37,125 nucleotides of DNA, taken from assembly GCA_903828645.1 (NCBI GenBank), contig CAIKNA010000080.1, forward strand, positions 1-37,125, given 5' to 3'. Positions within the stretch are counted from its first letter, which is position 1. Each line of letters starts with the position of its first letter. Shown here piece by piece: positions 1 to 37,125 of this stretch. The notes under the pieces are model-generated. The model did no database searches and was not told where the DNA came from. It saw nothing but the letters and a program-made list of their open reading frames with translations. The translations under genes and the position numbers were made by a program. This DNA is from an uncultured Bacteroidales bacterium (GTDB taxonomy: Bacteria > Bacteroidota > Bacteroidia > Bacteroidales > FEN-979).

Positions 1-369
1 ACGACCATCATCTCCACGCTGCTCATTCTGATCCTGGAAAGAACAACCATGATCGGCATCCTGAAGGCATTGGGCATGCCCAACAGTGGTATCCGAAGGG
101 TATTCCTCTATAATGCCCTATACATTGTGGGCTGGGGAGTGTTATGGGGAAATTTCCTTGCCTTTACCCTTTGCATTATTCAAAAAAAGTTTGCCATTGT
201 AACGCTGGCGCAGGAAACCTATTATGTTTCTGTCATTCCCATCAACCTTGACCTGTGGAACATCCTGATGATCAATGCCGGAACCTTGTTAATATGTTAC
301 CTGATCTTCATTATTCCATCCCTGATCATTTCCAGGATAACTCCGGTTAAAGCAATCAGATTCAGTTAA
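1..369 (+). CDS. FtsX-like permease, LolC/LolE type (3' part)
   Basis: The gene enters from the left edge. The frame is open from base 1 and ends with TAA at 367-369. The visible 122 residues hold two strong hydrophobic segments separated by a polar periplasmic loop (TLAQETYYVSVIPINLD). Just before the first segment is the motif ERTTMIGILKALGM, and the end reads SRITPVKAIRFS. In FtsX-domain permeases of the lipoprotein-releasing type (LolC/LolE), a R..-IGILKALG segment precedes the third transmembrane helix, and the protein ends with P..A.R. The likely role is extraction of lipoproteins from the inner membrane together with an ATPase. The partner ATPase is not in view, so a macrolide-exporter-like FtsX permease cannot be excluded. 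The stop overlaps the stop of the convergent kinase gene by 3 bases. Confidence 0.8.
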   Translation, partial: TTIISTLLILILERTTMIGILKALGMPNSGIRRVFLYNALYIVGWGVLWGNFLAFTLCIIQKKFAIVTLAQETYYVSVIPINLDLWNILMINAGTLLICYLIFIIPSLIISRITPVKAIRFS

Positions 370-2477
370 ATACGATTCAGGATTTTAACCAGTTCTTCCA
401 GGTGAAATGGCTTTGAGATGTAACTGTTCATCCCCGCCTGATAACATTTTTGTTCATCTTCGGCAGAGGTGTTGGCGGTAATTGCACAGATATGGACAGG
501 ATTACGTTCGGGATTGCCGGTTTCAAACAGGCGAATCTGCCTTGTGGCTTCAAGCCCATCCATTTCAGGCATGAACATATCCATGAGGACAAGGTCATAA
601 TTTTTTCCGGCAAACATTTCCACTGCAATCTTTCCATTTCCCGCAAGATCTGTCAAATGGCCCAGTTTCTGGAGCGTCACCAGGGCCACCTTTTGATTGA
701 TCTGGTTGTCTTCGGCAAGCAGGATGTTCAAAACCTTCTTTTGATCATCCAGCAGGTGAAGGTCAACCTCGTCAAGTTCAACCGGTGAAACTTTCCTTGT
801 TTGCGTCAATGCCTCCCTGATTCTGGTTTTCATGCGGCTGAGGGTAAAAGGACGCACCAGGGATACCAGTATTCCAGCCACAGCCAATTCGGCTGCCGAG
901 ACAGGTTCCAACCGGGAAGTAGTGAGCAGTATCTTTGATTTTTTCAACCAGGCCTCATGTTTCACTGAGGAGGCAAATTTCAAACCATCCATTCCTGGCA
1001 TCAGATATTCGATAAAAATCAAGTCAAATGGTTTGTTGATTTCAGCCCTGTGGTGGATCAATTTCAGGGCTTCAGCAGGCACACCACTCTCAACCACTTC
1101 TGCTTCCCACCGGACAAGGTAGTTTGTGAGGATGGTACGACGGCTGGCATTCGGGTCGAGAATCAGAATTTTTAACCCCTGCAGGATTTCTTTCATCGGA
1201 TCGGGAAGTTCCGAGTCTTTGTAACGTTCGAAGACAACGGTGAACGAAAAAGTAGTTCCGCTGCCGGGTTTGGTTTCAACTTCAATATGGCCGTTCATGC
1301 GTTCGATCAGCCTCCTGGCAATGGCCAGTCCGAGCCCGCCCCCGGTGTATTTCTTCGATTCCGGCGAATCAAGTTTGGAGAATGATGTAAACAAAACTTT
1401 CATGCCTGCCTCTGAAATTCCGATACCGGTATCGCAAACACTAAATCGTACTTTAACCGTTTCGCCGTCCCACGATAAAAAGTGCGCTTCCACCCTGATT
1501 TCCCCTTTTTCGGTGAATTTCAAGGCATTATCGGTAAATATTTTCATCACCTGCCTGAGCCTTACCGGATCACCAACTACTTCAAAAGGAATGTTCGGAT
1601 CCTGGAATACCAGAATCTCAAGACCCTTTTCCTGGGCCCTGTCGTAGCAGGAACCGGCAATCTCCTCGATCACCTGATGAACACTGAATGGCTTTTCATG
1701 AAACTCCATTTTCCCGGATTCCAATTTTGAGAATTCAAGAATGTCATTCAGAATTGACATCAGGTTATGGGCCGATTTGACAATTACATTGAGATAATCT
1801 TCCTGTTCCCGGCTGAGCCTGGATTGTTTCAGGATGTCGGCCATCCCGATAACTCCTGCCATAGGGGTATAAATATCATGAGACATGCTGGCAAGAAAGT
1901 TGCTCTTGGCGAGGCTTTCGGCTGCTGCGGTGGCATAGGCCACAACAAGTTCATTTTCAATATTTTTTCGATCATGAATATCAATCAGTACACCTGCAAG
2001 CCGAACCGGTTTGCCCAGTATATCCGTCTCCACAACCTTGCCTTTGTCAAAAAACCAGCGCCATTCGCCCGATTTGGTCTTTAAACGGAATTCAGCCTCA
2101 TAGTTTGGATGGGCCCCGGAAAGATGCTGTTTAAGCATTTCCATGGTATGTTCATAATCATCCTGATGAATCATCCTGGTTATGTCATCGTAGTTCTGAG
2201 GCAATTCATCAACGCCATACCCCAGCATCCTTGCCCGGTTTTCATTGAACCAGACCTTGCCGGTTTTATAATCCCAGTCCCACCATGCCAGGTCACCTCC
2301 ATACAATGCACGGTTTGTCCGGTCATTGGAGTCAGACAGTTCCTGGTCAATCAATTGCAAGCGCTCGATCGAATCCTGATAAACCTTCCGGAGGTGCTCC
2401 CATTGTTGCGAAGCCAACCTGACTTTCTTATTTTCGGCTTCGAGTTCCTGTATCCTCTTTTTCAACTCTTCAGACAT
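366..2477 (-). CDS. Hybrid histidine kinase: PAS, HisKA, HATPase, two receivers
   Basis: A 703-residue sensor kinase with no transmembrane segment, so probably cytoplasmic. An N-terminal coiled coil (about 1-50) is followed by a PAS/PAC domain (about 55-175) and HisKA with phospho-acceptor H200 in SMSHDIYTPM. The HATPase has an N box around N317, DTGIGIS at 349-355 and GGGLGLA at 379-385. The first receiver (about 434-555) is degenerate: the acidic pair reads D441-P442, the phospho-Asp position is E490 (IEYLMPGMDG) and the conserved Lys is R542. The second receiver (about 582-703) is canonical, with E589/D590, D633 and K689. Phosphate should therefore pass from H200 to D633 only. There is no DNA-binding output domain and no dedicated response regulator nearby. 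The gene lies 36 bp downstream of the di-iron protein gene on the same strand, probably in one operon with it and cysH. Confidence 0.93.
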   Translation of the reverse strand: MSEELKKRIQELEAENKKVRLASQQWEHLRKVYQDSIERLQLIDQELSDSNDRTNRALYGGDLAWWDWDYKTGKVWFNENRARMLGYGVDELPQNYDDITRMIHQDDYEHTMEMLKQHLSGAHPNYEAEFRLKTKSGEWRWFFDKGKVVETDILGKPVRLAGVLIDIHDRKNIENELVVAYATAAAESLAKSNFLASMSHDIYTPMAGVIGMADILKQSRLSREQEDYLNVIVKSAHNLMSILNDILEFSKLESGKMEFHEKPFSVHQVIEEIAGSCYDRAQEKGLEILVFQDPNIPFEVVGDPVRLRQVMKIFTDNALKFTEKGEIRVEAHFLSWDGETVKVRFSVCDTGIGISEAGMKVLFTSFSKLDSPESKKYTGGGLGLAIARRLIERMNGHIEVETKPGSGTTFSFTVVFERYKDSELPDPMKEILQGLKILILDPNASRRTILTNYLVRWEAEVVESGVPAEALKLIHHRAEINKPFDLIFIEYLMPGMDGLKFASSVKHEAWLKKSKILLTTSRLEPVSAAELAVAGILVSLVRPFTLSRMKTRIREALTQTRKVSPVELDEVDLHLLDDQKKVLNILLAEDNQINQKVALVTLQKLGHLTDLAGNGKIAVEMFAGKNYDLVLMDMFMPEMDGLEATRQIRLFETGNPERNPVHICAITANTSAEDEQKCYQAGMNSYISKPFHLEELVKILNRI

Positions 2478-2513
2478 AACACTCAGGTATTAAATTTATT
2501 ACCAATTTCACTT

Positions 2514-3308
2514 TCATTTTTGTTTCAAATCGGGATATATCAGGTCAAGTCCACATTTAAGTTCACGCAGATAATCCAATGCCTGTGCCACGTGTTTTTT
2601 TGGAATTATCGATCCGTGCTGGGGCAACAGGGCATTCAATTCAATATTCCTGAGCCTGCTCACAAAGCCACGGGCGGCAATGTTGCTGGCCATATAATCG
2701 ATGTGGAAAAGACTGAGTTTCAATTCGTGCCGGTTAAAATCATCAACCACAAGGCGCCAGTCCATGTCAATGGAGGCCCAAATGTCACCTGAAAAAAGGA
2801 ATCCGCAAGTCGGATCATAGGTTGTAAAGGCTCCGGGAAAATGAAGAAAAGGTGATTCAATAAATTTCAGCTGTCTTCCTGACAGGAAATAAAAGGATGG
2901 GTTTTCGTTGATATTGACAAAGGAATAATCCGCTCTGCCATAATGCGGTAAAAGGATATTGGTCCTGACGGATGTGATGATCCTGATGTCAGGATCGAGG
3001 GCAAGCCAGTCGGTCATCGAAGCGGCTACATCCGGATCCTGATGGCAAACAATGAGGGCGGTAACTTTTTCAACCGGAAGGATCTGGGCTACGCGTTTTT
3101 TAACGAATTCAAAGGAGTTGTGTCCTCCCGGATCGACAATGATTGCCTCCTGTCCATCGACAATGAGGTAGGTATTGCACCTGAAAGCAGAGTCTTCAGG
3201 CACTCCGAGCCAGTAAATTGCATGTTGATTATCCTGAAAGAGCGGGGTTGGCTTATCATACCGTTCCATGAACATGCGACCAAGTTCAACCAAATCAATT
3301 GTATTCAT
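2514..3308 (-). CDS. Stand-alone oxygen-binding di-iron (flavodiiron-like MBL-fold) protein
   Basis: 264 residues with a metallo-beta-lactamase fold of the flavodiiron (FprA/ODP) type and no flavodoxin domain. The metal ligands of flavodiiron proteins (H-x-E-x-D-H ... H ... D ... H) map to H89, D91, D93, then V94 in place of His, H156 (LHFPGAF), D175 (SGDIWAS) and H231 (LPQHGS). The spacings of 62 and 19 residues between V94, H156 and D175 equal those of the family. The protein probably binds a di-iron centre and O2 or NO. Without a flavin domain it is more likely a sensor or a part of a multi-protein reductase than an autonomous one. It lies between cysH (11-bp gap) and a PAS hybrid kinase (36-bp gap). 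The family call is firm; the sensing role is inference from context. Confidence 0.85.
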   Translation of the reverse strand: MNTIDLVELGRMFMERYDKPTPLFQDNQHAIYWLGVPEDSAFRCNTYLIVDGQEAIIVDPGGHNSFEFVKKRVAQILPVEKVTALIVCHQDPDVAASMTDWLALDPDIRIITSVRTNILLPHYGRADYSFVNINENPSFYFLSGRQLKFIESPFLHFPGAFTTYDPTCGFLFSGDIWASIDMDWRLVVDDFNRHELKLSLFHIDYMASNIAARGFVSRLRNIELNALLPQHGSIIPKKHVAQALDYLRELKCGLDLIYPDLKQK

Positions 3309-3319
3309 ATTTTAAGTTT

Positions 3320-4024
3320 TTAATGTTTTTTATGCAAGCCGCATTCTTTAAATTCAGGCAGTTCCCACCACCAACGCCCCGAACGAACATCTTCTCCGGG
3401 TTGAATGGAACGTGTGCAGGGCAAACAACCGATACTGGGATATCCTTTTGCATGCAAATCACTGACCGGTATTTTCCATTCACGGATATAGAGCCAAACC
3501 ATCTCTGCAGTCCATAGAATCAATGGGTTGACTTTTATTATTTCATACCCGGCATCCCATTCAATCAGGTCCGCCCGGGCCCGTGTGACCGACTGTTCCG
3601 CGCGCATCCCGGTTATCCAGACGTTCATGCCCTGTAAAGCCCTTTTTAATGGTTCAATTTTACGAATGCGGCAACAAAGCTGGCGGTTTTCAATATTTTC
3701 ATAAAACAGGTTTATTCCTTTGGTCCTTACCATCTCTTCCACCCTGGTGGTTTCAGGGAAATAGACCTCAATGTCGAGGGTATACTTTTTCCGGGTGATA
3801 TCAAGCAGATCATAGGTTTCCTGGAAGAGGCGCCCGGTATCCAGGGTAAACATTTTCACCGGTTTTTCAATTCCGGCGAGCATGTGCGTAATCACCTGGT
3901 CTTCTGCGCCAAGACTCGTTGAAAAGGCAGTCTTTCCCTCAAATTCGGCGGCAAACCATGATAAAATTTCTTCCGGGGTGGTATCTTTAAATTTGCGGTT
4001 TAATGCAACAATCTTATCCTGCAT
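3320..4024 (-). CDS. cysH: Adenylyl-sulfate (APS) reductase, thioredoxin-type
   Basis: 234 residues from the chosen start. CysH reduces activated sulfate to sulfite in the cytoplasm with thioredoxin-like donors. Visible motifs are STSLGAEDQ (35-43), LDTGRLFQET (61-70), the CC pair at 117-118 in CCRIRKIEPL, C200 and C203 in GCLPCTRS, and C228 in the tail ECGLH. The CC...CxxC set binds a [4Fe-4S] cluster and points to APS rather than PAPS as substrate. The frame stays open upstream to 4192, but those 56 extra residues do not resemble the family and run through the AT-rich promoter region shared with the divergent Mur ligase gene. M at 4024 places the first conserved helix correctly. No cysD/cysN sulfate-activation genes are in view. 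Confidence 0.92.
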   Translation of the reverse strand: MQDKIVALNRKFKDTTPEEILSWFAAEFEGKTAFSTSLGAEDQVITHMLAGIEKPVKMFTLDTGRLFQETYDLLDITRKKYTLDIEVYFPETTRVEEMVRTKGINLFYENIENRQLCCRIRKIEPLKRALQGMNVWITGMRAEQSVTRARADLIEWDAGYEIIKVNPLILWTAEMVWLYIREWKIPVSDLHAKGYPSIGCLPCTRSIQPGEDVRSGRWWWELPEFKECGLHKKH

Positions 4025-4050
4025 TTTGATCAGACAGATTAAATTTTTTG

Positions 4051-4082
4051 TGAATTTACGACAATCGGTCAAAAAATGCAAT
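4051..4082 (-). promoter_or_regulatory. Candidate promoter of cysH operon
   Basis: On the minus strand, ATTG (4079-4082) is followed after 20 bp by TAAATTCA (4051-4058). This approximates the Bacteroidota TTTG-N19-21-TAnnTTTG consensus. It would give a leader of about 20 nt before the cysH start at 4024. Both boxes are imperfect. Confidence 0.4.
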
Positions 4083-4102
4083 TTTTTCCTGAAAGATTGG
4101 TG

Positions 4103-4110
4103 TATTTTTG
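4103..4110 (+). promoter_or_regulatory. -7 promoter element of mpl
   Basis: TATTTTTG matches TAnnTTTG exactly and ends 16 bp before the mpl ATG. No clear -33 TTTG is seen, only a T-rich tract near 4082-4087. The intergenic region is divergent with cysH. Confidence 0.5.
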
Positions 4111-4126
4111 ACCAAAATCTTTTCCC

Positions 4127-5509
4127 ATGAAGGTCCATTTTATTGCCATTGGCGGCAGCGCCATGCACAATCTTGCCATTGCCCTCTATCATAAGGGTTA
4201 TTCCATAACCGGATCTGATGACGAAATTTTCGAACCTTCAAAAAGCAGGCTCGCTGCGTGCAATATCCTTCCGGCAACCCAGGGATGGGATGCCTCACGC
4301 ATCACGCCCGCGATTGATGCCGTGATCCTGGGCATGCATGCAAAGTCTGACAACCCGGAACTGCTGAGAGCGACTGAGCTGGGAATCAAAATTTTCTCCT
4401 ACCCTGAATATCTCTACGAACAATCGAAAGATAAAAAAAGGGTTGTGATCGGAGGCAGTCACGGCAAGACCACCATTACTGCCATGATCCTGCACGTGCT
4501 GCAACAGTTATCGGTTAACTGCGATTACATGGTTGGTGCGCAGCTTGAAGGTTTTGACGTGATGGTAAGGCTTACGGAGGAAGCCCCGTTGATGATCATC
4601 GAGGGAGATGAATATCTCACCTCTCCCATCGACCTTCGCCCGAAATTCCATCTCTACAAACCGGATATTGCACTGCTTAGCGGCATCGCATGGGACCATA
4701 TCAACGTTTTCCCAACCTTCGAAAATTATGCAGATCAGTTTATTATCTTCATCAACCAGATTTCAAAAGGAGGAACGTTGATTTACTGCAATGAAGACGA
4801 GGAACTTAAACGTATATGCCAGGTTTCAAGGAACGACATCAACATCATTCCTTATGGGGCTCTGCCTCACGAAATCAGCAACGGGGTGACTCGAATCCAG
4901 GTTAATAATGCGTGGGTGCCACTTCAGATTTTTGGCAGGCACAACCTGATGAACCTGAACGGTGCGCGGCTGGTATGCCGGCAACTTGGTATCGGGGATG
5001 CAGAATTCTATGAAGCAATCCAATCATTCAGGGGGGCGTCGAAGCGGCTGGAACTGATCGCAAAAAAAGAGAGCAGGGTTGTCTATAAAGATTTCGCCCA
5101 TGCCCCTTCAAAGGTCGAGGCTACGCTGAAAGCCGTAAAGGAACAATTTCCGGGAAGAAGAGTGGTGGCCTGCCTCGAATTACACACATACAGCAGCCTT
5201 AACAAGGAATTCCTGGGTCATTACAGGGGCACACTCGATCCGGCAGATGCTGCATTCGTATATTTCAATTCTCACGCACTGCAGGTGAAGCGATTGCCGG
5301 AAATCACTGAATTACAAGTCAAAGAAGGATTTTGTAAGGCCGGGATGGAGGTATTTACCGATTCTGCGAAACTGATTAAACGACTGTTCCGGGAAGAGGA
5401 TCCCGGAACAGTACTCCTGATGATGAGTTCAGGAAATTATGATGGTATTGACCTTAAAGATTTCTCGTTGCAATGGGTAACCCTGAAACCAGGATTAGCT
5501 GTTCATTGA
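4127..5509 (+). CDS. mpl: Mur ligase, probable UDP-MurNAc:tripeptide ligase (murein recycling)
   Basis: 460 residues with the three-domain Mur ligase layout. The N-terminal nucleotide-binding domain begins [15 protein letters not shown]. The ATP loop GGSHGKTT is at 109-116, EGDEY at 159-163, DHINVFPTF near 191-199, GRHNLMN at 270-276, FRGASKRLE at 301-309 and DFAHAPSKV at 322-330. FRG..KR.E and DFAH.P in the C-terminal half, with the short HAKSDNPE segment at 71-78, fit Mpl, which joins a recycled tripeptide to UDP-N-acetylmuramate, better than MurC. MurC usually sits in the dcw cluster, and no dcw genes are nearby. The stop overlaps the convergent rho stop region by 15 bases. Family certain; Mpl versus another UDP-MurNAc ligase is likely but not proven. 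Confidence 0.82.
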
Positions 5510-7372
5510 GATCAGGAACTCTTCATTTGAGTTGGTGAATTTCATCCTTTCTCTAAGAAACTCCATCGCTTCCAAAGGATTCATGTCGGCCAGGTGGTTC
5601 CTCAGGATCCAGATACGCTGCAAAGCATCCTTGTCAAGGAGCAGGTCATCGCGGCGGGTGCTGGAGGAAACAATATCGATGGCCGGATAAATTCGTTTGT
5701 TGGACAGTTTGCGGTCAAGTTGCAACTCCATGTTGCCGGTACCCTTGAATTCTTCAAAGATGACCTCGTCCATTTTGGAGCCTGTCTCAATCAAAGCTGT
5801 TGCAATGATGGTGAGCGATCCTCCGTTTTCGATCTGGCGAGCTGCGCCAAAAAATCTTTTGGGTTTCTGGAGGGCATTTGCCTCCACCCCGCCCGACAAT
5901 ACCTTTCCCGAAGCCGGGGCAACGGTGTTGTAAGCTCGTGCGAGACGGGTGATGGAGTCGAGCAGGATCACGACATCATGACCGCATTCGACCAGCCGTT
6001 TTGCCTTTTCCAGGATGATGTTTGAGATGCGGGTATGGCGTTCGGCAGGTTCATCAAAAGTGGATGAGATGACCTCTGCCTTCACGCTGCGTTGCATGTC
6101 GGTAACCTCCTCCGGCCGTTCATCGATCAACAGGATGATCATGTAAACATCAGGGTGATTTGCTGCGATGGCATTTGCGATCTCTTTAAGAAGGACGGTC
6201 TTCCCTGTTTTTGGCTGTGCCACGATCAATCCGCGCTGGCCGAAACCGATGGGTGCAAACATATCGATCACACGGGTCGACATGCTTTCATTCTTATGAC
6301 CTGTGAGTTTGAATTTCTTCATCGGGAAGAGCGGGGTGAGGTAATCGAACGGGATACGGTCACGCACTTCCTCAGGTTTACGGCCATTGATCAGGTCGAC
6401 TTTGATCAGCGGGAAATATTTTTCACCCTCTTTTGGCGGGCGGATGGTTCCACGAACGGTATCCCCGGTTTTAAGACCGAATAATTTGATCTGCGATTGT
6501 GAAACATAAATATCGTCGGGGGAGTTCAGGTAATTGTAATCGGAAGAACGGAGAAACCCATAACCGTCGGTCATAATTTCAAGTACTCCTTCGCTTACAA
6601 TGATTCCTTCGAATTCAAAAGTGTATTCTTCCCGGTGGCGCTCGGGGAATTTACGGGGAAACTCGCGTTGTTTGCGTTCTTCAACAACAGGTTGTGCGGA
6701 GGCATCACTCACAAGTTCTGCCTCAATGGCTTCAAGTTCAGCCGGCTCGATTACCCCGTCAGGTTTCTGGATCACATCAACCGGATCGATTGCAACGTAA
6801 GGCTTATCGCTCGTTTCTTCAAAATCAAAGCGAACTTCAGGTGTGTCAAGAAGTTCAGGCAGAGTCATGTGGACCAATGGTTCGGCCGGTGATTTTTCAT
6901 GATATGGGCGGAAGGGTTTGTTTTCCCTTGGATTTTTTTGCTCGCGGGGATTACGCTGCTCACGCGGAGGAAGCGGTTCCCTTGGAGGACGCTGGTCCCT
7001 GGGCTGGCGTTGTTCACGGGGGAGCCGTTGCTCAGTATTTGGCTGTTCCTTTTTGTCGGTTGCGACTGCGGGAGTAACCGTTTTGGGTTCCCTTGGCACA
7101 TTCACTGCATTTGGGTCTCTGGGTTCCCGGGGCTCCCTGGGTTCGTGTGGTTTGGCATCCTGATCTTTGCGCGGACGACCCCGGAAAGGTTTTACCAATT
7201 CCTGTTTTTCCTGGTCTAAAATTTCAGGAGTGGGATTGAGCGCCTGATGATCCAGTATCTTATAAATGAGATCCTGTTTTTCAAGTTTATCAACTTTGGG
7301 GATGTTGAATTGTTTTGCAATTACTCTGATCTCCGACAGCTCTTTGCCGTCGAGGGAAATAATGTCATACAT
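5495..7372 (-). CDS. rho: Transcription termination factor Rho with long Arg/Pro/Glu-rich insert
   Basis: 625 residues, about 200 more than E. coli Rho. The N-terminal Rho_N helical domain covers about 1-45. Residues 60-165 form a low-complexity, probably disordered insert of REPREPR and PREQR repeats. The RNA-binding cold-shock domain runs about 258-345 ([25 protein letters not shown]). The ATPase has its P-loop AQPKTGKT at 385-392, [10 protein letters not shown] at 417-426, Walker B VVILLD at 467-472 and the secondary-channel loop [12 protein letters not shown] near 544-555. All catalytic motifs are intact, so this is the functional hexameric RNA translocase that ends transcripts. Large charged inserts in this position are common in Bacteroidota Rho and may help RNA binding. 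The gene is single, with its own promoter and a 113-nt leader. Confidence 0.97.
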
Positions 7373-7485
7373 GATTTAAAAAATTTAATTGATTGAATAG
7401 TCAACGTAAAAATGAACTATGGGTTTGGAGATATAAGGTGAAATGGGTTGAGATTGAACTAAGGAACGGATCGTGGGGATTAAAA
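7373..7485 (-). promoter_or_regulatory. rho leader, rut-like (C-rich, G-poor)
   Basis: In the transcribed sense, the 119 nt upstream of the rho start (7373-7491) hold 32 C and only 7 G. No strong hairpin was seen. Long C-rich, G-poor, unstructured RNA is the hallmark of a Rho utilisation (rut) site, and rho is autoregulated through such a leader in other bacteria. The composition is seen directly; autoregulation here is inference. Confidence 0.5.
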
Positions 7486-7491
7486 TCGATG

Positions 7492-7522
7492 CAAATATAG
7501 AAAAAAATAATGGATTATCAAA
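7492..7522 (-). promoter_or_regulatory. rho promoter, perfect Bacteroidota consensus
   Basis: On the minus strand, TTTG (7519-7522) is followed after exactly 19 bp by TATATTTG (7492-7499). Both boxes match the TTTG-N19-TAnnTTTG consensus of the primary sigma factor without mismatch. Transcription should begin near 7485, giving a leader of about 113 nt. Confidence 0.8.
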
Positions 7523-7538
7523 TTTTTTCTTCATCCCG

Positions 7539-7570
7539 TTTCCCGCCGACCGAAATCTTTTCTAATTTCG
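7539..7570 (+). promoter_or_regulatory. Candidate promoter of the DUF4293 gene
   Basis: TTTC (7539-7542), then 20 bp, then TAATTTCG (7563-7570). One mismatch in each box against TTTG and TAnnTTTG. The -7 box ends 21 bp before the ATG at 7592. Confidence 0.45.
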
Positions 7571-7591
7571 CATGTAAATAATGATCCGGAT

Positions 7592-8068
7592 ATGTTACAG
7601 CGAATTCAAACTATATACCTTGCCATTGTGGCCATTGCATGCGTGATGATTTTCTTCTTCCCGCTGGCAAATTACTACAATGAGATCCAGGGGAACTACA
7701 AATTATTCATTTACGGTATCAGGTGCATGGATCCCGAGCCCAAAGTTTTATTCCCAAATTATTTCACGATCCCACTGATTTTTCTTGTGGTTGCCTCATT
7801 TATATTCACCGTCTCCACGATTTTCCTTTTTAAAAACCGGCCGCTTCAGATCCGTCTTTGTGCCTTTAACATGCTGACCAATATTGTACTCATCATGGTG
7901 ATCTTTTTCTTCTATGCCACCAGGGTTAAAACCATGACTCAAATTGAACCCGAATACAATTACACAGGGATGGTTCTTCCGCTGGTGTCCCTGTTATTTT
8001 TAATCTTTTCCAACCAGGCGATCAGGAAGGACGAGGCGTTGGTGAGGGGGGCGGACAGGCTGAGGTAA
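7592..8068 (+). CDS. DUF4293 family membrane protein
   Basis: 158 residues, almost wholly hydrophobic, with four predicted transmembrane helices: about 8-26, 58-80, 90-110 and 125-142. The N-terminus MLQRIQTIYLAIVAI is characteristic of the DUF4293 family, small four-helix membrane proteins of Bacteroidota. In this phylum they often lie beside rho, as here, where rho is divergent. No function is known. The tail (EALVRGADRLR) is polar and positively charged, which suggests a cytoplasmic C-terminus. The TAA stop at 8066-8068 is followed directly by a six-unit TTTACGA array. Confidence 0.85.
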   Translation: MLQRIQTIYLAIVAIACVMIFFFPLANYYNEIQGNYKLFIYGIRCMDPEPKVLFPNYFTIPLIFLVVASFIFTVSTIFLFKNRPLQIRLCAFNMLTNIVLIMVIFFFYATRVKTMTQIEPEYNYTGMVLPLVSLLFLIFSNQAIRKDEALVRGADRLR

Positions 8069-8110
8069 TTTACGATTTACGATTTACGATTTACGATTTA
8101 CGATTTACGA
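8069..8110 (+). repeat. Heptamer array (TTTACGA)x6
   Basis: Six perfect tandem copies of TTTACGA begin at the base after the DUF4293 stop codon and end 18 bp before the stop of the convergent phosphoesterase gene. The array is followed by TTTTGG, as is the array at 22647. A G-rich tract (8041-8065) lies immediately upstream. Confidence 0.97.
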
Positions 8111-8128
8111 TTTTGGCTGGCAACAGGT

Positions 8129-8620
8129 TTATCTGGGGATGTCTAAAACTTCCAGGTCGCGCATATTTCCGTTCTCGATGATCAGTCTCACGGCGGTTAT
8201 CGACTGATGGATTCCGTATTTTCCGGCGGCTCCGGGGTTGATGTGCAGGAGGTTGTACTTTTTATCAAACATCACCTTCAGTATATGGGAATGGCCGCAA
8301 ACAAAGAGTTTGGGTTTTTCCTGTTCAATCAAGACTTTTGCTTTTCGATCATAACGGCCGGGATACCCGCCAATATGGATCATCAGAACCTTTACCTGTT
8401 CTACCTGAAACAGCTGAACTTCGGGATATTCAATTCGCACATCCTGTCCGTCGATGTTTCCGTACACCGCACGCAAAGGTTTCAATCCACGCAACTGGCG
8501 TGCTATGCCGATGCTGCCCTGGTCACCGGCATGCCAGATTTCATCTGCACCCGAAAAAAAATCAACCACCCGGGGGTGCACATAGCCGTGGGTGTCGGAG
8601 AGTATTCCTATATGGAGCAT
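8129..8620 (-). CDS. YfcE/MJ0936-type metallophosphoesterase
   Basis: 163 residues from the chosen start. Calcineurin-like phosphoesterase with the metal-binding series D9-x-H11 (SDTHG), HAGD near 30-33, GNID (GNxD in place of GNHD), IHIGG, CGHSH near 112 and NPGAAG. Members of this compact family hydrolyse phosphodiesters in the cytoplasm with Mn2+ or Ni2+; their natural substrates are mostly unknown. The open frame continues upstream to 8677, but the added residues (MSLVTCRLS...) are translated from the heptamer array at 8652-8700. The family's N-terminal strand begins exactly at the Met at 8620, so that start is used. The gene stands alone. Confidence 0.9.
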   Translation of the reverse strand: MLHIGILSDTHGYVHPRVVDFFSGADEIWHAGDQGSIGIARQLRGLKPLRAVYGNIDGQDVRIEYPEVQLFQVEQVKVLMIHIGGYPGRYDRKAKVLIEQEKPKLFVCGHSHILKVMFDKKYNLLHINPGAAGKYGIHQSITAVRLIIENGNMRDLEVLDIPR

Positions 8621-8651
8621 GGGGCAAAGGTACGATTTGTGAAGGAACGTT

Positions 8652-8700
8652 GACAAACGACAAGTGACAAGTGACAAGTGACAATTGAGAATTGAGATGG
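8652..8700 (+). repeat. Heptamer array, GACAAGT type
   Basis: Seven consecutive 7-bp units: GACAAAC, GACAAGT three times, GACAATT, GAGAATT, GAGATGG. The last units are degenerate. The array lies in the divergent region between the phosphoesterase start (8620) and the rmuC promoter, and is followed by a G-rich tract (to about 8710). The sequence differs from TTTACGA but the period is the same. Confidence 0.9.
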
Positions 8701-8785
8701 AGGGGGTGGGTTCTTACGGGCTGTCATGGCCAGAGTGAAGAGGGATGAATTTGATACTGAATTACGGGGTTTGGGTTAATTAACC

Positions 8786-8793
8786 TATTTTTG
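8786..8793 (+). promoter_or_regulatory. -7 promoter element of rmuC
   Basis: TATTTTTG is a perfect TAnnTTTG. Transcription would begin about 8800, essentially at the upstream ATG (8801). This supports translation from the second ATG at 8816. No well-spaced -33 box is seen. Confidence 0.5.
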
Positions 8794-8815
8794 TAGATTA
8801 ATGCACGGCCACTTC

Positions 8816-10174
8816 ATGTCAGAAATTCTTTTAATCATTGTCGGTATTATTGTTATCGCGGGTTTCGCAGTACTTTTTTTGAAACTCGGGAAAACCGGGG
8901 CCCGGGACGTTGTTCATGAAATTGAGGAACTTCAAAAGCAGGTCGGGCTACTCAATCATGAAAAAATCACAATCGAAGAGCGTTCCAGGATGTTGCAGGG
9001 CCAATTGGATCAGCATGTCCTTCAACTCAATGACAAAGACACCTCCATCATCGGTCTGAATAACAAACTTACTGCCAGCATCACGGAATACAACAATCTG
9101 CAAAAAAAACTGGATGAGCAGAAAGCCGACCTTGAAAAGCTGCAGGATAAATTCAGGATAGAATTTAAAAACCTGGCCAATGAAATCCTGGAAGAAAAAA
9201 CGCAGAAATTCACTGAACAGAATAAAATCAAACTCGATGAAATCCTGAAACCATTGGGTGAAAAGATCCGGGATTTTGAGAAGAAGGTGGAGGAGACTTA
9301 CGATAAGGAGTCAAAGCAACGGTTCTCTCTTGAACGGGAGATCAAGAACCTTACCGACCTCAACCAGCAGATCAGCAAAGAGGCCACCAATCTCACCAAT
9401 GCCTTGAAAGGACAGGCAAAAACCCGCGGCAACTGGGGGGAGATCATCCTGGAGAGCATCCTGGAAAAGTCAGGACTGACCCTTGACCGTGAATTTTTTA
9501 TTCAGCAGTCACATACCAACGAACACGGTAAGCGGTTGCAACCTGATGTAATTGTTGCCTACCCCGGCGAGCGCAATGTGGTTATCGATTCCAAGGTGTC
9601 ACTGATTGCCTATGAACGTTATTCCTCCGCTGAAACAAAAGAAGAGCAGGATATGGCTGCGCGCGACCATCTTGTTTCGGTTAAAAACCACATTACCGAC
9701 CTTAGCAGCAAGAACTACCAGGATATCTATACTTTGAAAAGCCTCGATTTCGTGATGCTCTTCATGCCCATCGAACCTGCTTACATGCTTGCGATGCAAT
9801 ACGACCCAAACCTATGGAACTGGGCATACGATCGTCGCATTTTGCTCATCAGCCCGACCAACCTGATCGCAGCCCTGCGTATGATCGCCAATCTGTGGCG
9901 GGTTGAATACCAGAATAAAAACGCCATGGAGATTGCCCGCCAGAGCGGAGAATTGTACGATAAATTCACCGGGTTTCTGGAAGACCTGCAGGACATCGGT
10001 ACTAAAATTGATGCCACACGCAAGGCCTACGACGCATCCATGAATAAAATATCCACCGGAAAAGGCAACCTGATCAGGCGTGTGGAGGCGATCAGGTTAT
10101 TGGGAGCCAAGGCGGGGAAAGAGATTCCAAAGTCGTTGCTGGAGAAGGCGGGGGAAGAGGGGGGAGACGAATAA
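8816..10174 (+). CDS. rmuC: DNA recombination protein RmuC family
   Basis: 452 residues. An N-terminal transmembrane anchor (about 4-22, LLIIVGIIVIAGFAVLFL) is followed by a long coiled coil (about 30-200). The RmuC domain has the signature RGNWGEIILESILEKSGL and QPDVIVAYPGERNVVIDSKVSL; the D..I.DSK element resembles a restriction-endonuclease-like core. RmuC proteins limit inversions at short inverted repeats and are thought to be nucleases. A start at 8801 is possible, but the 8816 ATG gives the usual short lead before the membrane helix and leaves room for a leader RNA. The last Glu codon and the TAA lie inside the first unit of the GAATAAT array. Confidence 0.9.
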   Translation: MSEILLIIVGIIVIAGFAVLFLKLGKTGARDVVHEIEELQKQVGLLNHEKITIEERSRMLQGQLDQHVLQLNDKDTSIIGLNNKLTASITEYNNLQKKLDEQKADLEKLQDKFRIEFKNLANEILEEKTQKFTEQNKIKLDEILKPLGEKIRDFEKKVEETYDKESKQRFSLEREIKNLTDLNQQISKEATNLTNALKGQAKTRGNWGEIILESILEKSGLTLDREFFIQQSHTNEHGKRLQPDVIVAYPGERNVVIDSKVSLIAYERYSSAETKEEQDMAARDHLVSVKNHITDLSSKNYQDIYTLKSLDFVMLFMPIEPAYMLAMQYDPNLWNWAYDRRILLISPTNLIAALRMIANLWRVEYQNKNAMEIARQSGELYDKFTGFLEDLQDIGTKIDATRKAYDASMNKISTGKGNLIRRVEAIRLLGAKAGKEIPKSLLEKAGEEGGDE

Positions 10175-10217
10175 TGAATAACGAATATTGAATAATGAAT
10201 AATGGAGAATGAGAAAT
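10169..10217 (+). repeat. Heptamer array, GAATAAT type
   Basis: Seven 7-bp units: GAATAAT, GAATAAC, GAATATT, GAATAAT twice, then degenerate GGAGAAT and GAGAAAT. The array begins inside the last codons of rmuC and ends inside the ATG of the next gene, so it forms the whole intergenic spacer. A G-run tract (10141-10168) precedes it. Confidence 0.9.
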
Positions 10218-10956
10218 GAAGAAGGAGACTTATATTTATGGCATAAGGCCAACGATTGAAGCCATCAAGGCCGGGAAAGAACTTGAGAAGATTTTTCTTC
10301 AGAACGGTTTGAGAGGTGATGGCTTTCACGAAATGTTCAACCTCATCAAGGAGCTGGAGATTCCATACCAGTTTGTCCCGATTGAAAAACTCAACCGGTT
10401 GTCGCGCCAGAATCACCAGGGGGTGATCTCGTATGTGTCGGAAATCACCTACCAGCTCATCGAGGATCTCGTCCCGTTTGCCTTTGAGCAGGGCAAAATA
10501 CCGCTGTTCGTCATCCTCGACCGGGTGACCGATGTGCGCAACGTCGGTTCCATTGCACGAACTGCAGAGTGTGCAGGGGTTGACGGCCTCATCATCCCTG
10601 CAAGGGGCTCGGCACAGATCAATTCCGACGCCATCAAGACTTCAGCCGGGGCCCTTTACAAACTCCCGGTTGTCAGGGCACAAAATTTAAAGGAGACCAT
10701 CCAGTTCCTGAAAAACAGCGGACTGACCATCCTGGCGGCTACCGAAAAATCGAACCAGGAATATACTGCCATTGACTTTAACCGCCCGATGGCACTCATC
10801 ATGGGTTCTGAGGGGGAAGGAATCTCGGAAGAGTACCTGAAACTTACCGATGAAGTGATCCGGATACCGCTTGTCGGAGAAATCGAATCGCTCAATGTTT
10901 CGGTGGCTACCGGGGTCGTTCTCTTTGAGGCGTTGCGCCAACGCAATCTGAAATAG
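10216..10956 (+). CDS. rlmB: TrmH/RlmB-family rRNA 2'-O-methyltransferase
   Basis: 246 residues. An N-terminal substrate-binding domain (about 1-90, beginning YIYGIRPTIEAI) precedes the SPOUT catalytic domain. Visible motifs are LDRVTDVRNVGSIAR (101-115), LIMGSEGEGIS near 195-205 and PLVGEIESLNVSVAT near 220-235. These are SPOUT motifs 1 to 3, which form the trefoil knot that binds S-adenosylmethionine. RlmB methylates the 2'-OH of a guanosine in 23S rRNA; tRNA-acting TrmH relatives lack the extra N-terminal domain. The ATG lies in the last unit of the preceding array, so no Shine-Dalgarno sequence is possible. The 9-bp gap to the next gene suggests co-transcription. Confidence 0.9.
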   Translation: MKKETYIYGIRPTIEAIKAGKELEKIFLQNGLRGDGFHEMFNLIKELEIPYQFVPIEKLNRLSRQNHQGVISYVSEITYQLIEDLVPFAFEQGKIPLFVILDRVTDVRNVGSIARTAECAGVDGLIIPARGSAQINSDAIKTSAGALYKLPVVRAQNLKETIQFLKNSGLTILAATEKSNQEYTAIDFNRPMALIMGSEGEGISEEYLKLTDEVIRIPLVGEIESLNVSVATGVVLFEALRQRNLK

Positions 10957-10965
10957 TCAGGGCGG

Positions 10966-12807
10966 ATGAAATATCTTTACAAATACACACCGGAGATCAT
11001 TTTGCTGGTCTATGTTTTGATTTTCCTGGGGTTTAAATCCCCGGAACGCGAATGGGACCGGGTGATCAACAGCGACGGAAAAGGATACTATGCCTACCTG
11101 CCGGCAATTTTCATTTACCATGATTTTCAATTCAGGTTCGTTGAACAGTATGAAGCGCAGTATTACCCCGCCAACCGTTCTGTATTCAAGGAATTCAGAA
11201 ATGATGCAAATGGCCGGAAGGTAAATAAATATTTCCCGGGGATGGCGATCGTATGGCTGCCGTTTTTCCTTTTCGGACATATTCTGGCCTGGCTTGAATT
11301 ATTCCCAATGGATGGTTACTCCCTCCCCTACCAATATTCCATTGCCCTGTCGGCCCTGCTGTTTCTGTGGCTGGGCGCCCGATGGCTGCAGAAACTGCTG
11401 AAAAAGTTTGGATCGGACGACCGCACGGCCGCATTTTTAACCCTGACCATCACTCTTGGTACAAACCTGGTTTTTTTCACGGTGGTCGAACCCTCCATGA
11501 CCCATGTCTATTCCTTTGCGTTGATCACCGGGTTTGCATTCACTACATGGAAATTATTCCACGCATACCAACCGAAATTGTTCGTCAGATCCCTGCTGCT
11601 GATCACCCTGATCTTTCTCATCAGGCCCACCAACCTGTTGGTCCTTCTGCTGGTTCCGTTTATTGCCGGGAACAGGGATGTCCTTGCAGAAACGTTCAGA
11701 AAAGTCACATCCGACAAGAAAGCGCTGATCCGCGGGGTGATCGAATCCATGATCCTGTTGGCTGTTCCAGTCATATTATGGTACCTCCAGACCGGAAAAC
11801 CATTTGTATATACCTACGGGGAGGAAAAATTGAATTTTATCCAACCCCATGTGATGAATATTCTTTTCAGTTTTAACCGGGGTTGGTTCCTTTACACACC
11901 CGTGGCACTCGTTTCCATCTTTGGGTTTGCCGCGCTTTACAGGCAGAACAGGTACAGGTTTTACTGGCTGGCCGGCTTTCTGCTATTGTTTGTATATACT
12001 GCCTCCTGCTGGTGGGTTTGGTATTATGCTTCAAAATGCGGGCAACGGGTTTTCATCGACATCTATGTTGCCGTTGCGCTTTTACTGCTCTTCCTCTTCA
12101 GCTATTTCAGGACCAGGAAGATGAAACGGTTGCTTTCTGCCATCCTTATCCTGCTTGTTTCGCTGAACCTGCTGCAATTTTACCAGCATGCAACGTGGAT
12201 ATTCCCCCCATTTAACATCACCGGGGCCATTTACAGGGGCTCTTTCTTCAGCCTTACCCAAAAAGCCAGGGTGTATATTCCCGCTGATGGCATTGCCGGC
12301 AAAAAATCGTTTATAAACGACATGGAGGCCGGCCGGGGCACTCCGTGGATGAACTCCGGAACACGCAACGACACGGTTTTTCACCAGGGGCACTGGTCAT
12401 CAAAAGCCGATCGGAAGAGTCCCTACAGCGTTGGGCTGGAAGACACCCTGAAGCCGCTTTTCAGCACAGAAAATCGCCTGATCCAGGTCAGGGGCTGGGT
12501 GCTTTCCCCAAGGGAGACGACCGAGGCGACCCTCGTTGTTGATTTCCAATCGCATGGAAGAAGTCTCAGTTACAACCAGTTCATCCTTGACAAATTTGTT
12601 CCGGTGGACAAATGGACCCCGGTTGAAGCCGCGTTTTATGTGCCCCGGGAAATGCCTGCAGACGGGGTGGTGAAGATTTACTTTTTCAATCCGTCGGCAT
12701 TGTATAAACTTTATGCAGACGATCTCGCCATTGATTTTGTCTCCCTGAAAGACGAACCTGACTGCCGCAAAATCGAAGGGGTTCTTTTACCGGAAAAAAC
12801 AAAATGA
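10966..12807 (+). CDS. Polytopic membrane protein, GT-C glycosyltransferase-like
   Basis: 613 residues. About ten to twelve transmembrane helices fill residues 1-410. A soluble C-terminal region (about 430-605) looks like a beta-sandwich (VRGWVLSPRETTEATLVVDFQ ... DDLAIDFVSL). The first large loop after helix 1 contains WDRVINSDGKGYYAYLP. An acidic residue in this loop followed by a Y..LP segment is typical of GT-C transferases that use polyprenyl-linked sugars. The best guess is addition of sugar to cell-surface glycans or proteins in the periplasm, but neither donor nor acceptor can be read from the sequence. It lies 9 bp after the methyltransferase gene. Confidence 0.6.
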   Translation: MKYLYKYTPEIILLVYVLIFLGFKSPEREWDRVINSDGKGYYAYLPAIFIYHDFQFRFVEQYEAQYYPANRSVFKEFRNDANGRKVNKYFPGMAIVWLPFFLFGHILAWLELFPMDGYSLPYQYSIALSALLFLWLGARWLQKLLKKFGSDDRTAAFLTLTITLGTNLVFFTVVEPSMTHVYSFALITGFAFTTWKLFHAYQPKLFVRSLLLITLIFLIRPTNLLVLLLVPFIAGNRDVLAETFRKVTSDKKALIRGVIESMILLAVPVILWYLQTGKPFVYTYGEEKLNFIQPHVMNILFSFNRGWFLYTPVALVSIFGFAALYRQNRYRFYWLAGFLLLFVYTASCWWVWYYASKCGQRVFIDIYVAVALLLLFLFSYFRTRKMKRLLSAILILLVSLNLLQFYQHATWIFPPFNITGAIYRGSFFSLTQKARVYIPADGIAGKKSFINDMEAGRGTPWMNSGTRNDTVFHQGHWSSKADRKSPYSVGLEDTLKPLFSTENRLIQVRGWVLSPRETTEATLVVDFQSHGRSLSYNQFILDKFVPVDKWTPVEAAFYVPREMPADGVVKIYFFNPSALYKLYADDLAIDFVSLKDEPDCRKIEGVLLPEKTK

Positions 12808-12839
12808 AAACAAGGTAAGCAATGAAAAATTAATGAAGA

Positions 12840-13043
12840 ATGTATATCCTGAAGACAAAGGGCATCGGTAAAATTCCGGATTTTGTGCAGATCAGGGATG
12901 AGAATTTTGCCCTCATTGCCTATTTCAAAATCACCAATCCACAAACCGCACTGGCCCGATGCAACCTGCTTGACAAAAAGGATGAGATCCTGAACATCAT
13001 CGGCGGGCTGGCGTATGGAAAAATTCAAAAACTGGAATTATAG
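12840..13043 (+). CDS. Small conserved-looking protein upstream of ftsE
   Basis: 67 residues, soluble, no signal peptide: begins MYILKTKGIGKIPDFVQIRD and ends GGLAYGKIQKLEL. The composition is normal for a coding region, with a mixed alpha/beta pattern. It lies between a membrane-protein gene and ftsE on the same strand. I recall similar small unnamed proteins directly upstream of ftsE in other Bacteroidota, which I cannot verify here. No function is assigned. The frame overlaps an upstream extension of the ftsE frame (from 13015), which argues for the later ftsE start. Confidence 0.65.
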   Translation: MYILKTKGIGKIPDFVQIRDENFALIAYFKITNPQTALARCNLLDKKDEILNIIGGLAYGKIQKLEL

Positions 13044-13064
13044 GAATATATCACGAACAATCAG

Positions 13065-13072
13065 TAAATTTG
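13065..13072 (+). promoter_or_regulatory. -7 promoter element of ftsE
   Basis: TAAATTTG is a perfect TAnnTTTG, 20 bp before the ATG at 13093. It lies after the stop of the small gene. It favours 13093 over 13015 as the ftsE start. No -33 box is apparent. Confidence 0.45.
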
Positions 13073-13092
13073 TTGAAACCGAACCAACCGAA

Positions 13093-13764
13093 ATGACAGG
13101 CGACCGAATTATCGAACTTGACAAAATATCTGTTTATCAGCATGAGAACCTCATCCTGGCCAATGTGACATTGCTTATCAGCAAAGGTGAGTTTCTTTAC
13201 CTGATCGGGAAAACGGGAAGCGGGAAAAGCAGCCTGCTGAAAACCATTTACGCAGAGTTGCCTGTTCAGACAGGCTCCGCAATGGTTGCCGGGTTTGACA
13301 TGAAAAGCCTGAGGAGAAAGGATATCCCTTTCCTGCGCCGTAAACTGGGAATTGTATTCCAGGATTTTCAGTTATTAATGGATCGTTCGGTCAATGAAAA
13401 CCTTTTATTTGTGATGCGTGCCACCGGCTGGAAGGATAAACGGGAGATGCGGAAACGGTTGCTTGAAGTGCTTGCCAAGGTAAACCTTGGCAATAAAGGG
13501 ACAAAAATGCCCCACCAGCTTTCCGGAGGTGAACAGCAGCGGGTAGCCATTGCACGAGCCCTTGTAAACGATCCTGAAGTGATCCTTGCAGATGAACCTA
13601 CCGGCAACCTTGACCCGGAGAGCTCCGAAGGCATTATCAGTCTGCTGATGGACATTTCAAAAACAGGACGGGCCGTGGTAATGGCGACGCATAATTACAC
13701 GTTTTTCGACAAATACCCGGCCCGCACGCTTTTGTGTGAAAATGGAAGAGTGCTTCCCTTTTAA
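13093..13764 (+). CDS. ftsE: FtsE-like ABC transporter ATPase
   Basis: 223 residues, the usual length of FtsE. Walker [10 protein letters not shown] (39-47), Q-loop VFQDFQLL, signature LSGGEQQ (143-149), Walker B VILADEP (163-169) and H-loop MATHN near 195 are all present. FtsE with FtsX regulates cell-wall hydrolases at the division septum; the closely related LolD works in lipoprotein export. [12 protein letters not shown] after Walker A and [13 protein letters not shown] after the Q-loop fit FtsE. No ftsX or other permease gene adjoins it, which is common in Bacteroidota. The end overlaps the stop of convergent argF by 4 bases. Confidence 0.78.
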
Positions 13765-14762
13765 GCTCCTAAAGTGGCAACCATCACTGCTTTGATGGTA
13801 TGAAGCCGATTTTCGGCCTCGTCAAAGACGATGGAAGCCGGAGATTCAAAAACCGCTTCGGTCACTTCAAGCCCATTCAGTCCGTATTTTTTGAAGATAT
13901 CCATGCCTACTTCCGTATCCTTGTTGTGGAATGCAGGCAGACAATGCATGAATTTGACCTTCGGGTTGCCACTCATTGCCATCATTATGGGATTGACCTG
14001 GTAAGGGAGCATCTCCCTGATCCGCTCATCCCATAACTCCTTGGCTTCTCCCATGGAGAGCCATACATCCGTATAAACAAAATCGACTCCCTTCAATCCT
14101 TCTTCAACACTTTCAGTGAGCGTGATCTTCGCGCCGGTCTCCTTCGCGATTTCACGACAAGTATCTACCAGCTCCTGTTCCGGCCAGTACTTTTTCGGCG
14201 CACAGGCACGGAAATCCATACCCATTTTCGAGGCCCCTACCATCAGGGAATTTCCCATATTGTTACGGGCATCGCCGCAATAAACAAAAGCAACCTGGTT
14301 CAAAGGCTTGTCGGAATGTTCGATCATGGTGAGAAAATCGGCCAGGATCTGGGTTGGATGAAATTCATTTGTCAACCCGTTCCATACGGGCACACCGGCA
14401 TATTTGCCCAGTTCCTCAACGATGGATTGGCCGAAACCACGGTATTCGATGCCATCGTACATCCGTCCCAGCACCCGGGCTGTGTCTTTCATGGTCTCCT
14501 TCTTCCCGATATGCGACCCTTCCGGTCCAAGATAGGTCACTCGGGCTCCCTGGTCAAGGGCAGCCACCTCAAAAGCGCAACGGGTGCGGGTAGATGCCTT
14601 TTCAAAAATCAAGGCGATATTTTTCCCTTTCAAACGGGGTTGTTCAGTGCCGGCATATTTGGCCTTTTTAAGATCCATGGAAAGATCAAGTAAAAACTTT
14701 ATTTCCTGTGGAGTGAAATCCAGCAGTTTCAGAAAGTTGCGGTTGCGAAGGTTAAAGGACAT
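13761..14762 (-). CDS. argF: Ornithine carbamoyltransferase
   Basis: 333 residues. Carbamoyl-phosphate-binding motifs STRTR (57-61) and HPTQ (135-138), ornithine-binding DVWLSMG (232-238) and the catalytic Cys loop HCLPAFH (273-279) are all intact. The enzyme makes citrulline in arginine synthesis. Many Bacteroidota instead use an N-succinyl- or N-acetyl-ornithine transferase with altered ornithine motifs; here DxxxSMG and HCLP are of the classical ornithine type, so standard ArgF is the better call. A catabolic ArcB cannot be ruled out by sequence alone, but there is no arcA or arcC nearby. A heptamer array lies in its presumed leader. Confidence 0.92.
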
Positions 14763-14776
14763 AAGGGGATTTTGGA

Positions 14777-14804
14777 TTTACGATTTACGATTTACGATTT
14801 ACGA
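14777..14804 (+). repeat. Heptamer array (TTTACGA)x4
   Basis: Four perfect copies 15 bp upstream of the argF start codon, which is on the minus strand. The candidate argF -7 box lies beyond it (14862-14869), so the array should be transcribed in the argF leader, where it reads TCGTAAA. Confidence 0.95.
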
Positions 14805-14861
14805 TTTATTGTGCTTAGAGTAAGTATACCAGGATAACTGAATAATTTTAAATTTCGGATG

Positions 14862-14869
14862 CAAAATTA
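14862..14869 (-). promoter_or_regulatory. -7 promoter element of argF
   Basis: Reads TAATTTTG on the minus strand, a perfect TAnnTTTG. The predicted leader is about 95 nt. The -33 region (near 14889) is only T-rich on the minus strand. Confidence 0.5.
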
Positions 14870-14917
14870 AAAAAAAACATGGAACTTAAAAACCCAGGTA
14901 CAGACAACATTTCCCTT

Positions 14918-14989
14918 CAATGTCTTCATTGTCTGCATTGTTTGCATTGTAAAAATTGTTTACATTGTTTGCATTGTTTGCATTGAATT
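14918..14989 (+). repeat. Nonamer array, CATTGTTTG type
   Basis: Eight 9-bp units with consensus CATTGTTTG; three are perfect and the rest carry one to several changes. It starts 26 bp beyond the presumed argF -33 region and ends in the stop codon of the mscS-type gene (14988-14990). It is the only array here with a period other than 7. Confidence 0.88.
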
Positions 14990-16205
14990 ATTCCGGAAGC
15001 ACGCTCGACAACTGGACATCCCTTCCCGAGGGCCGCTGGAATGCCTTCAAACCGAATTCGGGTAATACCGAAAGGATGTGTTCAACCAGCCTGGCCTGGA
15101 AGTCTTCAAATTCAGACCAGTTCGGCGGGATATAAAACGCATACATTTCAAGCGGTAAACCGTTTTCCGTATGCTGCAGGGTACGCACCATCAGGGAGGC
15201 ATCCTGGTTCAGGTTGGGAATTTTCTTCAGGTAACCCAGGATGTAAATCCTGAAAAGCCCGAGGTTTGTCGTATAATCAACAACTATGCTTTGATCTTCG
15301 GGGAAGATTTTCTTCGCTCTCAGATTTTCCATCATGGTCTCATCCACAAAACGGATTGTTCCGACATCAATCAATACGGAACGTTTCATGCGGCGCCCAC
15401 CTGCTTCTCCCATGCTGCGCCAGTTCTGGAAGGAATCGGATACGAGCGTGTAAGTCGGGATACAACTTACGGAATTGTCAAAGTTCCTCACCTTGACGGT
15501 AACAAGTGAAACATCGATCACCGTTCCGTCGGTATTGTATTTCGGCATCGTGATCCAGTCGCCTATGTGCAACATCTTGTTGCTCGAAAGCTGCACCCCT
15601 GCCACAAATCCAAGGATGCTGTCCTTGAAAATCAACATCACCACTGCCGACATGGCACCCAGGCCGGCCAGCAAAGTGAGAGGTGATTTCCCGATGAGCA
15701 GGGAGATCATGGCAATCCCGCCAACCAGGTAGGTAATGATTTTGGCGATTTGAACATATCCTTTGATCGGTTTGGAATCTGACACATCCAGGTCCCCGTA
15801 TATGTGATAAACGGCATTCAGAAACGATGCGACTACCCGCATTACGATAAAGGTCATGTAAACGTGAAGCACCAGTTCGATGAACTTGATGGCTTCGGGA
15901 TATTTCGAAATGCTGGGTGCCAGGGAAACCTTGAGTACCAGGGCAGGAAGCAGCATCGCCAGCCGGGTAAAGACCTTTTGTTCATATAAATGATCATCCC
16001 ATTTGCTGCTCGATTTCTCGACCAGTCGTTTCAGGAATTTGTTGATGATGAACCTTGCGATGTAGTAAACGATGACCGAGGTGACCAGGATGATGATAAG
16101 CGATGAAAAATCTGCGAGATATCCGGCAAAGGTGTCGGAAAAACCCAAATCAGTGAGGGTCGCTTTAAATCCGGTGTTAAGGCTGCGGGTGGTAATGTCG
16201 TGCAT
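14988..16205 (-). CDS. ybdG: MscS-family mechanosensitive channel, YbdG type
   Basis: 405 residues. About five transmembrane helices lie in residues 30-195, followed by the pore-lining segment GLGAMSAVVMLIFKDSILGFVAGVQL and the beta domain GDWITMPKYNTDGTVIDVSLVTVKVRNFD. The stretch SCIPTYTLVSDSFQNWR after the beta domain is a hallmark of the YbdG (MscM) subfamily, as is the length near 410. The channel opens under membrane tension in osmotic downshock. The upstream spacer to the lipid-kinase gene is only 26 bp and consists almost entirely of a short heptamer array, so the two genes are probably co-transcribed. Confidence 0.88.
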   Translation of the reverse strand: MHDITTRSLNTGFKATLTDLGFSDTFAGYLADFSSLIIILVTSVIVYYIARFIINKFLKRLVEKSSSKWDDHLYEQKVFTRLAMLLPALVLKVSLAPSISKYPEAIKFIELVLHVYMTFIVMRVVASFLNAVYHIYGDLDVSDSKPIKGYVQIAKIITYLVGGIAMISLLIGKSPLTLLAGLGAMSAVVMLIFKDSILGFVAGVQLSSNKMLHIGDWITMPKYNTDGTVIDVSLVTVKVRNFDNSVSCIPTYTLVSDSFQNWRSMGEAGGRRMKRSVLIDVGTIRFVDETMMENLRAKKIFPEDQSIVVDYTTNLGLFRIYILGYLKKIPNLNQDASLMVRTLQHTENGLPLEMYAFYIPPNWSEFEDFQARLVEHILSVLPEFGLKAFQRPSGRDVQLSSVLPE

Positions 16206-16209
16206 ACCA

Positions 16210-16230
16210 TTTACGATTTACGATTTTTGA
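16210..16230 (+). repeat. Short heptamer array (TTTACGA)x2 plus one degenerate unit
   Basis: Two perfect TTTACGA units and TTTTTGA. With a few flanking bases it makes up the whole 26-bp spacer between the channel start (16205) and the lipid-kinase stop (16232-16234). Confidence 0.85.
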
Positions 16231-16231
16231 T

Positions 16232-17122
16232 TTAAGGGACAAGGACATTGAGGGACAACGGGTTGATTTTCATATTAAGTTCCTTTCCCATTGTCCTGGG
16301 ATCACCATCGAGGTGTATGCTTTTACCTTTTTTTCTTTTCAGGATAACCTCCTTGGCACGGATAATTTCGATATACCGGGTCTGATCAAATTTTTTCAGG
16401 AATAGCAGGGGTCCTAAAAAAAACGTTTTCCAGAAGGGCATTTTCCCGACAATGCAAACGTCGATATATCCATCGTTGATGCTTGCATCAGGGTCGATGG
16501 AGGTGTTGTTCCCAAACTGGCTTGAATTTGCAAAACTGATCAGCAATGCACGGCGCTTGTAAACCTTCCCGTCGATCACCAGGGTGTATTGCTTTGGCTG
16601 GTAATGTTTATAGGAGGAGGCCGTGATTCTCAGGTAGGTGGAAAACCCCCGTTTGCCAGCTGTGGCGAATTTTTTTGCTACCGAGGCATCAAACCCAACC
16701 CCTGCAACGTTTACAAACAGCTGGTCGTTGATGGTAGCCGTATCTATTTTCAGGATATTTTCTTTGTTGATGACCCCGATGGCACGTTTAAGGTTCATGG
16801 GTATTTTCAGGTGGCGGGCAAGTCCGTTTCCCGAACCGGCCGGGACAATGGCCAGCGCAGTCGCCGTGCCAACAAGCCCCGAGGCCGCTTCATTCACCGT
16901 TCCGTCACCCCCCACGGCGGCAACGATATCCACCCCGTCTTTTGCCGCATCGTGGCTGATTACCGCAGCATGCCCTGCTGAATTCGTATAGACGACCGAC
17001 GAAACAAAACGGGATTTATCGAGCCGGTCCGCTATCAATTGTTCAATGCCCTTCTGCTTCCCGATCCCTGAAATGGGATTCACGATAAAAAGAATTCGTT
17101 TCCGTGGTTTAAGAGGAGTCAT
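16232..17122 (-). CDS. Diacylglycerol kinase-family lipid kinase (YegS/DgkB-like)
   Basis: 296 residues, the family norm. Motifs: FIVNPISGIGK (12-22), the nucleotide-binding GGDGTVNE (71-78), PAGSGNGLAR (94-103), then VAGVGFDA and, near the C-terminus, IHLDGDP. Members phosphorylate diacylglycerol or related lipids at the inner membrane face. The gene is followed by a YbdG channel and preceded by an LTA-synthase-like transferase, an enzyme type that releases diacylglycerol from phosphatidylglycerol. Recycling of that diacylglycerol to phosphatidic acid is a plausible shared task and is inferred from proximity. The upstream spacer is a heptamer array. Confidence 0.9.
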   Translation of the reverse strand: MTPLKPRKRILFIVNPISGIGKQKGIEQLIADRLDKSRFVSSVVYTNSAGHAAVISHDAAKDGVDIVAAVGGDGTVNEAASGLVGTATALAIVPAGSGNGLARHLKIPMNLKRAIGVINKENILKIDTATINDQLFVNVAGVGFDASVAKKFATAGKRGFSTYLRITASSYKHYQPKQYTLVIDGKVYKRRALLISFANSSQFGNNTSIDPDASINDGYIDVCIVGKMPFWKTFFLGPLLFLKKFDQTRYIEIIRAKEVILKRKKGKSIHLDGDPRTMGKELNMKINPLSLNVLVP

Positions 17123-17139
17123 TGTTGAAAAATCAAAAA

Positions 17140-17181
17140 TCGTAAATCGTAAATCGTAAATCGTAAATTGTTAATCGTCAA
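17140..17181 (+). repeat. Heptamer array (TCGTAAA)x4 plus two degenerate units
   Basis: Four perfect TCGTAAA units (17140-17167), then TTGTTAA and TCGTCAA. The degenerate end overlaps the last codons and the stop (17171-17173) of the LTA-synthase-like gene, which therefore ends ...DD-stop in repeat sequence. Confidence 0.92.
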
Positions 17182-19186
17182 CCGAAAGCCTGTTTTCAAT
17201 CAACCGGTTGTTATATTGCTGGATATAGGCATTTATAAAAAGTTCCATCCTGCCCTGCACTTCATTTTCCTTTCCAAGGAGGTTGTTGGTTTGCAGATAA
17301 TCTTTCGCGAGATTATATAAGGCAGTGCTTTTTGTTCCGTTGAATTCAAGATAGTAGCCATCCTTCATCAATCCATAAAACCCACTGATGTAATGAATTG
17401 AAAATCGGGCAGTTCCGGAGATCGTATCAAACAGGTCGGTGCCGAATGCAAGGTAGTTTTTATCATAGCCAAGGTAATTCAGTACAGTGGGCATCACATC
17501 GGTCTGCTGGGCAACTGTTTCAGGCCTGCCCTGCAGGTCGCTTCCCGGTTTGAAGAACAGCAAAGGAACGGCAAACTGGCCAACGTCGCTCTGGTAATAA
17601 GGGTAATAGCCTTCGGAGGTATGATCGGCAGTGATGACAAAAAGGGTGTTTTTATACCAGGGCATATGCTTAGCCGTATGGAAAAATTCACCCAGCGAAT
17701 AATCCGCGTACATAATACTCTGCTGGATGGGCAGTCTCCCTGTGCGAAAAACATTGACATACTTCGCGGGAACATGATACGGATGATGGGATGAAAGTGA
17801 AAAGAAGGCAGCAAAAAAAGGTTGCCTGAATCCATTGATGGTCCTGGCGGAATATTGAAAAAACTCCTCGTCGCGGATGCCCCATTTCCCGTCGTAATCC
17901 TTTTCGTTGTTGTATTCATTGCGGCCGTAATAATGTTCAAAGCCGACCAGCCTGGTATAGGAATCAAAACCCATCGTCCCGTTCGTTCCCCCGTGGAAAA
18001 ATGCAGTAGTATATCCCTTGGGTTTGAGCAAACCTGCGATACTCGTGAATTTCCCGGTGGCATAGGGCGACTGGATAAACGATTCGTTCATCAGCGACGG
18101 GATCCCCGAGAGGACTGCCGGAATTCCCTGGATGGAGGTCTTTCCGTTGGCAAAGGCATCAAAGTACATCCCATGCTTCATCAGCGAATCGAGGAATGGC
18201 GTAAACCCCTGGTATCGTCCATTCTCCAGCGAATGATTCAGCGAGCCAATGTGCTCCCGCGACATGCTCTCGAGGATGATGATCATGACGTTGTAATTTT
18301 TAAACCCCGTTGATTTGCCCTGGTGTACCGGGGTGTAGATTTTGGCCAGATCGGTCTCCTTCCTGTACAATTTTATGGTCTTCAGCGTCTCCTTATTGAT
18401 TGTCCGGGCAATCGAGAAGGGTGTATTCAACAGCAACGGCAGGTTTTTGGCAGAAGTATAATTCCCTGCAGTTACGAGTCCGATGGGACGCAATTGCAAT
18501 CCACCCCGGATGCCTATGACTGAAAGTACCGTGATCACGGCAAAAAGGACAATGTTGATGGCAAAAAATTTAACATCGAATCCCTTTTTCTTCGTCCCTG
18601 ACGATACTGCAGAAAACCGCGTCCCAACATAAACGAGTATGGCTACGAACAACATCCATATCAGGGCAATGTACCAGAAATCGCGCAAAAACTGTGGAAT
18701 CAGTTTGTCAAAATCGCCTCCGACACCCACGTAGGAAAAGATATCGGCGGTTAACCGTTTGAGTGTAAACCTGAAGTAAATGGTATCGCCGAAGTTGGTC
18801 ATCAGGGCGAAAGAATTGAGCAGGTAAAAAAAACCGTTGGCGATACCCTGGTAAATCCGGTTGAACCTGAATTTAAAAGGTACGGTATTCATTACGATAA
18901 AAGGAGCATTGACGATCAGGACTGCTGAAAGGTCGAAACGGATGCCGATTACAAAGAGCCGCAGCGCATCCGCCAGGTCGAGATTGGCAAAATATCCAAG
19001 GTTGAAGAGATAAAAAAGGATGCGCGACAGGAAAAAAAGCACCAGCACCAGGAGGAGTTTCAGCAACATCACCGCAAGGATATTTCCCTGAAACCACCTC
19101 CTCCCTTTACCCGAACCAGAATTTCTCCTGCGTCCGGATTTAGTCCCGGAACCTGATTTTGATTTCCTGCCTGAATTTCTCCGCAT
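17171..19186 (-). CDS. LTA synthase-family sulfatase-fold transferase
   Basis: 671 residues. An unusual basic N-terminal tail (residues 1-32, rich in Arg, Lys, Gly and Ser, with RRNSG repeated) is followed by five transmembrane helices (about 35-230). The extracytoplasmic sulfatase-type domain starts near 297. Residues matching the LtaS active site are E306 (ILESMS), nucleophile T350 (NGKTS) and D521/H522 (TADHTSEGY). In Gram-positive bacteria this enzyme polymerises glycerol phosphate from phosphatidylglycerol. Gram-negative relatives transfer phosphoglycerol or phosphoethanolamine to periplasmic glycans or lipids, which is likelier in this Bacteroidota host. The acceptor is unknown. It is probably upstream in a transcription unit with the lipid kinase and channel. 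Confidence 0.85.
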   Translation of the reverse strand: MRRNSGRKSKSGSGTKSGRRRNSGSGKGRRWFQGNILAVMLLKLLLVLVLFFLSRILFYLFNLGYFANLDLADALRLFVIGIRFDLSAVLIVNAPFIVMNTVPFKFRFNRIYQGIANGFFYLLNSFALMTNFGDTIYFRFTLKRLTADIFSYVGVGGDFDKLIPQFLRDFWYIALIWMLFVAILVYVGTRFSAVSSGTKKKGFDVKFFAINIVLFAVITVLSVIGIRGGLQLRPIGLVTAGNYTSAKNLPLLLNTPFSIARTINKETLKTIKLYRKETDLAKIYTPVHQGKSTGFKNYNVMIIILESMSREHIGSLNHSLENGRYQGFTPFLDSLMKHGMYFDAFANGKTSIQGIPAVLSGIPSLMNESFIQSPYATGKFTSIAGLLKPKGYTTAFFHGGTNGTMGFDSYTRLVGFEHYYGRNEYNNEKDYDGKWGIRDEEFFQYSARTINGFRQPFFAAFFSLSSHHPYHVPAKYVNVFRTGRLPIQQSIMYADYSLGEFFHTAKHMPWYKNTLFVITADHTSEGYYPYYQSDVGQFAVPLLFFKPGSDLQGRPETVAQQTDVMPTVLNYLGYDKNYLAFGTDLFDTISGTARFSIHYISGFYGLMKDGYYLEFNGTKSTALYNLAKDYLQTNNLLGKENEVQGRMELFINAYIQQYNNRLIENRLSVDD

Positions 19187-19210
19187 AGACGACTATTCTT
19201 AAAAAGAGTG

Positions 19211-19218
19211 CAAAATTA
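19211..19218 (-). promoter_or_regulatory. -7 promoter element of the LTA-synthase-like gene
   Basis: Reads TAATTTTG on the minus strand, a perfect TAnnTTTG, 24 bp before the start codon at 19186. Any -33 box would fall inside the end of the exonuclease gene, and no TTTG is seen there. Confidence 0.45.
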
Positions 19219-19232
19219 AGGCAATCGGCCGA

Positions 19233-19775
19233 TTATTTCGAATTAGTTTTAAAAATCCCCAGCCATTCATCAACCTGCCGGTTGGAGAGCCTGCAGGCCT
19301 CAACGACGATCTTGCCGGCAGCTACGGAATCCTCCAGCGCATCGTGGTGCCGGAATTCAATGCCCAGGTGGTTTGCAACATTTGCGAGGTTGTACCCGCT
19401 TTTTGAAAACTGTTGCCAGGTGTGGCGTACAATCCTGGATGAGTCAAGCCAACGGATGTCAATCGGCCTGAGGTTAAAGCGGTCGTATGCCTTGCTGAAA
19501 GCATGAAAATCAAACGAGGTATGATGCACTACGATATTTTCGGAGAGAAGTTTTCTAAGAACCGGGTAGACTTCTCTGAATGAAGGTGCACCCCGGACCC
19601 TCGCCCCGGTAATCCCGTGGACACGTATGTTGCTCCAGTGAAATGAGCTCCCCGGATCGATGAGTGATTCCCACGTACCGGCCAGTTCCCCGTTTTCAAA
19701 AAGGCCGATCCCGATCTGGCAGATGCTGGATAAATCGTAATTGGCTGTCTCAACATCGAGTGAATAGAATCTCAT
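19233..19775 (-). CDS. DEDDh 3'-5' exonuclease (DnaQ/epsilon-like)
   Basis: 180 residues, a single exonuclease domain. The DEDDh residues are D7 and E9 (SLDVET), D89 (HHTSFDFHAF), H144 and D149 (HHDALEDS). ICQIGIGLFENGEL after the first motif and VHGITGARV near 52-60 are typical of the DnaQ/exonuclease VIII-like family. It removes nucleotides from 3' ends of DNA or RNA. As there is no polymerase or BRCT domain, it is probably a free-standing repair or RNA-processing exonuclease rather than the replicative proofreading subunit, though the latter cannot be excluded. Confidence 0.88.
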   Translation of the reverse strand: MRFYSLDVETANYDLSSICQIGIGLFENGELAGTWESLIDPGSSFHWSNIRVHGITGARVRGAPSFREVYPVLRKLLSENIVVHHTSFDFHAFSKAYDRFNLRPIDIRWLDSSRIVRHTWQQFSKSGYNLANVANHLGIEFRHHDALEDSVAAGKIVVEACRLSNRQVDEWLGIFKTNSK

Positions 19776-19804
19776 GGCTAAATTTCAGAAAGCTAAATTA
19801 GTAA

Positions 19805-19838
19805 TTTGAATGACCTACCTGAAATTTTTCTAATTTTG
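19805..19838 (+). promoter_or_regulatory. Promoter of the citrate lyase operon
   Basis: TTTG (19805-19808), 22 bp, TAATTTTG (19831-19838). Both boxes are perfect and the spacer is slightly long. Transcription would begin near 19845, about 28 nt before the ATG at 19873. Confidence 0.6.
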
Positions 19839-19872
19839 GCCGTTCATCTGACAACAACAAATAACTACCATC

Positions 19873-21093
19873 ATGGGAGCAATTGCTACAACAGGTAACA
19901 AAGGCAAAGGGGTTCGCTCCGACTGTTCCGTTACCCTCGAACTTACCGACCAGGGAGGAATTCAACTGCAGGTAACCTCCAAGGTGGCCGTGATGTACGG
20001 CGACACGATCCGGAAAGAGACCCTTGAAATCCTGAATTTCTTCGGGATAAAAAATGCCAGGATTACCCTTGAAGATTCCGGTTCCTTATCATTGGTGCTT
20101 GCCGCACGCCTTGAAGCCGCCATTAAAAAACTCATCCCCGGCGAAAGGAACTGGCTGCCGGCCATGCTCGAAGAGAACAGGTATACCACTGCAAAGGACA
20201 GGAACCGCTTTTCACGGCTCTATCTTCCGGGAAATTCACCCGGACTGATGATCAACGCAGGCATCCACAAGCCCGATGGCATCATCCTCGATCTCGAAGA
20301 CGCCGTTGCACCGGATAAAAAAGATGAGGCCAGGTTCCTTGTACGGAATGCCCTGTGCGGCCTCGATTTTTATGGTGCCGAACGGATGGTCCGCATCAAC
20401 CAGGGAGAACGCGGCATCGAAGACCTGGAGTACATCATTCCTTATAATGTCAACCTGGTCCTGCTTCCCAAATGCGAGAAACCTGAACAGCTGCAGGCTG
20501 TCAATGACCGGATCAGGAAAATCCAGCAGAAACACAACCAGTCAAACCCCGTGTGGATCATGCCGATCATCGAAAGCGCCCTGGGTGTTATTAATGCTTA
20601 CCCCATTGCCAGTTGTTCCGGAAACATCGTAGCCCTTGCCATCGGTCTCGAAGATTATACTGCCGACCTGGGTACTAAACGCACGCCGGAGGGCACAGAA
20701 TCTTTCTTTGCCCGCAGCATGATAGTCAATGCCGCGCGTGCCGCAGGAATTCAGCCCATTGATTCGGTATTCTCCGATGTGGGCGACATGGAAGGGTTGC
20801 GCCAGAATGTACTGCGTTCAAAAGCCCTCGGGTTCGACGGCATGGGGTGCATCCATCCACGGCAGATCGTGGTGATCCATGAAACATTTGCGCCTGCTCC
20901 CGATGAAATAGAAAAAGCCAGGAAGATCGTTTTCGCTTTTTACAAGGCCCAGGAGCAGGGACTCGGCGTGGTGGCCCTCGGCACCAAAATGATCGATCCC
21001 CCTGTTGTGAAAAGAGCACTTAACACGATCAATCTCGCACTGAAAATGAACAAACTTGATGAAAACTGGAGGGAATCGTATGAACAAATTTGA
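19873..21093 (+). CDS. citDE: Fused citrate lyase acyl carrier and beta subunit (CitD-CitE)
   Basis: 406 residues holding two citrate lyase subunits that are normally separate. Residues 1-90 match CitD: KGVRSDCSVTLEL, with S16 at the usual site of the phosphoribosyl-dephospho-CoA arm, then GDTIRKETLEILNFFGI and LEDSGSLSLVLAARLEAAI. Residues 112-400 match CitE of the HpcH/HpaI family: RLYLPGNSPGLMINAGI, DLEDAV (140-145), LLPKCEKPEQL, MPIIESALGV and ALGLED-like AIGLEDYTADLG. CitE cleaves citryl-thioester to acetyl-thioester and oxaloacetate. The fusion is continuous, with no stop or frameshift between domains. citF follows with a 14-base overlap. The accessory genes citC, citX and citG are not in the window. 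Confidence 0.85.
   Translation: MGAIATTGNKGKGVRSDCSVTLELTDQGGIQLQVTSKVAVMYGDTIRKETLEILNFFGIKNARITLEDSGSLSLVLAARLEAAIKKLIPGERNWLPAMLEENRYTTAKDRNRFSRLYLPGNSPGLMINAGIHKPDGIILDLEDAVAPDKKDEARFLVRNALCGLDFYGAERMVRINQGERGIEDLEYIIPYNVNLVLLPKCEKPEQLQAVNDRIRKIQQKHNQSNPVWIMPIIESALGVINAYPIASCSGNIVALAIGLEDYTADLGTKRTPEGTESFFARSMIVNAARAAGIQPIDSVFSDVGDMEGLRQNVLRSKALGFDGMGCIHPRQIVVIHETFAPAPDEIEKARKIVFAFYKAQEQGLGVVALGTKMIDPPVVKRALNTINLALKMNKLDENWRESYEQI
21068..21073 (+). promoter_or_regulatory. Shine-Dalgarno-like site deciding the citF start
   Basis: GGAGGG lies 6 bp before the ATG at 21080, inside the end of citDE. It supports 21080 over the upstream in-frame ATG at 21056, and is one of the few such sites in this window. 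Confidence 0.55.
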
Positions 21094-22642
21094 CAAACTC
21101 GTTACCAACGCAGCCGGACGAATCGTGCCCACTATAATCAACGGGAAACCTGCCATTCCATATATGGGCGTTGGAAAATACAAACCCGAAGGCTTCCGGG
21201 CCGCCCCGAAAATAGCCACCTGTGCAGACTATCCCGCCGATGGGAATAAAGTCGTTACAGACCTGAAGGAAGCCCTCTTAAAGGCCGGTTTGCGCGATGG
21301 CATCACAATTTCAACACATCATCATTTCCGCAACGGAGACCTGGTGGCCACCCGGATCTTTGATATCGCCAATGAACTGGGTATTAAAGACCTCGTATGG
21401 TATCCCTCTGCCTCGTTCCCATGTCATGAACCCATGACAAAATACCTCGAAGACGGGACGATCAACCGAATCGAAGGCAGCATGAATGGCGCCCTGGGCA
21501 GGTTCACTTCCGAAGGAAAGATGAAAGGCCTGGGTGTCTTGCGTTCGCATGGAGGCCGTTACCAGGCTGTGCAGGACGGTGAGGTACATATTGATATCGC
21601 CGTGATCGCCGCACCTACAGCCGATTCCTTTGGCGATGCAAACGGTGTGAACGGTCCTGCGGCCTGCGGTCCGCTCGGTTTCGCCCTGGCCGATTCCCAA
21701 TATGCCGACAGGGTGATCGTAGTAACGGACAACCTCGTTCCTTTTCCCTGCCTGCCCTGGCAGATCAATGGTAATTACGTGGATTACGTGGTGGTGATGG
21801 ACCAGATCGGGATCCCTGAAAAGATCGTCAGCGGCACTACCGAGATCACGAAAAGCCCCGACCGGTTGCTCCTGGCCGAATGGTCTGCGAAATTCTGCGA
21901 TGAGGCCGGGCTGATTTACGATGGTTTCTCTTTCCAGGCCGGGGCCGGCGGTACTGCGCTCTCTATCGGGATCTATTTCTCGGAGATCCTGCGTGAACGG
22001 AAGTGGAAAGCACGGTTTGCAAGGGGCGGTAGCAACAAATACCTCGTACAGATGCTGGAGGAGGGACTCGTGGAATACATTCTCGACGGCCAGACATTCG
22101 ACCTGCAGGGGGTGCGCTCCATGCGTGAAAACCCTCACCATACCTGGACAAGCCCGTTCACAAGTTACAACTACCACGGAAAGGGCAACTTCTCCTCCAT
22201 GGTGGACATCGTGATTCTTGGCGCTACCGAGGTGGATGTGAATTTCAACGCCAATGTTGTGACCCATTCCGACGGTTATCTTTTACATGGAATCGGCGGA
22301 TGGCAAAACACCCTGTTCGGTAAATGCGTGATCCTGCCCATTCCCCTCTTCCGCGACCGCATGCCGGTTATCCGCGATCAGGTAACCACCATCTGCGGCC
22401 CGGGCGAACTGATCGACGTGATCGTCACCGAACGCGGCATTGCCATCAACCCTCTGCGCACCGACCTGATCGAGAAAATGAAGAACTCATCCCTCCCGAT
22501 CAAAACCATTGAAGAACTCAAAGCCGAAGGGGAGAAAATCTGCGGCATCCCGGCCAAGCCGAAATTCACCGACGAAGTGGTAGCTGTGGTGAAATGGGTG
22601 GATGGAACCGTGCTGGATTCGGTGTGGAGAGTGAGGAGCTAG
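21080..22642 (+). CDS. citF: Citrate lyase alpha subunit (citrate CoA/ACP transferase)
   Basis: 520 residues, close to the usual CitF length. It shows GRIVPTIINGKPAIPY near the start, THHHFRNGD near 77-85, a Gly/Ala-rich FSFQAGAGGTALSIG, and GATEVDVNFNANVVTHSDG with GGWQN in the C-terminal half. These are CoA-transferase-fold elements of CitF, which swaps the acetyl group on the carrier arm for citrate. With the fused CitD-CitE it forms a two-gene citrate lyase cleaving citrate to acetate and oxaloacetate. That suits fermentation of citrate or reverse flux of TCA intermediates; a malic enzyme lies 11 kb downstream. The chosen ATG overlaps citDE by 14 bases. A six-unit TTTACGA array begins 5 bp after the stop. 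Confidence 0.9.
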   Translation: MNKFDKLVTNAAGRIVPTIINGKPAIPYMGVGKYKPEGFRAAPKIATCADYPADGNKVVTDLKEALLKAGLRDGITISTHHHFRNGDLVATRIFDIANELGIKDLVWYPSASFPCHEPMTKYLEDGTINRIEGSMNGALGRFTSEGKMKGLGVLRSHGGRYQAVQDGEVHIDIAVIAAPTADSFGDANGVNGPAACGPLGFALADSQYADRVIVVTDNLVPFPCLPWQINGNYVDYVVVMDQIGIPEKIVSGTTEITKSPDRLLLAEWSAKFCDEAGLIYDGFSFQAGAGGTALSIGIYFSEILRERKWKARFARGGSNKYLVQMLEEGLVEYILDGQTFDLQGVRSMRENPHHTWTSPFTSYNYHGKGNFSSMVDIVILGATEVDVNFNANVVTHSDGYLLHGIGGWQNTLFGKCVILPIPLFRDRMPVIRDQVTTICGPGELIDVIVTERGIAINPLRTDLIEKMKNSSLPIKTIEELKAEGEKICGIPAKPKFTDEVVAVVKWVDGTVLDSVWRVRS

Positions 22643-22646
22643 CGGA

Positions 22647-22688
22647 TTTACGATTTACGATTTACGATTTACGATTTACGATTTACGA
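22647..22688 (+). repeat. Heptamer array (TTTACGA)x6, left arm
   Basis: Six perfect TTTACGA copies begin 5 bp after the citF stop. They form an inverted pair with the six TCGTAAA units at 23115-23156. The stop codon of the four-helix-bundle gene (22669-22671) lies inside this array. Confidence 0.97.
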
Positions 22689-23055
22689 TTTTGGGATTGT
22701 TGGCATTGTGTTTTTTTACTGTTTTGATACTTGCAACAATAATTGACAGGATCTCATTTGCTTCCAATTTCAGAGGACTTAATTTTTGGGGGCTAAAGAT
22801 TCCGGCTTCTTCCAGTAGTTCCAGCCATAAAATCGTTTCGTCAGCCTCTTCTTCAACTATTTTAAGCTTGTTTATGAAATCTCTTGTTGATTTTGCACTG
22901 CAACAAGCTGAATAATTGGCGCATATTGAAGTTGCCGATCTGAGTAGCTGGTTTCCTATCACCTTTGATGTTTTGGTTTCCGGCAACATCTCGACCATCC
23001 GGATGACCCTTAAGACAAAGAGTTTCATTCGATGTTTTAACATTTCCTTGTTCAT
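22669..23055 (-). CDS. Four-helix-bundle protein, S23 rRNA-intervening-sequence family
   Basis: 128 residues, all predicted helical. LLRSATSICANYSACCSA (37-54), then DFINKLKIVEEEADETILWLELL (59-81) match the S23 (TIGR02436) pattern: Q..RSA.SI.AN, then DF...L.IA..E..E...WL..L. Homologues are encoded in 23S rRNA intervening sequences of Leptospira, and the related Avd proteins of diversity-generating retroelements bind nucleic acid. No reverse transcriptase, template repeat or rRNA is nearby, so this is a free-standing copy of unknown role. Its last seven residues (KIVNRKS) and stop are translated from the heptamer array. The protein is basic at both ends, as expected for a nucleic-acid binder. 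Confidence 0.88.
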   Translation of the reverse strand: MNKEMLKHRMKLFVLRVIRMVEMLPETKTSKVIGNQLLRSATSICANYSACCSAKSTRDFINKLKIVEEEADETILWLELLEEAGIFSPQKLSPLKLEANEILSIIVASIKTVKKHNANNPKIVNRKS

Positions 23056-23114
23056 GTTTTTTGATACTTAATCCACCAATCCAATAAAAAGTACTACGTT
23101 TGTTAATAAAAAAA

Positions 23115-23156
23115 TCGTAAATTGTAAATCGTAAATCGTAAATCGTAAATCGTAAA
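23115..23156 (+). repeat. Heptamer array (TCGTAAA)x6, right arm
   Basis: Six units, the second being TTGTAAA. It ends 5 bp before the GTG start codon of recQ. It is the inverted partner of the array at 22647-22688. Confidence 0.96.
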
Positions 23157-23161
23157 TTATT

Positions 23162-25069
23162 GTGACTCTCCATCAACTCCTCCTGAAACACTGGGGTTTC
23201 TCCTCATTCCGCCCATTGCAGGAGGAGATTATCCAGTCGGTGCTTGATGGCAAGGATACACTCGCCCTGCTGCCAACCGGGGGAGGGAAATCATTGTGTT
23301 TCCAGGTGCCGGCGCTGGCGAGGGAGGGCATTTGCCTGGTTGTTTCCCCGCTCATTGCGCTGATGAAAGACCAGGTGGACAATCTGAAAAAGCGGGGCAT
23401 TCCTGCCGCTGCCATTCATTCGGGCATGCATCCCGACGAGATCAGGATCGTTCTCGACAATTGCTGTTACGGGAAAACCAAGCTCCTCTATGTCTCACCC
23501 GAACGGCTCACCACCGACAAGATGCGCGAAGCGCTTAAACGAATGAAAGTCAACCTGCTGGCGGTTGATGAGGCACATTGTGTTTCTCAATGGGGGTATG
23601 ATTTCCGGCCGCCCTACCTGCAGATCGCCGGCATCAGGCACCTGATTCCCGACACTCCTGTGCTGGCTCTTACTGCAACAGCAACCCCGAATGTTGTCAA
23701 AGATATTCAGCGAAGGCTGGAATTCAGAAAGGAGCTTGTTTTTCAGAAAAGTTTTGAGCGCAAGAACCTAACCTACCTGGTACTGAAGGAGGAGGACAAA
23801 TTGAAGAGGCTGGTTAAGATCGTCAGCAAGGTAAAGGGCACCGGTATCGTGTATGTGCGCAACCGTCGTCATACCAAGGAAATCGCGGAATACCTTCAGA
23901 AAAACAATATCAGTGCCGACTTTTATCATGCCGGTCTTGACCCCGCCACCCGCGACAGGCGGCAATCAGCCTGGATCAATGAAGAGAAACGGATCATTGT
24001 TTCAACCAATGCATTTGGCATGGGCATTGACAAGCCCAATGTACGGGTGGTGGTCCACCTCGATCTGCCCGACAGCCTCGAAGCCTATTTCCAGGAAGCG
24101 GGCCGCGCCGGCCGGGACGAAAAGAGAGCTTATGCTGTATTGCTCTACGAAACCGCTGATGTGCTCGACTCACGCCACAACCTGGTGCTCTCCTACCCCG
24201 AATTGAAGACCATACGTGATGTTTACCAGGCCCTTGGGAATTATTTCCAGTTGCCCGTTGGCATGGGCAAAGACCTGCCATTCGATTTCGACCTTGCCGC
24301 ATTTGCCGAACAATACCAATTTCAGCCGGTCATCGTTTTCAACTGTCTCAAATTTCTTGAAAAAGAGGGATTTGTCATGCTCACCGAAGGGATTCATCAT
24401 CCGTCGAAAGTATTCATCAAGGCGAAGAAAGAGGAACTTTACCGTTTCCAGGTGGAGCATGAAGCTTTTGACCACTTCATCAAAACCATGCTGAGATCGT
24501 ACAGTGGAATCCTCTCCGATTTCATCATCTTCCATGAATCTGAACTTGCCCGCAGAAGCAACCTCAGCCTTGAAAAGACGGTAAGCAACCTGGTGCACCT
24601 CGCGAAACTGCAGATCCTTGATTATCTTCCTCAAACCGATAAACCACAGGTCATATACATGCAGGAAAGACTCGATACCCGCGACCTGACGATTTCTCCT
24701 GAAAATTACAAGGACCGGCGGCATGATGCGGAACAAAGACTTGAAAACATTATCGGGTACGCCGGGTCCACCAACAAATGCCGCAGCCAGGCGCTGCTGG
24801 CCTATTTCGGGGAATGCAACACAAAACGATGCGGCAAATGCGATGTGTGCATCGAACGCAACAAACTCAGCCTGAACGAAATGGAATTCGACAACATTGT
24901 CGACCTGATTAAACCCTTGCTGAAAGCCAGGTCGTATTCCCTGGAGGAGCTGACCAACGCAGCTGACCCGGTGAACGAAGACAAGGTGATACGGGCTATT
25001 CAATGGCTGGTGGACAATGAGAAGATCAGCGTGGATGGGGAGAGGAAGTTCAGGTGGGTAGACAAATGA
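23162..25069 (+). CDS. recQ: ATP-dependent DNA helicase RecQ
   Basis: 635 residues. A GTG start is used, as no ATG exists before the conserved WGFSSFRPLQEEII (11-24). Helicase motifs: TGGGKS (39-44), DEAH (136-139), TATATP, and motif VI QEAGRAGRDE. The zinc site is C540, C557, C560 and C563, followed by a winged-helix RQC region. It ends without an HRDC domain, near 635, as in many Bacteroidota RecQ paralogues. RecQ unwinds recombination intermediates 3' to 5'. The start codon lies 5 bp after the right heptamer array, and the last codons plus the TGA lie in the first unit of the GACAAAT array, so both ends abut arrays. Confidence 0.95.
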   Translation: MTLHQLLLKHWGFSSFRPLQEEIIQSVLDGKDTLALLPTGGGKSLCFQVPALAREGICLVVSPLIALMKDQVDNLKKRGIPAAAIHSGMHPDEIRIVLDNCCYGKTKLLYVSPERLTTDKMREALKRMKVNLLAVDEAHCVSQWGYDFRPPYLQIAGIRHLIPDTPVLALTATATPNVVKDIQRRLEFRKELVFQKSFERKNLTYLVLKEEDKLKRLVKIVSKVKGTGIVYVRNRRHTKEIAEYLQKNNISADFYHAGLDPATRDRRQSAWINEEKRIIVSTNAFGMGIDKPNVRVVVHLDLPDSLEAYFQEAGRAGRDEKRAYAVLLYETADVLDSRHNLVLSYPELKTIRDVYQALGNYFQLPVGMGKDLPFDFDLAAFAEQYQFQPVIVFNCLKFLEKEGFVMLTEGIHHPSKVFIKAKKEELYRFQVEHEAFDHFIKTMLRSYSGILSDFIIFHESELARRSNLSLEKTVSNLVHLAKLQILDYLPQTDKPQVIYMQERLDTRDLTISPENYKDRRHDAEQRLENIIGYAGSTNKCRSQALLAYFGECNTKRCGKCDVCIERNKLSLNEMEFDNIVDLIKPLLKARSYSLEELTNAADPVNEDKVIRAIQWLVDNEKISVDGERKFRWVDK

Positions 25070-25115
25070 CAATTGTCAATTGACAAATGACAAATGACAA
25101 AATACAAATACAAAT
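25061..25115 (+). repeat. Heptamer array, GACAAAT type
   Basis: Seven 7-bp units, GACAAAT, GACAATT, GTCAATT, GACAAAT twice, GACAAAA, TACAAAT, then a 6-bp ACAAAT. It begins in the last codons of recQ and ends at the ATGATG of the methyltransferase gene. Confidence 0.9.
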
Positions 25116-25908
25116 GATGAGTTACGATGATCTGCCGCTATGGTCGGCTCCTTTCGGGCTGACTTTGCTGGACACAATCAGGATGAGAACGCACATCAAT
25201 GTTCTTGACATTGGCAGCGGCAGTGGTTTCCCGATGCTGGAACTGGCTGGGCGAATGGGCAGGAGCTGCATGGTTTACGGCCTTGACCCATCGGAGGATT
25301 CCATCCGGATGATCACGGCAAAAAAGGAGCTCAGGGGAATTGAATTTGCCAAAATCGTCAGGGGAGTCGCGGAGGAGATCCCTTTTCCGGATGAATATTT
25401 CGGGCTTATCGTTTCAAATAACGGGCTGAACAATGTAACGGATCAGGCTGCTGCACTTGCCGAATGTTACCGTGTTGCTGATGAAGATGCCCAGTTGGTA
25501 CTCACCATGAACCTGCCTCATACCATGATCGAGTTTTACGATGTTTTCGAAGAGACGCTCCGGGAACTTGACCTGAATGATGAAATTGCCCGAATGCATG
25601 AACATATCATTGAGAAACGCAAACCGGTGGAATACCTGAAAGAGATGATCCTGGCCAGCGGTTTCGCCATCCATACGATCAACGTGGATGGATTTAAACT
25701 GAAATACAGCGACGGATCTGCGTTTCTCAACCACCCTTTCATCCGGCAGGCCTTCATGGGACCCTGGAAGGCAATATTGCCTGCAGAAATGACCGGCCCG
25801 GTTTTCAACACCATTGAACAACGCCTCAACCAGGTTGCCTCCGACAAGGGCGAACTTTCCATTTCCGTTCCTTATGTATGCTTTGACTGTTTAAAACAAA
25901 AAAAATGA
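25114..25908 (+). CDS. Class I SAM-dependent methyltransferase
   Basis: 264 residues from ATG 25114 (25117 is equally possible). Motif I is VLDIGSGSGFP (30-40), followed by GLDPSEDSIRM (the acidic residue that binds the ribose), VRGVAEEIPFPDEYFGLIVSNNGLNN (motifs II-III) and LKEMILASGFAIHTINVDGF. The fold is that of the UbiE/Methyltransf_11 group; the substrate is not evident. An upstream in-frame ATG at 25087 would add MTNDKIQIQ, read from the heptamer array, and is disfavoured. Cys and Lys residues at the end (YVCFDCLKQKK) are unusual. The stop overlaps the next gene's ATG (ATGA), so the two are translationally coupled. Confidence 0.85.
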   Translation: MMSYDDLPLWSAPFGLTLLDTIRMRTHINVLDIGSGSGFPMLELAGRMGRSCMVYGLDPSEDSIRMITAKKELRGIEFAKIVRGVAEEIPFPDEYFGLIVSNNGLNNVTDQAAALAECYRVADEDAQLVLTMNLPHTMIEFYDVFEETLRELDLNDEIARMHEHIIEKRKPVEYLKEMILASGFAIHTINVDGFKLKYSDGSAFLNHPFIRQAFMGPWKAILPAEMTGPVFNTIEQRLNQVASDKGELSISVPYVCFDCLKQKK

Positions 25909-26225
25909 TCCCGATGATCTCCCCGCTTGTTTTAGTCTTTATCATGCTCCTGCCTGCACTGCAGGAAAAGCCTGTTGACAAAAATTGCCAGTGTAAAGGT
26001 TTCAAACTCTACGGAAGGGTAAAGGTTGTGACCGACTTCCCCGATTTGAAGGTAAAAATCGTCGAAAACTTTCCTGATCTAAAAGTGCAGGTTGTTGAAA
26101 ATTTCCCGGATCAATGCGGAAAATGGACCTTTGTCGACAACTTCCCCGACTTCAAAATCAAGTTCGTGACCGATTTCCCCGATCTGAAAATCAAATTCGT
26201 GGAAAACTTCCCCGGAAAACCCTAA
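25905..26225 (+). CDS. Small exported FPD-repeat protein, septoil-knot-like
   Basis: 106 residues. A signal peptide covers about 1-20 (hydrophobic MISPLVLVFIMLLPALQ). The mature part has C28, C30 and C71 and six repeats with core V-(T/E/D)-(N/D)-F-P-D: FPD at 45, 56, 67, 80 and 91, then FPG at 102. Spacing is 11, 11, 13, 11 and 11, with alternating short strands (KVKIV, KIKFV) between. The arrangement resembles what I recall of the 7(1) septoil knot domain family, small exported proteins predicted to form a seven-crossing knot; I cannot check this here. Function unknown. It overlaps the methyltransferase stop by 4 bases, and a heptamer array begins 2 bp after its own stop. Confidence 0.8.
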   Translation: MIPMISPLVLVFIMLLPALQEKPVDKNCQCKGFKLYGRVKVVTDFPDLKVKIVENFPDLKVQVVENFPDQCGKWTFVDNFPDFKIKFVTDFPDLKIKFVENFPGKP

Positions 26226-26227
26226 AA

Positions 26228-26290
26228 TCGTAAATCGTCAATCGTAAATCGTAAATCGTAAATCGTAAATCGTAAATCGTCAATCGTAAT
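26228..26290 (+). repeat. Heptamer array (TCGTAAA)x9
   Basis: Nine units: TCGTAAA with two TCGTCAA variants (units 2 and 8) and a last unit TCGTAAT. It fills the spacer from 2 bp after one stop codon into the ATG of the glycosylase gene (26289-26291). On the opposite strand a G-rich tract (complement of 26292-26305) precedes it. Confidence 0.96.
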
Positions 26291-26918
26291 GCTCCCCCGC
26301 TCCTTCTACACCCGCGCCGACGTGGTTCAGATCGCCCGCGACCTGCTGGGCAGGCAGATTTTCACCAGGATGGACGGAATCATCACTTCAGGCCTTATCT
26401 GTGAAACAGAAGCCTACGCAGGTATAACCGACAAGGCATCCCATGCTTATGGCGGCCGGCGCACCGAACGTACCTCCATCATGTATTCCAGAGGAGGCAC
26501 TGCATACATTTACCTGTGCTATGGCATCCATTCCCTGTTTAACATCGTCACCAACAGGGAGGAAATACCCCATGCGGTGCTGATCCGCGGCATCATCCCT
26601 GCCGAAGGAACTGCAACCATGCTGCAGCGGGCGGGAAAAGTGAAGATTGGCAAAGAATTCGGGATAGGTCCGGGTAAAGTCTCAAAAATCCTTGGCATCC
26701 ATTATTCCGACAGCGGCATTGACCTGGTAACAAAACCGGGGAATGATACCGCACCGGCCATCTGGATTGAAGATTCAGCCATAAAGATAAACCCCGCCAT
26801 GATCAAATCCGGCCCGCGGATCGGGGTGGATTATGCCGGAGAGGATGCCCGGCTTCCGTACAGGTTCTGGTGCGAAATACCGTCACCGGAAAAAATCAAA
26901 GTTCTGCTCCCTGTTTGA
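26289..26918 (+). CDS. 3-methyladenine DNA glycosylase (AAG/MPG family)
   Basis: 209 residues, the bacterial AAG length. ETEAYAG contains the residues matching human AAG E125 (here E41, activates water) and Y127 (here Y43, intercalation). H52 in ASHAYGG and the YIYLCYGIHSLFNIV stretch line the base pocket. The enzyme excises alkylated purines such as 3-methyladenine in base-excision repair. The ATG overlaps the last heptamer unit, so the initiation region is pure repeat sequence. There is no other Met before the conserved FYTRADVVQIARDLLG, so the start is firm. Confidence 0.93.
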   Translation: MLPRSFYTRADVVQIARDLLGRQIFTRMDGIITSGLICETEAYAGITDKASHAYGGRRTERTSIMYSRGGTAYIYLCYGIHSLFNIVTNREEIPHAVLIRGIIPAEGTATMLQRAGKVKIGKEFGIGPGKVSKILGIHYSDSGIDLVTKPGNDTAPAIWIEDSAIKINPAMIKSGPRIGVDYAGEDARLPYRFWCEIPSPEKIKVLLPV

Positions 26919-26929
26919 ATTTTTATCCT

Positions 26930-26937
26930 TAAGTTTG
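26930..26937 (+). promoter_or_regulatory. -7 promoter element of the DUF4159 gene
   Basis: TAAGTTTG is a perfect TAnnTTTG located after the glycosylase stop and 51 bp before the chosen ATG at 26989. No correctly spaced -33 TTTG was found. Confidence 0.4.
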
Positions 26938-26988
26938 GCCATTCAAAAAGTTGCCTCAGTGAGTCGGTTTCATCCTTTTATTTTATCC

Positions 26989-27666
26989 ATGGTTACTAAA
27001 AAAAACAGGCTTCTGACGGGCATTGCTTTCGTCGCGGCCTTTCTGATCACCACTTCATTTTCGCCACCTTCATTCCAGATCGGACTGCTTAAATATTCGG
27101 GGGGCGGCGACTGGTATGCAAACCCTACTTCGCTTCCAAACCTGGTAAAGTTTGCAAACCGCAACCTTTCGACCAATATCAATGAAGACATAGCCACCGT
27201 TGATGTCGGGAGTCCCGAACTCATGAATTATCCCTTTATTCACATGACCGGCCACGGCAATGTGGTATTTTCCGACCAGGAGATACAAAACCTCAGGAAT
27301 TACCTTATCGGGGGAGGTTTTCTGCACATCGACGACAATTACGGCATGGACAAATATATCAGGCCCCAGCTGAAGCGGGTTTTCCCTGAGCTGGAATTGC
27401 TCGAGCTCCCTTTTGACCATGCGATCTATCATCAGAAATACAATTTTCAAAACGGGTTACCCAAGATCCATGAGCACGACGGAAAACCACCCCAGGGGTT
27501 CGGACTGATCTATGAAGGCCGGCTGATCGTTTTTTACACCTATGAGTGCGACCTGGGCGACGGTTGGGAAGACCCTGCTGTGCATGGTGATTCTGATGCG
27601 ACCCGTCAGAAAGCACTTCAGATGGGAGCCAATATACTCCAGTATGTATTTACCACAAAGCAATGA
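26989..27666 (+). CDS. DUF4159 domain exported protein
   Basis: 225 residues. The N-terminus MVTKKNRLLTGIAFVAAFLITTSF is a signal peptide or membrane anchor. The rest is one DUF4159 domain: GGDWYANPTSLPNLVKFANRN, then MTGHGNVVFSDQEIQNLRNYLIGGGFLHIDDNYG and DHAIYHQKYNF. The fold belongs to the class I glutamine amidotransferase-like group without a clear catalytic Cys. Homologues occur widely in Bacteroidota; function unknown, with proposed involvement in aerotolerance (Bat) operons for longer relatives. The frame is open back to 26833 inside the glycosylase gene, but those residues are basic and unlike the family, so the start at 26989 is used. Confidence 0.85.
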   Translation: MVTKKNRLLTGIAFVAAFLITTSFSPPSFQIGLLKYSGGGDWYANPTSLPNLVKFANRNLSTNINEDIATVDVGSPELMNYPFIHMTGHGNVVFSDQEIQNLRNYLIGGGFLHIDDNYGMDKYIRPQLKRVFPELELLELPFDHAIYHQKYNFQNGLPKIHEHDGKPPQGFGLIYEGRLIVFYTYECDLGDGWEDPAVHGDSDATRQKALQMGANILQYVFTTKQ

Positions 27667-27774
27667 ACCTAAATACCCTGCATAATTCCCGGTGCCGGGA
27701 TGATGGTAGTCAGGGCAAAAAAATCATCTGATTATTTCCGGCCGCAACAACCGGGGTTATCATAAAAAAATGAT

Positions 27775-27782
27775 TATCTTTG
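27775..27782 (+). promoter_or_regulatory. -7 promoter element of the secreted BNR protein gene
   Basis: TATCTTTG is a perfect TAnnTTTG, 34 bp before the ATG at 27817. The -33 region reads GGTTAT, a poor match. The rest of the 150-bp spacer (27667-27816) holds nothing else I can support. Confidence 0.5.
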
Positions 27783-27816
27783 TTACAGTAAAAATTCCAC
27801 CCTCAATATTATTTCC

Positions 27817-30800
27817 ATGAAAAAAATCGTTTACTTTCTTTTAACAGGAATCCTCCTGGCAATGGCTTCAGCCACACTCTTTGCTCAGGACGGTAAAGAT
27901 GCATTTCCTCCAAATTACCAGGTCGATACCCGGATCGACAACATGGGTTACTGGCAAAAATGTGCCGCGGCAGGACTGGTTCCTGTTGAACCTTACGCAC
28001 CGGTTCCTCCTGCCCGTTACACCGGCAGCAAGGTGCTTCTCCGGGGTGTCTCCGTGATCGATTCACCGGATGTGCCGGTTACCATTGAACCATCCAACTC
28101 CACACAGAGTGAAAATTCAATCGTCATCAACCCAAGTGACAAAACGATTCTGCTGAATTCCAACAACTCCACTCCCCAGCCAAGCAACGGATCTGTGAAA
28201 GGGGCCGATGCCCTCAAAACACTGGATGCCGCTGCATCCTGGTCGGGGTCCGTTGAAGGGGCGGGCGGTTCCAACTCGGGAGACCCTGCCGCAGTTATCG
28301 ACCTGAACGGCCGTTTCTTTGTCGGCTTCATTGACAACGCCAGCGGCCAGACTGTTTCGTATTCCGACAACCAAGGTGCCACATGGACAGTCAGCAAGGT
28401 TGCCAATGGCAGCTCTGCCAACTTCCTTGACAAAAACCACCTCTGGGTCGATATCAGCCCGGCAAGTCCGTTCAAAGGATATTTGTATGATGGCTGGATG
28501 CAGAGCAACAACATTTACGTCTCCCGTTCGGTCACCAGCGGCACAAGCTGGTCAGCCGGGGTCAACATCAGTTCAGCCACCAACGCCGGGAGCCACAACC
28601 AGGGGATCAACTTCAAATGCGGCCCTGATGGCGAAGTTTACGCAGCCTGGGCGGTTTACGACAGCTGGCCCAGCGATGAAAAAGCGATCGGTTTTAACAA
28701 ATCTCTCGATGGCGGCTCCACCTGGGGAACAGCTATCCGTGCCATCAACAACATCAAGGGGATTCGCAACACAGGAAGCGTTCCTCAAAACATGAGGACC
28801 AACTCCTTCCCTTCCATGGCCGTTGACATCAGCAACAGCCCGTACCGCGGGACAATTTATGTTGTGTGGACCAACATCGGATATCCCGGCATCAACAACG
28901 GCACAGGAACCTCCTGTTACCTGATGAAATCGACCGATAAAGGAGCCACCTGGTCGGCACCGGTAATTGTCAACTCCGACTCGACAACAGGCAAACACCA
29001 TTATCAACCCTGGATCACCTGTGACCAGGCAAACGGCTATGTGAGCGTTGTTTTCTATGACAACCGGAACTGTGCATCCACCGAAGCCGAGGCATGGATG
29101 GCCTATTCAACGGATGGCGGCGCCACCTTCGCCGACCTGAAAGTGAGTGATGTCACCTTTACACCGGCAGCAATCCCTTTGATGGCCTCCAAGTACATGG
29201 GAGACTACCTTGCCATTGCCGCTTACAATGGCAAGACTTTTCCCTGCTGGACAGATACCCGTTCGGGTCACTGCCTCACCTATGTTTCCCCGATCGACAT
29301 CCTCATTCCTCAGGCCTCGATCAACTTAACCGGGGATATCCTGAACGACACCACCTATGGCAACAGCAACGGGCTGATGGATTACGGCGAAACGGAACTT
29401 CTTGGGCTGAAGATGAAGAATACCGGTACAGGTGCGGCAAATGCCGTATCTGTGCATCTCTCCTGCGACAAACATTACATCACCATGCTCGATACGATAC
29501 AGGATTACGGCCATTTTGACGTTGACCAGGAAAAATACATCCCGAATGGATTTAAATTCAAAGTCAACGATTCCATCCCGAACAATGAACCGGTCATTTT
29601 TACCGTCAAAGCGATCGACCAGAACGACAGCGTGACCTGGAGTGCTTTCCAGATCACGGCCCATGCCCCCGATGTCAGCATCGTTTCCATGTCCATCAGC
29701 GATCCTCCTCCGGGTGGCAACTTCAACGGACGCCTCGACCCGGGCGAGGAAGCAACCATCCTGATCACCACAAAAAACAATGGCATCTGGAATGCAGAAA
29801 ATGTAGTGAGCAAGCTGGCATCGATGAATTCCTATGTATCTGTCGGAACGCCAACCTTTAACATTGGAACCCTTCACGCAGGGGAAACAGTGATCGCTTC
29901 GTTCCCGGTGACAGTAAACAGCGGTGCCGCCATCGGTTCAGCCGCACAACTGCACAACGTGGCCACCTCCAAATACCGTGTAACAGACAAATTTTTCAAT
30001 GCAAAGATCGGCCTGATCGTGGAAGACTGGGAAACCGGTAATTTCAATAAGTTTCCCTGGCAATTCACCAATCCTGCCAGACCGTGGACCATTGACCCGG
30101 TCATTAAATACGAAGGCAACTATGCGTCAAGGTCGGGTGTGATCAGCGACAATGAATCCTCCGGGCTCTTCATCCAGTACAATTGTTCCCTGGACGACAG
30201 CATCTCTTTTTACCGCCGTATTTCCAGCCAGGCGATCAGGGATGTGCTCAAATTTTACATCGATGACGCAGTGGTCGGGTTATGGTCAGGCCCCACCGAC
30301 ACGACTTTTACACGTTATGCCTTCCCTGTATTGCAGGGACCGCACACCTTCAAGTGGGTTTACGAAAAGAATCCCTCGATTTCAGTAGCACTGGACGCCG
30401 CCTGGACCGATTTCATCGTGTTTCCGCCGCAGTATAAAACTACCGCCAGCGCCGGAGGTGACGCCGATGTCTGCGCCGGAAACAACTTCCAGCTTCACGG
30501 CATGGCCGACAGTTACGATTCGACACGCTGGACAACCAGCGGCACCGGGATGTTCAGCAACCCCATCATCCTCAACCCCATCTATACGCCAAGTACGCAG
30601 GATATCACAGACGGGATGGTGCGGCTGAAACTGACCGCTTATGGCAAAAACAGCGTCGACACAAACAGCATGATGCTCATGATCTACACAGCGCCAACCG
30701 CCTTTGCCGGCGGAAATGGTTCGGTTTGCAAGGGATCTTCCTTCCAGGTATCAGGAGCCACTGCTGTTGCCGCAACGACCTTAAGCTGGACTACCGCCGG

Positions 30801-31467
30801 AGACGGTTCTTTTAACCAGCAAACGATCCTCCACCCGACTTATACCCCCGGAGCCCAGGATATCCTTCATGGATCGGTGAAACTGAAGTTATTCGCCATC
30901 GGTTCCGTTGCCTGCCCGGCAAGTGCCGACAGCCTTCTGCTGACAATCCATGCCATTCCCCAGGTCGACCTGGGCAAGGATACCATCACCTGCGCCAATT
31001 TGGTTGTGACACTCAACGGCACGCACCCGGATGCAGCCAGCTACCTGTGGCTGCCTTCCAACAAAACAACCCCGACAATTACCGTCGACTCGGCGGGAAT
31101 CGGCCTTCATTCGGAAAAGGTGCTGGTGTTTGTGACGGATCACAACGGATGCGTGGGGAAAGATTCCGTTATGGTTTCATTCAAAGTATGCGGCGGGATT
31201 GAAGAACTTGCCGGGGTGGACGTCAGGGTATTTCCAAATCCGAACGATGGTATTTTCACCCTTGAACTTAAAACCCTCAGGCATGAGAAACTGGATGTTT
31301 CCCTGATGTCATCGTCCGGTGAAACAGTATACACACATAATGGGATCGAAATTTCCGGTTCCGCCAGGGAGAAAATCGATGTCAGCCGCCTATCCGCCGG
31401 CACCTATCTTCTGGAGGTGTCTAATGGCACCGGCAAAATGCATCAAAAAATCGTCATTCGAAAATAA
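27817..31467 (+). CDS. Type IX-secreted multidomain protein with BNR (sialidase-like) repeats
   Basis: 1216 residues. Signal peptide 1-24. Residues about 150-480 form a beta-propeller with Asp boxes (S-x-D-x-G-x-x-W) at 181-190, 294-303, 371-379 and 430-438, as in exo-sialidases. The catalytic Arg triad and Tyr of sialidases are not obvious, so activity is uncertain. Two stretches resembling CARDB or bacterial surface Ig-like domains follow (LTGDILNDTTYGNSNGLMDYGE; SISDPPPGGNFNGRLDPGEE), then two PKD/Ig-like repeats with the motif GG.ADVCAG.NFQ. The last 80 residues are a type A C-terminal sorting domain (VFPNPNDGIFTLEL from V1138, LSAGTYLLEV, KIVIRK) that directs export by the type IX system and surface attachment. 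A strong terminator follows. Confidence 0.85.
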   Translation: MKKIVYFLLTGILLAMASATLFAQDGKDAFPPNYQVDTRIDNMGYWQKCAAAGLVPVEPYAPVPPARYTGSKVLLRGVSVIDSPDVPVTIEPSNSTQSENSIVINPSDKTILLNSNNSTPQPSNGSVKGADALKTLDAAASWSGSVEGAGGSNSGDPAAVIDLNGRFFVGFIDNASGQTVSYSDNQGATWTVSKVANGSSANFLDKNHLWVDISPASPFKGYLYDGWMQSNNIYVSRSVTSGTSWSAGVNISSATNAGSHNQGINFKCGPDGEVYAAWAVYDSWPSDEKAIGFNKSLDGGSTWGTAIRAINNIKGIRNTGSVPQNMRTNSFPSMAVDISNSPYRGTIYVVWTNIGYPGINNGTGTSCYLMKSTDKGATWSAPVIVNSDSTTGKHHYQPWITCDQANGYVSVVFYDNRNCASTEAEAWMAYSTDGGATFADLKVSDVTFTPAAIPLMASKYMGDYLAIAAYNGKTFPCWTDTRSGHCLTYVSPIDILIPQASINLTGDILNDTTYGNSNGLMDYGETELLGLKMKNTGTGAANAVSVHLSCDKHYITMLDTIQDYGHFDVDQEKYIPNGFKFKVNDSIPNNEPVIFTVKAIDQNDSVTWSAFQITAHAPDVSIVSMSISDPPPGGNFNGRLDPGEEATILITTKNNGIWNAENVVSKLASMNSYVSVGTPTFNIGTLHAGETVIASFPVTVNSGAAIGSAAQLHNVATSKYRVTDKFFNAKIGLIVEDWETGNFNKFPWQFTNPARPWTIDPVIKYEGNYASRSGVISDNESSGLFIQYNCSLDDSISFYRRISSQAIRDVLKFYIDDAVVGLWSGPTDTTFTRYAFPVLQGPHTFKWVYEKNPSISVALDAAWTDFIVFPPQYKTTASAGGDADVCAGNNFQLHGMADSYDSTRWTTSGTGMFSNPIILNPIYTPSTQDITDGMVRLKLTAYGKNSVDTNSMMLMIYTAPTAFAGGNGSVCKGSSFQVSGATAVAATTLSWTTAGDGSFNQQTILHPTYTPGAQDILHGSVKLKLFAIGSVACPASADSLLLTIHAIPQVDLGKDTITCANLVVTLNGTHPDAASYLWLPSNKTTPTITVDSAGIGLHSEKVLVFVTDHNGCVGKDSVMVSFKVCGGIEELAGVDVRVFPNPNDGIFTLELKTLRHEKLDVSLMSSSGETVYTHNGIEISGSAREKIDVSRLSAGTYLLEVSNGTGKMHQKIVIRK

Positions 31468-31484
31468 CAGTGCACCCATGTTTT

Positions 31485-31514
31485 AAAGCCCGGCTTATCA
31501 CCGGGCTTTTTTTT
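31485..31514 (+). terminator. Rho-independent terminator after the BNR protein gene
   Basis: Perfect 9-bp stem AAAGCCCGG / CCGGGCTTT with a 7-nt loop (CTTATCA), followed by a run of T to 31514. It starts 18 bp after the stop codon. Confidence 0.92.
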
Positions 31515-31541
31515 GGGTTATGATTATTTTATTTACCTTGC
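31512..31541 (+). promoter_or_regulatory. Candidate promoter of the GH27 gene
   Basis: TTTG (31512-31515), 18 bp, TACCTTGC (31534-31541). The -33 box is perfect but overlaps the terminator T-run; the -7 box has mismatches at the last positions. The start codon is at 31576. Confidence 0.35.
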
Positions 31542-31575
31542 AGTACCCTTTGCTAAAAACAATAAAACTGATCCC

Positions 31576-33843
31576 ATGAAAAAACTATTCATCCTGACAG
31601 GAATTGTTTTGCTGTTATTGTCTGTTTCATGCAATCGCCCGAATGAGGCGGATGCCGTTAAACTCGACACAAACTGGAAATTCAAAACCGGTGATGATCC
31701 GGCATGGGCATCTCCTGGTTTCGATGATGCTTCGTGGGGAACCATTGATCCGAAAACGATCTGGGAAGAGCAGGGTTATAAAGGTTACAATGGTTTTGCA
31801 TGGTACAGGTTCAAAACACTGGTACGCTCTTCCCTGAAAGACCAGAACAACATGAACGACAGCCTAAAGATCGTGCTTGGTAAAATCGACGATTGCGACC
31901 AGGTATTTCTGAACGGGGAGCTGATTGGTGAAAACGGGAAGACCATCTACACCAAGGCGCTACCCTCTGACGGGTTCATCAGGGCACAGGACAAATGGAA
32001 TCTCGAAAGGCGGTATATTCTTGCATCGAACGATCCACGCATTTACTGGGACAGGGAAAATCTCGTGGCTGTAAGGTGTTTTGACCAGGGAGGTGCCGGG
32101 GGAATGTTTGGGAAACCCTTTGAGATCGCCATGACGGGACTCAGGGACCACCTGAACTTCGATTTTGCCTCCACCGCGTTTATTTTCAGCGGAGACAGTC
32201 TCGTCACCAAGAATTTTTCAGTGATCAACCTCACCGGAACTGAGCGACTGAAGGGAGAACTGATTGTGGAAGCCGTCCAGTGCGATAACGGGATCCGCAT
32301 CTATTCCAACCGTTCCATCATTGATTTGCCCCCTCATCAGAAGGTTGAAAAATCGGTGACCTTCAGAAATAAATCCGCTGTTCCTGCTACATTGCATGTC
32401 TCATTTAAAGAAGCGATGACGAGGAAAACGGTCAGCGAAGATGTGGAGATTCCTTACATCCTCACTCCAAAATCGCCTGCAGAACCAAGGATCAACGGGG
32501 CGAAGATATTCGGGGTGAGGCCCTGGTCGCCGTTTCAATACAAGGTGGCCGCAACGGGCCAGCCTCCGCTGAAATACCGTGCCACCGACCTGCCCGAAGG
32601 ACTGGCAATCAACGCCGAGAACGGGCTGATCACTGGTTCCCTGAAAAAGAAGGGTGAATACGTGGTCAGGCTGACCGTTGAAAACCAACGTGGTTATGCC
32701 GAACGCGACCTGAAGATCGTTGTAGGGGATGTGATTTCCCTTACCCCGCCCATGGGCTGGAACAGCTGGAATTGCTGGGGATTGAGTGTCAGTGATAAAA
32801 AAGTCAGGCAATCGGCTGATGCCATGAAATCAAGCGGGTTGATAGACCATGGCTGGAGTTACATCAACATCGACGACGGGTGGGAAGATACACACGATAA
32901 AAACGGCAGCATACTCCCAAATTACAAATTTCCAAACATGCCGGGTTTGTGCGGTTATGTTCATTCGCTCGGACTGAAGGTCGGAATCTACTCTTCACCG
33001 GGGCCCAGAACCTGCGGAGGGTACGAAGGCAGCTATGGTTTCGAAGCAAAAGATGCCATGACCTATGCAGGTTGGGGAATCGATTATCTTAAATACGACT
33101 GGTGTTCTTACGGGAACATTGCTCCCGACCCAACCCCCGAGCAGATGAAGAAACCCTATAAAGAGATGAAACACGCCCTTCGAAAGGCAAACAGGGATAT
33201 TCACTACAGCCTTTGCCAGTATGGCATGGGGGATGTCTGGACCTGGGGAGCAGAAGTGGATGGGAACTCCTGGCGGACAACCGGCGACATTGAAGATACC
33301 TGGCAAAGCTTGTCATCCATCGGGTTCAGCCAGGGGAAATGTTCCCCTTCTTCGGCACCCGGCCGCTGGAACGACCCCGACATGCTCGTTGTAGGCCTGG
33401 TGGGCTGGGGCCCTGCCCTGCACCATACCCGGCTAACCCCCAGCGAACAATACACCCACCTCACCCTTTGGAGCCTTCTGGCAGCGCCGCTGCTTGTTGG
33501 CTGCGACCTTGAGCAGCTGGATGCCTTCACGCTGAACCTGCTAACCAATGACGAGGTACTGGCCGTAAACCAGGATCCGCTGGGCAGGCAGGCCGTCCAA
33601 ATCCGCAAGACGGATGATTATGAAGTCTGGTCACGCGACCTGGAAGATGGCAGCAAAGCCGTCGGGCTTTTTAATAAAACAGAAAGAAGCCTCTGTGTTC
33701 CCGTTGATATGAAAGATCTGCATGTAGACGGAAAACGGTCCATGCGCGACCTTTGGGCCCAGACTGACCTTGGCAAGGTTCGCGGGCACTTCGAAATGCG
33801 AACCAGGCCTCACGGAGCAAGGATGGTAATCCTCTCGAAGTAA
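31576..33843 (+). CDS. Alpha-galactosidase-type GH27 lipoprotein
   Basis: 755 residues. Lipoprotein signal peptide with lipobox LSVSC (Cys19). An N-terminal beta-sandwich (about 30-190) resembles the sugar-binding domain of GH2 enzymes. An Ig-like putative domain follows (about 300-390, KYRATDLPEGLAINAENGLITG). The GH27 barrel starts near 393 (LTPPMGWNSWNCWG, DDGWE). The catalytic nucleophile is D508 (YLKYDWC) and the acid/base D571 (TTGDIEDTW). A beta-sandwich with GLFNKTE forms the C-terminus. It should release terminal alpha-galactose (or alpha-N-acetylgalactosamine) from glycans in the periplasm or at the outer membrane. The frame is open back to 31513, but M at 31576 gives the signal peptide. 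No SusC/D pair is nearby. Confidence 0.92.
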   Translation: MKKLFILTGIVLLLLSVSCNRPNEADAVKLDTNWKFKTGDDPAWASPGFDDASWGTIDPKTIWEEQGYKGYNGFAWYRFKTLVRSSLKDQNNMNDSLKIVLGKIDDCDQVFLNGELIGENGKTIYTKALPSDGFIRAQDKWNLERRYILASNDPRIYWDRENLVAVRCFDQGGAGGMFGKPFEIAMTGLRDHLNFDFASTAFIFSGDSLVTKNFSVINLTGTERLKGELIVEAVQCDNGIRIYSNRSIIDLPPHQKVEKSVTFRNKSAVPATLHVSFKEAMTRKTVSEDVEIPYILTPKSPAEPRINGAKIFGVRPWSPFQYKVAATGQPPLKYRATDLPEGLAINAENGLITGSLKKKGEYVVRLTVENQRGYAERDLKIVVGDVISLTPPMGWNSWNCWGLSVSDKKVRQSADAMKSSGLIDHGWSYINIDDGWEDTHDKNGSILPNYKFPNMPGLCGYVHSLGLKVGIYSSPGPRTCGGYEGSYGFEAKDAMTYAGWGIDYLKYDWCSYGNIAPDPTPEQMKKPYKEMKHALRKANRDIHYSLCQYGMGDVWTWGAEVDGNSWRTTGDIEDTWQSLSSIGFSQGKCSPSSAPGRWNDPDMLVVGLVGWGPALHHTRLTPSEQYTHLTLWSLLAAPLLVGCDLEQLDAFTLNLLTNDEVLAVNQDPLGRQAVQIRKTDDYEVWSRDLEDGSKAVGLFNKTERSLCVPVDMKDLHVDGKRSMRDLWAQTDLGKVRGHFEMRTRPHGARMVILSK

Positions 33844-33845
33844 CC

Positions 33846-35303
33846 TTACTTTTGTATTTCGCTGATAGCGAACTCAAGGGCTGTTTTGATCATTTCTGCC
33901 GGCGGAGGTGCAATGAAACCTTTATCCATCAATGACCGGGTAAGTGCGCGGGAATGTTCAATATCCTTTTTTGCTTTCTGAAAAGCCTCGTCCCACGTCA
34001 TGGTTAATCGCGCCACCCCATCCTTGATCGCCTGCATGGCCACATCGGCTGCTTCATGAGGGAACACCGAGGCCTCTTCCATGTTTGGAACGATATCATT
34101 GACACTGATGCCGCGCTTTTCAGCATAATCGGCCAGTGAATGAGCCGCTGCAATGGCCATGTTGTCGGTAATTTTTCGTGCACGTACCATCAGGGCGCCC
34201 TTCAGGATACCCGGGAACCCGATGGAGTTGTTCACCTGGTTCGGAAAATCCCCGCGCCCGGTGGCTACGATAAAAGCGCCCTCTTCTTTGGCGGCATAGG
34301 GATAAATTTCGGGAACAGGGTTGGCGCAGCAAAATACGATCGCTTTTTCAGCCATTCCCCGGATCCACGGACGTTTGATCACATCCGGGCCGGGAGTTGA
34401 AAGGGAGATCAGCACATCGGCATTTTTCATGGCCTCTTCAATGGTCGGGATCTTGCCGGGATTGGTAGACAGGCACAACTCCCATTTGCGATAAAAACGC
34501 TTATCACATTCGATGTCAAGACGTTGGTCGTGCAGGGAACCTTTGGTATCGAAAATCACCATTTTGGCAGGATCGGCACCATCGGCAACAAGCAAACGGG
34601 CGATGGTCGTGTTGGAAGCACCGGCACCGTTGAGGACAATCCGCACATCGCCGATTTTCTTTCCCGCAAGTTTGAGTGCATTGGTCAAACCTGCCAGGGT
34701 AACACACGCCGTCCCCTGGGCATCGTCGTGCCACACCGGTATGTCGCACTCCTCGCGAAGAACATCAAGAACCCTGTAACAATTGGGTTGTGAAATATCC
34801 TCCAGGTTTACGGCGCCGAAACTTGGTTGCAGCATCTTTACAAATTCGATGATCTTTTCCGGGTCATTTTTACCGTCGCTTCCCTTGCTGTCAACGCACA
34901 GGGCAACAGCATCCACTCCTCCCAGGTACTTCATCAGGAAAGCTTTTCCCTCCATGACACCCAGCCCGCCGGGAGGAGTGCAATCTCCATCACCCAGCAC
35001 GCGCGTTGAATCGCTTACCACGGCAACAAGGTTGCCCCGGTTTGTCATGTCGAACGAAACATCATTGTTGTCGCGAATGTCGGTGGAGACCTTCGACACA
35101 CCCGGGGTGTACCACACATTGAACCAATTGAACCCGGGCACAGGGGCTTTGGGGATGGTCTGAATTTTCCCCTGGTAAAACCGATGTGCATCTTCTGAAA
35201 GCTTTTTCAAAAAAATGGTCTTTGCCTTGGCAAGTTGTTCTTGCGTGAAAGTGGATGGGAACGCTTCTTCAAGGTTCTCAAGGGTGAGGGAAAGTTCTTT
35301 CAT
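33846..35303 (-). CDS. Malic enzyme (NAD(P)-dependent), short form
   Basis: 485 residues. Oxidatively decarboxylates malate to pyruvate in the cytoplasm. Catalytic residues are visible: Y65 (WYTPGVS), K120 (MEGKAFLMK), E168/D169 (NLEDI) and D193/D194 (HDDAQGTA), which bind metal and malate. The nucleotide loop is NGAGASNTTIARLL near 225-238. Many Bacteroidota malic enzymes are about 760 residues with a C-terminal phosphotransacetylase-like domain; this one ends after the core, which is a distinct shorter form. Cofactor preference cannot be read safely. It faces the GH27 gene convergently with a 2-bp gap and no terminator. The 136-bp spacer upstream (35304-35439) is AT-rich. Confidence 0.92.
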   Translation of the reverse strand: MKELSLTLENLEEAFPSTFTQEQLAKAKTIFLKKLSEDAHRFYQGKIQTIPKAPVPGFNWFNVWYTPGVSKVSTDIRDNNDVSFDMTNRGNLVAVVSDSTRVLGDGDCTPPGGLGVMEGKAFLMKYLGGVDAVALCVDSKGSDGKNDPEKIIEFVKMLQPSFGAVNLEDISQPNCYRVLDVLREECDIPVWHDDAQGTACVTLAGLTNALKLAGKKIGDVRIVLNGAGASNTTIARLLVADGADPAKMVIFDTKGSLHDQRLDIECDKRFYRKWELCLSTNPGKIPTIEEAMKNADVLISLSTPGPDVIKRPWIRGMAEKAIVFCCANPVPEIYPYAAKEEGAFIVATGRGDFPNQVNNSIGFPGILKGALMVRARKITDNMAIAAAHSLADYAEKRGISVNDIVPNMEEASVFPHEAADVAMQAIKDGVARLTMTWDEAFQKAKKDIEHSRALTRSLMDKGFIAPPPAEMIKTALEFAISEIQK

Positions 35304-35400
35304 AATTGCAGTTTTTTTGTAAAATTATAGATTTATTAATAAAAAAACCATTTGTTCACCATAAAAAAAGTCATATTTTTTTTGTTTTCATAAATAATTG

Positions 35401-35408
35401 TAAATTCG
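35401..35408 (+). promoter_or_regulatory. -7 promoter element of the cold-shock gene
   Basis: TAAATTCG, one mismatch from TAnnTTTG. A TTTG at 35381-35384 is 16 bp upstream, slightly short, and the T-rich run before it at 35377-35380 is 20 bp away. The leader to 35440 would be only about 25 nt, shorter than in E. coli cspA. Confidence 0.4.
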
Positions 35409-35439
35409 CCATGGTTATTCATCCTAATATTAATGTATT

Positions 35440-35631
35440 ATGTCAACAGGTAAAGTAAAATTTTTCAATGAGAGAAAAGGTTTTGGTTTCATCTTGGATG
35501 ATGAAAGCCAGCAGGACGTTTTTGTTCATGTAAGCGGATTGGTGGACAAAATACGGGAAGATGATCAGGTTTCCTTTGATCTGACCGAAGACAATCGAGG
35601 AAAAAAAGCTATCAACGTTCGACGAGACTAG
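35440..35631 (+). CDS. Cold-shock domain protein
   Basis: 63 residues forming a single cold-shock OB fold. RNP1 KGFGFI (13-18) and RNP2 DVFVHV (26-31) are intact, and the start MSTGKVKFFNERKGFGFI is typical of Bacteroidota Csp proteins. It binds single-stranded RNA or DNA and is an RNA chaperone or growth-related regulator. It is a single gene closed by a strong terminator. Confidence 0.97.
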   Translation: MSTGKVKFFNERKGFGFILDDESQQDVFVHVSGLVDKIREDDQVSFDLTEDNRGKKAINVRRD

Positions 35632-35655
35632 CCGTTTCTTGTCTGAATGAAAAGG

Positions 35656-35685
35656 AAAGAGCGAAGCAGGAACTTCGCTCTTTTT
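35656..35685 (+). terminator. Rho-independent terminator between csp and dnaN
   Basis: Perfect 11-bp stem AAAGAGCGAAG / CTTCGCTCTTT with a 6-nt loop and a short T-tail (35681-35685). Read from the minus strand it is followed by a pyrimidine-rich tail, so it may also serve the convergent dnaN. Confidence 0.9.
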
Positions 35686-35716
35686 CATTTTATTACCTGC
35701 AGGCCGGGATTGGCAA

Positions 35717-36841
35717 CTATTTGTTCAGCATGACCGGCATCACAAGCATGAGGATGTCTTCATCCTTGTTTTCATTGTTAAGCGGCGTGAGAATACCTGC
35801 CCTGTTAGGGGCCGACATCTCAAGACTTATCTCTTCCGTTTCAATATTGTTCAGCATCTCCAGCAGAAATTTCGAGTTGAACCCGATTTCCATATCCTCT
35901 CCGTCGTAAGAACAGTTGAGACGTTCCCTTGCTTCATTGGAAAAATCAATATCCTCGGCGCTCAGCATCAGTTCCTGGCCGGTAACCTTGAACCTGATCT
36001 GGTGGGTTGACTGGTTTGCAAAAATGGATACACGGCGGATGGAGGTGAGCAAAGCATGGCGGTCGATGGTGAGTTTATTCGGATTTTCCTTTGGAATAAC
36101 TGCATCATAATTGGGATATTTCCCGTCGATGAGGCGGCAGATCAGGTGGATATTAGAGAAGGAAAAGAAGGCATTTGTTTTGTTGTATTCAATTGTAACC
36201 TGGACTTCCTGGCTTGATAAGATATTTTTCAGAAGGTTCAGCGGCTTCTTGGGAAGGATAAAGGATGCCGAATCGGCCGACTTGAGATCGGTGCGGCGGT
36301 ATTTTACCAGTTTATGGGCATCGGTTGCGACGAAGGTGACATCATCGGGTGAAAGTTCGCAAAACACACCCGAAAGCACCATGCGCAATTCATCATTGCC
36401 GGTTGCAAAAAGCGTTTTATTGATGGCCTGCGATAACAAACGTGAATCGATGGTGATAGCCGTGGTATCTTCGAGCGAAGGGGTGTGGGGATATTCCTCG
36501 CTCTTGTGTCCTGAGAGTTTATACTTCCCTTCACCGGCTGAAATTTCGATCATCAGCGAATCGAGGTTGATCGAAAAAGATACCGGGATGTCGGGGAAGG
36601 TTTTCAGCGTTTCTACTAAAATCTTGGCAGGAATGGCAATGCTCCCCGTCTCTTCCGACATATCCGGCCGGATGGTCACCCGCATGGTCGTTTCCAGGTC
36701 GGAAGAGGTGATGGTTATTGAATCGTCTTTAAGCTCAAAAAGAAAATCATCCAGGATGGGCAAGGTATTGTTTGTATTGATGACACCCAGGATGGCCTGC
36801 AGATTTTTTAGCAATAAGGTACTGGAGATGATAAATTTCAT
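35717..36841 (-). CDS. dnaN: DNA polymerase III beta subunit (sliding clamp)
   Basis: 374 residues, the usual length. Three clamp domains of about 120 residues each: begins MKFIISSTLLLKNLQAILGVI, has FVATDAHKLVKY in the second and ends EDILMLVMPVMLNK. The conserved tail normally reads ...VMP(M/V)R(L/I); here VMPVMLNK, a normal Bacteroidota variant. It encircles DNA and tethers the replicase and repair factors. dnaN is not next to dnaA here. The promoter is strong and contains a palindrome in its spacer. Confidence 0.97.
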   Translation of the reverse strand: MKFIISSTLLLKNLQAILGVINTNNTLPILDDFLFELKDDSITITSSDLETTMRVTIRPDMSEETGSIAIPAKILVETLKTFPDIPVSFSINLDSLMIEISAGEGKYKLSGHKSEEYPHTPSLEDTTAITIDSRLLSQAINKTLFATGNDELRMVLSGVFCELSPDDVTFVATDAHKLVKYRRTDLKSADSASFILPKKPLNLLKNILSSQEVQVTIEYNKTNAFFSFSNIHLICRLIDGKYPNYDAVIPKENPNKLTIDRHALLTSIRRVSIFANQSTHQIRFKVTGQELMLSAEDIDFSNEARERLNCSYDGEDMEIGFNSKFLLEMLNNIETEEISLEMSAPNRAGILTPLNNENKDEDILMLVMPVMLNK

Positions 36842-36867
36842 GGTTGTTGGTTTTGTTAAAATTGTTC

Positions 36868-36897
36868 CAAATATACGACAAAAAATTGTCGCTCAAT
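36868..36897 (-). promoter_or_regulatory. dnaN promoter
   Basis: On the minus strand, ATTG (36894-36897), 18 bp, TATATTTG (36868-36875). The -7 box is perfect and the -33 has one mismatch. The predicted leader is about 20 nt. Confidence 0.65.
36876..36891. promoter_or_regulatory. Palindrome in the dnaN promoter spacer
   Basis: CGACAA-AAAA-TTGTCG: perfect 6-bp arms around 4 bp, lying exactly between the -33 and -7 boxes. It is a candidate operator for a dimeric regulator, or possibly part of a shared control region with plsY. Confidence 0.4.
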
Positions 36898-36935
36898 ATT
36901 ATTTATACTTCGGTTACAGCGGGTTTCCACCCGGT

Positions 36936-37125
36936 TCAGGCTATCTTCCCGCTCTTTTTCCGTCTGAAATCAAATTTTCGTTCCTCACCGTTCAGCAGTC
37001 TCCTGATGTTCTTCCGGTGCGTAGCCGGGATAAAGACCGCCACCAGCATTGAAAGTCCGATCAAACCCGGATGCCTGATCCCGAGGATGAAATAAACAAC
37101 CAGGGGAAAAGCCAGGGAAGCCAGG
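36936..37125 (-). CDS. plsY: Glycerol-3-phosphate acyltransferase PlsY (3' end)
   Basis: The last 62 residues are seen; the gene runs off the right edge. Frame LASLAFPLVVYFILG... holds two hydrophobic helices followed by HRKNIRRLLNGEERKF, the cytoplasmic tail motif (H..NI.RL..GEE) of PlsY. PlsY transfers an acyl group from acyl-phosphate to glycerol-3-phosphate as the first step of phospholipid synthesis at the inner membrane. It lies upstream of dnaN on the same strand with a 94-bp gap holding the dnaN promoter, so dnaN can be expressed independently. Confidence 0.85.
   Translation of the reverse strand, partial: LASLAFPLVVYFILGIRHPGLIGLSMLVAVFIPATHRKNIRRLLNGEERKFDFRRKKSGKIA

Follow-up and report, generated by a model that had tools for sequence, protein, structure and literature searches.

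An S23 gene between inverted heptamer arrays

The window, by which we mean the whole stretch of DNA analysed here (37,125 nucleotides), covers positions 1 to 37,125 of contig CAIKNA010000080.1 in assembly GCA_903828645.1, which derives from an uncultured Bacteroidales bacterium (FEN-979). On its reverse strand, at 22669–23055, lies a gene of 128 aa belonging to the S23 family of four-helix-bundle proteins (23S rRNA-IVP), with genes for CitF (21056–22642) and a RecQ-family helicase (23162–25069) as neighbours. The gene matched PF05635 at 62.6 bits (cut-off 33.8) and TIGR02436 at 88 bits, and the protein matched PDB 2rld with an E-value of 5e-15, together with weak matches to two hypothetical-protein models. 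Profile searches found neither a recognisable catalytic domain nor a transposase domain in the S23 protein, and searches of PHROGs and PADLOC gave no match.

The gene is framed by two short tandem arrays. On the side of its 3′ end is a forward-strand array of 6.7 units (GATTTAC/TTTACGA, 22645–22691, 100% matches), and on the side of its 5′ end a reverse-strand array of 6.6 units (AAATCGT/TCGTAAA, 23112–23157, 94% matches), in which one of the six TCGTAAA units reads TTGTAAA. Aligned as inverted arms, the two span 22646–22692 and 23111–23157, each 47 bp long, with one mismatch. The preliminary description, which counted six units on each side (TTTACGA to the left, TCGTAAA to the right) of a lone S23-family gene in the citF–recQ gap, was thus accurate apart from this single variant unit, and the 3′ end of the S23 ORF does fall within the left array, as it had also noted. 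Between the arms we found the S23 gene alone and no transposase gene. A promoter-like motif, ACTTTTT-N12-GATTAA, was placed by eye upstream of the gene (23067–23094, reverse strand). Searches of 22300–23500 gave no rRNA match at E-values up to 1, and the one Rfam match there was at chance level.

The TTTACGA unit recurs elsewhere in the window. Dispersed solo arrays were located on the forward strand at 8068–8113 and 14775–14808 and a further dispersed array on the reverse strand at 26225–26280, while a short forward array at 16209–16226 forms an inverted pair with a reverse-strand array at 17137–17168 around a lipid-kinase gene. Arrays of other units (TGACAAG, GACAAAT) were observed at 8651–8697 and 25061–25117, and no S23 gene of matching type was present among the own-genome matches listed.

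Heptamer arrays in the source genome

To describe dispersal, we counted overlapping matches to three consecutive units, with the copies of the cassette itself (the S23 gene plus its arms) included. The source genome had 338 matches to TTTACGAx3 (179 + 159) and none to the same pattern read backwards. A sample of 432 kb of this genome contained 46 arrays of period 7, compared with 0–1 for periods 4, 5, 6, 8, and 10, eight for period 9, and five for period 13 (period 14 being a multiple of 7). Shuffles yielded no arrays at periods 6–9. The arrays are thus not a chance feature. The stretches taken from other genomes held 93 arrays of period 7 and 42 of period 8. Most TTTACGA arrays of the 432-kb sample were intergenic (27 of 33), while tiled ORFs covered 90% of the sample.

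The dispersed arrays of this sample followed no clear rule with respect to gene orientation. Inverted doublets with a spacer were few in the source genome, and their spacers were not alike. Because heptamer arrays are this common, an array alone says nothing about the gene beside it; the inverted pair does. One inverted pair of TTTACGA arrays in another stretch (L139, 5181–5704) stood in the opposite order, with TCGTAAA first, and enclosed an ORF (5259–5636) that had no Pfam match.

Inverted repeats frame S23 genes in relatives and distant phyla

To quantify the framing, we took for each gene the highest-scoring ungapped inverted repeat in a region reaching from 60 bp inside its ends to 250 bp outside them, and called arms above a score of 12, which is the 99th percentile for 447 random intervals of 350 bp. 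We analyzed 47 S23 loci, five from the source genome and 42 from relatives picked roughly down the match ranking; genomes from other families and two rows at contig ends were excluded. Arms above the cut-off were found at 41 of the 47 genes (median score 22, against 8 for random intervals), compared with 13 of 701 non-S23 ORFs (Fisher's exact test, p about 2e-49) and one of 217 small ORFs (p about 2e-40). Among the six S23 genes without such arms, one lay at a contig end. Period-7 arrays flanked 12 of the 47 genes on both sides, compared with 3 of 3753 random intervals, and a further comparison for arrays on one side gave 11 of 47 against 236 of 3753. Framing by inverted repeats, in many cases short tandem arrays, is thus far commoner for S23 genes than for other genes. 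This is the enrichment over other genes that the preliminary description had proposed as a check, and it also appeared in the more distant set described below.

The reverse question was addressed by collecting inverted pairs with loops of 150–900 bp from 1.11 Mb of sequence. Of 41 such pairs, 32 enclosed an S23 gene and nine did not, a proportion biased by the sampling since 40 of the 61 stretches had been chosen for S23 and a further five, from the source genome, each hold an S23 gene.

Farther from the source genome the signal was weaker. In a sample of 118 genomes from the phylum PF05635 was present in 90, and 14 of the best 30 loci there exceeded the cut-off. We also assembled a set of named genomes from several phyla, with cultivable carriers such as Roseivirga and Runella among them, in which S23 proteins were 43–67% identical to that of the window; after removal of five of its 80 loci for too short a flank, 49 of 75 were above the cut-off, compared with 5 of 413 control intervals from the same loci. 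The proportions ranged from 15 of 15 in Chloroflexi to 11 of 23 in Flavobacteria.

Arm units tend to track the S23 lineage

The arms did not share one sequence. Across S23 lineages their units included TTTACGA, TGACAAG, TGACCAA, AATGACGAATATGCG, AAATGCA, GAATATCGAATATTG, TGGTGAAC, and others, with two of the lineages characterized by a TTTACGA type and a GAATGACG type. We compared S23 protein identity with the 5-mer similarity of the arms for the 58 of 77 loci with arm scores of at least 15. The two were correlated (r = 0.40, 1576 pairs), a value that none of 2000 permutations reached, and the correlation was 0.06 when the arms were reversed. With relatives only and neighbour-sharing pairs removed, the correlation was 0.34 (41 cassettes, 728 pairs; 0 of 5000 permutations) and −0.03 with reversed arms. 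In this comparison only four non-syntenic pairs reached 60% S23 identity, and their arm similarity was modest (0.08–0.19).

Orientation showed the same tendency. Upstream of S23 in the 75 named loci, the motif TKACGA occurred 173 times forward and six times in reverse, and downstream 16 times forward and 103 times in reverse, against a background of 11 forward and 8 in reverse expected from the surroundings; only 19 of the 75 loci had at least two correctly oriented units on both sides. In these comparisons the arm unit and its orientation tend to go with the S23 protein lineage, at different sites and in different genera, and a single family of units recurs with one S23 subfamily across phyla. 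Such lineage coupling suggests that the array may be recognised by the S23 protein.

Related S23 genes were also found in non-shared contexts, namely L140/L123 (64% identity, with AAATGCA-like arms common to both), L082/L074 (66%), and L078/L076 (88%). Arms below the cut-off were observed at three loci with S23 proteins 79–88% alike in non-shared contexts, L078 and L111 (G018) and L076 (G016), the last of which is at a contig end.

The resident unit is scattered through several chromosomes

Using the same counts, we compared the genus, represented by 19 genomes. The five with TTTACGA-type arms at citF–recQ all contained 51–338 matches to TTTACGAx3, while among the 14 others two reached 49 or more (G003 and G008) and 12 had five or fewer (p = 0.0018). 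No arm type could be assigned at citF–recQ for three of these 14 (G003, G004, and G015), and without them one of 11 reached that level. The two exceptions, with 58 matches in G008 and 49 in G003, had no S23 gene of this type among the matches listed; the G003 assembly is 81% complete and its recQ was not found. G020 had 10 TTTACGA matches.

For GTGACAA the agreement was looser. This unit was matched as expected in G014 (48), G002 (21), and G013 (5), and also in G008 (46), G018 (44), and G000 (8); for G008 and G018 no S23 gene of that type was among the matches listed. The unit of the G007 cassette lay outside these counts. The cassette unit of G013 had 120 matches in G013, 30 in G019, and three or fewer in each of the other 39 genomes, and within that type the S23 genes of G013 (L082) and G019 (L074) were the sole pair at 60% or more among the 47 analysed. 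Copies of the unit near the G013 cassette were known before the count, which therefore was an open forecast for the other genomes only.

The dispersed copies in G013 had a regular structure. In 20 stretches we identified 18 hairpins, each consisting of an array, a spacer, and the reversed array, and 12 of the 20 stretches held at least one; 17 of the stretches had been chosen for array hits, many of them for paired hits. In 15 of the 18 hairpins the spacer resembled one consensus of about 44 bases (GGGGTGCT ... AGTAGCGC), itself derived from these copies in G013, more closely than did 99% of shuffled spacers. Such a hairpin also flanks the G013 S23 cassette on either side.

Outside the phylum, 39 matches were found in the Chloroflexi genome G158, 79 in G160 (about nine arrays besides its cassette), and seven in G159, where they fell in three places, one being the cassette itself. 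These three genomes had at least three pure TTTACGA units in the arms listed, while the other 12 of the 15 genomes in that set, with mixed arms, had 0–12 matches. The arms of a G005 cassette that is also present in G010 both matched dozens more places in G010 (at least 87 rows, with 40 of 124 candidates scored). Several genomes thus have the unit of their resident cassette scattered chromosome-wide, although there are exceptions. Since the unit follows the resident S23 type in these genomes, the scattered solo arrays are related to the S23 gene, as had been supposed for the window.

A second framed family and a shared upstream motif

A second gene family, unrelated to S23, was framed in a similar way. 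GxxExxY genes (TIGR04256; PF13366, PD-(D/E)XK superfamily) were detected in 25 of 41 relatives. After three of 30 loci were set aside (L195, L209, and L218), and with two gene ends set by hand, 16 of 27 had inverted arms, compared with 1 of 54 control intervals. The arm units were often ACACGAAG-, CACAGAG-, or CACAAAGG-like. The GxxExxY protein had no match in PHROGs and weak Cas4-like matches in PADLOC.

S23 and GxxExxY genes also share a promoter-like upstream motif, [AG]C[CT]TTT-N9-18-GATTAA (ACCTTTT-N-GATTAA), which was present at 22 of 46 S23 genes (one short-flank locus being left out of the count), 11 of 27 GxxExxY genes, and 11 of 817 control ORFs. A stricter form of the motif was found at 18, 6, and 3 of these, respectively. 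The motif was derived from these same S23 genes, which leaves the GxxExxY count as the one partly independent test. At the citF–recQ place of G008, a GxxExxY/PDDEXK_3 gene (L092) was observed with AACCACAAAGGGCACAATGG-type repeats and an S23-like upstream sequence.

History of the cassette sites

We then compared the citF–recQ site across the genus, in which recQ was found in 17 of the 19 genomes. An S23 gene lay directly upstream of recQ at nine of these 17 loci, with inverted arms that differed between species but matched each other within each cassette. At the remaining loci we found a short gap (G005, G009, and G010), other sequence (G017), a short solo array (G016), a GxxExxY gene framed by another repeat (G008), a different gene (G001), and a truncated recQ (G015). 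Presence at the same place in nine of 17 loci indicates that the cassette is old at this site. The mobile element proposed in the preliminary description is not supported in the sense of a 510-bp unit moving freely there, and the arms, which change from species to species at one site, are not fixed ends of one sequence. Arms that differ and yet match can be read as concerted change of both arms or, in another reading, as replacement of whole cassettes. In phylogenetic trees the S23 genes were partly grouped by arm type (support 82–92 for G002/G014/G007/G013), and both the S23 and the recQ trees had many weak branches. In the gap after recQ, compared in 13 genomes, the presence and the unit of arrays varied between species.

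Several cassettes keep their orthologous position in different species or genera. G005 has a second S23 cassette that was missing in G010, where the flanks are 95–97.5% identical. In G021, which belongs to a different genus, the same second cassette occupies the same place (neighbouring genes 73–75% and S23 62% identical). Because the outgroup has the cassette there, the empty site of G010 is most simply a loss that left two heptamer units behind. The flanks at this site overlap by seven bases, CAATGGA in G010, corresponding to CAATTGA and CAATTTA in G005. No target-site duplication was established at the cassettes. Empty sites, which the preliminary description had expected if the unit moves, do exist (G016 at citF–recQ, and G010), but the one clean example from a close pair concerns this other cassette and is most simply a loss, and no gain of a cassette or an array was directly seen.

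Exchange between lineages is suggested for G006 and G008, where the core of a cassette shares 93–100% DNA identity, exceeding the 76–78% of the flanks, as would follow from a recent transfer. The S23 genes of three close pairs had dN/dS values of about 0.07, 0.29, and 0.36 and are under purifying selection.

Candidate explanations

The reading that we prefer, at about even probability, is that S23 serves as cognate protein to a REPIN-like system of repeats that has no RAYT transposase. Together with its two inverted heptamer arrays, the S23 gene would form one unit of a gene-plus-repeat partnership, resembling REP/RAYT with a different protein. The protein may bind its cognate array, either as RNA or as single-stranded DNA folded back on itself, and could help host enzymes of repair or replication to copy or convert the array hairpins; a nuclease supplied in trans, such as GxxExxY, is an alternative source of the activity. 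Copying or conversion of this kind would spread the arrays and keep the arms matched. A broader proposal, to which we give somewhat less than an even chance, is that S23 and, separately, GxxExxY are the hidden agents of many short tandem repeat families in bacteria. Each protein lineage would recognise its own unit, build and homogenise inverted arrays around the gene that encodes it, and seed arrays or hairpins through the chromosome with no transposase, and the S23 ORFs of rRNA intervening sequences (IVSs) would be copies that landed in rRNA.

A different reading, unlikely in our view though it has to be taken seriously, places the selection on RNA: the arms would be maintained as the stem of a transcript hairpin with the S23 coding region in its loop, the S23 protein would bind this stem, and the scattered arrays would be stems in other transcripts. 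An IVS of Coxiella with an S23 ORF is likewise bordered by complementary sequences (PMC4990558), and the window transcript is predicted to fold at −142.9 kcal/mol (z −7.2) with its arms paired. In the named set, arm mismatches of the G.U type outnumbered those of the A.C type by 72 to 39 (p = 0.002; 52 of 71 loci scored) and by 27 to 10 when counted by cassette (p = 0.008), a test from which three loci on contigs already counted were left out, while these remain in the 75-locus counts. The relatives did not show this excess (65 against 77, p = 0.36; 41 of 47 scored), the dispersed arrays of the 432-kb sample lack a clear orientation to genes, and a stem alone leaves both the coupling of unit to protein lineage and the scatter of arrays unexplained.

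That the arrays are merely a target is quite unlikely. They would then spread by themselves, through slippage and some other process, and S23 cassettes would insert into them, the arms being a split target. Arrays are indeed common without S23, the empty sites of G016 (citF–recQ) and G010 hold short arrays, the flank overlap at the G010 site amounts to one heptamer, and the arrays after recQ vary between species. Splitting an array should, however, leave direct rather than inverted arms unless the target was a hairpin, the orientation of the unit relative to the gene is strongly biased, and outgroup synteny makes the G010 array most simply a footprint of loss. An ordinary small transposable element, with the arrays as its ends and its own protein as the mover, would account for the related S23 genes whose contexts are not shared (L140/L123, L082/L074, and L078/L076), for relatives at 43–67% identity in several phyla, and for the exchange between G006 and G008. 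We nevertheless regard it as distinctly improbable: the S23 protein lacks a transposase domain, several cassettes keep to orthologous sites in different species or genera, and the arm sequence varies with no target-site duplication established. It is hardly credible that arrays and S23 genes simply gather as passengers in loose intergenic DNA. The intergenic position of 27 of the 33 sampled TTTACGA arrays would fit, but other small ORFs were framed in just one of 217 cases, and unit and orientation track the S23 protein.

A reverse transcriptase was considered as a partner and rejected, as several genomes with armed cassettes had no PF00078 match. Of 41 genomes searched with PF00078, 14 were without a match, including G010, G011, G013, and G020; the source genome had one match (E-value 4e-7). 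Since none was matched in G013 and G011, both of which have armed cassettes, a reverse transcriptase is seemingly not needed.

Comparison with known systems

Several bacterial groups are known to carry short tandem heptamer arrays, for which there is no agreed agent. Intergenic heptamer arrays in many copies include the TAACTGA repeats of Beggiatoaceae, Cyanobacteria, and Bacteroidetes and the prokaryotic satellites; transfer or transposition has been suspected with no known agent (PMC4679880; PMC6749651), and an unknown transposition mechanism has been inferred for satellites of some prokaryotes (PMC6749651). S23 proteins, for their part, have been described as having no known function (PMC4990558). 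The window arrays differ from the TAACTGA repeats in their unit, TTTACGA, and in the link to a cognate gene that is added here; the term S23 occurs zero times in the main text of PMC4679880. The coupling gives the arrays and the widespread S23 proteins each a testable partner, and it means that a candidate binding site can be read from the flanks of an S23 gene itself. A search of titles and abstract openings in the open-access literature, a body that excludes most subscription papers, found no S23–array link in print.

Among systems with a related protein, Avd of the diversity-generating retroelements is an S23 relative that binds nucleic acid. These retroelements need a reverse transcriptase, unlike the S23 units of G013, a genome with many dispersed arrays and no PF00078 match. 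Insertion sequences and MITEs differ in that the S23 element has no transposase gene. Its arms vary between orthologous copies. The IVSs of 23S rRNA are closer, as there too complementary sequences border an element with an S23-family ORF (PMC4990558), but the window unit lies in the citF–recQ gap rather than in an rRNA gene, and its arms are short tandem arrays that recur genome-wide.

The closest parallel is REPIN/RAYT, in which repeats beside a resident protein gene recur extragenically, often as inverted hairpin pairs, and each RAYT has its own repeat group (PMC3116915). Similarly, the S23 gene is flanked by its own repeat type, and the same repeat is dispersed in high copy outside genes, with exceptions in G003, G008, G018, and most of the 15 genomes counted outside the phylum. 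Inverted doublets with a spacer, a REPIN feature, were clear in G013, where stretches had been chosen for pairs, and few in the source genome. The differences lie in the protein, a four-helix bundle in place of the Y1 (HUH) transposase beside the repeats, and in the repeats, whose units of about 7–9 bases are tandem and singly non-palindromic (e.g. TTTACGA), vary widely in sequence between lineages, and differ between species in the arms of orthologous cassettes. The framing of S23 genes by inverted arrays is real and general in the samples tested and, in our judgement against the open-access literature, unlike any described kind: a defining feature sets it apart from both REPIN/RAYT and the rRNA IVSs, while a likeness to them in action would still hold.
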